Source of the DNA: Diabrotica undecimpunctata
Taxonomy: Eukaryota; Arthropoda; Insecta; Coleoptera; Chrysomelidae
Assembly (NCBI RefSeq): GCF_040954645.1
Contig: NC_092809.1
Location: 66,092,141 to 66,156,140 of the forward strand
Direction: 5' to 3'
Length of the DNA: 64,000 nucleotides
Position numbers and translations under genes: made by a program. Position 1 is the first letter of the stretch. Every line of letters begins with the position of its first letter. Below the pieces are notes generated by a model, which was not told the origin of the DNA, made no database searches, and worked only from the letters and a program-made list of their open reading frames with translations. Below, piece by piece: positions 1 through 64,000 of the stretch.

Positions 1-640
1 ATCACACATGGATCCTTGACCTGACTCTAAACTAAACAAACAACATCCGAAGAAAGCCATTCAAAGCGATCAAAGATGCAACCTATCGCCGGTGTATGGC
101 ACCGTATTTTGAGACTCGCAAGGAAATATTTTAGTTCACTATTTAAATGATAAAGATACAATCAACAGCGACTACCACATTGTTTTATTGGAGCATGTGA
201 TAATCAAAATCGTGTAGAAAAGGTCTCATTTGTTGAAGAGACAATAATTATTGTTGTTTCACCAAGACAAGGCATCGTCACAAGTCGATCAAAACGTTGG
301 CAAAATACACGAATTAGGCTTGAATTGCTTGCGCTACAGATCTGGCCACCAACGACTACCACCTTTTTTCCGATTTAAACAAACTGTTCCATTGCAAAAA
401 ACCCTCCGAAGATGAAACAATCGCTAGAACTAAAGCCTATTTTTAAGGCAAAGATAAAACGGTTTACAAGTGCGGCATCGAAAAATTACAAAAGCGTGGG
501 AATTATTGTATCACCGTTAAACGACAGTATTTTAATGAATAAAGAATACGTTTTGCAGAAAAATGTTTTATTGTTATTTAGACCGGGAGTTTATTGAGCG
601 ACAACTATGTACTAAATAATAATTATTTTTTATTTGTAAA
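1..640 (+). pseudogene. Mariner-type transposase, C-terminal remnant
   Basis: Reading across frames, the stretch resembles the catalytic half of a mariner transposase. A degenerate second-Asp motif (FHQDKASSQ, about 258-290) is followed by KIHELGLNCL, then the third-Asp region (NDYHLFSDLNK, about 345-380) and a typical tail. Several stops and frameshifts separate these blocks, so it cannot make a protein. The 5' part lies outside the window or is lost. The family is known to act by cut and paste with a DD34D triad; here I infer only a dead copy. It is not clearly linked to the FReD exon that begins 310 bases downstream. Confidence 0.7.
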
Positions 641-950
641 TAAAATTTAAATTATTGTTTGTACTTTTACTACCCTGTTCACAGTGCATAAATCTTCTTA
701 AATGGTAAAACCAATGCATACGCATATTTGGCATATTTAAGCAAATAATTAAACATATTTTTGAGCTTATTTAAAGCATTTCTTATACATTAGAGTCTTA
801 ACCTTAATTATAAATAATAACGGATTTAGCAGAACGAAGATAATTTTTCCTATATTCTTTAAAGTTGCTAAACTGGCTGTATAACCAACAGTAAAAAAAA
901 CATTACCACTTCTATCGTTATTTAACCCTATATAATAATATTAATTTTAG

Positions 951-1172
951 GTAAAAATCAATCTGGAATATACGTTATTAAACCCAAAACAAGCAGTAAA
1001 CCATATTCTGTTCTTTGCGATATGCAATCTAGAGGCGGCGGTTGGACTTACATTCAGAATAGATTTGACGGGTCCCAGGATTTTTATCTTCCGTGGAGAG
1101 ACTATAAGTTTGGTTTTGGAGATCTAGATGGTGAATTCTGGATGGGATTAGAAAACATTTATCATATGACAG
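951..1172 (+). CDS. FReD gene, exon A (start of fibrinogen domain)
   Basis: This exon is preceded by a pyrimidine-rich acceptor (ttaattttag) and followed by the donor gtaagc. It encodes the start of the domain, including GIYVIKP, CDMQSRGGGWTYIQNRFDGS and WMGLENIYHMT. It enters and leaves in phase 1, so an upstream exon ending in G is required. Confidence 0.9.
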
Positions 1173-4100
1173 GTAAGCTGTATACCAGTTTTTTTCTTTC
1201 TACCATTAACTCCTAAAATCACCTAAAATTATCACTCATTATTCCCTTATCTTTGTTAAATTTTTTATTCTTTATGTTCTTTAGTAATTGTTTCTAAATA
1301 CAATCAAAACAAAATTGTATTGTTTGTATTCTTGGATTTTCCTCCGCATATGCTTAGCGCTCAGACGACGTCCTATTGTGGGGAAAACTAGTAACGGTTT
1401 TTAGTAATCTACAACGTAAACTACTAAATGAACTGCATTCAATACTTATCAATGTCGTTATGAATTAAACAAAGTGTCCCAGCAACAAAAATTAAAATTG
1501 GTTTTAAAGGCAATTTTTGCATTTTTCGAAACTTTGAAGAACCGTATCCTGCATTAAATAAGTCCTAAAGCCTTCTACTGTATATTATTTTAAAGGTAAT
1601 TTTTTTTTCTTTTTAAATAATACACCATTGAATATACGTACAACTGCGTAGAAAAAAGTTATACAACAATATTGACAAAAAAATAGGAAAAATTACCCAA
1701 AAATATTGTGTCACAAAATTTGACAAATCGTATCTCGGACACTATGAAACCTAAAGCCTTCTGCCAAACGTCATTTTAAATAAAAAGGATAAAGGTTTTT
1801 GTTTGTGAAGCAATGATTAAACCTTTACCTACCGGAAGTCAGTTATGAGGCAAAAAAATGCATGTTTTCGTTTTTTTATTGCTTTGTTTTTTGAAGATAT
1901 TTTTGTCAAAGAAAAACTTATTTTTCACTTTAAACGGTAACATTTAGATAAAAAACTCTGAACTATCGCGATATCCTTGATTTCTGGATAAGCAAAGTAA
2001 ATTTGTTTTTTTGACGACTTTTTCCCCAAGTATTGAAGTGTGACCTCCTTGTCAGAAATATCTGTAATTTTAGCAGCAAAAAATCAATCTCTTTTGTTCG
2101 TAAAAAATTTACCGACAACAAATTCTCCAAGCTGAAAATGTGTATCATCAGAAACCTGGGTGTGTCCTCTAAAATTTCCTCGTCATTTTCCAACTCAGAA
2201 AAACTTTGATCGTGTACTTCTAATCCTTGCTTACTTTTAGAACCTTCACTTTCTTGTACAAGGTCTTTATTATAAATACTTTTTCCTGCTGCCTGCTTCA
2301 TCCTTTTACCTTTCTTTGAATTTTCACTTGAACCTATTCTTAGTTCTCTTAAATGATCGACAATGGTATTCTTCCATATTTGCTTGACACTAGTCTCTTC
2401 CTGTTCGCTATTTTCGTTTTCTCCTTTTTTCAAATGTATTTTTTTCAGCACTTGATCTGGGCCCAAAGGCAATATGCCACAAGCTTTAAAGCCTGCTTGG
2501 GTGTTTGAGGTTGATTTCAGACCCACTTTTTCAATTGTTTCTTTTAACTATCTTGGAAAAACAGTTTTGGGCAGGACACCCCTGTTTTTGAGTTTCCAAA
2601 TTGTGAGCACTTTCCTTCAAGCATTCTTTAAAGGTCGAAAATAGGCAACGTCAAGTGGTTGTAATAAATCTGTGGAGTTTGAAAGTAAAAGTATAAACTT
2701 TATACCATTATTTTCACATTTCTTGATAATATTGACTGTGAGATGACTAAATAAATTATCCCCTATAATTACTTTAGGGCCTTCTAAGTTTCTGAAGTAG
2801 GGCAATGCTATCGATAAAAACCGATCTTCAAAAGTTGTGCTGTCAAAGTAACCATTGATCGTTCTATTATATCGTGCACCAGGAAAGCCTCCATCGGCCC
2901 ATCCTTCATACATATGCTTTGCCTTGTACATTATATAAGGTGGCAACAGTGTTACATCATCAGCAACTGAAAACATAACGCTAGTGCTCGTTTTCGACGT
3001 GTCTATCACTTGATGAGCGTGTTTTGATCCTTTTCTGACCACGACTTTTACAGCTCCTGGATCGTCCGTGAAGTTGGTTTGGTCATAGTTTATCACATTT
3101 GACGGTACGACCCCTTTCAAAGACTCTCCAAGATGACGAAAATTCTCTTTATACTGTTCCATAAGTGACTGCAGAACTTACTCTTTTTGTATTTTCTGCC
3201 AATTTTACGGTGAGATCCTTATGTCGATCCATAAATTTGAAGAACCAATCTGGTCCTGGTATATTGTCTCTGAATCTTTTTTCTCTTTTTCCTGCTCTGT
3301 TAAGAAACTGCTGAACCGTATATCGAATGTCAATACTGTGTAGAGGATATCACCAGTCCGCGCACACTAGTAGACAGTCAACCAGCTTTTTTTCTTCCAG
3401 TTCAGAAAGAACTGGTGGCCCTCCAATATTGAGATGTTGCCTCTTTTTTTGAATTTTTCCTTGTAAGATGGTATAAGGTACTCCATAATTCTCAGAAGCC
3501 TTTCTTATAGACACACTCCCACTAGCAACAGCTTTCAATGCTCGTTCCATATAAATTTTATTGTACTGTAATTTTCTTCTAAAACAAAAAAATGATATGT
3601 TAACATCTTACACCAATTTGAAGAGGAGCTAGGTGATCACCAAACCATCGTCATACTCTGTGCTGCCCATAACGTTCATATCCATAAGAATTAGGTAGGT
3701 ACCATCTATAAAATAACTAGGGAATTATTGTTGGTCGGTTTTACCCCACAAATTTCAGATTTTACAGAAAAAAATATACCAAAATTAACCCAAAAAGAAA
3801 AATCGCATAATTGGCCATGACTAATACTCTCTAAGAATTCCACAACAAAATAACACTTACCAGAAATGTTCTATAGTAATCACTTTTTCTGTAGACGGAA
3901 ATCTTTTCAAGTTTTGTGAAAAACACCCGAATACGACGTTTTGTTTACTAGTCTACACTGAACCCACGCGACACTTTCAACCTATTACTTTGAGCTCACT
4001 ATGGCGACTGGCATATCCTCGGACAGGTACGAATGTTGTTTGGCGGTAAATTCACATATACTATTAATCCTGAAAATATTAGTCAAAAAACCCTTAGCGA

Positions 4101-7100
4101 TCGGTTTAACCAAATGTGATTGGTTTTACCCCGTTCGACGGTACCTCTCCTTCGCCAATTTTTACATTGAAGGACGCAGTAGCTAGCGATCTACGCAAAA
4201 TGGGAATACGGCAATGGGAAAAAGCTGCTGAGGACCGACAACAATGGAGGCAAATTGTAAACGCGGCCAAGACTCACATAGAGTTGTAGAGCCAAATGAT
4301 GATGGTGATGAATTTTTGCATTCAAATCTTCCAAGACAGAACTAATCTCGTCTTTGATTTGAAATGTTAATAGTCTTTCTAAATCGGTATAACATTTTTC
4401 AATGGTCATTGTCTTGTATTTATAAGTATACAAACTTGTAATACATACATTAATTGTGAGCTTTGTACGTGCTATTTTTGGCAACTTTTGCTATCTTTTT
4501 CTACTTTACTTTGAAATGATTTTATCACATTTTTAAAACATATTTTCTTGATTTTAGGATTCGAAACAAATGAACTCCTTATTGAATTAACAGATAGAGA
4601 CATGAAAACCGCGTATGCACAATACAAATCGTTTGCAATTGGACCTGAGAAGGATGGTTATAAAATAAGCACAATAACTGGGTTTTCAGGAGATGCAGGA
4701 GATGCTCTGATACAACATTTAAATTTTAAGTTCTCTACTTTTGACGTAGATCAAGATGGACACGCTACAAACAACTGTGCACAAATCTACGGTAAATTTA
4801 ATATTTTGTGTTACTAGATGGCGCTAAAGCGTGACAATTTTCTCAGTGTCATACTTTGTTTTTTAATATTTTAACAGGTTGACTGCGTTACCGATCCCCT
4901 GGTACCGGTGTCCGTTATTATTAAAGTGCGGTATGTGAAAACTGCAAACTTTTAAAAATTGCGAAATGCATATCTTTGTTAATATTCGTGTGTTTAAAAT
5001 ATTAAAAACAACATAATACTTATCTTAAGATTCGAAACATTTTCTTAAAGAAAAAAATTTACCAGGCTTTGGAGGCCTATTGCAATAGCAGGTGTGTTTT
5101 TGTTTACGTCCGTGTTTTACTAGCCTAAAAATGTCATCTCGCTTTAAAAAGATTTTGTTTTTAGCTCAAAGAGCTGATACAAACAACAAAAATTAAACAG
5201 TGTAAAGAACCGAGTACTTCAGTTAAAAATACAGAAATATAACGAAGATAACTAAAGTATTGTAAATGCGCGCCAAAGTACAACTGATTTCAGAGACCGA
5301 GTGCTTGCAGGGTTGCCAAATAGTGTGAATGAAAATAAACGATCTTTTTCATTAAAAACTATGTTCTTTCTTCGGATGAATCGTACAGTAATGTAAGTGT
5401 GAGTAATTTATTCAATGATGATAATAAGACAGAAATTAAAAACGAAAACATGGCAGAATCTGAAAACGACGATGAAAATGACGGACATGATATAGATGAG
5501 AGTAACAATGAAGCTTGTGAATTGAAACAATATTAAGATATGCCTGTATTACATTTTAAAGTTACCGAAATAAAAAATTCTATAGACACTTACAAGTTAT
5601 TTGTAACCGATAATCTTTTACAGAATACTGTTACTGAAACAAATAGATTTTCTCGGGAAATATTGTCAAATACGCATCGATCAAAACCGAGTAGAGGTTC
5701 CTGGGTTGACTGCGATATAGCCGAGCTTAAAATATTTTTTTCAATATGTATAGTTATGGGCGTACTTGATGATCCTGCAATTAATTTATATTGGTCGAAA
5801 GATTCCATGTTCAGAAATGAGTTTATTGCGGATACCATGAGACGAGACAGGTTGCTTTTACTGCTGCGTTGCAATTATTTTTGTAACATTGAAGTTGGGT
5901 AAAGTTTTATAAGTATTTAACAAAAATTTTTAAGCTGCATTAACTCCAGGACAAGTTTTGGTAGTCAATGCAAGTAAAGTACTTTATCAAGGAAGACTGC
6001 ACATGAAGCAATATCTGCCAAATAAAACAAACCCGTATGGAATTATATTATATAAATTATGTACAGTAAATGGATATATGTACGTACAACATAATCGTTT
6101 ATCGTGGTAAAAATACGACTACTAATGTAAATATTTCTCAGAGTGAGCAATAGTGTATGATCATCTTGAATATGTTGAATGCGAAAAGGGCAACTATCGG
6201 TACTTGTAGGCTGATAATTATTATTCAAAAAACAAATAATTTATTGTGGACCCCTGAGGTCTAGCAGCAGAGTCATTCAAAAAACAGTAAACTAAAAAAA
6301 TGAAAACGGATAAATTTGGGGTACTCAAATAAGAACCATAAAATGGATGGACAAACAGCCAGTTCTGAAGTTAAGTACTGATCCACCCATACAACTACCT
6401 AAGAACCAACAGGAAAGCTAAACTGGCAACGTGAGCTTGTATTAAAATCAAAGTCGTATAATGACATTTTTGTACTAGAATTGTTATAGAAATAGTATGC
6501 ATTGATTAGCATAATTTGAAAAATATGTATGCCTATTTTTTTGTACCACCTCATAGTTTTGTGTTCGCAACTATAATAATTTAACATCTGGTCGTCTAAG
6601 TCAATGCCACCTTTGTTTTTGTTATATTCAGCGACTTAACGGGGCTTTTCTTTATCAATTCCTTTCCTAGATATTGTTGGAACCATTTCATGACCAAATT
6701 CGAAAGAAACCATTAAAATATCTCGCTTATGTTTCCATTTACACCCACATATCCCTTTATTATTGTAAGCACTTACCCGTTCATTTTGTTTTAATTTTCG
6801 AGAAACAACTTCGAGTGGATTTTCCGCTCTCCTGTTCTCAATGTTCCTGTCAGATAAGTTTTAACCGAAAATAGTTTTTTACACAATGGAACACTATTAT
6901 AAAAATTATCCATATATAAGAAGTGACCAACATTTAGTTTCGAATCCATCAAATTTAGCACTACTTTTTCGGTATGATTACGTCCTCCAACTACGGGGTC
7001 ACTAGCTCCACTATAAACTAATATGCATTGAATTATTCCAGTACATTCTGTTAAAGTATACAGTTTGACACCATATTTGTGTCGTTTGCCGAGAAATTGA

Positions 7101-9645
7101 AAAAAACTAAGTCTTCCTCTCCATAAAATCATAGATTCGTCCAGGGCTAATTTTCTTTCTGAATAATAAAGATTCTCCATTTTATTATTACAAAAATCTA
7201 ACAATGATCTCCATTGTTAGAGTGCTAGTGCTAGTGTTAGTGCACGCAAAATTAACATAAAGCGATTTCGGTTCATGTATTGTCAAAACACTGGAATACT
7301 AAATAAATAGTTTGTCTTCCAATAATCATTCATACGATTAATTTTTATGGTTTAGATGTGAAATAACAAACCAATAAAAATTTTAAATTCTTCTACAGTT
7401 ATATCTTTCCAAGCTGCAATTCTACTTTTCTCAGACTTACTTTGAGAAAGAATATCAACGGTATACAAATTGCTATTTTAAATAATCAGGTCATAGAATA
7501 AATCAGATGTCAATAAATTAAAGTAATCAATAGGATTGCTGCCACCCACATAAACTTTCAATCCTGATATTGCTGTAAATGGTAGCACTGTAGGATGTTG
7601 AACCTCTGAAGACTATTCAATAATATTTTGAGACTCATCGTCACCATCATCATCTTCAGATTCTTCTGGTAAATCAGGATCGTCTGCCCGATCATCTTCA
7701 TCCCAATATAAATCTTCATCACTTGCGTCACTTGACTGTGGTCATGTGAATCTTCTAATATGTGTAATAATTCGTCATCTGAGATTGGCTGAGAAGTTTC
7801 CCACCTACCTTGTTTAGAAGTCGAAGGTTGGCAATATTCATCACTCATTTTAAAAATAATTTAAAACTGGGGTATTTAGCAAAACACGTGTAATGGCTCA
7901 CAGTAAAACCAAAAGACATCCAACACCGAAGGCGTAGAAAATATTACTGAATGCATAGCAAAATAAACCGATGGGATTGGATAATGATAATACAACAAAT
8001 TATTGGAAATGTAATATAATCTAAATAGATCTGGTGATTCTTTCAAAGCTTACCGATGCTTTTACTTTTATTACTTTACAACCATTTATTACAGTTAATT
8101 TTGTCGTTTTCGAGCACGTCTAGCATGGATATTTAAAAACTAAGTAATGAAATTGAGGATTTTATATTTTATCATCCAATTTATCAATGGGACAAAAGAT
8201 ATTTGTTATAATTTGTGAAAAATCTGAGGAGATAACATTCATACATTGTCATATACTCAGAATAAAGTTTAACATCAAAATTCGAAAACCAAACACAAAC
8301 TCCAGTATATGCCAATGTTTCCAAGCGGCCAGCAGATATTTGTTCTTATTCGTGAAAAATCCGCTGAGAAAACGTTCATATATTGTCATATAGTGAAAGA
8401 CCGCGCGACTCGCGTTGGTGGCCTCTGAGGCTATATTTACTGAACGCGACAGTCGCGTTGTCGGACTTGAACGTTGGACTTTTCGGTAGTGGCTAAATTT
8501 GTTGGATATCAAAACAAAGGCTAACAGAATGGGGAACACCCATTTTCATGTACTCATAAAATGCCTCTTCTTGAATGAATCCGCTTTTCAACCAATAGCT
8601 GAACCTTTTCAGCAGACCGTGCTGGTGCACCTTTAATTTGTTCTTTGAGAAGGCAGCACGTACTGCAAGTATCGAAGGTGCTCGTACGCACGTAAAACGT
8701 TTATTGTTGTGCTTACACTGTACAAAAACCAGGGCTTTTAGGAGCTGCATACCTGGTAATTTGTTCATTTTTCCTTTTTCCTCATGTAACTCTTTGCTGT
8801 TTATTTCCTTTATTTTGTTCATCAACACTTATACTTCCATCTGCACCATTCATTCTCCTTTAAATAATAACGTAATTACTACTTATTGCTAAATACGTTG
8901 ACAATTTAAACAGTAGTAACAAAAACTTTTAATACAAAGCCCTTACATAACCTCCAACTTGCAAGACTCACTGGGTCAGTTGAGTGACAGTTGCAGCGCT
9001 TCTATTGATTGGTTGGAAATAAGCTGGTTTGAATGGACCAGTTTTACTTAATGGCCCCTCACATATAGATTTTTGTTACAGAGGTCCATACTACTCAAAA
9101 CAATTATCGTTTGACTTGCCGGTTCAGTGTTACAAACAGGGTACTTTTTTTGTTTATTTCCCTGGTCTAAAATGGTGAACAATGTACATACTCATAACGC
9201 TACCAAGTCACACTATAAAAATATGGAAGAGAATAATTCATATTTTTTAATTAATATTTTTTTTAATATAAAATCTGCTTGTAAAGAATTACCAATTATA
9301 TCAATTTGTATATGAAAAATATACTAAACTTTTTTTTGAAAAGTAATGTTTTCTAAAATACTATATATTTTAAAAACTAGATAATAATTTAAAGGGAAAT
9401 ATGGATTTTTTATCTTGATTTATTTTGGTAAATATTACTTAAATTAATGTTAAATAACTATATTTTTAAATGTAGAGGGCGGATGGTGGTACACCAATTG
9501 CCACTCCAGCAACCTTAATGGAAAACATATGAACAAACCCCTTCCCGATGCCTACAAATTTCATGGACTAAACTGGAATGGATTTAGAGGACATGATTAT
9601 AATTTAGCTGCTTCAAAAATCATGATACGTCCAGTTGAAGAATAA
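951..9645 (+). CDS. Fibrinogen-related (FReD) protein gene, last three exons
   Basis: Three exons (951-1172, 4558-4791, 9476-9645) join in phase 1 at both introns with GT-AG borders and give about 208 residues of a fibrinogen C-terminal domain, ending in a stop at 9643-9645. Visible hallmarks are CDMQSRGGGWTYIQNRFDGS, DGEFWMGLENIY, the calcium-loop-like DVDQDGHATNNCAQ, GGWWYTNCHSSNLNG and the terminal MIRP block. The two cysteines around the calcium loop, which pair in this family, are present. FReD proteins (ficolin, techylectin and angiopoietin-like) are usually secreted and bind sugars or acetylated groups in agglutination and immunity. The upstream exons with signal peptide and start are not in the window. 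The introns of 3.4 and 4.7 kb are largely filled with transposon remnants. No disabling mutation is seen, so the gene is probably functional. Confidence 0.92.
1173..1960. other. Intron sequence, nothing recognised
   Basis: This is the first part of the 3.4-kb FReD intron. It is AT-rich, without coding similarity that I can see. The stretch from about 1480 may be non-coding sequence of the pogo-like element whose transposase starts at 1963, but I found no terminal repeat that would prove it. Confidence 0.5.
1963..3550 (-). pseudogene. Pogo/Tigger/Jerky-like transposase (DDE_1), broken
   Basis: Read from 3550 downwards. An N-terminal psq-type helix-turn-helix (ALKAVASGSVSIRKASENYG) is interrupted by a TGA after CADW. 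A CENP-B-type DNA-binding stretch (FLNRAGKREKRFRDNIPGP) follows, and after a frameshift the DDE core: VINYDQTNFTDDPG (first Asp), VIIGDNLFSH (second Asp) and STDLLQPLDVAYFRPLK (third Asp). A further break near 2600 separates the C-terminal part (TQAGFKACGILPLGPDQVLKK). The family consists of pogo-superfamily cut-and-paste transposases, some domesticated in animals. At least three lesions make this copy dead. It lies antisense inside the first visible FReD intron. Confidence 0.85.
3560..4170. other. Intron sequence, nothing recognised
   Basis: No coding or structural feature stands out. It may include the terminal part of the pogo-like element. The phrase ggttttacccc occurs near 3738 and 4120, too short to define a terminal repeat. 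Confidence 0.4.
4173..4315 (+). mobile_element. RTE-like LINE, 3' end remnant
   Basis: A short open stretch encodes DLRKMGIRQWEKAAEDRQQW, then RQIVNAAKTHIEL and a stop, followed by a TGATGATGG-rich tail. This is the very C-terminus of many insect endonuclease/reverse-transcriptase LINEs with a short microsatellite tail. Everything upstream is missing, as expected for a strongly 5'-truncated copy. It sits just before the second visible FReD exon. Confidence 0.7.
4558..4791 (+). CDS. FReD gene, exon B (calcium loop)
   Basis: The exon lies between gattttag and gtaaat and is 78 codons long in phase 1. It encodes NELLIELTDRDMKTAYAQY, YKISTITGFSGDAGDAL and the DVDQDGHATNNCAQIYG loop with the conserved cysteine. 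Confidence 0.92.
4800..5129. other. Intron sequence, probably flank of piggyBac remnant
   Basis: No coding content. The stretch runs up to the first methionine of the piggyBac-like remnant and may hold its end, but no paired terminal repeat was found. Confidence 0.3.
5130..6110 (+). pseudogene. piggyBac-like transposase remnant A
   Basis: After a degenerate, acid-rich N-terminus (about 5420-5530, rich in D, E and N), the readable part at 5540-5902 has the piggyBac N-domain pattern, including SRGSWVDCDIAELKIFFSIC, MGVLDDPAINLYWS and RRDRLLLLLRCNYF. A second segment, about 5960-6090, reads like the first-Asp region (YQGRLHMKQYLPNKTNPYG), but its catalytic Asp context is lost. The rest of the catalytic domain is absent. 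It is a dead fragment inside the second FReD intron, facing another piggyBac copy of the opposite strand. Confidence 0.8.
6380..7848 (-). pseudogene. piggyBac-like transposase remnant B, nearly full length
   Basis: Read from 7848 downwards. It starts MSDEYCQPSTSKQGRW with an acidic stretch, then after frameshifts passes ITVEEFKIFIGLLFHI (N-domain) and the best-preserved part, 7204-6791, with ALDESMILWRGRLSF (first Asp) and GHFLYMDNFYNSVPL (second Asp). The C-terminal part at 6587-6399 (CEHKTMRWYKKIGIHIFQIM) is preserved. Stops and frameshifts at several points make it non-functional. It differs in sequence from remnant A, so the two are separate insertions. Confidence 0.82.
7870..8190. other. 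Intron sequence, nothing recognised
   Basis: AT-rich, with no readable coding similarity or repeat that I can support. Confidence 0.4.
8196..8400 (+). repeat. Diverged direct repeat, about 65 bp, two units
   Basis: The unit at 8196-8262 recurs at 8334-8400 with roughly 80 percent identity by eye, at a spacing of about 138 bases. Both begin agatatttgtt and end near ttgtcatata. No known element was recognised. A GC-richer block with inverted cgcgac motifs follows at 8400-8460. Confidence 0.5.
8493..8828 (-). other. Unidentified 111-codon open frame
   Basis: An open frame of 111 codons in otherwise stop-rich intron DNA. The product is basic, with a Lys-rich start and the stretch VQCKHNNKRFTCVRAPSIL. 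I do not recognise the family. It could be a decayed transposon gene inside the FReD intron or a chance frame; no splice or promoter signal supports expression. Confidence 0.25.
8830..9475. other. Intron end, nothing recognised
   Basis: AT-rich sequence leading to the acceptor ttttaaatgtag of the last FReD exon. No coding similarity was seen. Confidence 0.5.
9476..9645 (+). CDS. FReD gene, terminal exon
   Basis: The terminal exon encodes EGGWWYTNCHSSNLNG, then HGLNWNGFRGHDYNLAASK, MIRPVEE and stop. This is the canonical end of a fibrinogen domain, with the second cysteine of the calcium-loop disulphide. The typical length is kept. Confidence 0.93.
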
Positions 9646-9710
9646 ATAATATACTATATTATATTTACTAAATAACTTTCAAATATTGTACCTTATATTT
9701 GTCTTAACCA

Positions 9711-9716
9711 AATAAA
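9711..9716 (+). promoter_or_regulatory. Polyadenylation signal of the FReD gene
   Basis: An AATAAA hexamer lies 66 bases after the stop codon, followed by a T/G-rich stretch (tatggtgtttaccgttt), as expected for the cleavage region. A second AATAAA overlaps the stop codon itself. Confidence 0.6.
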
Positions 9717-9759
9717 TACTTTTATGGTGTTTACCGTTTATTTTGTTTAATTATTATAT

Positions 9760-9788
9760 CGACGGCTCCTAAGTATACTGAGTCAACT
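9760..9788 (+). repeat. Left terminal inverted repeat of the 4.4-kb element
   Basis: It pairs base for base with 14096-14124. The outer end is CGACGGCTCC and the inner end is GAGTCAACT. Confidence 0.9.
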
Positions 9789-10134
9789 AACAAATTAAGG
9801 TTTTTTGCATTTTTTGTTGTTATGGACATAACAATCCATTGCCTATAGACAGGTATATAAAAAAATCGAAAATTTAAAAAAATAGCCAAGATAAAGTGGC
9901 GTCAATTGGTATAACTGCAGCTTCATTAATTATTTTACGCCATATATCGAGCTAAGTACAGTAGTACCTGTATACGCCGCATCCGGAGGGATTCATCCAA
10001 GGTACAAGTGTCTGTTGACTCAGTGTACGATGAACGAAGGTTCGATACGTTATTGGTGTGTTAGTTATTCGTTACTAAAACTATAAATAGTGTTATGCTG
10101 TGTTTTATTATTAACTGTGAGTTGAAATAATAAA

Positions 10135-13100
10135 ATGCAGGGTGAAAGGGGTCGAAAAATATTGACTTTACTTAAAAATGATTTTAACAGTATTGATGAA
10201 AAACCTAAAAATGTCACCGATATGAACGAAATACAAAATGTCACCGATATCAACGGAAAACCTGAAAATATCACCGATATCAATGTTCAGATTATGGATG
10301 ACAGCGGTAAGTTACTTGTATTTTTTGTAAGCTCATTTAAAGGTACTTTACTTCGTATACTGGTGTAATTTAAGATACACCAGTATACGAGGGAAGTATT
10401 TTTCATAGATTGTACTTGAATCAGTTGAAATAACTAAGTGGGTATATTTGCAGAAGTTTTCTAATGTCTTTTTAAAATTAGGGGAAAAGCTGTAAAAGGA
10501 AATTTGTCCAAGTAGTACCTACAGAAAGCTCTGAATGAGAAACTAGACAGATGGTGTGGACATCTTAAAACTTTGTGATAGAATTGTTTTAAAATATTTT
10601 GTGTAGCCTGTTACTGCCGAACCAAAAAAGTAATTTATCTCTGTTGTTGAGTGGTTCCTATAAATAAAGAACATTTTTTATTTCCTTTTTTTTTAAATGG
10701 AACACCTTAACATTTTTAAATTTAAAATTTTTAATGCGTATTGAAATTACGGGAAAATTTCTGCAAGCTGATTCTATTATTTTATATTATTTTTCATCAT
10801 TATCATAACTGATGTTTTTTGTTAAAACCGCCACTTAATGGAATCTATTAAAGTTACTTAAAATTAAACGCGAAAATAAAAATAATAATAAAAATTCCAC
10901 TATATTACTTAAAAAATCTACAATTATTGTTTAACCACTAAAGGTGCATCGTCAAGATTATGACAAAAAATTGACAGATGATTATATACCTGATTTTTAT
11001 TAATCATTTTTTGAACCAATCACATTATTATGATACTTAAGTACATTTTGATTGGTTAAAAAGTTGTAAAAATATTGTCAATTTTTTCTCATAATCCTAA
11101 TGATCTCGCTTTAATTGTATAACAAATATAGATTGTTTTAAAAATATAATGAAAATTTTTGCGTTATTTATAAAAGATTACATTTTCCAGATCCAGAGTC
11201 TCCTTGGCCTGCTGGTGTACATTTCACGCGAGAGGAGCTATCAATACTAGACGATATTGATCTAAATGATCCTGAATCGTTACTAAAAATTTTACCATAT
11301 AACTCTGACACTTTTCCGGACGACAACGTTCCTGATTACTCACAGAAACTGGAAAATCATGACGTCCCTCACAATGACGCTAATCGTATAATAAATTACT
11401 CACCATTGTCGGTAATAAAACAAACTAAAATTAGTGCATATATCCCACAATACTCGCAATCACCAAATAAAGACATTGAAGGCACTACAACTGTTAATGA
11501 ACTGCTTAATGAGGAACAAACTAGATGTTCCAAAACACCTGAAAATTGTGACACTACTCCAATGCCATCATCCTATGTTTCATTTTCATCTTCACCTGTT
11601 AATGTCGATTTATTGTATAACAATAGTCCTGTGGCATCCACTTCGGTATCCAACTTTGATGACACAGACTCAGCAGTTAGCACTCCTACCTTAAGACGTC
11701 GTAAGCGATCATCAGTGGGCAAAAGAGATTAAGGCAGGTTAAGAGAGCGTTTTGAAAAACAATGGAAGGATGAACAACGAAAATATAAAGTTAACAGAGG
11801 TCTTGAATATGTTAGTCGAAATAGGAAAGTACATAATAAAAAAACGCTAAAATCACCTTGTGCTCAAACTTGTATTGGTAACCATTCAAGGCAGTGGGAT
11901 TTTTTAACCAAATATGCTAAAATGGTGCCAAAGAAGAGATTGACTGTGGACCGAGAGAATTCAAAAAGAATTTATACTATTTACTATTACCTACCAAGCG
12001 GTGAAGACGAAAGCACTGCAATTGTTAAAATACCAGTCTGCAAAACAATGTTTTTGAGAACTCTCTCGATAAGTTTTAATTTTGTTTACACCGCATTAGA
12101 AAAAATAGAAAAAGGAGAAGGATTTGTTGAAATTGATCAACGTGGAAGGCACAGCAGTCATCCAAAAATAATTATAGATGATATGGAACGCAGTGTGATT
12201 GATCATGTTGGGGTTTTTGCTCCTATTGAATCCCACTACGCCCGCAAAGAGTCAAATAAAAAGTATCTTGACGCTTCTCTATCTTTTCCAAAAATGTTCA
12301 AACTATACAAATAATGGTATGATCCTAATGTCTATCCTTCTAAAGTTAATAATGTAAGACAATATCGAGACATTGTGAACAAAAATTTAAATATTGGTTT
12401 TCATAAACCAAAAAAGGATGTTTGCGAAGCGAACCACGATCATCACCTAATAGAGAAAGATAAAGCTAGAAAATTAAAAGCTAAAGATAAAGAATCAGCG
12501 GAGCAGGATGGATACATCCTTTCAGCAGTTTATGATCTCCAGAAATGCTTAAACGTGCCTCATGGAAACGTAAGTACCTTTTACTATAAGAGAAAACTTA
12601 CTTTATACAACTTTACTATATTTGATCTGGCATCACGACAGGGTCACTGCTTCTCAAGGCACCAGCAAACAGCGAAAAGAGGAGCGAATGAGATTGCTAG
12701 CTGTATATATAAATTGGTAGAAGACACAGTAGGTGCAGGTATCAAAGATTATCGATTCTGGTCCGATAACTGTGGAGGTCAAAACAGGAACAGGATCGTT
12801 TTCTTAATGTACATGACAGCTTGCTCTAAGTTTAACATCGACATTAGGCATCGCTTTTTGATAGTTGGTCATACTCAAAATGAAGGTGACAGTATGCATG
12901 CGTTAAAAGAAAGATAGACCAAGAACAAAATATTATATACTCCTGACCAATGGTACACGGCTTTCAGATTTGCTAAAACAGATGATAAGCCGTACAAAGT
13001 CACAGAGATATCACAAGATTTAATTAAAAACTTTAAAGCAGAACTGAAAGGAATTAATAACTGGACAACTACAGGTGATGGATCTAAAATGCAATGGAAT

Positions 13101-13392
13101 AAAGTATGTCAAATAAAAATTGAAGCTGCAAATCCTTACAAATGCTGCTGCAAATACTTACAAATGGATAGATTGCGTGAACAACACTAAAGCTACACGA
13201 AAAAGAAAAGAGTTTAATTTTGATGTTAATGACATAAAAACCTGTTACGACAAACCTATTCCCATCGACAAAAATAAACATAAAGATCTAATGGATCTTT
13301 GTAAAAATTTGGTAATTCGTAAAGAATACCATTTATTTTTTAACCATTTATTAGTAACAAATTCTAATAGAGAGGAAAGTGATGAAGACTAA
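10135..13392 (+). pseudogene. Transposase-like gene with DNCGGQNRN motif, broken
   Basis: Exon 1 (10135-10306) starts MQGERGRKILTLLKND and splices in phase 1 (donor gtaagt) to exon 2 at 11191 (acceptor ccag). The joined frame starts DPESPWPAGVHFTREELS. An acidic, Ser/Thr-rich region follows to 11732. Then come a region with CKTMFLRTLSISF, RGRHSSHPKIIIDD, ESHYAR, FHKPKKDVCEANHDHH, YYKRKLTLYNFTIFD, WSDNCGGQNRNRIVF and FLIVGHTQNEGDSMH. In-frame stops at about 11730, 12312 and 12915 and a frameshift near 13130 kill it. The order of His, Cys and Asp motifs fits a metal-dependent nuclease fold, but the catalytic role is inference. The lesions look recent because frames are otherwise long. Confidence 0.75.
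10354..10389. repeat. Hairpin in transposon intron
   Basis: The arms cgtatactggtgta (10354-10367) and its reverse complement (10376-10389) are separated by 8 bases. The core gtatactggtgta recurs near the other end of the element at 13913-13925, so it may be a subterminal binding motif. Confidence 0.6.
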
Positions 13393-14095
13393 TTAAGTTC
13401 TGAGGTTGATGCTTTGTAGATGTTACATTGTTTAACTTATGCTAAAGAATTATTTTTAATTTTTTTTTATTATACCAACTTGTTGCAATAAACCAAGTTT
13501 CTACTTAACCTAAAAATAATAATTAGTTTAGGGTCTTTTTTTGTTAAAAATTGTTGATTTTTGTTTATAACTGCATTTGGACTTCTATTGTTTATTGTAA
13601 AGAAATATTGTAATAAACTTTTAAGTTTTTATTAAAGCCAAAAGTAATACTATTTTTTTATTTTTACTTTTAGACCAGTATCCAAATTTTAACATTATAA
13701 GATTATTTACCTCGTATAGTAAGTTAAGTTTTAAACAAAATCGTATAAATAACTTGGCAACAGCCCTACTTATTTTAAAATATTATGAAAAGGTAAGAAA
13801 ATTTCTAGCCAGTGTAAAATAATTATCTTATTCATTTTAAACCACATTTACTAAAAACGGCGTATATAAATGTAACTGGTAGTTGATCCAATATTCATTA
13901 TAATAATACGATGTATACTGGTGTATATGCATGATCTTTTTATTAAGTAAATAATTTAAAATAATTTTTACACACATAAAAAGGTCTTATATCATTATAT
14001 TTACACAGAAAAAAATCTATATGTTTGCTTAAAAACAAATCGAAATATCGTAATTGTTATCAAAATTGCTCTTCTCCATCAATTACTATTCTAGC

Positions 14096-14124
14096 AGTTG
14101 ACTCAGTATACTTAGGAGCCGTCG
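14096..14124 (-). repeat. Right terminal inverted repeat of the 4.4-kb element
   Basis: Perfect reverse complement of 9760-9788, followed by ATAT. Confidence 0.9.
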
Positions 14125-14259
14125 ATATTACGATTGTAGAAAAAAACCTATTGTAGAAATCAAATACGAAAAATACCGGAATATGACAGAATAACAATCA
14201 ACATGATAAAAAAATAGGATAAAAAGAACAGAATTATTACTACAGATATTTAATATTGG

Positions 14260-14510
14260 AAAGAAGAACAGATACCAACTGAATGACAGAAGGTTCAGAT
14301 ATACCAATTTATAAAAAGGGTGATAGAAGAAATTACAACAATTACGGAGGAATAACACTGTTAATAACTGTTAAAACTGTTAAACTGTTAAAAAATATTG
14401 AACAAGAGAATAACCAGAAAAATTGACAGCACACTTAAGGAACCACAAAGCGGATTTAAAAAAAAAAACAGAAGCACTCATGCTCATCGTACGTTAAGTT
14501 TTGGATTAGA
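14260..14510 (+). mobile_element. RTE-like LINE reverse transcriptase remnant
   Basis: Across frames the stretch reads IYKKGDRRNYNNYGGITLL, then ARRKIDSTLKEPQSGF-like blocks, which is the finger region of an endonuclease/RT LINE. It is short, frameshifted and lacks both ends. Confidence 0.65.
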
Positions 14511-14889
14511 TATTTCAAACTACATAAAGCGCTAAAATTGGTAATATTGCCTCGTACGAGGTAAATTCTCCTATCCCCCCTACACCTAGACTCCTAGACA
14601 GAAAACGTGAAAACAGTTTAGTAACACATAACAACGCATGGTATATGTATCATCGTCCGTCGATTTTTATTTTTCTTACGTGTACCCGGTTCATTTCTTA
14701 TAACATGAACTCGATAAAAATACACTGACCTTTATAACGCGGTGCAGTTGTATCGATTTTTCGTAATGTGTTTAACAATTTTATGTAGTTAAAATAAAAA
14801 TAATAGCGCATTACTTTAAAAAGATAAAACAAGAAATATACTTTTATTGAAAATAGAAAATAATTCCTAATAAAATAAGAAATAGTTCT

Positions 14890-15270
14890 TTATGTCCCAT
14901 AAAAATGATTCAAATATCTGACTTTTTAAGGTTGAACAGTATCCCAATCTGTCATAAAAAATTTATAAAACTTGTCATAAAAACTTCTGCTGTAACACAA
15001 TTGGAGACTTCTCTTATTCAGTTTTTTAATTCATCTAAATGTTGGCCTCTAGCCTGAGAATGATCATAGACGATACTTTTTAAATGTCCTTAAAAAAAGG
15101 AAGTCCGTGAGTGTAAGATCTGGAGATCGCGCAGGTCACTTAATATCGTCTGTTCCACTAACAACTCGATTTGGGAAAGTATTGTTTAAATACTGCCTAA
15201 TAATTCGAGCGTTGTGAACTGAACAGCCATCTTGATGGAACCAAACATTCTCCAGATTTACATCAGGAAG
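14890..15270 (-). pseudogene. Tc1/mariner-superfamily transposase remnant
   Basis: Read from 15270 downwards, the frame gives NVWFHQDGCSVHNARIIRQY (second-Asp block), LNNTFPNRVVSGTDDIK and PARSPDLTLTDFLF (third catalytic block), then HLKSIVYDHSQARGQ. This is the arrangement of insect transposases with HLKxxVY after the last motif. Stops and one frameshift are present, and the N-terminal half is not readable upstream. Confidence 0.75.
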
Positions 15271-15279
15271 ATTGTGATT

Positions 15280-15990
15280 TTATAAGTACTCGATGAAGAA
15301 GACAAGTTAATACAGATATAAGCATAAGAGAGTCTGCATGCAAAGTGTACATCTTTGAAAGTAACAATACTACCTTATCTTTTTCTTCACGTGCCATGTT
15401 AGAGTTATCGTACGTTGAAGATCACCATTGCGAAGGCTTTTCGATCTTCTGTCACATGAAATAATTGTCCTGCATTAGATATCTCAGTCCATTCCAGTTC
15501 GTACTACCTAATGGTTTATTAAACTCAGTGAGTACAGTGTTAGTCAAAGAAAGCATGATAGTCGCTTGGTCTCAAGAAAATACAAGGAGAGGCAATTTTT
15601 GCAGAGCTAGCAGCTTCATAAGATCAGGAAGCAAGATTGTTATTTGTATTATTTATATTAGATCGTTTATCGGAAGGTGATGGCAGGAAAATTGTGTACA
15701 ATTATTTTATTTACTGAATATATGATCATATAATTTTATAGATATGCGTTTGTTCTATTATTATATTACTTTAATTAAAAGTTAGCTAGTTTTCATAGTG
15801 ATCCATTAATATATAGAAAAAAACTTATAAATTAAAAAAAAGTTTTTGAATATTGTTAAATTTGTTTACTAGAAACTTAAGAAATACACAACAAAACAAA
15901 AGTAATGAGTAATTTCAACAAATAAAAAAAATAAGAATTATTAATATTATCATTTTCATAACATAAAATACATTTTGTGAATATTTGGCA
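15280..15990. other. Nothing recognised
   Basis: AT-rich sequence between the Tc1/mariner remnant and the nested piggyBac stack. A frame at 15465-15680 has no recognisable content and probably arises by chance. Confidence 0.4.
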
Positions 15991-16006
15991 ATAATATTTT
16001 GTTCTC

Positions 16007-16326
16007 CTATTTTCGCCAATCACAAACAGCACAGCGCCCTAGAGTCTCAGGTGTTATGACTGGTACTTGTTCCGCTGGCAAGTCACATATCTCCCTAAGT
16101 CTCACACTGGTGGTTCTGGGTAAGTTGGTAGACATAGCCCGAAATTTTTGATAGTTCCTGGTTAGTAACATCAAGAGTTGAAGTAAAAATTCGTTACGTG
16201 GTGTTTTAGATTCTTCATTAAGACTATTATAAACTGCAAAAGAGTTAGCCAAAGTAATGCCATCGTCTTGTTGGCACGAGCGGAATTATATTGCGCGCAA
16301 AATTTATCCATCACATCTACTCCGCT
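16007..16326 (-). pseudogene. piggyBac transposase, C-terminal piece
   Basis: Reads SGVDVMDKFCAQYNSARANK, then after a frameshift FAVYNSLNEESKTPRNEFLL, NLPRTTSVRLREICDLPAEQ and CAVCDWRK. This matches the end of piggyBac transposases, where GVDxxD marks the third catalytic Asp and the Cys pair begins the zinc-binding tail. It continues the frame left at 18735. Confidence 0.82.
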
Positions 16327-16517
16327 GTACCTTCGGTACAGCAATAATAGAGACTCCAGTAAACCGCCCATTGTTTGAACTTAATACAATTAATATTGTG
16401 CCTTAAATTGTGAAATTTCTGGTGTTCTCACAGCAATATAGTTTATTGAAACACCTACCATACGAGTGTCAATAGCGGGGGATATCCCCTGATCCCAAAA
16501 AACCCACAAAACCAGCT

Positions 16518-17200
16518 ATGTCTGAAAATATATTCGAGAATCAAAGTGATGCCAAAATGGGCCTTTTTCTTAGTATTCCAATTCCAATCAATTTGATAAA
16601 TGATGAACAAAAAGTAACAAAACAGGTAAGGCAATCATTTTTATTCATTAGTAATGGTCAAGACCCATATCATGTATATACCGAGAATAGCTCGACTGAG
16701 TTAAAAGGTAAACTAAGCCCTTTAAAGATTGGTAAAATTATTTTGTCTAACATTTTTGTAACAGACAATATGATTTCAAGTATAGACACCATTGGCCGAA
16801 TTAGAATTAGAGTCAAATGCAAAGATTATAAAACTGCTAATAACCTCAATAAAAACAAAACTCTAGAAATATTTCGTTTAGATAATTTAGATCTGTATAT
16901 TCCAAAATTTATTTTACACAGACAAGTAGTTATTGGGGATATAGACACAGATTTATGAAAAGAGTATATTAAAAATAGAATTAAACAGTATGATAGTCAT
17001 TGCAAACGTTAAAAGAAATACGCGTAAAGTAGAAAAAATTGTTAATGAGCAAAAAATTGTCGAATATGTCCCTACTAAGTCTTGTACTGTGACATTTAAA
17101 TCGCAAACTTTACTTAAATATATAGTCATCAATAAGGTTATTAAAGAACTTAAAATATATCAACAGAAAGTTTTATTATGCTTTAACAGTCTTAGAGACG
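16518..17200 (+). pseudogene. LINE gag-like ORF1, broken
   Basis: The first part, 16518-16958, encodes 146 residues, including the RRM-like LSPLKIGKIILSNIF and GRIRIRVKCKDYKTANNLN. After a stop and frameshift it continues with VEYVPTKSCTVTFKSQTLL and ends LLCFNSLRDGP, where a CCHC knuckle would start in intact relatives. Gag proteins of this type bind LINE RNA. The knuckle itself is lost at the deletion junction. Confidence 0.7.
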
Positions 17201-17409
17201 GTCCCTAAAGGAGAACTAAAAAATATATACCTTTGGTAGAAAGCGACCTAAGTACGGTAAAATATAACGATATTTTCTATAAAAGCCAAATTTCGCTCTA
17301 CTATGGTGAAATCACAAAAACACTATTTTCTAGAAAATTTAGGATATGTTACTTAAACTCACATTTACTCCCAAACATATTTTATATAATTATTAAAATA
17401 ATGGACAAA

Positions 17410-18151
17410 TTATCAGTACATTTTTACTGATGGGTCAAAAAATGCAAATGGAACGGGCTGGGCTGTGTAATGTTCCAAGAAAATAAAAATTACCATCACC
17501 AGTATAGCTGATTCAGTGAATGATCAATATAGGTACACAGCAGAAATGATATTTGCTCGTCAGTATGTAGTACTGAATACGACTAGCAACTACGTTATAT
17601 TTACTGAAAGTAAAAACGTGGTCGGCAGATTTAACAACATTCAAACAGTCAAACAAATAAACCACGTCAGAACCACATCAAAAACCACAGAATTTTCAGT
17701 TAAAAAAATTCCTTAAATTCTTTATGAAACTATACAATTAGGATTAAATGTAAAAATTACACGGATCAAGGGCCATTCGGGAATAAAAGGCAATGAGATC
17801 GTTGACAATTTAGCAAAATCAGCATATATGCTTGGAGAAAATGTAAACAAAAATTTAATTCCCGCGACAGATTTTGACACCGTTAGTAGACAAAAACTTA
17901 AAAATAATTGGCATTTACATTACAGAGAATGTAAGACTGGTTTAAACTTTTATCATTGTAACACTAGAATACCCTCAAGAAGATGGTTCTACACAGAATC
18001 TAATCGACATTTTATAAAGACCATTAATCGGCTGAGAGCAAGTCTTGCTCTTACGCCATCTTACATGCACGGAATCGGCTTATCAAATACTCCCAATTGT
18101 ACTTGGGGCAAAATAGGCAATCTAACACATTCTTTAGGAGAATGTGATTAA
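17410..18151 (+). pseudogene. LINE RNase H domain, broken
   Basis: Blocks in several frames show YFTDGSKNANGTGWAV (first Asp), YTAEMIFARQ (Glu), VIFTESKNVV (TDS expected, here TES) and KGHSGIKGNEIVDNLAKSA (last Asp), then a degenerate Cys/His tail (CTWGKIGNLTHSLGEC). This is the C-terminal RNase H of I- or R1-like LINEs. Stops at 17426 and elsewhere break it. Confidence 0.72.
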
Positions 18152-18725
18152 CAAGTTAATAATATAAACGAACGTTAGAAGAAATGAATAAATTCCAAGT
18201 GTTGTTTTCCAATAAACCTTTTAATAAATCCAATAAATCTTTTAATAATTTTTAAATAATATGGAAATTCTTCATTGCATTAGAAAACAAGTTAAAATAT
18301 ATGTAAATACAAGTTGTAAACAGTATATAGGCATAATCTGTTAATATGGTTTGAAAAAAAAAACAAAAAAAAGTATACCACAAATTAATAAAAAAAACAT
18401 AAAAGAATTAAAAAAATAGAAAGAGAACAAAAAACAAACAAAAAGTAAAAAACAAAAAAAGCAATAAAACAAAAAAACAAAACAAAAAAAAACAAGAAGA
18501 TAGTAAAAGAATAAAAAAACGAAATAAAAATATATCGTAACAAAATTTATGTATCCATAAAAATATTAGGTATATGTAGTACCTACTAACATTGATAACT
18601 GATAACAAGAAAATTTTGACTCTGAATCTGCAATCAATAATAATTAAAATACAGTCGATTTTAATAATAAACACAAACAAGTCTGGCTAATTGGCTCTGC
18701 CAAAGCCATTTTCCAGAAAAAAAAA

Positions 18726-18893
18726 TACTCGGCTCTTCGTCTCAGTATATGTAATTATTATCTCAGGTTTATTTGTGGTAGCATCAATATCATCTCCATG
18801 GTGCATTGTAGAGATGAGTAGGACGTTTCGATTTTTTTTTTCGATTATGCTAAATTAATGTTATTCTGTCGTAAAAATATTAAAGAATCATTT
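18726..18893 (-). pseudogene. piggyBac transposase, middle piece
   Basis: Reads NVLLISTMHHGDDIDATTNK and PEIIITYTETKS, the stretch preceding the GVDxxD block in piggyBac transposases. It links the piece at 16007-16326 with that at 24710-25320. Confidence 0.78.
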
Positions 18894-19048
18894 GGCATCG
18901 GAATTTTTTTTTTATTATAACTAATAAATTAACAATCAGAATAAAACAATGTATTCTATAAGTTAATGTGATGAGTTTAGGTCCTGTCCCTTGGTTTTGG
19001 CGTGATGTGGTCCCCTCCAGTGAGAGAATCACGGGTCCATGTTACTGG

Positions 19049-19056
19049 TCTGTTGG
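19049..19056. repeat. Target-site duplication of the hAT (left)
   Basis: TCTGTTGG, identical to 22622-22629. Eight bases is the hAT signature. Confidence 0.92.
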
Positions 19057-19064
19057 CAGAGATG

Positions 19065-19165
19065 GGCATCGACACGTCGACTTTAACTGTCGACACAGAC
19101 GTGTCGACAATGTCGAGAACGTGTCAACAATGTCGACAATGTCGACAATGTCAGCAACGTGTCCA
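19065..19165. repeat. Left subterminal TGTCGAC cluster of the hAT
   Basis: Many copies of GTCGAC or TGTCGACA lie within 100 bases, in both orientations. A mirror cluster is at 22499-22610. In hAT elements such short subterminal repeats bind the BED domain of the transposase; this role is inferred here. Confidence 0.75.
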
Positions 19166-19244
19166 TAATGGAAAAAAGTGAGGTTATGTTATGAAATTAT
19201 TCAGTTGTAAACTTTGAATGTGATCTGATCTGATCACAATCAAA

Positions 19245-21741
19245 ATGAGTGGCAGAAAACTGAATAAAAACTATGATATATTATCATTCAAAGTATTAAA
19301 GATAGAAGGAAAGCACGCGGCTAAATGTTGTGTATGTGGAAATGTGATAAAAAATACAGCTGCAGCAAGATTGCAAAGTCACAGGTAAGAAGAAATATTT
19401 TAATTAATTTTAGCTTGATAGCTATAGAGATTTATTCTCTGAAATTGATATTTGTATCGGCTGATAACTAACCCCGTCCCGTACTTTCATTTTAAGAAAC
19501 GTCTGCATGTTAGATCGTGGCAATGGTAATCAATCCAATAATGAAATGTCGCATGTTTCGATATACGAAAATACTGCCTCAGACACAGGTTTTACACCTA
19601 CAGTTAATCCACAAGTGAGTATATAGGACGTATGTTCTACTACATATTTAGCAGGGGCGGATCTAGAAAAAATTTTGGGGGGAACTTTTTGAAATTACAT
19701 TTATCTATAATATAAAAATGAATCGTAAAATGTGTTCGGAGCCGCATAACTCAACAACGCATAGATCACAATTTCGGTAGTAGTATATTGGAGAAAACAT
19801 GGCGTACAAAACGCTGTATCTATGCCAACTTCTGTATACAGGGTGTCCGTAGATCCGCCCTTCATATTTAGTCACCTTAGAGTTTCTTTTTATTTTGAAT
19901 TTTAGAATACAACGAACGGTAGTTACGAAGTTATGGAAGATGGTTCGCTAGCTATTGTGACTGGAACTTCACCTGAAAACATGCTAGATGGAATTATAGA
20001 AAATTCATTAGATACCGATGCCGCCTTATTGGAATTGGAAGAAAACAATGGTGTAGCAATTCAAGGCACTCATAGTATTGTTGAAAATATGATGTTATCA
20101 ACTACTGATACTGAGAGTAGTAATTTGACTAACTTAAGTACTCCAACTTCCTCCAGCACAAGCTACACAAGCACGAATAAAAGAAATTTATTCGCTACAT
20201 CTCAAGCTAGACCAGCCAAAAAATCAAAGAAAATCACCGACTATATGGACATATTACAAGAGTATGAAGAGGAGAAGATAAGCACTGCACTAGCCAAATT
20301 TATATTCGGCTGTAACTTACCATTTACTGTGGTAGAATCACCTTTCTTTAAAAATTTTATAAAAACGATCCGTCCTGCTTATTTAGACAAAATTCCTGAC
20401 CGGAAAAAACTTTGTACATCGCTTTTAAATAAGTGCTATGAAGACTGTATTGAGATTTCACGTAAAAAAGTGGAAACCGAGTCAGTCATTTTGTGTGACG
20501 GTTGGAAAAACTCATCTACTAATTCTAAAACGGTTGTGACAATGTTGCATAGTGCAGACGGAAAAAATGCCTTTCTTGATGCTTGGGATTTAACCACGGA
20601 GTCTGAGACTGGAGAAAAACTTGCCGAAATAATAACAGAATCTAAAAAAATTGCAAAAGAAAAATACGATGTAGATGCGTACGGTATAGTTTCGGATAAT
20701 GCTAGTGCAATGATTAAAATGGGATCCCTCCTCAAGCACAACATGTGGCACTCTACGTGCAGTAGCCACACCGGCAACCTTTTAGCCAAAGACGTGCTGG
20801 ATAAAAAGTTAGTCGACAATGTGGTCATTGTCCTCAAAGAATTTAAGCAACCAGATTTAGAAAAAATGATAGTTGATAAGGGAGGGCGCAGAATCAAATT
20901 GCCGGCCGAAACAAGATGGTGCTCTTACCGAGATTCTTTCAAAAGTCTCCTAGAAAATCTGGTATATATGAAACAAGTAGCCGCTGTAACGAAAAAAAAG
21001 ATTAAGCCGAAAGTCAAGGAATTAATCTTCAACGATGAATTTGTGGATGAGATTCAACAGAACATAGAAATTTATGAACCCATTTGTAATCTGATCAATG
21101 TTTGTCAGAAATCTGACACATCTGTAGCAGATGCCGTTCATCTGTGGCTCAATTTGAATCTGCCAGATAACCTTAAAGAAAAATTGAAACACAGACAACA
21201 AATGGCGTTAAACGTGTACGCATTAACTGCGTACTATCTGCATCCAAAATATGATAATTCCAAGCTTACGTCAGAGCACACTGGTATAATAACTCAGTTC
21301 TTACTCAGAAAGTTGTGCAATCAGGGCATAGAAGAATGGGACAAATTTAACACTAAATCGGGTAAGTCTTTCAGACAAAATTATCGCTCTTTTGATTTTT
21401 AATATATTAGGTTTACAATTTCAGGAATATTCTCAACACTTTGGGAAAAAGGAGTTGAAAAGCCTCTAGTATTTTGGCGAGTGGTCAAACTGGAATGCCC
21501 AATTCTTGCTAAAATGGCTCTCAGACTTCTAAAAATGCCAGCCTCCTCAGCTCAAATCGAGAGACTCTTTTCAAATTGGGGACACATTCACAGTCTGATA
21601 AGAAATAGATTAACGTTCACTAATTCCAAGAAATTGGTACATATTTATGTTTCATTAAAGGGAGAGTATCCTGATAAAAATAGTTATGACCTGGACGAGG
21701 AAGAAATTGTAGATATGGACGGGGAAAGTACAACTATTTGA
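19245..21741 (+). CDS. hAT transposase, four exons, intact
   Basis: Exons 19245-19384, 19497-19614, 19906-21361 and 21425-21741 join with GT-AG borders to 676 residues with no stop. Residues 1-50 form a BED-type zinc finger (CCVCGN, then HRNVC, the second half supplied by exon 2). The RNase H-like core shows ILCDGWKNSSTNSK (Asp near 284), YGIVSDNASAM (Asp near 350) and PAETRWCSYRD; the final Glu is near 617 in SSAQIERLFSNWGHIHS, within the hAT dimerisation region. All three catalytic acids are present and the length is typical. The ATG at 19245 is chosen because it opens the BED finger. I infer a potentially active enzyme. Confidence 0.9.
19652..19863. mobile_element. 212-bp hAT-type MITE in a transposase intron
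   Basis: The ends CAGGGGCGGATCTA and, inverted, GAAGGGCGGATCTA are flanked by the 8-bp duplication ATATTTAG (19644-19651 and 19864-19871). It has no coding capacity. It sits in the second intron of the hAT transposase and leaves the splice sites intact, so it is the youngest layer of the nest. Confidence 0.85.
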
Positions 21742-21744
21742 TGT

Positions 21745-22498
21745 ATTATTGGTTAAATGTTTTCTTTGGTTAAAAATTAGCAAAACCGCAAAATGTTGTA
21801 ATGTTTTTATTATGCAGTCTCTGCCAAACCACGAAGAGATTCAACACTGTTTCAGTAATTATTATACTATACAGAATGAATTCGGTTTCGCTAAGTAGAA
21901 ATCGTTTGATTTCTCTTTTTGTTATTATACTATAATTATTATAATAAAGAGTTAGTAAAATTTAAAAAAAAGTAAACGAAATGTTAGGAAACAAGGTAAG
22001 GTTTCAATGTACTGAGATATGTTTGATTGTGGTTTTGAATCTTACCTCGTTTACTGACGTTTAGGTTTACGTTTCTTTTTAATTTTTTTAAACCTTTCCG
22101 TAAATGTTACGAGTTTACGAGTAACGATAGAAAATTAAAAATCTATGAAAATTTGTTTTGCTGGTTTTTTCTGGTTTTGCATCTATATGGTAATATTTTA
22201 GATTCATTACATTGCATTACTCTATCATGAGGTTTGCACATAATAAATTGTCTCTATATGATTCTATTTAAAATTCATTTACACTTGAAAAACCTGCAAT
22301 CAAACAATTATGGAATATCCTATGAATTTGACAATCGCAAGTTAATAGTGAGGTTAAAAGTTTCAAAAGTTTGAGATTATTTGGTCTCTTTGCAACTTGT
22401 CGAAACATTAATGCATACTTTTTCAATAAGTCAGCGCAGCCAGATTAACCTAAAATTTCAAATTAGTGCGCACGGAACGTCATTCTGATCGTTTGCTA
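21745..22498. other. hAT 3' non-coding part
   Basis: AT-rich, with no readable coding similarity. It lies between the transposase stop and the right subterminal cluster. Confidence 0.6.
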
Positions 22499-22610
22499 AT
22501 TGTCGACATACTCGACATTGTCGACATTGGCAACAACTTTAAATCACTCGACATCGACATGATTGTCGACATGTCAACAATCGAATTGTCGACATGACAT
22601 TATCGACACC
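22499..22610. repeat. Right subterminal TGTCGAC cluster of the hAT
   Basis: Counterpart of 19065-19165, ending next to the right terminal repeat CCCATCCCTG. Confidence 0.75.
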
Positions 22611-24709
22611 GCCCATCCCTGTCTGTTGGCCAACGTCGCTTAAGTCTTCTGATAACTCGATGTTGAGGTATTGCGGAAATTAATGGATTGGAGTGTGTGT
22701 TCACTTTTTGAATGTATTGTAATTTCTTTTGCTGGTATACTTCTTTCACTGTTGAGATATTTAGATCCTCATAGATTCTTTGGTTGGTTACGTACCAGGG
22801 TGCATCAACAATTGCTCTTAAGATTTTTGATTGGCATCTTTCCATAATAGCAATATTAGATTTACTACTACAGCCCCATAGCTCTATGCCATATGTCCAT
22901 ATTGGTTTGATAACTGTTTTATAAATTAGAATTTTATTATTTATTGACAGCTTGGAGTTTTTTCTAATTAACCAATTGATTTCTTTTTGTCTTAGTTGTA
23001 TTTGTTTTCTTTTTTTGGTGATGTGTTCTTTCCAACACAGGGTTTGGTCCAGGTGTAGCCCTAGGTATTTGGTTGTTTTAGTCCTGGGTATTTCCTCATT
23101 GTTGATATATATATTGGTGGTGGTGTTTCTCGTCGTAAAGTAAAAGTTACCTGGGTTGACTTGTTTTCATTTATTTTTATTTTCCATTGTTTTGGCCAGT
23201 TTTCAAGCTCATACAAATAGTCTTGGAGTTGTTGTGTAGCTATGTTAATGTGTTTGTGACTTGTAAGTCCTACTGTGTCATCTGCAAATGTGCCAATTGT
23301 TACGTTATGTAATGTTGGTAAATCAGACGTATATAATATATATAATAAAGGTCCCAGGACGCTTCCCTGTGGAATTCCCGCCTTAACGGGATGCGTTTTG
23401 GATATTTCTCCATTTACTTTTGTTCTAAACTGTCGGTTTTCCAAGTATAATGTAAGTATTCGAAAGAATGGTGGTAATATTTGTTTAATTTTATAAAGAA
23501 GTCCTTTATGCCAAACCTTATCAAAAGCTTGACGTACATCTAGTGATACCATTGGGCAATATTCCTTTTCTTCTAATGCGGAATTGATTTTATGGGTTAT
23601 TCGGTGGCATTGCTGGATAGTTGAGTGTTCTCGTCGAAATCCAAACTGATAATTTGGTATCCAATCTGCGCCTGTAAAGTCTGGATCTATTCTTTTTATT
23701 AAAAGTTTTTCTAGTAATTTGTAGATTGTTGATAATAGACTGATAGGTCGATAGGATAAGACTTCACTTGGATCCTTTCCTGGTTTTGGGAATAATAGTA
23801 TTTCTGCCATTTTTAGATTGTTAGGCCAATAATTACATCTTAATATTGCGTTAAATATATATGTAAGGATTACTATACCCTTTTTTGGTAATTCTTTTAG
23901 CATTTTCGGTGTTATTAGGTCAATTCCTGGTGACTTTTTGATATTCAGTCTTAAGATTTCTTCTTTAAGTTCTTTGGGTGTTGTTAATTTTATTGAATTT
24001 ACTGATGGTTGTTCTGAGTTTAAATAATTAATAATTTCTTGATCTTCTTCATTGTTGTGTGGTTGGAATACTGTTGCTAAATGTTCAGCAAATAATTCTG
24101 ATTTTTCTTTATCGCTTCTTGCCCATTGGTTCTGTGTGTCTGTAGTTTTTCTTACTGGTGGGGATATTGCTTGAGGTTTTAAGGATGATTTGATTGGTTT
24201 CCATATTGAATGGTCGTATCTATTAAGTTGTGTTACATATTTTTTGACTGACTCTTCTCTTGCAATTTTTAGTTGTGTTTTTAATTTATTGGTTAAGCGA
24301 TTGTAAAACGTTTTATCCGCTGGGTTCCGACTTTGTTGCCATTTGGCTCTTGCTCTTGTTTTTTCAGCAATGAGCTTTTTAATTTCTAATGTAATATTTA
24401 TTCTTTTCTCGATTTTATTTTTATCTGCATCGTTCGGTGTCGCTTTTTTTGCAGCGTTTTGCAATAAAGTTATAAGATTGTTTGTAGCTGCTTCTATTTC
24501 TGAAGGGCTTTTTAGTCTTACATTTAGTTTCATGTTTTCATCCAGTATTTTTCGGTAAAGGTTCCAATCTGTTCTAGGTCCATGCAGTTTTGGAGTAGGT
24601 TGTTTGTTAATAACGCATGTGCTAATTGTTGCAATAATTGGTGAATGATCTGAAGATAGATCATAACTTGGAACTATGTCCATAAAGGTGTTAGATATTC
24701 CTTTTACGA

Positions 24710-25320
24710 TGGCATCGGAAATAGCAAAAATTTTTATGCCATATTTAGTCGGTTTACTAGGAATGTACTGCCTGAAACTGCAATTTCCTCGAAAAGCTTC
24801 TAGCTTCTCGTCAATGGTAACATACAAAGAATGAGAACAGCATTTTTTAATGTTGCTGTTAAATTTTTCTTGCAATGTTCGTATTGGAGCCAGCTTATCT
24901 ACTTGTATTCTTTCATTTATTGTGTGCATGTTATTAAATCGCAGATAATGCAAAAGAAATTGAAATCCAGGCTTACTTATTACAAGCCGAAAAGTTTCAA
25001 TGCCCGTACCATCTGTTCTCCAAAGATCCCCTAAATTCATGTGGTTTGCTTTTCTAATACCAGCAAGATAAGGAAGATCAATTAGGGCTTTGATTTCGGC
25101 AATATCGGTAGGTTTCGCATCTCTTTGTCTGTTGTTATCATTTGTAATACTCTCAATTTCTATATTTGTACAGTCAACAACTAGATTTAGCATTTCTTCG
25201 TCAAAAATGAAATTCCAGATGTCAATACGAGTTTTAAAAAATTCTTTTATAGCTAGCAACCGTACAAATATATTAATACTGCGTATTCTTACATCCTTCG
25301 GTGGTCAATATTTTTTCCAC
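24710..25320 (-). pseudogene. piggyBac transposase, N-terminal piece
   Basis: From 25320 downwards the frame reads PPKDVRIRSINIF (before M at 25259, with one stop), then the N-domain and the first catalytic block SLYVTIDEKLEAFRGNCSFR and YIPSKPTKYGIKIFAISDA. At that point the jockey LINE interrupts it. Residue order and spacing fit piggyBac transposases. Confidence 0.85.
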
Positions 25321-26249
25321 TTTGTTAATTTATCTTAACCTATAATGTAAGGCTCCCTTTTGAAACTAACATTTTCTTCCTCTGTTTAATCGTCTTTAAA
25401 TTCTTGTTTAGTATCAGTACATTCAGATCGTTCTTCTACATGGTCAATTTCATTTTGTTATAAATATACAAATATATAAACATTGAAAATAAAAAAAACC
25501 TATATCACCTAACAGAGTAAAACTTTCGATGTCTGATCCAAAGCAGAAAAATGTGTGCACAATACTCGCACCCGGTGTACTGGACCGTGTTGCCTAATAT
25601 TAAAATTACAATGCTCTTTTTACACTGCACATATGCTTCATCAACAGTTGAGAGTCGACTAAAACTAATCTCTAGAGCCTGACGCACTACTCGGTGCAAA
25701 CTTGCGCAGTTCATTGCTTTACATTTCTGAATGTGTCAATGGGGTTTATGTGTATTGTTGGTTGCAAACATTTTTTTATAAATTAATAATAATATAATTA
25801 GTTCAGTCTATCTATTTAACCCGTTTGATAAATTTAATAATATTTAAATTATAGCAATAACTCTAAAATTAATAGTAAATAATAGCAGATCAAAATTAAA
25901 GGTCGTCATCATCATGCACTGAACTAAACAGTTTTTACGCATTTTTTTTCAATAAAAATTTGTTTTTTATGTACACAATGTTGACTGATGTTATTTATTA
26001 GTTATTACCAACATTTTAAATGAAACATTGGTTATATTATACAATTTTTGGATTCTGCACAAAATTCCGAAAACTTTCGTATATTGCATGTTATAGTTTT
26101 AATTAACTTATTTTAGGATACAGGATGGTTAATAAATAGATCACTCTCTGTGTGTCTCCTTATGACTTTAAAAGGTTCTAAAAATAAATTCAATAAAGAA
26201 GAAGGAGTTTACTTTCGTATCTTAACTTGTTTTAAATAATGTATATATG
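25321..26249. other. Nothing recognised; one short open frame
   Basis: It includes the probable, unlocated right end of the piggyBac. A 69-codon minus-strand frame at 25505-25714 has no recognisable family and may be chance. Confidence 0.4.
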
Positions 26250-26682
26250 TATAGTTTGTTTCACGAAAAATGGTTGACTGCTTAATGGTTACCTGAGTTG
26301 ATCCTATTGTGTATACAAGAATCTCTCAATAAACTACTGAAGTACACAGGGTCGCACTTCAGAAAGTTTGTTATTTAATATATTTCATTGGTAGCTGTGT
26401 AATACACGATTATAAAAATTTATTGAATTATTTCATATGGTATTTTCAGGTTGTTCAAGTAAATATACTTGATAATTAAACAATTTTTAACATGAAGAAA
26501 GTAGTTTTTTTGTTCTACGTGAATAATTGTAGTATATGGATATAAATTCAGAAAGGTACTTTCCTTCACACTTTTTACAGGCTTAGGACTGTCAGCAAAA
26601 AACTGGCGTGTTTAAAAGTTTTCGCTCTTCCTAATCGGATATTGTTAAAAATGTACAGTAATCATAGTTCTATTTACAGTAT

Positions 26683-26723
26683 ATACATACAAACGAATAC
26701 ATAATGTATTCGTTTGTATGTAT
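26683..26723. repeat. Perfect 20-bp hairpin with 1-base loop
   Basis: The arms 26683-26702 and 26704-26723 are exact reverse complements around a single A. It lies in the non-coding part of the Tc1-like element. Confidence 0.85.
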
Positions 26724-26849
26724 AAAATAGATGAATTAAAAAAAAAAATAGAAAAATTAATACAAGTTAATATTTACAAAAAAAATACCCAAAATAACCA
26801 AAATATATTTATGAATTGATAAAAACCTAATTCTGTTTCGCTGTCGCTA

Positions 26850-27690
26850 TCCTCTTCAAGATTAATAACAATTGGTTTAATTATGTGATTCAAAGTAACA
26901 TATGAATTTTCTACATTCATTACATGGCTTACTGAATTTTTCCAACTTTCTGGGGAGATATCATCAACACATTTCCTTATTAATTCGACTACACTACCAC
27001 TTAAAGTCAGAGAAACATTTTGTGACCTACATTTGACTTTAGTTGGTGCCATATATGCTCTATGGGATTAAATAAACAATAGTAGGGCGGAAGCCTGTAT
27101 GTCCCATGTCCTCGGCCAATGCGTCACAAACATATACTTTTTTATTAGAAAATGATTTTACCACTTCTAACAGTTCATTTTTTAAATAACTTTCTTCAAA
27201 ATATATATCGTTTTCTAACAGGTAGTTTTTGAATTTCAATTTTCGTGTTATTTGCACTTGGAGACTTATGTAATTGACGACTGTGGTAACTTGTATTGTC
27301 TATTACTATCACACTATTTTGAGGAAGGTTAGGTATAAGACAATTCTTAAACCGTTGCTCAAAAAGCTCTGCCGTTATATCCTCATGGTAGTCCACGCAG
27401 GAATTTAATGTTCTTTGCAGAAAGCCGTAAGGTATTTAGAACCCAACCATTTTCTGATCCTGCATGTAAAATTGTTATTCTTTTCCCTTTGTTTGATCGA
27501 GCTTTTGTTTGACACCTGTTGGAAGAATCGGACCATCCTTTGGATGGTGTTTCATGAGTGTCAAACCAGATAAATTATTGGTCGATATTCTGTTTTTACG
27601 ATTTCTCTAGCGTCAGCAGATAAATGCTTTTTCTTTGCTGGAACACTGGAAGAAGCACCATCAATGTTTTTCCACGGACGCCACATAATG
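26850..27690 (-). pseudogene. Tc1/IS630-type transposase (DDE_3), broken
   Basis: From 27690 downwards: PAKKKHLSADAREIV, then HETPSKGWSDSSNRCQTKA (first catalytic region), ITILHAGSENGWVLNTLRL, VDYHEDITAELFEQRF, NSVIVIDNTSYHSRQLH (second Asp) and RLPPYYCLFNPIEHIWHQLK (Glu). The middle between helix-turn-helix and first Asp is missing, and several frameshifts and stops are present. The acidic tail is at about 26850. The same family occurs at 51504-52403. Confidence 0.82.
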
Positions 27691-28180
27691 CTGTTTTATA
27701 GGTATAAATAGGTATAACACTGGTAACACCTGTAATACTTTCAACTAAATAAAACAAAATGTACATTTAAAAATTTCTCATCGGTTTTATATACTTATAT
27801 TACAAATTATTATTATTAATTATTACAAATTATACAGAATAGAGAAAACCTGTATAATTATTCCAAGAAATACTTAACGATCAACAAATTTATTGTGGTC
27901 ATTAAAAGATCAAACATTGACAGTGAAACTCACTGTTAAAATGTTTACAACTTTATGAAATAAAATGTATTCTTATCGTTTTTATAATTTTATATGATTT
28001 TTTATACGTTTTTATATTACCAGGAATTTATTATACAAACAAGATAACGATACTCCACAGTAGCTTTAATTTTACCTGAATACTTACCTGCTCAACTAAT
28101 GTTGACTAAGCTGGGGTACTTGCGGTCGGGTTTTATTGCAATCATTAAGCAGTTAACCATTTTTCGTGAAATAAACTATA

Positions 28181-30308
28181 CTCTAAGATATGTACCTATA
28201 TTCTTTTAAAATACATAATATGTCAAATAAATGAAACCTGCAAATATTTTTACTAGATGTTATATGAAATGTAAGCGCATTAGGTAAATATCTTAAAAGT
28301 TAAATATTTAAAAGTTAATATATAAGGGATTGTGCCTTTAATACATTGTATATTTAAAACAGTTAAATAAAAGCATAACTTTCTAATACATTAAAGTTTT
28401 TTGAATTTTTTGTAGGATAGAATAATTAAATAATATACCTGGTGTTTCATCTAAAATAATAAAGTTGGCATCAGTATTTACATGACATCACACTCTGTAT
28501 AACACGTTTTTATTGGAAACATAATGCGCAACAAAAAATATTAATTGACGAGCAAGAGCTTTTCAAGAAACGATCCATTAACTGTGCTGTATAACGTATT
28601 GCGAAACGGGAAAATTATTCATTTATAGATATAACAAAGAAAAGGTCTCTAAAACGTTTTTGAGCAAGCTAAAAAAATTCACATTATAAGGCATGAATGA
28701 ATCAAATAAATAAATGTTCAAAAAGAAAACAGAGAACTGTGAACGATAGAAATAATCGAAAATTTATCAGTGTAGTCTGTAATTGTAATAAACAAGATAA
28801 GAAAACACTAAGTTGTCATGTCACTAAATACATCATGCGTAAGTCTGTCAGGAATTTCCTTGAATCAAATTCATAATAGGCAACTTACATTACGCAGCTC
28901 GACATTATGGGTCAGGCTCTAGACATTAATCCGATTGAAGAGGTATATGGAGTGGCAATTCCAAATCCCCGCTACAATCAGAGTTACTGGAAACTATTTA
29001 CAGGGCCGGAAGTAATTGTCAGCTCAGATCACACTCTGCAACTGAGTAACAGGTCTATTAAATTCCAACAAATAGATAAATCTAAATAATCTTCGCCTAT
29101 TTTGTAGATAACAGCTAATTTATCGTACTTTTACTACCAAATTTTAAAGATGATGCAAATCGTAATAATTTGCTATTAACTCAAGGATATAAACTCAATT
29201 GTATTAAACACTTGAGTGAATTTAGGATTTGTTAGAAACTACCAATGTTAAAAATATACCAATGTAAGATTTACAACGTATGTATTTATGCCATAAAGAG
29301 ATTTAACAAAATTTTAATAAACGAAATTGAGAACAGAATATGAACCTAAAAGTTTGAACAACCGTAAACTGTAACGTAACAACCCGTTAGCGAGTAAAAT
29401 GGAAACTTTTGTTCATAACAATTCGACAAAACTGTTATTTACTTGTACTAGTTTTAATATTACCTGCCAGATAAAGTTTATTGTTTTACATTTTAAGCAG
29501 TCATAAAATCACATTGCATGTTTTTATGTATTGTAACAAATAACTGTATAGTGTATAATTTAGTCCCTATATAGTTGTTTTTGTCTTGATCATACCAAAC
29601 ATGGATTTAATATAATTGTTAAACTATTTGCTCGTGGCACGTTTTACATCGACTACTAGTTGCGACTGCTAACTCCAAAACGTGGTGATTCTGCTGCTAT
29701 ATATGTTATGTTTTATGTGCTATAATGAAAAATCTTCACTCTTCACCATTTTTGTAACGTTTAAATAATGCCACTTGCAAAGGAGAATTCTTATCGGTTT
29801 CGACAAATACCTTGTAGCCTACGGTAAGGTGTTAACTCATATGTCGATATTTCGACGCTATGTTGTTGCTAGTTACTTGGCTGATCTCATTCAGATGTCG
29901 TCCATACAGAGGTCTGCCTATCCAGACTTAAATTTTTTTCTAATCTACCTACTGACTTATCTTGTGATACGCCTAATGCGACGAATATAGATTAATTCGT
30001 GTGATGACGTTCAAGAAATATTTTGCCTACCACATAGGATATTATATAGGGGGTTGAAAATTGGAGAAAAACGGCACTCAGGGTTTATTTGGAGCAGCTG
30101 GGTCGTGGATAAGTTGAATGGCAAAGGGGTTGGATTGCCGCAACTACAAAAATAAAACAAGGGGGTACTTACATGAATCTCCTGGAACAAATGGACAAAC
30201 AAAACAACAAGAAAGACCTCTAGCTATTTAAAATAAGGACGCCGCCTCGAGGTGACAAAATATAGCGATTACAACAACTAGTTGTAATTATTGAAATAAT
30301 TATTATTA
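28181..30308. other. 2.1 kb without recognised features
   Basis: AT-rich sequence. A 60-codon frame at 28907-29089 (starting MGQALDINPIEEVYG) is unsupported by any family or signal. Nothing else is seen on either strand. Confidence 0.4.
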
Positions 30309-30310
30309 TA

Positions 30311-31652
30311 CGAGGCATGTTTTTTAAGTAAGTACGTTTTGCGACTCCGCCGCCGCAGCGCTACGGTCGGCATTCCGCGCATGAGCGCTGGTTACCTACA
30401 TATCTTGTTTACGCACTGACGCCATTACAGTCTGATTGTCTGATTCTTCATTGTATACTTGTTTACTCCAGTGTTTAAGATGCCTCCAACAATCGTGAGT
30501 CACGCTGATTGTGAAGTATGGGCTGTTATACGATTTCTTAGTGCTAAAGGCGTAAAACCGATCGATATTCATCGTGAGATCGTTGAAGTTTACGGACAAA
30601 ACAATATGAGTGATAGAATGGTAAGAAAATGGGTGAGAGCATTTAAAGATGGCCGCACAAATGTGCATGATGAAGAACGGAGTGGGCGTCCTTCGGTCGT
30701 TAATGAAAATTTGGTGCAGAAAGTGGACGAAAAAGTGATAGAAAAAAGACGCTTTACAATTTCATCATTGTCCGACTGCTTTCCTCAGTATTCTCGTAGT
30801 GTTTTGTATCGCATTGTTACCGAGAACTTGAATTACCGGAAATTGTGTTCACGTTAGGTTCTAAAAATGTTGACGGATTTGCACAAAACCCAACGTTTAG
30901 GCAGTGCATTTACTTTCCTTGAGCGGTACCACAGTGAAGGTGAAGATTTTTTAGACCAAATTGTTACTGGTGACGAAACGTGGGTGGCCTACGTGACACC
31001 AGAATCGAAACAACAATCCATGGAATGGCGACATTTATCATCACCCAAAAGAGTTAAGTATAAGCAAACAATTTCTGCCCGGAAAATCATGTGCACAGTT
31101 TTTTGGGACAGAAAAGGAGTATTGCTAGTGGAGTTTCTGCCTCGTAATGAGACAATCAATGCAGCGTCTTATTGTGAGACATTGAAAAATCTGCGTCGTG
31201 CAATCCAGAACAAAAGACGTGGCAAGTTGAGTAAGGGTATCGTTTTGCTGCATGACAATGCCCGTCCACATGTGGCTAATCAGACCAAAGATCTCATCAA
31301 ATCATTTAAATGGGAAACTCTAGATAATCCTCCATACAGCCCTGATCTGGCGCCCAGCGACTACCATTTGTTCCAGCACTTGAAAAAGCACCATGGCGGT
31401 CAGCATCTTCAAGACGATAACGAAGTCAAAACATTTGTGGTGCAGTGGTTAACAAGTCAGGCGGCAAAATTTTATCAGGAGGGTATTCAAAAACTGGTGC
31501 CACGTTATGACAAGTGCCTCAATATTCACTGTAGAATTATGTAGAAAAGTAGATTAAGGTACAGGCTTTCATGTAAAAATAAAATTATTGTCATATCTTT
31601 GCACGTCTTTTTTTAATTCCAAAACGGTACTTACTTAAAAAAACACGCCTCG
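30311..31652 (+). mobile_element. Full-length mariner element
   Basis: 1342 bp between TA dinucleotides. The terminal repeats start CGAGGCATG and, inverted, CGAGGCGTG, and extend with few mismatches for about 30 bases. It contains a single transposase gene with one nonsense codon. The size and DD34D layout are typical of mariner. Confidence 0.93.
30480..31544 (+). pseudogene. Mariner transposase, one stop codon
   Basis: Begins MPPTIVSHADCEVWAVIRF with the paired helix-turn-helix region (SDRMVRKWVRAFKDGRTNVH). A TAG at 30855-30857 replaces the Trp codon expected after LCSR; the frame continues unchanged. The catalytic motifs IVTGDETWV, LLHDNARPH and YSPDLAPSDYHLF are intact, as is the C-terminal LVPRYDKCLNI. 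Total length, counting through the stop, is 354 codons, normal for the family. No other lesion was seen, so this is a very recent loss or a polymorphism. The first ATG used is the one that matches family starts. Confidence 0.92.
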
Positions 31653-31654
31653 TA

Positions 31655-32405
31655 TTAAGGGTATGCAAGTCATTTTTTTAACTACACTTGCCATCTCTGA
31701 GAAAGTAGTCATAAATTCAATATAGAAGAAAATTAATAATGCGACTGGGTTGATAATCAGTCACCATGTACCTAACCACCAAATTCCAGAAGAGGCAAAA
31801 CAATATGTTATGAAACACATAAAATTGTTTTCCAAAAATTGAAAGCCATCAAGCAAAAATACAATTTATGCACTGATTGAAAGGAAGAATAAAATACTGC
31901 CTGCTATGAGTATTTCTGTACTACTTGAATGAGCACAGTTTCTAACGACCTGCAGAAAACCATTAAAAGCAACAAAAAATAAAGTTGTCGTTAACGAAGA
32001 CAATCCTTCATGTTCCTAAGATGATTAACTGCTTTTTAATTTAAGTTTTATATTAGGTTTAGGTAATTATTTATTTATAAGGTTGGTTTTCTAATAAAAT
32101 CATACCAAAAGGGCGGTTGTCCTGTTTTTTATTAACATACTACCATAGAACAAAAAAAAGTTGTAGTCTTAAACAATTTATTATTTCAAGACAAAACAAC
32201 TTAACGCCTATTATGTTACTGTAAAATAAACAAAGCATTGCTGTACAAAGCATGATTTACCACTTTCTTTAAAAACACAAAGCTGCAACAATATTTGATG
32301 ATTTTAAAGGCATTTTAAATTAGGGTGTACAAATTAAGGGCACTAATTTTTTTATCTACTGCAAAACAAAGTGAAAGTGACTTCCGCCCTTTTAATTCTA
32401 AAAAA
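31655..32405. other. Nothing firmly recognised
   Basis: At 31735-31910 there is a partly open stretch on the plus strand that looks like decayed coding sequence (PEEAKQYVMKHIKLFSKN), but I cannot name a family. Confidence 0.35.
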
Positions 32406-32545
32406 CAGATTTACGCTTAGACAGAAATACACAGCAAAATTTCATACCTAGAGCATGTTTTGAGAGAAGACCAGTACCGAATCCTTCAGATTATCATGAA
32501 AGAACAAGTTGGCGACCACAGAGAAATTGGAAGAAAGCGGATGTT

Positions 32546-34205
32546 ATGCTGAAGAACAAGTAAAAACATACACCTACCTTGGTACAAAAGTCAATGAAAA
32601 TAGGGACCATTCCCCAGAAATGAAATGTAGGATAGAAAAAGCACGATCTGCATTTCAAAAAAGGGCTAAGCTATTTAAATGTCATGATTTATCAGTACTC
32701 ATAAAAATCAGGTTACTACGATGTTATATCATTCTTAAACTGTTGTAGAGAGTCGAGTCGTGGACTCTCACAGAAGCTTCTTCTTCTTCTTCTCGTAGCA
32801 CTACAACCCGTGGTGGGTTTTGGCTGACTGCACAATTTGCTTCTATCTTGACCGGTCGTCCATAATAGTTGGGTCAGTGGGCAGTCCCATTGTTCTTAGA
32901 TCTGACCATATATTGTCTCTTCATCGCATTCGTGGACGTCCTTAGGGTCTTCTTCCTGTGGGGGCTTCCTCCCATATTAATTTGGCAAGGCGGTTATTAG
33001 GGAGTCTATGGACATGTTCAGCCCATCTAAGACGTTGGGATTTAATCTCTTGGACTATATCGCTCGCTCTATACATCTGCTTGACCTCAGCAGTTGTTCT
33101 CATTCGGTATTGGTTGCTATTAATGTCGTGATAAGTCTCAAAGATTCTTCTGAGGATTTTCCTCTCAAAACATCAAGAAGTTTTCTTTCGGTTTCTTTGG
33201 TCAGGGTCCACTTCTTACACCTATACATGAGCACCGGTCTTATCACCGTTTTATATATTCTAATCTTTGATGTTCGTGTTGGGTTTTTAGATTTAATAGT
33301 ATTGTGGAGGCTGTACATACATTTGTTTGCTGCCTGAATTCTTCCTTTAATCTCTTCCGCGATATTGTTATCTGCAGTGATTGTTGCTCCAAGATATTTA
33401 AAACTCTCCACTCTTTCAAAGTTATATGGGTCTATTGTCACATTTTGCCCTATTCTATCTCGTCCTTTTTGTCTGTTGATGCACATGTATTTGGTTTTCT
33501 CTTCGTTTACCCTTAAACCAGTTTTCTTTGCCTCTACCTCCAATTTATTAAAAGTCTCCTTCACATTGGTGACAGTGTTTTCCACAATGTCAATGTCATC
33601 TGCGTATGCTAGTAGTAATTTTGGTCCATTTACTGTCAGTAATTCTGTTTTAAGGTGTGCTACTCTTGCTACTTTCTCCAGGATGATATTAAAGAGGAGA
33701 GGTGACAGCGCATCTCCTTGTTTCAGGCCATTGCTTATTTCGAAAGATTCTGAGAGTTTGTTACCTATTAGTACTCTGGATCTACAGCTATTCACACATA
33801 ATTTCTTCTCACACAAGCTACGTGTAGAAAAATTGAGCCTTTCGAAATGTGGTTTTATCGTCAAACCCTGAAAATATCCTATACCGAGTACGTTACTAAC
33901 TAGGACGTTTTATTAAGAATACAAAAAGGAAAAGAATTGTTTACCACAATAAAAACAGCCAAAATCGAATACCTCGGTCACATCATAAGAAACAGGGAAA
34001 GATATAGGTTGCTGCAATTAATTTTACAAGGAAAAGTAGAACGAAAATGAAGACCAGGAAGGCGCAGGATTTCCTGGCTGAAAAATCAACGTACGTGATT
34101 CAACACAACAACCACAAATCTTTTGCTGCTTGAGCAGCAGTTTGTAAAATACAGATTGCCATGATGGTCGCCGACATCCAAAACGAATAAGCACTACAAG
34201 AAGAA
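32546..34205 (+). mobile_element. RTE-like LINE 3' part (middle layer)
   Basis: The left part, 32546-32775, reads KTYTYLGTKVNENRDHSPEM and CRIEKARSAFQKRAKLF up to ESWTLTEA. The right part, 33876-34205, resumes near ISYTEYV and continues TIKTAKIEYLGHIIRNRERY, then RLLQLILQGKVE, ending in a GAAGAAGAA tail. About 17 codons expected at the join are absent, so the inner insertion was accompanied by a small target deletion. Confidence 0.7.
32776..33875 (-). mobile_element. LINE reverse transcriptase fragment (inner layer)
   Basis: A minus-strand frame at 33864-33100 encodes 254 residues with SNGLKQGDALSPLLFNIILE, the catalytic LLAYADDIDIVE and TGLRVNEEKTKYMCINRQ, followed by RIYKTVIRPVLMYRCKKWTL. 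The (GAA)n tail (ttcttcttcttctt on the plus strand) is at 32776-32795. It is 5'-truncated just before the RT palm. Confidence 0.82.
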
Positions 34206-34417
34206 GAACAAAAAGATGTCATGGCTCATGGACATTTACGTTTAGACAGAAATACGCAGTGCCGAACAACTATCTAACCTATTAGCTGAAGACCGTAACA
34301 AATTCGCCAATGTAATTGACAACGTTAGGGGGACCTAATATGGCACCGAATAAAAGAAGAACACGAAGTGTTTTTAATTTTTGCTTTCTTTACTGCGGTG
34401 TATTTTTTTGTGGTTAT

Positions 34418-34653
34418 TGTTATGTATGGTTTTCATGTACGCATATAATTGGCAACATTTCACTTGGTAAACGGAACCACAAGTGATAGCTGTGACATGA
34501 CAACCAGACATTGACAACACACTTAGCTTAGGGACTCCATGTCAACATGAATAATAATGCTAATTTATATATCCTTATAAAGCTTAATAAAACCTATCGT
34601 AAGTAGCTTTATGTCATATTATGTCCCACAGTCCTAAAGAGGCATACATTACA
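34418..34653 (+). repeat. 5' LTR
   Basis: 236 bp, begins TGTTATGTATG and ends CATTACA. It matches 41136-41387, which has about 16 extra bases near 41295. Confidence 0.93.
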
Positions 34654-34671
34654 TGGTGGCAGCGGAAAAGT
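34654..34671 (+). other. Primer binding site
   Basis: TGGTGGCAGCGG directly follows the 5' LTR, where the 3' end of a host tRNA would anneal to prime minus-strand synthesis. The tRNA species was not determined. Confidence 0.7.
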
Positions 34672-34766
34672 GACGATAGGTTAACTTGTGTTAAAAGCTT
34701 TTAATTGTAAAAATAACCTATAAAAAATATACGTAAGTAAAGAAGCTATACTGTGCTCGAATCAAG

Positions 34767-34922
34767 ATGACAGATACTAGTAAAGGCTTAGAACCGTTTA
34801 GTTTCCAAGGAAATAATATTTCACACCAGTGGAAATTTTGGAAGCAAAAGTTCCAGTTATTTTTAACAGCCTCCGGCAAAAGTGAAAAACCAGACCACAT
34901 AAAAATCGCTACAATACTGTTT
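34767..34922 (+). pseudogene. Gag, N-terminal piece
   Basis: Starts MTDTSKGLEPFSFQGNNISH and continues WKFWKQKFQLFLTASGKS. This is the usual start of Gypsy gag proteins of the K02A2.6-like type. It breaks off after KIATIL, where a LINE fragment begins; gag resumes at about 36488. Confidence 0.78.
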
Positions 34923-36487
34923 TGTGTAAGTTTGATACATACTTAAGAATGGAATTTATAAACATTTTAAATTCTTTAACAGACCAAAAATCTAAAATCT
35001 ATAATAGATTATAGCATTGTAAGAGAGACAACTACAATTAAAATACAAGATGTGCGAGTAGCCAAAGGGCCATCATGTGGCACCGATCAGCACCTGCTAA
35101 AAGTTAAAACGGTACTCCCAAACAGATACGAAAAAGAAAGAGAGCACATCGAGTCAAGTCAGTTAATAAAACAAGTACGGTACAACCTAGACAGTTTAAA
35201 TCATGAGAGTGTAAAGCTACTGTATAAAAAACGATTAGACCAAAAATTAGTAATGGGTAGTTTTGAAAATTCCTAAGGACACTACGAACACACCAAAAAA
35301 GGTCGATTCATTTAGCACCAGAAGAAACACTGGGGAAATGTCACGAAAAACATAAAGGAATAAAACTGTACTGGTGGAATGGAGAAATATAGAAGGAAAT
35401 TAGAGATAAACGTCGGAAATACCAAACATTATTAACAACAAAAACAGAAAACGATAAAACAATTTACAAAGAAGTACAAGCCAAAGTAAAAAAAAGATAA
35501 CTCAAAAATAGAACGAATCATGGGAACAGAACTGCCAAAATATCAACACCTACATAGAAGATAGAAGAAGCACAGAGAGTTGGAGATTGATTAAAAGTAT
35601 GAGAAATAATAAGAAAAAAGAGGTGACATCACCAATAACAACAGGAAAATGGAAAGAATATTTCAAAAAATTACTAACACAACAAAGACCAGAATTTACT
35701 AACATGGAAGACAACACGGTAGGTATACGTATAAATTCATCTCCATTACAAATTAGTAAATCAGACATGGAAGAAATAATTAAATCCCTGAAAAATGGAA
35801 AATACCCTGATCCTGGTAACGTCCCTGCAGAATTAGTGAAAGCCGGCACAGACAAACTCCAGAAACAGTTAAGAAAACTCTTTCAAAACTGCTTGAATGG
35901 GGCCGAATTACCAAAAGACTGGAAATTATCTATCATATCAACTATCCACAAAAACAACAACAAAGATCAGTTTGAAAATGACAGAGGAATTGCGGTAAAC
36001 AGCACAATAAGTAGGATATATGGGAAACTTATTAAGAACAAAATAGAAAATGACTATAGAGATTACGAAGCAGAAGAGCAATCTGGTTTTAGACCTGGGC
36101 GATCCACAGTAGACCACTTGTACTCTATTACGCAAGTTATTGAGAAAAAAACAACCGTCAATAAAGAAGTTCACCTGGTATATGTATACTTACAAAAAGC
36201 ATATGACAGTGTACCCCTCAGTAAACTATGGCCAACCCTACAGCAAACCAACCTTAAGCATGGTCTTATCAAAGCAGTCCAAAGTCTGTATAATATAACG
36301 ACTGCAAAAATTAAAACTGGATCAAGGATATCTGAGAGATTTAAGGTCCCGAAAGGATTAAAGCAGCGTTACTGTATTTCGAGTACCCCTTTCAAAATTT
36401 ATCTGGAACAAGCCCTGAAGCTGTGAAAAAGAAAATGTAATGGCATTTAAATCCCTCTCAATGACGACAGTACACTGTACACCTTAT
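34923..36487 (+). mobile_element. LINE fragment inside gag, truncated at both ends
   Basis: It contains the end of an endonuclease domain (VRVAKGPSCGTDQHLLKVK) and, at 35587-36426, a reverse transcriptase with SDMEEIIKSLKNGKYPDPG, EEQSGFRPGRSTVDHLYSI and LVYVYLQKAYDSVPLSK. The RT stops at DDSTLYTLCFA, exactly where the catalytic FADD motif should follow, and gag resumes in the same frame. No poly(A) or clear duplication was found, so it is not a standard 5'-truncated LINE insertion. Confidence 0.75.
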
Positions 36488-37160
36488 GTTTCGCTCAATT
36501 ACAAAATGAAAGTATCGATCAGTTTGTAACTGCCTTGAAACAATTAGCATCAACATGTGAGTTTAAAGAAAATTTTGGACAGGATTGTTTTGGGTACACA
36601 TGATCTACGAATTCAAGAAATATTATTACAATGTGCTGATTTAAAACTAGCACAAGCTATAGACATCTGTAGAGCTATGGAAAATAGTGCTGTTATAGGT
36701 AAAACAAACACTCCTGACCATGGAGCTGCGCGAAGGCGGAGTCAAATTCACGTAAAGGCAGAAAGGTTCTATTGTAAGTGGAATTATACAGTGCACAGTA
36801 CAATGCGTTTTGCATGGAAGTGGGGACTAAACCAAATTTCGTCTACTGCGCCGTGGTCAGGAGTGCTTACACTATCTCTACTCAACGTGAAATGTCCAAA
36901 GAAAGTGAAAGTGTTAGTGTTGTGAAGAAAAGAAATGCAGAACGCAGACCTGGATCTATAGGACAGTCAAGGAATTGTTGAAAGTATAAGAAGGAGCAGT
37001 CTACTAGCCACAAAGTTACTGACAACAATACAGGTAACCATTATATTCAGTGTTATAAAATGTGGACTTCAGCATATTAGTGGTAAGTGACCTGCATTTT
37101 TCAGATATTGTTCTTTGTGTAACAAAAAAGGACACTACCGTAAATTTTGTCCTGATAATA
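36488..37160 (+). pseudogene. Gag, C-terminal part with CCHC knuckle
   Basis: Reads QLQNESIDQFVTALKQLAST, then after frameshifts RIVLGTHDLRIQEILLQCAD, LAQAIDICRAMENS and finally the zinc knuckle CSLCNKKGHYRKFC (about 37105-37150). Knuckles of this kind bind the element RNA during packaging. Several frameshifts are present. Confidence 0.78.
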
Positions 37161-37640
37161 AAAACAAAGTCAATGAAATCAATGATAACGATAGTAGTCG
37201 TAGTAATTCTGATACTGATTTAACTGATAAACAGGTGCTAGTGTGGAATGTTAATAAAATTAATCCGAACTCTTCAGAATGGTCCCAAAAAAATTTGATT
37301 AATGGTAAAGAGAGTATTTTAAAAGTTGATGCTGAAACTAAAGTCAATATATTGAACAGTAGTGATTTTAACAATTTAAATATTGATTATATTATGCTTG
37401 AAAATACTAATAGTTCATAGTCTAGCTACACTGGACATGTTAGTAATGTTATTGGTAAAATTTATATACCTTGCTCTTTTAAGAACATATTTAAAGATTG
37501 TCTGTTCTATATTTTAGATAATGATTAACAAAAATCTCTATTAGGCCTAAAGGCAGCAAGAGACTTTAAAATTGTTTGTGATCAGCCTAGTGTTAATATG
37601 ATAGACAATCAAACAAAATCATATTATAAATAGTTATAAG
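37160..37640 (+). pseudogene. Protease region, degenerate
   Basis: The stretch ESILKVDAETKVNILNSSDF (about 37306-37368) aligns in position with the retropepsin active site, but the usual D-T/S-G-A is changed. GLKAARDFKIVCD (about 37543) is a typical later block. The protease would cut Gag-Pol; here it is non-functional. Confidence 0.6.
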
Positions 37641-37649
37641 AGCATTTTT

Positions 37650-39589
37650 TTAGGTAAAGGAAAGGTCAACAAGTATTTTAATATAACTTTATCTATTGAT
37701 GCAGTGCCATTCATAAGTGGGACACAAAAAATTCCACTGGCTATAAGGAGCCAAGTTAAAGATAAACTTGATGATATGATACGTAAAAACCTTATCGTAC
37801 CAGTTAGTGAACCCACAGAATGGTAAAATTCTATTTTAGTTAAAATAAGGGATCTGATATTAGAATATGTATGGATCCTGTATATCTAAATAAATATATT
37901 AAAAGAGAAAGTGAAAAAGACAGTCAAGATTTCATTTTACGTACAAAGCGTCTATGTATCTGTTTCTACGTATTTCGCTTTAATAAAGCTCATCAGAACA
38001 GTTATTCATAGGCGTTCTCAACATGAAAAATAAATCTTTCCTGTCTTTAAGAAGCAACAATAAAATGGCTTCGAAACGGACGCAATAGCGACATCTGATA
38101 TTAAATCCGTAAAATAGTTTCGAAACACAATTCAGATATCTGCCTTAATCTGAGCCTTCTAAAAATTGCAAGGCATAGCAGACGTTGATAAAGATGTTAA
38201 TAGAGACATGGGGAACCTAAAATTTGCATTCCACGACATGTCTCAACTAAGCAGAAATCATTAGCGAATTGGTTTCTTGTACTCATACAGAGTAGATCCG
38301 AATAAAATGAAAAAGACAGTCAAGATTTCATTTCACGTACAAAGCGTCTATGTATCTGTTTATACGTATTTCGCTTTAATAAAGCTCATCAGAAAAGCTA
38401 TTTATAGGTGTTCTCATCTGCCATGCAATTTTTAAAAGGCTCAGATTAAGGCAGATATCTGAATTGTGTTTCGAAACTATTTTACGGATTTAATATCAGA
38501 TAATAGATATAATATATAATAAAATAATATAATAAATAATATATATATAATAAAAGAGAAAGGTTTCCAATTCCTACTCAAGATACTTTATTTGCTAAGC
38601 TTTCAGGGGCTAATTATTTCACATTATTAGATGCATCATCTACTTTTCTTCAGTTGCCTTTGAATTATGAAAGTTCACTTTTATCTACTTTTACTACACC
38701 TTCTTTTGGTCGTTATAGATATCTTAGATTGCCATATGGCCTTACCTGTCCACCAGAAATTTTTCTAAAATATATGTCTGAACTTTTAGATAGTGTATCA
38801 GGAACAATAACATATTTTGATGATATTTTGGTTTTTGGATGTACTAAAAGTGAACATGATAAAAATTTGAAATGTGTTTTAGAAAAAACTAAGCAGAATA
38901 GCTTAACTTTAAAGTTAGGGAAATCTAAATTTTGTCAAACAAAAGTGAAATTTTTAGGTCATCAGATTAGTAATATTGGTATTTCACCTGATCATGATAA
39001 AACGGAAGCTCTTACAAAAATGACACCACCAAGTAATAAAAAAGAATTACAACGTTTTTTGGGAACCATAGTATATCTTGCAAAATTTATACCAAACCTG
39101 TCAGAACACACTAGTCCTCTAAGATGTTTACTTTCTAGTAAAAATGAGTGGCATTGGGGACATAATGAACAGGCATGTTTTGATAAATTAAAGAATGTTG
39201 TGGCGTCAGCCACTAGTTTGCGTTATTTTAACCCTGACAAAAAGACCATACTCTCTGTTGATGCCAGCCCATATGGTTTGGGGGGCATGGTTGTGCAAGA
39301 TAGGTTTCCAATTGAATTTGCATCAGTGTCATTAACTTCAACCCAAAGGAGATATAACCACATTGAAAACGAGCTTCTTGGTATAGTGTATGGATGTGAA
39401 AGATTTTCATTTTACCTTTATGGCATAGATTTTGAAATAGCGACAGATCACAGACCTCTTTTAGGTTTGTTAAAAAAACCTTTAGATGAAATGTCACCTA
39501 GGATTCAAAGACTGGCAATGCAATTAATGAGAAATATGTTCCTGGTAAGAATCTCAAAGTTCCTGACAATTCAAGTAGAGATCCTTTAA
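37650..39589 (+). pseudogene. Gypsy reverse transcriptase and RNase H
   Basis: Before the insertion: IPLAIRSQVKDKLDDMIRKN and VSEPTEW, then a stop. After it: FAKLSGANYFTLLDASSTF (first Asp), SFGRYRYLRLPYGLTCPPEI, the catalytic YFDDILVFG, and KSKFCQTKVKFLGHQISNIG. The RNase H portion follows with TILSVDASPYGLGGM, NHIENELLGIVYGCERF and EIATDHRPLLGLL. The frame 38654-39589 is open, then a frameshift leads to the linker. The order and motifs are those of Ty3/Gypsy pol. Confidence 0.9.
37912..38550. mobile_element. Probable Penelope-like element fragment with ribozyme-like motifs
   Basis: A 639-bp insertion flanked by the 12-bp duplication taaaagagaaag (37900-37911 and 38551-38562). Inside are a direct repeat of about 95 bases (37914 and 38309 onward) and an inverted pair of about 80 bases (38095-38178 and 38423-38506). 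The last 50 bases are (AT)-rich. On the minus strand both direct copies contain CTGATGA, a perfect 5-bp hairpin, then GAAA (37973-37996 and 38369-38392), the hammerhead ribozyme core. Repeated pseudo-LTRs, inverted ends and hammerhead motifs are known for Penelope-like elements; the assignment is inferred, since no RT or GIY-YIG gene is present. Confidence 0.6.
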
Positions 39590-41050
39590 ATAAAACCATA
39601 AATACTAATTTTATAGATGAAGAAAATAATTTTAAGGTGTATTCTATTGTAGCAATTGATCCTGACCCATCTTTACAAAAAGTTAAATATTATGTTTTAA
39701 ATGGATGGCCTGAGCACAAAAGCTCTGTACCTTCTGAGGTAAAAAGATTATGGTCTGATAGACACGATATATATTTATTAAAGACTGTATTGTTTTATAA
39801 AAAAACGTTAATTATTCCTGAATAATTGAAGGGTGAGTTTCTTGATGTTATACATCAGTCTCATCATGGTGTAGTATCATGTAAGAAGAAGGCTCAAGAA
39901 GCAATTTTTCATCCGGGATTGATACAGGATATAGAAAACATTTTTCTGAACTGTCTGACTTGTCAAATCAGCTATAAGAGCAACAGTAGGGAGCCATTAA
40001 AATCACATGATGTACCTGAAATACCTTGCCAAAAAATTGGTATTAATTTTATGACAGTAGCCTCACAAGACTTTTTAGTTGTGGTTGATTATTTTTTGAA
40101 GTTTGCAATTGTTAACAAACTAATGAACAAAACGGCTAGCAGTGTTGTAACACAATTAAAAACTATTTTTGCTCTTAATGGACTGCCTTGTGAATTATTT
40201 TCTGATAATGGTCCTCCATTCAGTTCTCATGAATTTTTAAATTTTGTCCATATGTACAATATTGAAGTAACAACATCAAGTCCACAATATCCTCGTATAA
40301 ATGGCATGTTGGAAAGAATAAAACAAACAATAAAAAACTTGTATTTAAAATCTGTACAAACTAAGAAAGATCCATTTTTAGCTGTATTCTTTTATAATAC
40401 AACTCCAAAACAAAATTTACCTGCTCCTTGTGTGTTGCTAACTGGAAGAAATTTCAGAACCAGCTTAAAAGTTAGTATGGAATTTCTAAAGCCCAGACAT
40501 TCTAGTAAAAGATATTTTACACAAATGAGTAAAAGTCAAAGAAAACAAAAACACTATTATGACAAAGGAACAAATAGATTACCAGAATTAAAATCTGGAC
40601 AACAAATTTTACTTCAAGAAAAGAAAAGGAAATGGAACCCTGGAGTGGTTGTGGCAAAGAAAAGATGAAGGGATTATGTGGTTAAAGTAAATGATACTGA
40701 TTATAGACGTAATAGACACTATCTTAGACCTGTACGGTCAGAAGCACAGCAACATGCGTATGCAATTGTGAGCAAGCATATGTAAAAGCTAGTCATGAAA
40801 ATGATATTGTGATACTGGAAGGACAAGTTTGGGAGATACGAGAACAGTTCTTTGTCCAGATGTACCTGATGATATAAGAGACTGTTAAACAAATAAGACT
40901 ATCAAATATATTGATGTACCTTCAACATCTAATAGAACATCAAACATCAATGGCATTAATGTACCTTCTACATCATACAGTACTTCACCTGGTTTGAAAA
41001 CCTCCAGAAGTGGTAGAGTTATTCGCCCTCCTGATAGATTTACCTATTGA
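39590..41050 (+). pseudogene. Gypsy integrase and pol C-terminus
   Basis: After a frameshift at about 39590 the linker reads YSIVAIDPDPSLQKVKYYVL. A stop at 39823-39825 precedes the HHCC zinc domain (HQSHHGVV, then CLTCQ). The core shows FLVVVDYFLKF (Asp), CELFSDNGPPFSSHEF (Asp) and SSPQYPRINGMLERIKQT (Glu). The tail ends SGRVIRPPDRFTY with a stop at about 41048. Integrase would insert the cDNA; this one is broken by the stop and by changes near 40668. Confidence 0.88.
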
Positions 41051-41125
41051 TATATTTCTGAATTATTGTTATTTCTGTACCTATGATATATTATGTGAAA
41101 TATTTTTAGTTTATTTTGTTTTATT

Positions 41126-41135
41126 AAAGGGGACG
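41126..41135 (+). other. Polypurine tract
   Basis: AAAGGGGA lies immediately before the 3' LTR, the plus-strand priming site of LTR retrotransposons. Confidence 0.7.
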
Positions 41136-41387
41136 TGTTATGTATGCTTCTCATGTACGCATATACTTGGCAACATTGCACTTGGCAAACGGAACCTCAA
41201 GTGACAGCTTGACATGATAACCAGACATTGATAACACACTTAGGTTAGGGACTCCATGTGAACATGAATAATAATGCTAATTTATATATTCTTATGAATA
41301 TTGTTGATTATGCATCCTTAATAAAACCTAGCGTAAGTAGCTGTATGATATAATATGTCCCACAGTCCTAAAGAGGCATACATTACA
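41136..41387 (+). repeat. 3' LTR
   Basis: 252 bp, begins TGTTATGTATG and ends CATTACA, followed by the GTTAT duplication. Confidence 0.93.
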
Positions 41388-41392
41388 GTTAT

Positions 41393-42461
41393 ATCCCCTT
41401 TCCTTTTTTTTTTCTACATACAGTCTTCATAGATGGAATACTATTAATTAACTTGTAGTTTCTTGTATACTTTAAAATCATTAAGAATGTTGCGAAAAAC
41501 GTATATTATTGCAAATTTATAGTGAAATGTTAAACATAACTACCTATAATAAAATTCCATAAAGACTAAACTACTAAAATAGCGTTTCATATGCCGCTAT
41601 GATGAAAAGTTTAAAGCTAGATTAAAATGATCTGCTTTGTTTTACCTAGAAAAACTCCGCAAAACTTTTTTAATTATTTTAAAGTCGTGACAAGAACAGC
41701 TGGTCTAAATCGAAAGCGAGCAATTTCAATTTGACACTGCATTAAAAAACCCTTTTTCCGGAAAACACATTTCTTTCCGCGTGGCCAAAAAGGAAATTAT
41801 TTTTTACGGTGGGTCAAATTTATGAAAGCGAATTAAGAAAAAGACGATTCGCAAGTTGAGGGTCGAAGGGTTTTTCCCTAAACGGTCATCGTGGATATTG
41901 CTCTTAAAAAATTGCCGAGAAACGTTCAGTAACGATGCATGGAACGACCAGAAATGTGAAGTAAAAGGGCCGAAAGGTTTTAATAAATGAATGAATTTAT
42001 GAAGGACATTTTTACTGTTTCTTGGCTCATTTTTTACCTGAAGGGAAAGTTTACTATAAATCGATAATATGTAGGTGCAAATTTTTTTTTTATTTATTTG
42101 TTTTAAAATGTGTTTCTGGATGTATTTTAATATTATTTAATATTTTTATTGGTAATTAACCACAATTTATGGTAAATTTTGTATTTCTTGTGTTTTATTT
42201 TTATCGTTTTCTTTTTTTGTGCTAATAACCAGATCTCTCTACATTCTACCAAGTAATTTGAGACACGTTTGGTTTTATTTAACGTAATAAGAGCAGTTTT
42301 ATAGACTCTTCTCTTTGTGCCATCTGTTTCCTTCGGGGCTATACATGAATCGTTTTATTTAAATTATTGATTTTGTATTAGTTTTTGCAAAATTCTTAAT
42401 GAACTGTGTTTAAATAATAAAAAACTTCATAAAATATTTTTTCTGAGATATTAAGTGTAAG
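41393..42461. other. Nothing recognised
   Basis: AT-rich, about 1.07 kb, with no coding similarity or structural repeat that I can support. Confidence 0.5.
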
Positions 42462-45095
42462 CAGGGATGCACAGACTTATTAAGACTAGGGGCCACTCGG
42501 GCAAATCATGAACTGATGGCGGGCCGGCTGCCAGAAGTATAGGTAATTAAAGACAATAAAGAATTGATAATAATTTATTAAAATTGAAAAATAATTTATT
42601 AATTTGAAGCGTGGCACTGCATAGTGTTTACAATCTTTTTTATATTTGGCTCAAATTTACTTATAGCAACACGTAAAACTGCTTCCAAACTTTCATTTGC
42701 AAGGCGGTTTCGATTTTTTGTTTTATTATTATTTAGTATTGAAAAAGTTTGTTCACATATATAGGTAGAACCAAAGAAGCTGGCACATTTCAGAGCGTTT
42801 ATGCGCAACTCGTCGTACATATTTTTATCAATGTAGCGGTAAAAGTTCAGCAAGTCTCCTTCGTTGAACTTGTTGCGTAAATCTTGGTCATTTTTTCAAT
42901 GTCGATAATTTCTAACTGCATTGATTCTGGCGCATTTTCAACTGAAATCGTAAAAGGATTGCTGAATATGTCCAACAGAGGTTTCACTTTTTTAAACTCC
43001 GAAAATCTTTCTTGAAAAGATTGAATCAAAATATCTAGCTTTTCTACATAACTGAAATTAATCGCAGTTTTGTTGAATTTTTCTGCCATTTCCTTATAAT
43101 TCGGAAAATGATTGTAATTTCCAGAATTCAACTGTGATCTTAAAAGTGCCAGCTTGCATTAAAAGGATGATACATGAGCGTAGAACTGGGATATCAGTTG
43201 ATTTTTGCCTTGAAGCCGTGTGTTCAAGACATTCAAATGATTTGTAATGTCAACTAAAAAAGCCAAATCACACAACCAATCAGGATTTTTAAGTTCCGGG
43301 ACATCCCTTTGCTTTTCCGCCAGAAATATTCCAATTTCTTCTATTAAATTTAGAAATCGTTCCAGTGTCAATCTACGACTTAGCTACCTTACTTCTGTAT
43401 AATACAGTAAATCTCCGTATTCGCTTTCGATGTCATCAAGGAATTGTTTGAATTGTCTGTGATTGAGTCCTCGTGATTTTATGAAATTTACAATCGAAAC
43501 TACCACTTTCATGACATTTTGAAATTCAATTTTTTTAGAACAGAGTGCTTCTTGGTGTATAATGCAGTGAAACTATATAAGATCTTCAGCGTTTATGTTT
43601 CTTTCTTGCAGATGCTTTTTCAGCAAAGTAACTAGCCCGGAATTGACACCAATCATCGAAGGAGCACCGTCAGTCGCAACTCCCGATAAATTTGAAGTCC
43701 AAATCAGTTTTTGAACACTCATCCAAAAGAACATTGAGTATATCAACTCCTTTGGTTTGACCTTTCAATGAACACATTCCTAATAACTCTTCTAAGACTT
43801 CAAAATCTTGAGTAACACCTCGTATGAATATGAGAAGTTGAGTATTAGAGAGTTGAGTTAAATATTACCTGACAAAGGTTTTTTCAATTATTTGTTCCGC
43901 AATATTACCTGACAAAGATATTATTCGTCTTTGGAAAGTCATACGATTCAGTTGAATTTTCTCAAACTTTTTTGATGCTTCTGGACACATTTTCTTAGCG
44001 GCAATTTCTATGCATTCTTTTACAAAATCGCCATCATTGAAGGGGCGACTTCGCTTTGCTATCATTCGAGAAATTTCATAACTAACTTCTGTAGCTGTTT
44101 CTGAATCTTAAATGGGTTTTGTAAACATAGCTTGCTGACCAATAAGCTCCCGTTTTAAAGACAACATTTTTTGCTTTCTTAATTCGCCTGTAAACTTGGT
44201 GAAAGAAGGATGCTGCGTTTCATAGTGCCTTTTTACATTATATTCCTTTGCAATCGCAACAGAATTCTTGCAAATTAAACAAACGACTTTGTTATGCGAC
44301 CATACAAAAAAGTATTTCTCAGTCCAAATTTCTTGAAACTGCCGATTTTTCATCTTTAAAATACGTTTTTTACTAGGTCCTGGCTTCTCCATGTTGCGTT
44401 CTAATCCTGGCTAGGATTAACACAGCACCTGAAAACAATAACAGGACCTACTTAAATTACCCATCCTTTTTTAAATTATCAAAAATAATTGATTGAATAT
44501 TATTCCTAAGAAATTTTAAGATTTTTATACAGATTTTATATCTGAAATAATGACGTAATTATTACAATTAGAGAAATTCTGGTAAAAATAGTAATTTTTT
44601 TGTTTTATTTTAGTATTTGGCCAACATTAAAGCTAAATTTGATTAAATAGGTAGGGAAACACTTATTAATAACAGAGTTTTACTTACGATTTCACAACAC
44701 AATTATACACGGCACTTGACGGGTTAACACTGCAATAGTAAATCGACGTGTAACTGTACTCTGTGCATACGACTCTGGAAGCTTCGTATTCCTACGCGAG
44801 CAATCGGGAATTCGGGACTACTGCTATCTCGCTTGCTCGCACCGCGCTAGAACATTCTTGATTTCTCTGCTATTTTAAACTTTATATAAAGGCAGCAAGC
44901 GATGTTACTTGACTTAGCATTTTTGGGCACTAGATTCAAATAGCGCGCGCGAGATTCAAATTACTTTTCGAACATATTTTTTTTTGGTTTTATTCTGGAA
45001 TAGAATTCAATAGTTTTCGAATGTACAAGAGTATTATTTTTGCTGTCGGCGGGCCACCAGTATTCGGCCGGCGGGCCGCGGTCTGTGCATCCATG
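42462..45095 (-). mobile_element. hAT transposon remnant (BED/KRAB-less ZBED5-like type)
   Basis: The terminal repeats CAGGGATGCACAGAC (left) and CATGGATGCACAGAC (right, inverted) each lead into G/C-rich subterminal blocks with GGGCCGGC-type motifs. No convincing 8-bp duplication was found (agtgtaag versus ccttaaag). It encodes a broken transposase on the minus strand. Confidence 0.8.
42599..44392 (-). pseudogene. hAT transposase, broken
   Basis: From 44392: MEKPGPSKKRILKMKN, then a BED-like finger (VVCLICKNSVAIAKEYNVKR, HYETQH). Then ELIGQQAMFTK, SRPFNDGDFVKECIEIAA, AEQIIEK, and after several breaks LVTKKLQERN-type, WLCDLAFLVDITNHLNVLN and QGKNQLISQFYAHVSSF. The C-terminal ALKCASFFGSTYICEQTFSI is the dimerisation region. 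The layout matches hAT transposases that gave rise to vertebrate ZBED5/SCAND3-type genes. At least five lesions disrupt it. Confidence 0.82.
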
Positions 45096-47448
45096 CCTTA
45101 AAGCAACGCTATTAAGGCGCTTACATTACCTAGTTTTTGTTGAAAATAATAAACCAAAAAATTAAAGCATTTGGGGTACAGTAAAGTAGGCAATAAAACA
45201 AAAATAGAGATTTGTTCATAAAAAAATGTAATTCGGTGTGATTAATTAAAAAAATTTACACTATAGAGAGTGAAACGGTGTAAAAGTTGGAACATAGAAG
45301 AAGTACATAGTTCAGTATCACATTTTAAACACATTATTCTAACGATAGGTTTACATGTTTTAGACGCACATCTTCTCTTTTTCCCATCTAGAATGTACTG
45401 TATCAAATGATTGATGGCATCAAAACGAATGTTACCCGATAATCGGCTGTCGACAGATGCTGTCAAGGGTGCCGACGGTCTTCCACTTTCTTTACTAAGT
45501 ACACTATACTTTACCAAATATATTCTTACAATCTCTTTTGTAAAATCTAATTGCGATACCTTTTTCCTGCCAGTTTTAATATACAATATCCAACTATTTT
45601 GTAATGCAACATCGAGCATCCACCTAAAAATTGGCCATTTGGTCAGTTCCTCCCATAAATGTATTAAGCTTGGCAATCAATTTCGGTCTAGAAACGATAA
45701 TGTTTCGTTTGAGTTTCTGAGAAAATTTTCTTACTTGACCTACTTCTTAAGTGCCGCAGGATGATGAAATCATTTCTACTGCTGCATTATCCATCCACCG
45801 GACATATAATTGTCCATTATTTCGTTCAATAGCTGTTTAAAAATAATCTCGATCTTTTTTCAGAAACTAATTTTTAGGAGTTAACGGATATCCTCTGGGA
45901 ACTCGGTTTTCGCGAATGGTTCCTATGGCGTTATAACCGCGAAATTTTAAAAATGAAAATAAAGCCGTTCCAGAAAACAAATTTCTCCATATAAATATTG
46001 TTTCTTAGATTGCTTTTCTGAGCTGAAAGATCGTCTAATAGTAATAACAAAGGACTGGCAGCTTTTCCAAATAGTTTTTCATAGTTATTATTTCATTTTG
46101 GATTTTGTCCTCAGTCAAAGTTAACTAAATACTAATTTTTTTTGTTAATACACCACATTTTGTATCCAAATCTAATGTTCTTCTGGTGCAAAATTTTTAA
46201 CACAACTTTCTTTATGCATGTCCATAAGAGGTCGTATTTTTTCCACGCCTTGTCATTTTGGTTGATTTTGGTATTATCTGAACAGGGCAAAAACCGTCAA
46301 ATTTGTAAAAATCGATCTCTTCGCATGGCCTTGGATACTGCATAATTTTTCATATCACCATTATAATCCCAATAATGCCGCTTGGATGGTAATTGATTAT
46401 ACCCACTTATATATTATAAAATAGTAATAAACAAACGGATCTCCTCACCTGTTATCTTGGGATCGGGACAATTTAAAAATAATGCATAGCGACGACTTTC
46501 CTCCACTAAATGTTGGATAAATGCATCATTTACAAACTGTTTAAATATTTTTGTTGGAGACGTTTGTTCATATTTAGAATAGTCGGATTTTGGAAATACC
46601 GATGCACGTTCTTTGTCAAAGTCTGCTCCCGTCAGCCATTGAGGTTGATTTCGAGGCTGAAGAAGTCTATCTGAAATCCAATTTTTTACCACTTCAGAAT
46701 CAAAATTATGGCCACGGGCAGGAATGTCTTCATTCTGTATATCATCTTCGTTCAAACCAATTCTTTCATTGTTTGGTAGTCGTATTTCTGCTCCGATACG
46801 TAATTAACGGGATGAAAGGTTATCTACTAGCCTAAAAATGGTAGGTATTAACATTACATTACACTACCAAGGCCATGCGTTTTTATTATAAAAGATATGA
46901 TTACTATATCACTACATACCCTCCTCCATCTTCATCTCCCGAATCCTCGTCAGTGTTTACCTTTGTATCTGGAGGTTCTACAAAAATATCGCCATATAAT
47001 TCATCATTATAAATTATATCAAGGGCTTGAGTAAGCGAAAAACCTCGTCTAGAACAAACATGATAAAATTTAAAATATAGGTAGTACCAGCGTCTAGCGT
47101 TGTTTTAAGGCAACGGCTGTATTCATATAAATTATTTAAAATATGTTTTATTAAAAGTACAATCAACACAAATTTAACATATATAAATAATAAGTTTCAT
47201 TTATATCGAAATTATGGGACTCACTCAAATCGAATGTCCATTATTTTCAAGTTCTAATATTATACTTAACTTCAAATGCACCAAACTAATAAGCAGTTTT
47301 TAACACCGCAAATAGATACGCATAACTGAGTGTGGGCGTTTATGGTTGATGAAATTTGCAAGGTCACACCTCTTTTATGACTGTCTTATGATTTCAAGCT
47401 CCTCCCAAATACTGCCGTTGCTTTAATGCAACGCACGGCGCTAATGGG
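45096..47448 (-). mobile_element. piggyBac element, left end lost at the hAT
   Basis: The right end at 47449-47452 is TTAA preceded by a terminal block (acgcacggcgctaatggg), and the palindrome gttgctttaatgcaac lies just inside. Related palindromic blocks stand at 47104-47118 and 45096-45108. The left TTAA was not found, since the hAT ends directly at ccttaaagcaacg. A broken transposase fills the body. Confidence 0.65.
45242..47060 (-). pseudogene. piggyBac (PGBD-like) transposase, broken
   Basis: From 47060: GFSLTQALDIIYNDELYGD and an acidic stretch, then 46755-46414 with SDYSKYEQTSPTKIFKQFVN and HLVEESRRYALFLNCPDPKI. The first-Asp region is decayed. Later blocks are AWKKYDLLW, SRPKLIAKLNTFMGGTDQMA (third-Asp context, GGTDQM) and IFRWMLDVALQNSWILY. 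The C-terminus has the Cys-rich CLKCDTELCTSS. Frame changes at several places and a stop-rich middle (45830-46140) show it is dead. Confidence 0.82.
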
Positions 47449-47452
47449 TTAA

Positions 47453-48127
47453 TATATGTTGATGTTTCCACGCATATTTTAATATCCTAACTATATCAAA
47501 TTCTTTATTTTTATATAAGAAATCTTTGTATTTCTGATAATCTCATAGAATTTCGTTCATTTGTACTAATCTCTGGTTATCTCTTGCTCATTGGTTCCAT
47601 TCTTTAAGAAGACTCAAATTACTATGTTATTGGAATTTTTTAGGTATCACATTTCCCTATATTCATCCATTTCCAAGTTTGGTACTGGTTTTTGTTCTGT
47701 TGTAATGTATTCGGACCTTTCTAAAATTATTTACAGTATATGCTTTGTACATTGCTTTTTTAGTTTTCGTAACATATAGGATAGATTTTCTTCATCAGGA
47801 GCCGTTACCACTTATTTGCAAAACTTAATGTGTATAGAGAGCCATCTTGTAGTAGAATTCCATAACTTTGCAGATCCATTTTTGTGGCTTTATTTCAACA
47901 TCATCGAGTTAGAATCTATGGAGAGGGCATGACGTGACTAAAAACGACCTCACTTCGGCCATATTGTTATGATCGTCGTGTCAGTTCGAGTATGGTCGTT
48001 TACATTTGTTATTTTAAAAATATTTATTAGTTTTATACCTTTTATAGTAACTGTAATATTATATTGTGATAGTGCATAATAATGGTTTGCTGTTCTCAAC
48101 GTATTTGCAGAAACAAAGTTGATAAAA
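47453..48127. other. Nothing recognised
   Basis: AT-rich sequence between the piggyBac right end and the LINE fragment. No coding similarity was seen. Confidence 0.45.
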
Positions 48128-50425
48128 CCAAAGATTCAAGCCCAGGACCAGACGGTATCCCCTTAGCATTTCTACTACATCTACCAGACAATGGGAAAAA
48201 TTTATTACTAGACCTTTATAGTTTTATCTATAATAACCAGGTTTTCCCATCAGCTTGGTCCAAAGCAATAATACTACCACTTCTTAAACCTGAGAAATGA
48301 GATTTAGACAAAATAGATCCACTATAGATAACCTAATAGACTTAGAGTCAGGAATACATGAGGCATTTGTTAATAAGCAAGATTGTATCGCAAATTTTTT
48401 TGATATTAATAAAGCTTGTGATACTGTTTGGCGATACACTATCATATCAAAATTGTATAATTGGAATATCAGGGGCAATATGATAAAATTTATTTCCATT
48501 TTCTTCAATCTCTCAGCTTCATAGTTCGATGAGATAATGTTGAACTTAAAAGTTCAACAGTACAAATGAAGTACCTCAAGGATCAGTTATAAGCTCAATC
48601 CTTTTTCTAATAGCCATAGACGACATACTTTAACAATGCTCACCGATTTGTTAAAGGAAGGTTATACGCTGATGACTTAGCTTTATTTGCCAAAGGAAAA
48701 AACTATACATATATTCAAAAACATTTACAACAGACAATCAATCTGTTAGAATTATGGTTTAGGACTACAATTCGGATTACAATTTTTACTGACAAAAACT
48801 AAAATGTATTTTATTCACACGAAAACATAACACTCTAACTCCACATCTGAAGCTATATAATCAAACCCCACAAATAATATCAGATTTTTAGGTATGGTTT
48901 TCGACCAAAATTTCTCCTGAAAAAAACATACAAAAGAACTTAAAAAATCATGCGAAGCAGTATTAAATTTTATGAACACTATTTCCATCAAAAACTGGGA
49001 AGCAGATTAAAATACATTATTACATGTATATAAATCTCTAGTTAGATCCAAACTCAGACTATGGTGCGATAGTGTATTTATCAAGCAAAGTATCAGTATT
49101 AAAAACCTTAGAAATTGTTCAAAACACAGCTCTACGAACAGCTACAGTTGCGTTTCGAATGACACCAGTTGAAAGTTTACAATGCGTAACAGGAACAGGA
49201 GAACCACCCCTAGGTTTACGATGCAAATACCTTTCTCTCCCATATGCTTTTAAAATAGCTGGTAATAAAGAACCCACTACTTATACCAATACGTTCACAT
49301 ATCGATTTCAAGACACTTTCTCTACAACAAGACTAGATCCACCATTTTACGAAAGAGTTTACGAAAAGGAGAAAAAACCTTCACGACCTACATCTTCAAT
49401 TTCCTGAAATTCTCCCAACAAATTTTCTAACTTCTCCACCTTGGTTAATACCAATACCAATTCCCAATATTAATACTAACATTAGTATATATAAAAAACG
49501 TAAGACTATAGCAGACCTGATTAAACAATCATTCTTAATAGAAATAAAAACTTATAAAAATTACTGTAAGATATACACTGACGCATTCAAATCTTTAGAC
49601 GGTGTTGGTGCAGCCATCCTCACACCCAATACATCCTTAAAATTTAAATTCAATCCCATTACTTCGTCATACACTGCAGAGTTGTTTGCAATATTACAAG
49701 CACTTATCCACATAACAGAGTCGAAACAGTCCCCGTCTCTCATAATAACCGATTCACTAAGCTCACTTCACACTATCAAAGGTTTATATACTAATAATAC
49801 AATTGCCTCACATATCAAATCAGAAATAAAGATTCTAAATAATAATAAGATCACTGTTGACTTTATGTTTGTTCCATCACATTCAGGTATACAAGGAAAT
49901 GAAGAAGGAGATGAAATAGCCCGCTTAGCATCCTTCAGCCAAGACTCCATTCTTATTAATGAGGTTTCTTCAGATGTCTTGTATGACAAGTCAGAAATAA
50001 AATATAAAGTGTTAAGGGCGTGGCAAAATAAGTGTAGTGCATCACAAAATAAACTCAAGGAAATCAAACAATTGGTGAAACCGTGGCTTCAATCCACAGC
50101 GAATAGACACGACCAAGTGAGAATAATACGTTTCTGCGACTAGAACATAGTAACTTTACACATAAAGACCTCTTTACGCGAACTGTGCCGCCAATGTGCG
50201 AAAATTGTCAAGTAACACTCTCTGTGAGGCATATACTAACTCAGTGTAAAACATATGAAGCAGCAAGAAAGAAGCACACTATCCCAAATAATATAAGGGA
50301 AGCCTTAGGAAGAAACATGAACATTAAAAACACAATAAGTTATCTTAAAGACTCAGGACTGTATCAATTATTGTAATTTTTTCTAACTTTACCTGTATTA
50401 TATTTTTTAAGTCGCTAATAACCCT
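48128..50425 (+). mobile_element. I-like LINE copy, 5'-truncated and internally deleted
   Basis: It begins inside the RT (KDSSPGPDGIPLAFLLHLPD), loses about 100 bases between LLKPEK and FRQNRSTIDN near 48297, and runs to the 3' end of ORF2 (KDSGLYQLL, stop at 50374). The same family is nearly complete at 57079-62400 on the other strand. Here the RT palm keeps FFDINKACDTVW and ends in many stops between 48530 and 49070. Confidence 0.88.
49550..50376 (+). pseudogene. I-like LINE RNase H and zinc-ribbon end
   Basis: Blocks KIYTDAFKSLDGVGAAILTP, SYTAELFAILQALIHI, SLIITDSLSSLHTI and MFVPSHSGIQGNEEGDEIAR carry the four acidic RNase H residues. After a frameshift at about 50140 the C-terminal CENCQVTLSVRHILTQC (C-x2-C-x8-H-x4-C) follows. 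It would degrade the RNA strand of the cDNA hybrid; the frameshift disables it. Confidence 0.85.
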
Positions 50426-51500
50426 TTTTTTATTATTGTACTTCCCTTGCCACTATTTTCCATTTATCGCCAACTTCATTTATATCCTATTGAAACCTGA
50501 ATACTCTGGGGTATTGCAATTTACAAATAAGAATTTACAAGAAGGAGAATTTTGAGTGAAGTTATTAAATACACTAATAAAGAATAAATTAGCTCAGAGG
50601 AAATATATAAACAAAACAAAATGAGACGTTGTAACACAAACAACGAAATTAGATAGGACAACTTAGAATTTAATCTTGTATTGAAGACACTATAAGTAAA
50701 TATACGAAGTTGCCGAAGGTACTGAATATGGGCGCTACTCAAGACTAGCTTGAGAATTTAGAAATGAGGAAAAAACAAGAAATAGATATACCTACTACCA
50801 TAACCTGGAATTACTTAAAAAAACACTATTTACGCTGTATTGCTTTAATATACTAGTTAGTAGAAACTGAAATAAAAAGCTAAGTACTAATAACAAAACT
50901 ATATATAATTTACCTACATGTAAAAGAAAAGCTAAAATAACAGTAGAGTTGGGGGTGTAAACGTAAGATAGGGCCATAATAGCCAAGAACAAATAAAAAA
51001 TATCACCACTACTGTGCCAAGTAACAAGTTTATTAGTAAAAACAATAGTCTAAAGTCCGGGAAAAAAGCGAAATAACTTAACACTAAAGGTTAGTATTAG
51101 AATACAAAGTAAACCTAGACTATACTATAAATTCAATAGGATTGTCAGGGCAGACATTTTGTAGTTCGTTAACACTCGGTGGTAGGCGGCTATATATTTA
51201 TTTCTTTATTAGCACACAAATCCACTTCTCAATTATCATTTTTGACGGTTACATCTGTTGGAAGTCCGAACTAGAGAAGGTACACTCGCCGTGTTGCGAA
51301 ATTTATTATTTAGTACCGCTTGCAGCTTATGCGTGCCATTGAGGTATACCCTGAATGCCAATAGAGAGGCAGGCGGACACCGTTATTTCTTTTCGAAAGT
51401 AATATCCTTAATGCAATACGGCAACATTGTGAAAACTCACCCACAAAAACCATTAAAATCAGGTGGCTGGTAGTATTTCATGAGCGTACCGTCGGGTAAC
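50426..51500. other. Nothing recognised
   Basis: AT-rich, about 1.1 kb. It may contain the left end of the Tc1-like remnant that starts at 51504, but I found no terminal repeat. Confidence 0.4.
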
Positions 51501-51503
51501 ATA

Positions 51504-52403
51504 ATGGCATCAAAACTAACGTGCAGTATATCTGTTAATAAACAAAATAAAAAAAGGTGGTTATCTGTGAGAGAAAAGCAAATGATAAAATCGGTTTATA
51601 AGGGATTGCGTAGAAGATATTAAGATATGCTTATAGAGGACGTCGCGGCATTGTCTGGAGATTTAACGAAAGTATCGGCTCGTACGATTTTCCGAATAAT
51701 TCAAGGTAACAAACCAATCCATAAAGGACATGCAAAAATTGTATTGGACGATAGTACGAAAAGTATAATCCGAAGAAAAGTTCATGGATTTTATTTTAGG
51801 AACGAACTGCCCACGTTAAAGGCTATTCAACGAGAAGTTAATGCAGACGCAGGATGATACTTTAAATAAAATATCCATGAGAGTATTACAAAGAACTTTA
51901 CATGAAATGGACTTTCGGTATGTGAAGAGAAATCGGAAAAGTTTGTTGATCGAGATAGACGAATTAGTGATATGGAGGAGAAAATATTTGCAAAAAATTC
52001 GTGATTTTAGACGACTTGGTAAAAAAATTTTAGCGAACATAAGAGTTCATACATCAGATTTGCAGTAGACGAAATGGCACGCGAGCATGGCATCACCGTA
52101 TTAAGAACTCCACCGTATCATTGTGAATTGAATCCCATCGAGCTAATATGGGCACAAATAAAAAATGAGGTAGCGCAAAAGAATACAACCTTTAAATTAA
52201 AACATGTCAAATTATTATTAGACCAAGCCATACAAAATATAACCGCTTCCAACTGGCAGTCATGAATTAAACATACACGGAAAGAAGAAGATAAAATGTG
52301 GGACGTAGACACGCGTGTTGATGTTCTTATCGAGCTCATGATCATTACTCCAGGAGAAGACAGTAGTGATAGTGAATTAACAACAGGAAGTGATTCAGAA
52401 TAA
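51504..52403 (+). pseudogene. Tc1/IS630-type transposase without catalytic core
   Basis: Starts MASKLTCSISVNKQNKKRWL and has a helix-turn-helix region (LSGDLTKVSARTIFRIIQG, then KAIQREVNAD). A frameshift near 51855 and a stop near 52067 follow. The sequence then jumps from ILANIRVHTSDLQ to REHGITVLRTPPYHCELNP and IELIWAQIKNEVAQ (Glu block). The first and second Asp regions are gone, an internal deletion. The tail is acidic (SSDSELTTGSDSE). It belongs to the family seen at 26252-28178. Confidence 0.8.
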
Positions 52404-52409
52404 AAATAT

Positions 52410-54200
52410 TTCTTTAAAATAATAATAGGTACAGTTCTAGAGATCCTTTGTTGCTACATTCGGAGACTACCTGTGAGATCCTTCGCCCTACCTGGTTATA
52501 ATTTTCTAAGTAGGTATGTACCTAATAACTATATTATTATTATTATGGCAAGTTTGTTTTTCACAATTGTAGTTTACATTAGGTTGCTGGGTCTAGAATT
52601 ATTATTTTCTGTAAAGAAGTTGGTATTTATATTTAAAAATGAATTTTATTTAAAAAAAAAATTGTACATTCTACCGATCTCAAAGTCGATCACAAAGCGA
52701 CAAAGTTATTTCGAAACTATTACCTATTTACAAATTCATTCACATTTACTTAAAACTCTCATGTAGAAATTGATTGGAAATAAAAGTTCAAAAGAAAAAA
52801 CAAGGTTGTTTCTGGAATTCCATTATTTCCATTTTAATCGTATTTAATTGGAAATTTCCAGGTATTATATTTGTGTTCTTGGAAATTGCTCAATTTGAAT
52901 GCTACGTCGTGTTTAGTTTAAAACGCATATTATGACTAACGAGGGTTTTTCAAAAGGTTAATCTGACAATTCATCTACAGTTTGATGTCTTAACGGTGAA
53001 AAATTTTATAAAAAGCAGTGGAAGATATTCTATTGGGGAAATGCAAGGCGATACAATAGTTATTAGTTATTCTTACGTTTACTACTAAAAGTTTCGTTTA
53101 TATTTTTAAGTTATTTTCTTTCTTGTTTGTTATGAATTTAAGATATTTATATATGATAGGTTTTGATTAATACAAATTATTACGAACCAGAAGTATATTC
53201 GTGACATTTCATTATTATAAGGGTGAAAGTTTTGGATTTAAAATATAATATAATTTAGCACCTCGACACCGTAAGGTACAAAAGGATGGGTTAAGTAAGT
53301 AAGTATAATTTAGCATTTGAAATGTTGTAAAATAAACATGTACATATTTCTTAAACTAAAAATAATATAAATGAATGAAAATATTGTGTGTACATCTGGC
53401 TTACACAATTAATTGTTAAGACGTAATATTTTGAATATAATATGTTTTTGAATATAATATATTTTAACAAAATATATTTAACATAAATTAACAATTTTAC
53501 CGTTGACGCAAAAATATTTCTATGTGCAAGTTTCCTATTATTTTCCTTATTTTAAAAATATACACGCCACCATTGAACTACACGCGTCTCTCATCTCGGA
53601 CCTTCGAGGATCTATCATTTCTAAGCGATAACCTGACTATCCTATTGAATTTCTACTATAGGTAAGGTATTAAAGGTAAAAAAAGAACAACTATAGTTAC
53701 AATAAATGAATAGCAGACGCAAAGAGGTAAGGTACTCACCGATAGGACTAATATGTGTCCTAATAGCAACTTAATACCAAATAATATAATCAAGATATTT
53801 ATATAAAATATGTAATATAATGAGACGGGTCAGAGACTTTTTATAAAAAGCTATATGAAAAAAAAAACGCATTCAATTTTCCCCTCCCGTATTAAACAAC
53901 TTATATAAACTTTAATTACCCCTTCCCTATTTATAAAAGGGTTAGTAAGTTTCCTTGATTATAAAGCAGTTTACACTTTACATTGTAAATCAAAACAAGT
54001 GTCAACAATTTAGAAATATAAAACGATTTACAGGTATTTATATGAATTTAAAATTAACAAAAGCTTATCTGTTCCAACAGCTGGATAGTTCCATATAGGG
54101 TTTAACCCTCTCGGCTCTACAAAAACCAACGATGAAGAAAGGCTGATGGGAATAAGCCAAGTTGATTTCTCCAAGTGTTGCGCTTCAAATAATGTGTAAC
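52410..54200. other. 1.8 kb without recognised features
   Basis: Strongly AT-rich. No coding similarity, long repeat or element end was identified. Confidence 0.45.
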
Positions 54201-54249
54201 TATATGGGTGTATTCGGGGTCTCCATTCCAAAATTCTTTTTGTCCACCG

Positions 54250-56550
54250 GTCATTAACTGATCTTGTTACATGACCTGTCCAGTTTCACTTTAGCGTTGT
54301 TATCCTTTCAACAACGTCTGCTATTCCTGATCTTTTGCGTATAGTAGCATTGGGTATTCTATCACGTAGAGAAATCCCTAACATTATTCTCTTCATTGCC
54401 CTTTCCGCAACTTGTAGTTTACTCACTGTTGTTCTTGTGAGTTTTAGGGTTTCTGCACCATAGGTCATCACTGGCAAAATACACTGATTAAACACTTTTA
54501 TTTTTAGACACTTTGGAATCTTTGACCTAAAAGTATCCTTCATCTTTCCAAATGCAGCCCAAGCGAGGTTTATTCTTTTTTTCAGACCGATTGTTTGGTT
54601 GTCTCGACTTATTCTGATCTCATGGTCAAAGTATTTATAGGAGTCAACTGGCTCAATATCTTTGTCTTCTTTATAGTTTATTCGTCTTCCGGGTTTGGAC
54701 CGTGTCATTTGTGAGTGACCCAAAAGTGGGTTCATCTCGACGTTTCGCTACAATTGTATGTAGCTTCTTCAGGAGAACAAAAAAGAAAAAGAGACAAAAG
54801 ACAGGAAGATGGGTAGTTAGCAACGGTAACTCAGTTACTCAACGCAACCAGAGGCGAATACTAACTACCAAGATGGGCATTTGGTCACAGTAACTCAACT
54901 ACTCAACGCAGCCAGAGGTGAAAACCAAATGCCAGGACAGGGATTCACGTCCAACAGCTCAGAACACTAACGCGTCGAGAGGCAGGGCCCTGCCTCTCGA
55001 CGCGTTAGTGTTCTGAGCTGTTGGACGTGAATCCCTGTCCTGGCATTTGGTTTTCACCTCTGGCTGCGTTGAGTAGTTGAGTTACTGTGACCAAATGCCC
55101 ATCTTGGTAGTTAGTATTCGCCTCTGGTTGCGTTGAGTAACTGAGTTACCGTTGCTAACTACCCATCTTCCTGTCTTTTGTCTCTTTTTCTTTTTTGTTC
55201 TCCTGAAGAAGCTACATACAATTGTAGCGAAACGTCGAGATGAACCCACTTTTGGGTCACTCACAAATGACACGGTCCAAACCCGGAAGACGAATAAACT
55301 ATAATTCTGACTCTGGCCGTGGAAGCCTACGATTTCATCTTTGTCTTCTACTGAGATGTTTTTGTTATGGACTAAATTTGTCATAAATTGTGTTTTTGAA
55401 AAATTTATTTTAAGACCAACTCTTTTTGTGATAGTATGGTGTTCTTGGAGCATTATCGGTGTCTGATTAAAGCTGTCTGCAATAAGAACGATATCATCTG
55501 CAAATTTAAGGTTATTTAAAAATGTTCCATCTACATTGATGCCCTTTTCGTTCCAATCTATTGTTTTACAAGCGTATTCAAGCAAAGTTGTAAATAATTT
55601 AGGAGACATGTTGTCTCCTTGCCGAACGCCCTTTTCAATACGAAAGGTCCCAGTATCTTCATTAAGTCTTACGTAGGCTGTAGCATGCTGATAGATGTAT
55701 CTGATGAGGGATATGTATCGGTGATCTATTCTACGTTGTCTTAGAGCTTGGAGCATTTCACTTTGATTGACCGTATCAAATGCTTTTTCAAAGTCGACAA
55801 AGACAAGTATTAAGGGTCTATTATATTCAATGGCTTTTTCAATCATCGACTTAATGGTTTGCAAATGATCATTTGTTCTGTATCCAATTCTAAATCCTGC
55901 TTGCTCACAAGGTTGATAGAAGTCTAGTTTTGATGTCAACCTATTAGTTATTACCTTCATAAACAACTCTACTTTTGTGCATGACTACTATAACAGCTTT
56001 ATTCCACTGAGATGGTGTAACCCTAAGTTATATAATTGTGTGAATGCTTTTAATACTGTCTTTCCTCCTGCTTTAATAAAGATTTGGTCATGACCAACTG
56101 CTTTATTGTTTTTCATCCGATTTAATGACTTTGAGACTTCTCCGATTGTTATATCTGGGGTATCCTCTGAACCCACTTTCTGGACTTTTTTCAACTTGGG
56201 GCTGTCTTTCTTACCCCTTTCTCTATATATTTCTGTGTAAAATGCTTTAACTACCTTAATTGTCTTATCTTTATCTGTTTACTTTTTTCCATTTCGATCT
56301 GCGAGCGTAACAGTATTCTTCTTACCTAGAGCTTGACATCTCTTCAGCACCTTTAAACTTTTATTTTCCTCGAAAACCGTTGTAATCTTTTTTGTATTAT
56401 ATTGTCGTACGTCCTTTCTCACTGCTTTATTAATATCTTTATTAAGTTGTTGTAGTACGCGTGCATTCGTGTAGTTTTTGTTCTTAAGTTCTCTTCGTGT
56501 CTCCATGAGTCTTCTTGTCTCTTGACTGAATGGAGTCTTCTGATCCCTCT
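54250..56550 (-). pseudogene. RTE-like reverse transcriptase (inverted part), broken
   Basis: From 56550: TPFSQETRRLMETRRELKNK, then VSKSLNRMKNNKAVGHDQIF, CEQAGFRIGYRTNDHLQTI, the catalytic LILVFVDFEKAFDTVN and NNLKFADDIVLIADSFNQ, ending with the thumb (KTQFMTNLVHNKNISVEDKD). A palindromic insertion then interrupts it at 54671-55336. The continuation 54657-54286 reads IEPVDSYKYFDHEIRISRDN, then YGAETLKLTRTTVSKLQVAE and RAMKRIMLGISLRDRI. Stops near 56280 and 55985 disable it. Confidence 0.88.
54671..55336. mobile_element. Palindromic Penelope-like insertion, 666 bp
   Basis: Flanked by the 13-bp duplication atctttgtcttct (54658-54670 and 55337-55349). The first 634 bases form a perfect palindrome, each arm 317 bp, centred on GGGCCC at 54985-54990 with no loop. 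A single-copy tail of 32 bases follows (55305-55336). Each arm carries CTGAAGA, a 5-bp GCTAC/GTAGC hairpin and GAAAC (right arm 55203-55234), the hammerhead-type core of Penelope-like pseudo-LTRs. Variable-length duplications and inverted ends fit that class. No RT is encoded, so the class assignment is inference. Confidence 0.7.
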
Positions 56551-56751
56551 TGATTTGGAATCTAGACACCGAATACAAGCTAACAGCAATAGATGTCGAC
56601 CCCCAACGAGACGAACAGATGATATAAAAAGAGTGGCTACAAATTGGATTCAGATGGCGCAAAATCGGACTAAGTGGAAAAGCATGCGAGAGGCCTATGT
56701 TCAGCAGTGGACGTTAGAGGCTAGTTGATGATGATAATGATATTGGTGTAT

Positions 56752-57078
56752 ATAAAATGTGTGTGAGTGGATGGGTGGCGAATCTACAGAATAACATTAA
56801 GAAAATTCCAATTGTTGCTAAGAATGGTTATAACAGTACATATTTCACATCAGATCATTCGATAAACTTTCAATGCACCTAGGACTTTTTACCATATTTA
56901 TTTACGAAACGATACATGTTACAATAAAAATAAAGGCTATATGAAATTATGACATAAAAACGTTGATTCTATCTATGAATATTAAAAGAACCGACTTTTT
57001 AAAATAAATAATTGGGATTGCTTACCTGAGACGAGTGCGCAGCGTTAGTACTTTAGAGCGATTTTCATTACGGTGTGG
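56752..57078. other. Nothing recognised
   Basis: Short AT-rich gap between the RTE-like LINE and the 3' end of the I-like LINE. Confidence 0.5.
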
Positions 57079-57157
57079 TTTTTTTTTATTTATTTACGCT
57101 GTAACCACCAGGGTTATTAGCGACCTAAATATATAATACAGCTAAAGTTAGAAAAAA

Positions 57158-60100
57158 TTACAATAATTGATACAGTCCTGAGTCTTTAAGATAACTTATT
57201 GTGTTTTTAATGTTCATGTTTTTTCCTAGGGCTTCCTTTATATTATTTGGTATAGTGTGCTTCTTTCTTGCTGCTTCATATGTTTTGCACTGAGTTAGTA
57301 TATGCTTCACGGAGAGTGTTACTTGACAATTTTCACACATTGGCGGCACAGTTCGCGTAAAGAGGTGTTTATGTGTAAAGTTACTGTGTCCTAGTCGCAA
57401 ACGTGTTATTCTCACTTGGTCCTGTCTATTCGCTGTTGGTTGGAGCCACGGTTTCACTAATTGTTTGATTTCCCTGAGTTTATTTTGTGATGCACTCCAC
57501 TTATTTTGCCACGCACTTAACACTTTATGTTTTATTTCTGACTTAAAGTCATTTGAAGAAACCTCATTAATAAGAATGGAGTCCTGGCTGAAGGATGCTA
57601 AGCGTGCTAGTTCATCTGCTTCTTCATTTCCTTGTATACCCGAATGTGATGGAACAAACATGAAGTCAACATCTTATTATTATTTAAAATCTCTATTTCT
57701 GATTTGATATGTGAGGCAATTGGATTATTGGTATATGTATAAACGTTTGATAGTGTGAAGTGAGCTTAGTGAATCGGTTATTATGAGAGACGGGGACTGT
57801 TTCGACTCTTTTATGTGGATAAGTGCTTGTAATATTGCAAACAACTCCGCAGTATATAACGAAGTAATGGGCTTGAATTTAAATTTTAAGGATGTATTGG
57901 GTGTAAGGATTGCTGCACCAACACCGTCTGAAGATTTGGATGCGTCAGTGTATATCTTATAGTGATTTTTATAAGTTTCCATCTCTGTTAAGAATGATTG
58001 TTTGATCAGGTCTGTTATAGTCTCACGTTTTATATATATACTGAGGTTAGTATTAATCTTGGGAATTGGTATTAACCAAGGTGGAGAAGTTAGGAAATTT
58101 GTTGGGAGAATTTCAGGAAATTTAAGATGTAGGTCATGAAGGTTTCTTCTAACTCTTTTGTACTTTCGTAAAATGGTGGATCTAGTCTTGTTGTAGAGAA
58201 AGTGTCTTGAAATCGATCTGTGAACGTATTAGTATAAGTAGGGTGTTCTTTATTACTAGCTATTTTAGAAGCATATGAGAGAGAAAGGTATTTGCATCGT
58301 AAACTTAGTGGTGGTTCTCCTGTTAAGCATTGTAAATTTTCAACTGGTGTCATTCGAAACGCACCTGTAGCTATTCGTAGAGCTGTGTTGAACAGTTTCT
58401 AATGTTTTCAATACTGATATTTTACTCGATGAATAAACTATAGCACCATAGTCGAGTTTGGATCTAATTAAAGATTTATATACATGTAATAGTGTATTTT
58501 GATCTGCTCCCCAGTTTTTGCTGGAAATAGTTTTCATAAAATTTAGTCCTGCTTGGCATGATTTTTTAAGTTCTTCTGTATGCTTTTTCCAGGTGAGCTT
58601 TTGGTCGAAAACCATATCTAAAAATCTGATATTATTTGTGAAACTAAGGTTTTGGTTATATAGCTTTAGATGTGGAGGTAGATTGTTATTTTTTCGTGTA
58701 AATAAAATACATTTAGTTTTTGTTGGTGAAAATTGTAATCCGATAGTCCTAGACCATGATTCTAACTGATTAATTGTTTGTTGTAAATGTTTGTGACTAG
58801 ATGTAGAGTTTTTTCCTTTGGCGAATAAAACTAAGTCATCAGCGTATAATCTTCCTTTAACAATCGGTGAGCATTGTTGAAGTATGTCGTTTATGGCTAT
58901 TAGAAAAAGGGTTGAGCTTATAACTGATCCTTGTGGTACTCCGTTCTTTTGAACTTTTTTATCTGAGTTAACGTTGTCTGATCGAACTATGAAGCTGCGA
59001 GAATGAAGAAAAGTGGAAATAAATTTTAACATATTGCCTCTGATATTCCAATTATGCAATTTTGATATGATATTGTATCGCCAGACAGTATCATAAGCTT
59101 TATTAATATAAAAAAAAACTGCAATACAATCTTGCTTATTTGCAAATGCTTCATGTATTCCTGACTCTAAGTCTATTAGGTTATCTATGGTGGATCTATT
59201 TTGCCTAAATCCGCTTTGTTGTGGAATAAGGAGTTTTTGTTGTTCTAAATACCATCTCAGCCTTTTGTTTACCATTTTCTCTAACACTTTACATATAATA
59301 TTGGTTAAAGATATTGGTCTATATGACTCAGGTGATGTCCGGGATTTCTCAGGTTTAAGAAGTGGTAGTATTATTGGTTCGGATCAAGTTGATGGGAAAA
59401 CCTGGTTACTCCAGATAAAATTATAAAGGTCTAGTAATAAATTTTTTCCATTGTCTGGTAGATGTAGTAGAAATGCTAAGGGGATACCGTCTGGTCCTGG
59501 GCTTGAATCTTTGGAAGAGTTTAAGGCTTCGGTAAGTTCTATGAGGGAAAAAGGAACGTTAAGGTTGTGAATCTCATGTCTGTCTAATACCAATACGTTT
59601 TTTTTCACGTTGTTTTTATGTATTTTAAAATTATCAGTGTAATTTTTGTCATTGGAATTTAATTCGTATTGGTCTGCTAACATATCCACGATTTCTTTTC
59701 TATCACTAATTATTTTGTTATTTTTTGCTAGAAAAGGAATCTTATATGGTTGACTTTTGCCAGAGATTTTCCTTAAGTTTCTCCAAACTGTACTTGTGTT
59801 TGAAGAGGTATTTAGAGATGAGATGAATTTTCTCCAGGATTCTTTTCTATTCTTTTTTAGAATGTATCTTGCCTCAGCTCTTCGTTTTTTGTAATCCGTT
59901 ATGTTTTCGTCTGTTTTATTATGCTTTAGTTTATTGAAAGATTTCTTATACGCTTTTGTAGCTTGGCTGCATTCAGATATCCACCACGGAAGAGGTTTAT
60001 GTTTTTTTAAAATTTTTGTTTTGCTTATATACGTCTCTGCGGCTGCTGTGATGGTTTGTAAAAATGTACTTAAAATCTTGTCAATGTCATTTGATGATGT

Positions 60101-60860
60101 AAAGTTGGTTTGGTTAATATCCTGTTCGATCTGTTTGGTAAAATTAGTCCAATCAGCATTTTTAATATTCCATTTTGAGATAGGCGATTCGATATTTGTG
60201 GTGTTTTGATGCGTTAAAGAAATTATAATGGGGTAGTGGTCACTACCATTTAAGTAGGGTAGAACGTCCCATGTTAACGTAGTGGACAGAACAGGGTCAC
60301 ACAGAGAAATATCAATTGCCGATGATGTGCCATTATGTATGTTGAATCTTGTTGGTCTTCCGTCGTTAAGTAGATTCAGATTTTGGGATGTTATAATATC
60401 TTCTATAATTCGTCCTTTTGGGTTGAGTTTTATGGAACCCCACATCGGATTGTGGCAGTTAAGATTTCCAACGATAATTCTAGGTAAAGGAATTTGTTCC
60501 AAAATAGCTGTTAAATTTTCTTGGGATATGGTTTCATTTGGTGGGATATACATATTACATATATAAATCTTTTGAGGTATATTTATTGCAATAGTTATTA
60601 ATTCAATGTTATTTGAAGTCACTGGTAACTGTGTGCTCATGCATTTTTCATCCACGTAAATTGCTACTCCTCCACTGGCAATGTTTTGGTTTAATCTGTT
60701 ATTATAAAAACATGAATAATTACGAAAGTTATATACATGGTTTGAATTTTTGAAATTTGTTTCCTGTAGACAGATAATAGATGGGTGTGTTTCAGAGATA
60801 ATATGTTTTAGTTTTTCAAAATGGGTGTAAAATACATTTAAGTTCCATTGAAGCAGAGAA
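57158..60860 (-). pseudogene. I-like LINE ORF2: endonuclease, RT and RNase H
   Basis: The endonuclease opens with ITSLLQWNLNVFYTHFEKL and CLQETN; the start codon seems lost (ATA at about 60860). Further blocks are IIVGNLNCHNPMW and GSDHYPIIISL. RT follows with SPGPDGIPLAFLLHL, then a TGA at 59384 replacing Trp before SYRPISLTNIICKVLEK. The palm is FFYINKAYDTVW, where the catalytic Asp is Tyr (the plus-strand copy keeps Asp), and GRLYADDLVLFAKG. A 2-base deletion near 58390 and others shift the frame before RNase H (YTDASKSSDGVGAA, YTAELFAILQAL, IITDSLSS, GNEEADELARL). It ends CENCQVTLSVKHILTQC. Cannot be active. Confidence 0.9.
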
Positions 60861-60870
60861 GTGATTGTAA

Positions 60871-62343
60871 TTATTCTTTAAAGGAATTATTTATCGATGA
60901 GTCGGAATCTTCTTCTGACAATGAAGTATTCACTGCAGAGAGAAAACCTATGTGTTTGCCAAGTTTTCGTATTAATTTGGTGCTTTTGGTTTTCATTCTT
61001 CTGTCGATGTAGTGTGGATGTAATTCCGATAGAAACTTTATAAGTGCATGAGAGTCTTCTGAGTACAATTTTGTTATGCTGATTATGTCTTTTGATCCTT
61101 GTATATTTTCGAATAGATCCACTACTTGATCAAAGCTTAACAATTGCTTTTCCTTTTCTACATATTCTCTAACTGGTTCCAATAATGTTTGGAGATTTGG
61201 TATATCATTTCTTAAGTTTTTGTCATTAGTTTTGGTTTTTTTCTTTACTTGAAGCTTAAGTTTTTCAAAGTTTTCTTCGGAGGGTGGCGTGATTGCATCT
61301 TCTAGGGTTCTTTTTCCGGTTGCTTTGTTCGAAGTTACTTGGGGTTCGTAAGAATTCAAATGTGTATTTTTATTTGGAGGTAAGTGTTGACTTGTTTCGG
61401 GTAAGGTTAATTTATGTTTTTGGGTATGAGAGGATGACTCAGACGATGAAGGTGTTGCGATTGTAGTGTTAACTGAAGAAGTGGTTAAATGTATAGATGT
61501 ATTTTGTAGTGAGCACTGTTGGGTTTGGTTTATTGATAAATTTGGGATTGCTACTGTTTGTAATGTGGTTTGAGAAGACGTAGTAAGTGTGGAGGGAGTG
61601 GTATTTGAGATTGCGGGAGTATTTTGTAGATTATCTTGTTGAGTATGATTTATTGATGAATTTTGTCTTATTTCTGTTTGCATTGCACTATCATTGTGAG
61701 GATGGTTAGAAGGTGAAATATTTGGACAATTAGCTGCCTGGTGTCCAGTTAATTTGCATTTGAAACAATTTTCGTTTTGGGCTATAAATATGCGGTATAA
61801 TGTTTGTTCCAACTCGATAATAAAAGATTCAGGTAGTACAAAGTTGTCCGGAAAAGGTGAAACGAAAATTTGTCTTCGGAAGCTTAGAATATGACTAAAG
61901 GCAGGATTAATTGCTCCTATTCGTAGATATGATATATCTAAGAGAGGATTTAAACCTAGTTTTATTAATTCGTCCCTTATTATGTTAGAAGGTATGCTTG
62001 GACATACATTGGACAGAATTAAGCGGACTAATGGAGTTATTAATCTTCTCGCTTCTAGTATATTTCCATTTACTATTATCTTCTTTGTTTCTGCTATGAA
62101 TTTATCTACTAGGTTTTTGGATGATAGATATATGCATATTTTACCGTTTGATATACGGGATGCGAAAATTATATTTTTCGGTTCTATATGCTGACTCAAT
62201 CCTTCAAGATAGTCATTAATTGTACAATTCTCTAGAGTGTTAAATAAAATAGCTTGATCTCTGCTTGGGATTAATATACTACGTGGATGACTAACTGCTT
62301 TTGAGTATGATGCATTTTGTGGTAGCTGATTGGAAGATGACAT
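60871..62343 (-). CDS. I-like LINE ORF1 (gag-like), intact
   Basis: 490 uninterrupted residues. An RRM-like region at about 40-110 (NIIFASRISNGKICIYLSSK) and a single CCHC knuckle at 193-206 (CFKCKLTGHQAANC). A Ser/Thr/Gln-rich linker (about 210-360) follows, then a Lys-rich segment (LKLQVKKKTKTNDKNLRND) and a C-terminal region rich in charged residues (FLSELHPHYIDRRMKTKSTK). ORF1 proteins of this type coat LINE RNA. The end overlaps the likely start of ORF2 in a different frame, typical for coupled translation. It is intact although ORF2 is broken. Confidence 0.88.
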   Translation of the reverse strand: MSSSNQLPQNASYSKAVSHPRSILIPSRDQAILFNTLENCTINDYLEGLSQHIEPKNIIFASRISNGKICIYLSSKNLVDKFIAETKKIIVNGNILEARRLITPLVRLILSNVCPSIPSNIIRDELIKLGLNPLLDISYLRIGAINPAFSHILSFRRQIFVSPFPDNFVLPESFIIELEQTLYRIFIAQNENCFKCKLTGHQAANCPNISPSNHPHNDSAMQTEIRQNSSINHTQQDNLQNTPAISNTTPSTLTTSSQTTLQTVAIPNLSINQTQQCSLQNTSIHLTTSSVNTTIATPSSSESSSHTQKHKLTLPETSQHLPPNKNTHLNSYEPQVTSNKATGKRTLEDAITPPSEENFEKLKLQVKKKTKTNDKNLRNDIPNLQTLLEPVREYVEKEKQLLSFDQVVDLFENIQGSKDIISITKLYSEDSHALIKFLSELHPHYIDRRMKTKSTKLIRKLGKHIGFLSAVNTSLSEEDSDSSINNSFKE

Positions 62344-62400
62344 CTTTTAAATGGATTTTAAAATCCGACTAAAACTGGTGCTGTTTTACAGCTTTCGTTG

Positions 62401-63160
62401 TGATACCAGTTCATGTAAATTGGATAATAGTTATAACTAGGTAATTGCGGTTGTTTACTTAAATATATAAATCCAAATAGATGAAAAAAGTATATTTTAT
62501 CTAATCACGATTCCAATATTCAGTATACAAATTACTTTCACTTTTATACTTAATTACTTTTTTCACTAAGTTATTAAACCACTAAAATTAACTTCTTTGC
62601 GAGCTATTTTAGATTAGACTCGAACAGAATTTTGATTTTAATATTATTCACTATTTACATGTTCAGAACTGAAGAAATAATCGTTTAAATATTTAAATTT
62701 TTAAGAGAAACTTTGAAATGCGTCTAAACACTTTGACAGTTTTTTGACGTTTTTTTCTATGGTTGGTTTGATATCTAATTTATTATTATTTAAGTTTCTT
62801 ACTTAATTTGAGTCGCTTTAATATTTAATGAAAGTATTAGGTAAAATTTCGACAAATGTAAAAAGACGCTCACTTCTTAAATCGGTCACTAAATTCGCCT
62901 CCAGAGATGTGCAAAGTTGCTACGCACTCTCAAGTCTTGACCCCAACTGAACTGACGACCAAACCAACATTTCGCTTGTCGCTTAGCCACAGTTGACAAC
63001 ACAGCGACCTCTTACGTTTTAATTTGGGCCATGGGGGTATCTAAGAAGATTTTTAAGGGAGCAGCGTGGTAACTGTTACTCTTTCTTCCTAGTGTTACCT
63101 TTATCTTTTTCATTTTTAGCAATTTTTCTGATCTCGATCTGCATTTCTCTTTCTTTCTTT
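62401..63160. other. LINE 5' region and unassigned sequence
   Basis: It probably includes the 5' untranslated region of the I-like LINE, whose end I could not place. Nothing else is recognised. Confidence 0.4.
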
Positions 63161-63164
63161 ATTA

Positions 63165-63670
63165 AGCCCCCTTTCAGACGAGGATACTGTATCCGAGATA
63201 CGCGTATCTGAGACGCAGATATTACATAGACTCAAATGGAGCTTTTCAGACGGGACGCACGAGGGATACAGTATGCGAGATACCGAATTCAGTATCTCGG
63301 ACCTTCCTGTCGCCGACGACTGAATGCGTATGCCAGATACAGACGAACCATTACGTTAAATGAACGCTTTCAGACACGAATACTTTTGCACCACATTCCA
63401 TAGACGCGCGATTTTCTGTCGAATAATTGTGAATGAGCAACGAACGAAAGAAGGTGTTTTCTGAATATAGTTAAATAATGGAGCGTGCTGTATTTGACAA
63501 TGACAAATTTATTTATTTGGTATAATCAAATCCCTGTCTATGGGATACAGCATCGCCAGATTACTGCAATAGAAATAAAAAACAGCAGTGCTGGGTCGAA
63601 AATTCTAAGCGACAATTTTGAGGCCATGATTACAGTACAGCAAAATGAATATGGCAAGAAATAAACATGT
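63165..63670 (+). mobile_element. MADF-containing fragment, possibly PIF/Harbinger element
   Basis: The block at 63165-63370 is rich in motifs like gatactgtatc, gtatctgagacg and cagacg in both orientations. It starts GCCCCCTTTCAGACG after TTA, which resembles a subterminal region of a TIR element with a 3-bp duplication. The MADF-like reading frame follows. The right end is not seen in the window. Confidence 0.4.
63478..63621 (+). pseudogene. MADF DNA-binding domain remnant
   Basis: Reads MERAVFDNDKFIYLV, a stop, then SNPCLWDTASPDYCNRNKKQ and QCWVENSKRQF. The order fits the N-terminal MADF (Adf-1-type Myb/SANT-like) domain, with its conserved LW and DY. Such domains occur in host transcription factors and in the second protein of insect PIF/Harbinger transposons. 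The in-frame TAA and the truncated end argue for a dead transposon copy. Confidence 0.6.
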
Positions 63671-63674
63671 TTTT

Positions 63675-64000
63675 ATTATAAATACATAGTAGAATAGTTT
63701 AATATTTTGTTTCATACGTAGACAGTTTAGTTTTAAAAGTTTGCTAATTGGAATATTGATTATTTAACGAATATAAAACTACCTTATTGTGAAAGGAATA
63801 CGGTCATTTTTTATTTAGGGCGAGGTAAACAATTTACATATTGGAGATAAGTACACAGATTTATTTTAAATTTAAGTCATAGACTTTAATTTTAACTTAA
63901 AGTCATAGAAAGTCGTTCTTTTGATGAAATACTTTTACGCATAGTTGTGTCTTTTTTACTCAATTGAATTTCCAAAATTTTATGAAGTTCTTCAAACGAC
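63675..64000. other. Nothing recognised
   Basis: AT-rich sequence to the end of the window, with no coding similarity seen. Confidence 0.5.

Follow-up and report, generated by a model that had tools for sequence, protein, structure and literature searches.

Results

Two head-to-head pLTR copies interrupt an RTE-like open reading frame

The window analyzed here is a stretch of 64,000 nucleotides from Diabrotica undecimpunctata (assembly GCF_040954645.1, contig NC_092809.1, positions 66,092,141 to 66,156,140 of the forward strand). It contains an insertion at 54671-55336, a span that covers the inserted DNA and excludes the second copy of the target-site duplication. Most of the insertion is a perfect palindrome of 634 bp, which is far beyond chance. 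The left arm (54671-54987, minus strand) and the right arm (54988-55304, plus strand) are complementary at 317 of 317 positions with 0 nt between them. A scan of the window for inverted repeats of at least 60 nt listed no other spacer-free pair. Two diverged 64-nt direct repeats are located within the left arm (54806-54933) and are mirrored in the right arm.

The insertion starts directly at the left copy of a 13-bp duplication (ATCTTTGTCTTCT, 54658-54670). It is closed by a single-copy tail of 32 nt (55305-55336, plus strand), which is followed by the right copy of the duplication (55337-55349). The duplication is exactly 13 bp, since the adjoining bases differ. The initial annotation had described the arms, the duplication and the tail in these terms, and all of them stand. 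It had also noted the GGGCCC at the center, which is present (54985-54990) but is not a sequence of a special kind: it forms where base 10 of the element abuts its complement.

The target is a minus-strand ORF that we take to be RTE-like. Its 3' part is located at 54286-54670, and its 5' part, with a reverse transcriptase (RT) domain (PF00078), at 55337-55984. When the flanks are joined and one duplication is kept, a 339-aa open frame results. This frame can be aligned, join included, with a further RT ORF in the window (33100-33909), which has no insertion there. The target ORF reads through when the insertion is removed, indicating that the insertion is clean and secondary.

The sole Rfam output for the palindrome is a below-threshold mir-785 match at 54944-55031, which we rejected because it arises from the hairpin. 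Inverted copies of a non-LTR retrotransposon lie on either side of the palindrome region (48128-50407 and 57127-59514) and are 86-95% alike in the listed blocks. Elsewhere in the window, one open frame (23061-25304, minus strand) combines a transposase domain (PF13843, DDE_Tnp_1_7) with a reverse transcriptase (PF00078), and is probably a retrotransposon inserted in a transposase gene.

The arm belongs to a tandem Penelope-like element

We searched the arm in the 1.74-Gb assembly and scored 40 of 1,140 first-look candidates, so all counts given here are lower bounds. The arm is found at about 100% identity in many places, with a direct spacing of 2,843 bp. Both tandem units with this spacing and head-to-head arrays are present, an arrangement of the kind formed by the pseudo-LTRs (pLTRs) of Penelope-like elements (PLEs). 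One 2,843-bp unit (locus L010, 4561-7403) has an intact 832-aa ORF, which starts within the arm and opens with the 32 residues encoded in the window. Numbered along the unit, the arms of the window correspond to bases 10-326, the tail to 327-358, a hammerhead motif to 225-258 and the ATG to 262. The window copy holds just the first 32 ORF codons (MNPLLGHSQMTRSKPGRRINYNSDSGRGSLRF, 55240-55336, plus strand), open from the ATG into and through the tail. A TATA box starts about 30 bases upstream of unit base 1. Together with the junctions described below, it points to base 1 as the transcription start or cap site. Each arm in the window would then stop 9 nt before reaching the transcription start.

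The 832-aa ORF contains an RVT_1 domain (E 2.7e-11). It is 47% identical to an Anolis PLE protein over 95% of its length, and 93% identical to a Diabrotica balteata protein over 84%. The first 78 residues of this Anolis protein are those of the PAc template printed in PMC11167929, with one mismatch. Telomerase RTs match the ORF weakly (E 0.02-0.3), and retron and group II intron RTs appear alongside them. A Pfam scan at E 1 found no GIY-YIG model in the ORF. A GVY...YIG motif is present by eye, and one listed homolog is named a predicted GIY-YIG endonuclease. Among 120 listed homologs, PF28514/PF26215 is found in nearly all, and PF01541 additionally in one. Contig scans found no PLE relatives in viral contigs.

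The last 56 nt of the insertion align collinearly with the printed PAc template. This alignment is significant, its score being reached by 2 of 2,000 simple shuffles and by 4 of 4,923 window 56-mers, the best of which scored above the observed alignment. The 32-residue protein start compared with PAc alone is not significant, as 901 of 5,000 shuffles reach its score. The tail ends at a position equivalent to about +115 in the PAc ORF. The palindrome is real, and the genome itself confirms the earlier reading of it as a head-to-head dimer of a Penelope-like pLTR. It is an ordinary case of a known kind of structure.

The pLTR contains a putative hammerhead ribozyme

The core CTGANGA...GCGAAACGTC has two matches, one per arm, and none in shuffled sequence. 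The motif in the left arm (CTGAAGA...GCGAAACGTC, 54739-54772, minus strand) had 0 matches in 100 shuffles. In the right arm it is located at 55203-55236 (plus strand), with the predicted cut after 55236. It folds with stem II and stem I (z -3.1) and, by eye, has one extra A beside stem II. The Rfam hammerhead model did not match the motif, even at E 10. Judged from its sequence, the pLTR appears to hold a minimal type I hammerhead, which is a PLE trait.

Sister insertions have one tailed and one tail-less end

We fetched 27 stretches around matches of the arm search, 15 loci from a search for start-site junctions and 5 further loci. Nineteen of 25 arm-search loci are head-to-head. The remaining six (L011, L013, L014, L018, L022 and L030) have one visible arm or a structure that is not settled, and they are outside the head-to-head counts. 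Both ends are visible in 32 head-to-head insertions; L012, L020 and L021 were dropped because they are cut by the fetched end. In 31 of the 32, one end is at about base 326 (site 1) and the other carries a tail to about base 358-367. The exception is L048, whose right arm is 34 nt. The tailed end is on the left in some insertions and on the right in others.

Repeats of 12-16 nt are found at the ends of 30 of 31 insertions, with modal lengths of 12-13 nt. The search may run into the element ends, so true duplications can be shorter; L051 was excluded since the fetched end is too near. As a control, flanks of different loci share at least 10 nt in 3 of 930 mismatched pairs. Under stricter search conditions, 13 of 15 head-to-head loci had duplications of 9-14 nt, L017 had 7 nt and L028-29 had 3 nt.

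The head-to-head form is not universal, as single-arm insertions were also found in the genome. L011 (3718-4043) consists of one tail-less pLTR arm whose base 1 abuts the flank, with a duplication of 8 bp. Single tailed arms ending at base 1 are located at L018 (3780-4138) and L030 (3801-4168); no target duplication was found when we looked for one at these two loci.

Head-to-head junctions are found at the inferred transcription start

A pattern for head-to-head junctions at the start site gave 29 matches at 28 places in the genome (C10:74187349 and 74187372 overlap) and 0 in the control. Twenty-one of the matches are in the window or fetched loci, and 8 are known from the pattern match alone. 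The junctions lose 0-9 nt per arm, 9 being the maximum that the pattern can show. They have either overlaps of 0-3 nt or between 2 and 12 additional nt, and the doubly counted match has 16. Over the stretch covered by the pattern, four junctions are perfect palindromes, and another two have a center of 1 nt. Three junctions have in common a 3-nt GGA/TCC overlap. No other match has the GGGCCC of the window, where each arm has lost 9 nt. The equal losses may reflect an RNA begun at base 10, or a trimmed hairpin tip.

Several details of these junctions were noted in passing. The unusual insert CAGGGA is the same at C1:117010451 and C25:274971; the latter may be a second copy of the former or an alternative haplotype contig. 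Two short head-to-head junctions, at C10:74183488 and 74187349-74187402, are about 4 kb apart, and one of them has a partial extra copy of the arm start. Where a complete left arm is followed by extra bases, the first extra base is C in 8 of 15 cases by eye, and on the right arm in about 4 of 15. The C on the left arm is not given by the genome upstream of base 1, and perhaps comes from copying of the RNA cap, although the signal is weak.

A second class of junctions is located at the predicted hammerhead cut

If hammerhead-cleaved RNA serves as a template, palindromes are expected to begin at base 259, the first base past the predicted cut. A pattern search at this position found 39 junctions, more than at the start site, and 0 in the control. 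Since the pattern is anchored at base 259, the sharpness of these junctions can be read on their 5' side only. Their spacers are 0 to 29 nt long. Among 76 non-empty junction sides, the base expected from a longer template comes first in 5, the next two bases match in 2 and the next three in 0. One site (C4:53053055) may run through, as judged by eye.

Twenty of the 39 sites, selected for spacers of at most 8 nt, were fetched. They are insertions of about 170 bp with arms from base 259; at L058 and L074 the alignment extends 1-2 bases past it. One tailed and one tail-less end are found in 18 of the 20, and end repeats of 12-14 nt in 16. One arm of L063 runs to at least base 420, and there is no clear repeat. 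L069 aligned with one arm, and the repeats of L072 and L075 are imperfect or shorter.

The exact position of these ends suggests that hammerhead-cleaved RNA is also a template in the living animal. Alternatively, RT could stop at the folded ribozyme. A stop caused by the structure would, however, be likely to lie before stem I, from around base 267 downward, rather than after it.

Both arms of an insertion share a source haplotype

Comparison of the two arms indicated a common origin. Fifteen of 30 comparable pairs are identical over the roughly 310 nt compared, and the others differ by at most 4 bases. Twelve haplotypes are distinguished at unit bases 185-222. The same haplotype is present on both arms in 30 of 30 insertions, compared to a mean of 6.3 and a maximum of 15 in 20,000 shuffles. 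L032 and L048 have no haplotype on one side and are outside these pairs. Private changes occur on single arms, so the shared haplotype is not simply the result of conversion.

These data also bear on the proposal in the initial annotation that the palindrome is either very recent or maintained. They favor ordinary recency, with 0 differences in 317 positions (95% upper bound on arm divergence, 0.94%). Arms are not kept identical as a rule, since as many as 4 bases in about 310 nt distinguish the arms of other pairs. Identical arms are frequent, and therefore neither the palindrome nor its perfection needs maintenance.

Five insertions have unequal arms. The tail-less arm of L015, L019, L023, L032 and L025-27 goes beyond the 5' end of the tailed arm by 152 to 3,541 nt. 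In their present form, neither arm can be a copy of its partner, since both have sequence that is missing from the other. A later deletion at the palindrome center is another way in which long insertions could acquire unequal arms. Large center losses seem to be a minority among short palindromes: nine of the arm-search head-to-head loci have one or both arms ending within the pLTR, and the loss per arm is no more than 11 nt in seven of them and larger in L019 and L032.

Long arms have scattered ends and homogeneous units

Of 25 arms that continue past the start site, 24 have scattered end points (L042 is the exception; L013, which is cut, was left out). The two arms of an insertion are of the same kind. 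Among the 19 head-to-head loci, both arms end within 12 bases of the start site in 7, neither does in 12, and the mixed case is found in 0 (P 5e-6); the 12 include L019 and L032, in both of which one arm stops within the pLTR. Within an insertion, variants covered by at least three repeat copies are present in all copies in 35 cases, in one copy in 11 and in a subset in 0 of 46. These 46 variants are from five insertions, and many of the 35 are plain differences from the L010 reference. Over 1,141 nt, units differ at 0-2 positions within four insertions and at 3-13 between six. This pattern is what repeated copying of one monomer would leave.

Discussion

Transposition of PLEs is poorly understood, and the family to which this insertion belongs gives unusually direct evidence on how they insert. 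Template ends of three kinds are found in one genome: at the inferred cap site, at the predicted hammerhead cut and, in multi-unit arrays, at scattered sites.

A model for the insertion

The insertion is most likely a dead-end PLE insertion: two head-to-head pLTR copies with no body, produced by priming from both target strands and joining of the products. The target would be cut on both strands, probably by the element's own endonuclease, leaving the 13-nt 3' overhangs that correspond to the duplication. Each free 3' end would then prime reverse transcription near the ORF start. One strand would prime at site 1 (base 326), which gives the tail-less end at the left duplication, and the other at site 2 (about base 358), which gives the tail between the two RT start sites. 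Both cDNAs would copy RNA from the same source to or near its 5' end, here base 10; the arm ends coincide at this base, and a shared RNA end would account for it. Two arms that both reach one RNA end would make a palindrome. In the last step the two cDNA ends would be joined, and the junctions of the sister insertions carry small losses, overlaps and short inserts. With initiation inside the element, ordinary mRNA should yield the pLTR only. The model offers a two-primer explanation for the long-known inverted pLTRs.

Biochemical work on PAc is consistent with this model. Passages of PMC11167929 report that both target strands are cut and extended in vitro, that the tail is the stretch between two RT start sites, and that the most common RT start is at 111-118, though they state that the start site does not differ between strands.

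Self-priming has a small chance of being correct. A single cDNA, or an antisense RNA, would fold back at the RNA 5' end and copy itself, and repair would fix the hairpin. The frequent identity of the arms (15 of 30) is in keeping with this, as is the GGA/TCC overlap common to three junctions, which fold-back would give. Palindromes at head-to-head junctions in Adineta vaga were interpreted in this way, with antisense RNA proposed, in passages of PMC3846280. In solo palindromes, including the one in the window, the arms themselves cannot separate two cDNAs from one self-copied cDNA. We also rejected differing junction positions alone as proof of two cDNAs, since fold-back with a large loop could give them too. 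The argument for two cDNAs thus rests on the five insertions in which each arm holds sequence that the other lacks. A copied arm must be contained in the first, and these five violate this unless the center was later deleted. Under self-priming, the tail-less arm would also have to end at site 1 in 31 of the 32 cases. Together with the two-strand extension reported for PAc, the non-contained arms favor two-strand target priming over the self-priming proposed for Adineta. As the arms always share a haplotype, two cDNAs would need co-packaged or re-used RNA.

It is very doubtful that the arm is a metazoan retrozyme, a non-autonomous hammerhead repeat, in place of a PLE piece. The type I hammerhead motif and the size of about 300 nt resemble those given in passages of PMC7229834. 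However, the arm holds an ORF start and is part of a 2,843-bp coding unit found at many loci, and retrozymes are described as tandem repeats without ORFs in passages of PMC7229834 and PMC7761336.

Long perfect palindromes are a classic form of assembly artefact, and the initial annotation had itself raised this possibility. An inverted chimera or a missed adapter could have doubled one pLTR. This is extremely improbable, as the flanks are not mirrored, the 13-bp duplication and the ORF of the empty site are exact, and the same architecture is present at many independent loci with different duplications. The initial annotation had also considered a DNA transposon end. Long inverted repeats do adjoin the duplication, but an origin from a DNA transposon or a foldback element bounded by such repeats can be practically discounted: 32 nt extend beyond the repeat at the right terminus, so that, unlike in DNA transposons, the termini are not inverted repeats, and the arm forms the 5' part of an RT-encoding element.

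A possible role of the hammerhead

The multi-unit arrays may have a different template. We tentatively propose that the hammerhead releases one-unit RNAs from tandem transcripts, that these RNAs become circles, and that two target-primed RTs travelling round a circle would produce head-to-head arrays of many units, with linear mRNA giving short palindromes. The circle is hypothetical, and the proposal draws on the variant pattern, the scattered ends and the pairing of the arms. Linear tandem RNA from a young, homogeneous array is a possible alternative template. For retrozymes, passages of PMC7761336 and PMC7229834 put forward circular templates and suggest that PLEs may act as helpers. If the circular template is correct, the hammerhead would be what makes the element transmissible, and linear mRNA, capped or hammerhead-cut, would give only short palindromes of the kind seen in the window. 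Any genome with a young PLE family offers a test of what the hammerhead does.

Inverted pLTRs, one-sided tails, target-site duplications and minimal hammerheads are already published for PLEs; passages of PMC3846280 describe the tail, the inverted pLTR and the duplication. The hammerhead-cut insertion footprint looks new. In searches of the open literature, which covered largely titles and passages, we found neither this footprint nor the explanation of one tailed end by two start sites.

Comparison with known systems

The proposed mechanism resembles twin priming of LINE-1, in which both target strands prime on the element RNA and inverted arms result. In LINE-1 the second priming event is an internal one, and each arm represents a different part of the element. 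By contrast, the PLE arms here start near the same place and mirror each other.

Metazoan non-LTR retrozymes also have a type I hammerhead, tandem units and a proposed circular RNA template, according to passages of PMC7229834 and PMC7761336. Unlike PLEs, they are described there as non-coding and non-autonomous, and as having no pLTR, tail or ORF.

Poseidon/PAc of Anolis carolinensis is similar in its ORF (47% identical), in a hammerhead core (GAAACGUC) near the ORF start, and in a tail between two internal RT start sites, as far as passages of PMC11167929 describe it. The tail end at about +115 here is within the published 111-118. Unlike PAc, the element in the window is an insect element.

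Penelope elements of Adineta vaga (Pen2a_Av and others) likewise have direct and inverted pLTRs with palindromes at the inverted junction, a tail (31 bp) on one inverted pLTR, target-site duplications of 8-10 bp, and an insertion into a non-LTR element, according to passages of PMC3846280. Compared to the elements in those passages, both arms in the window are solo pLTRs without a body, and the duplications of the family are longer (modal 12-13 nt, although the search may overrun the ends). The many copies in the D. undecimpunctata genome allow the one-tail rule and the junction positions to be counted.
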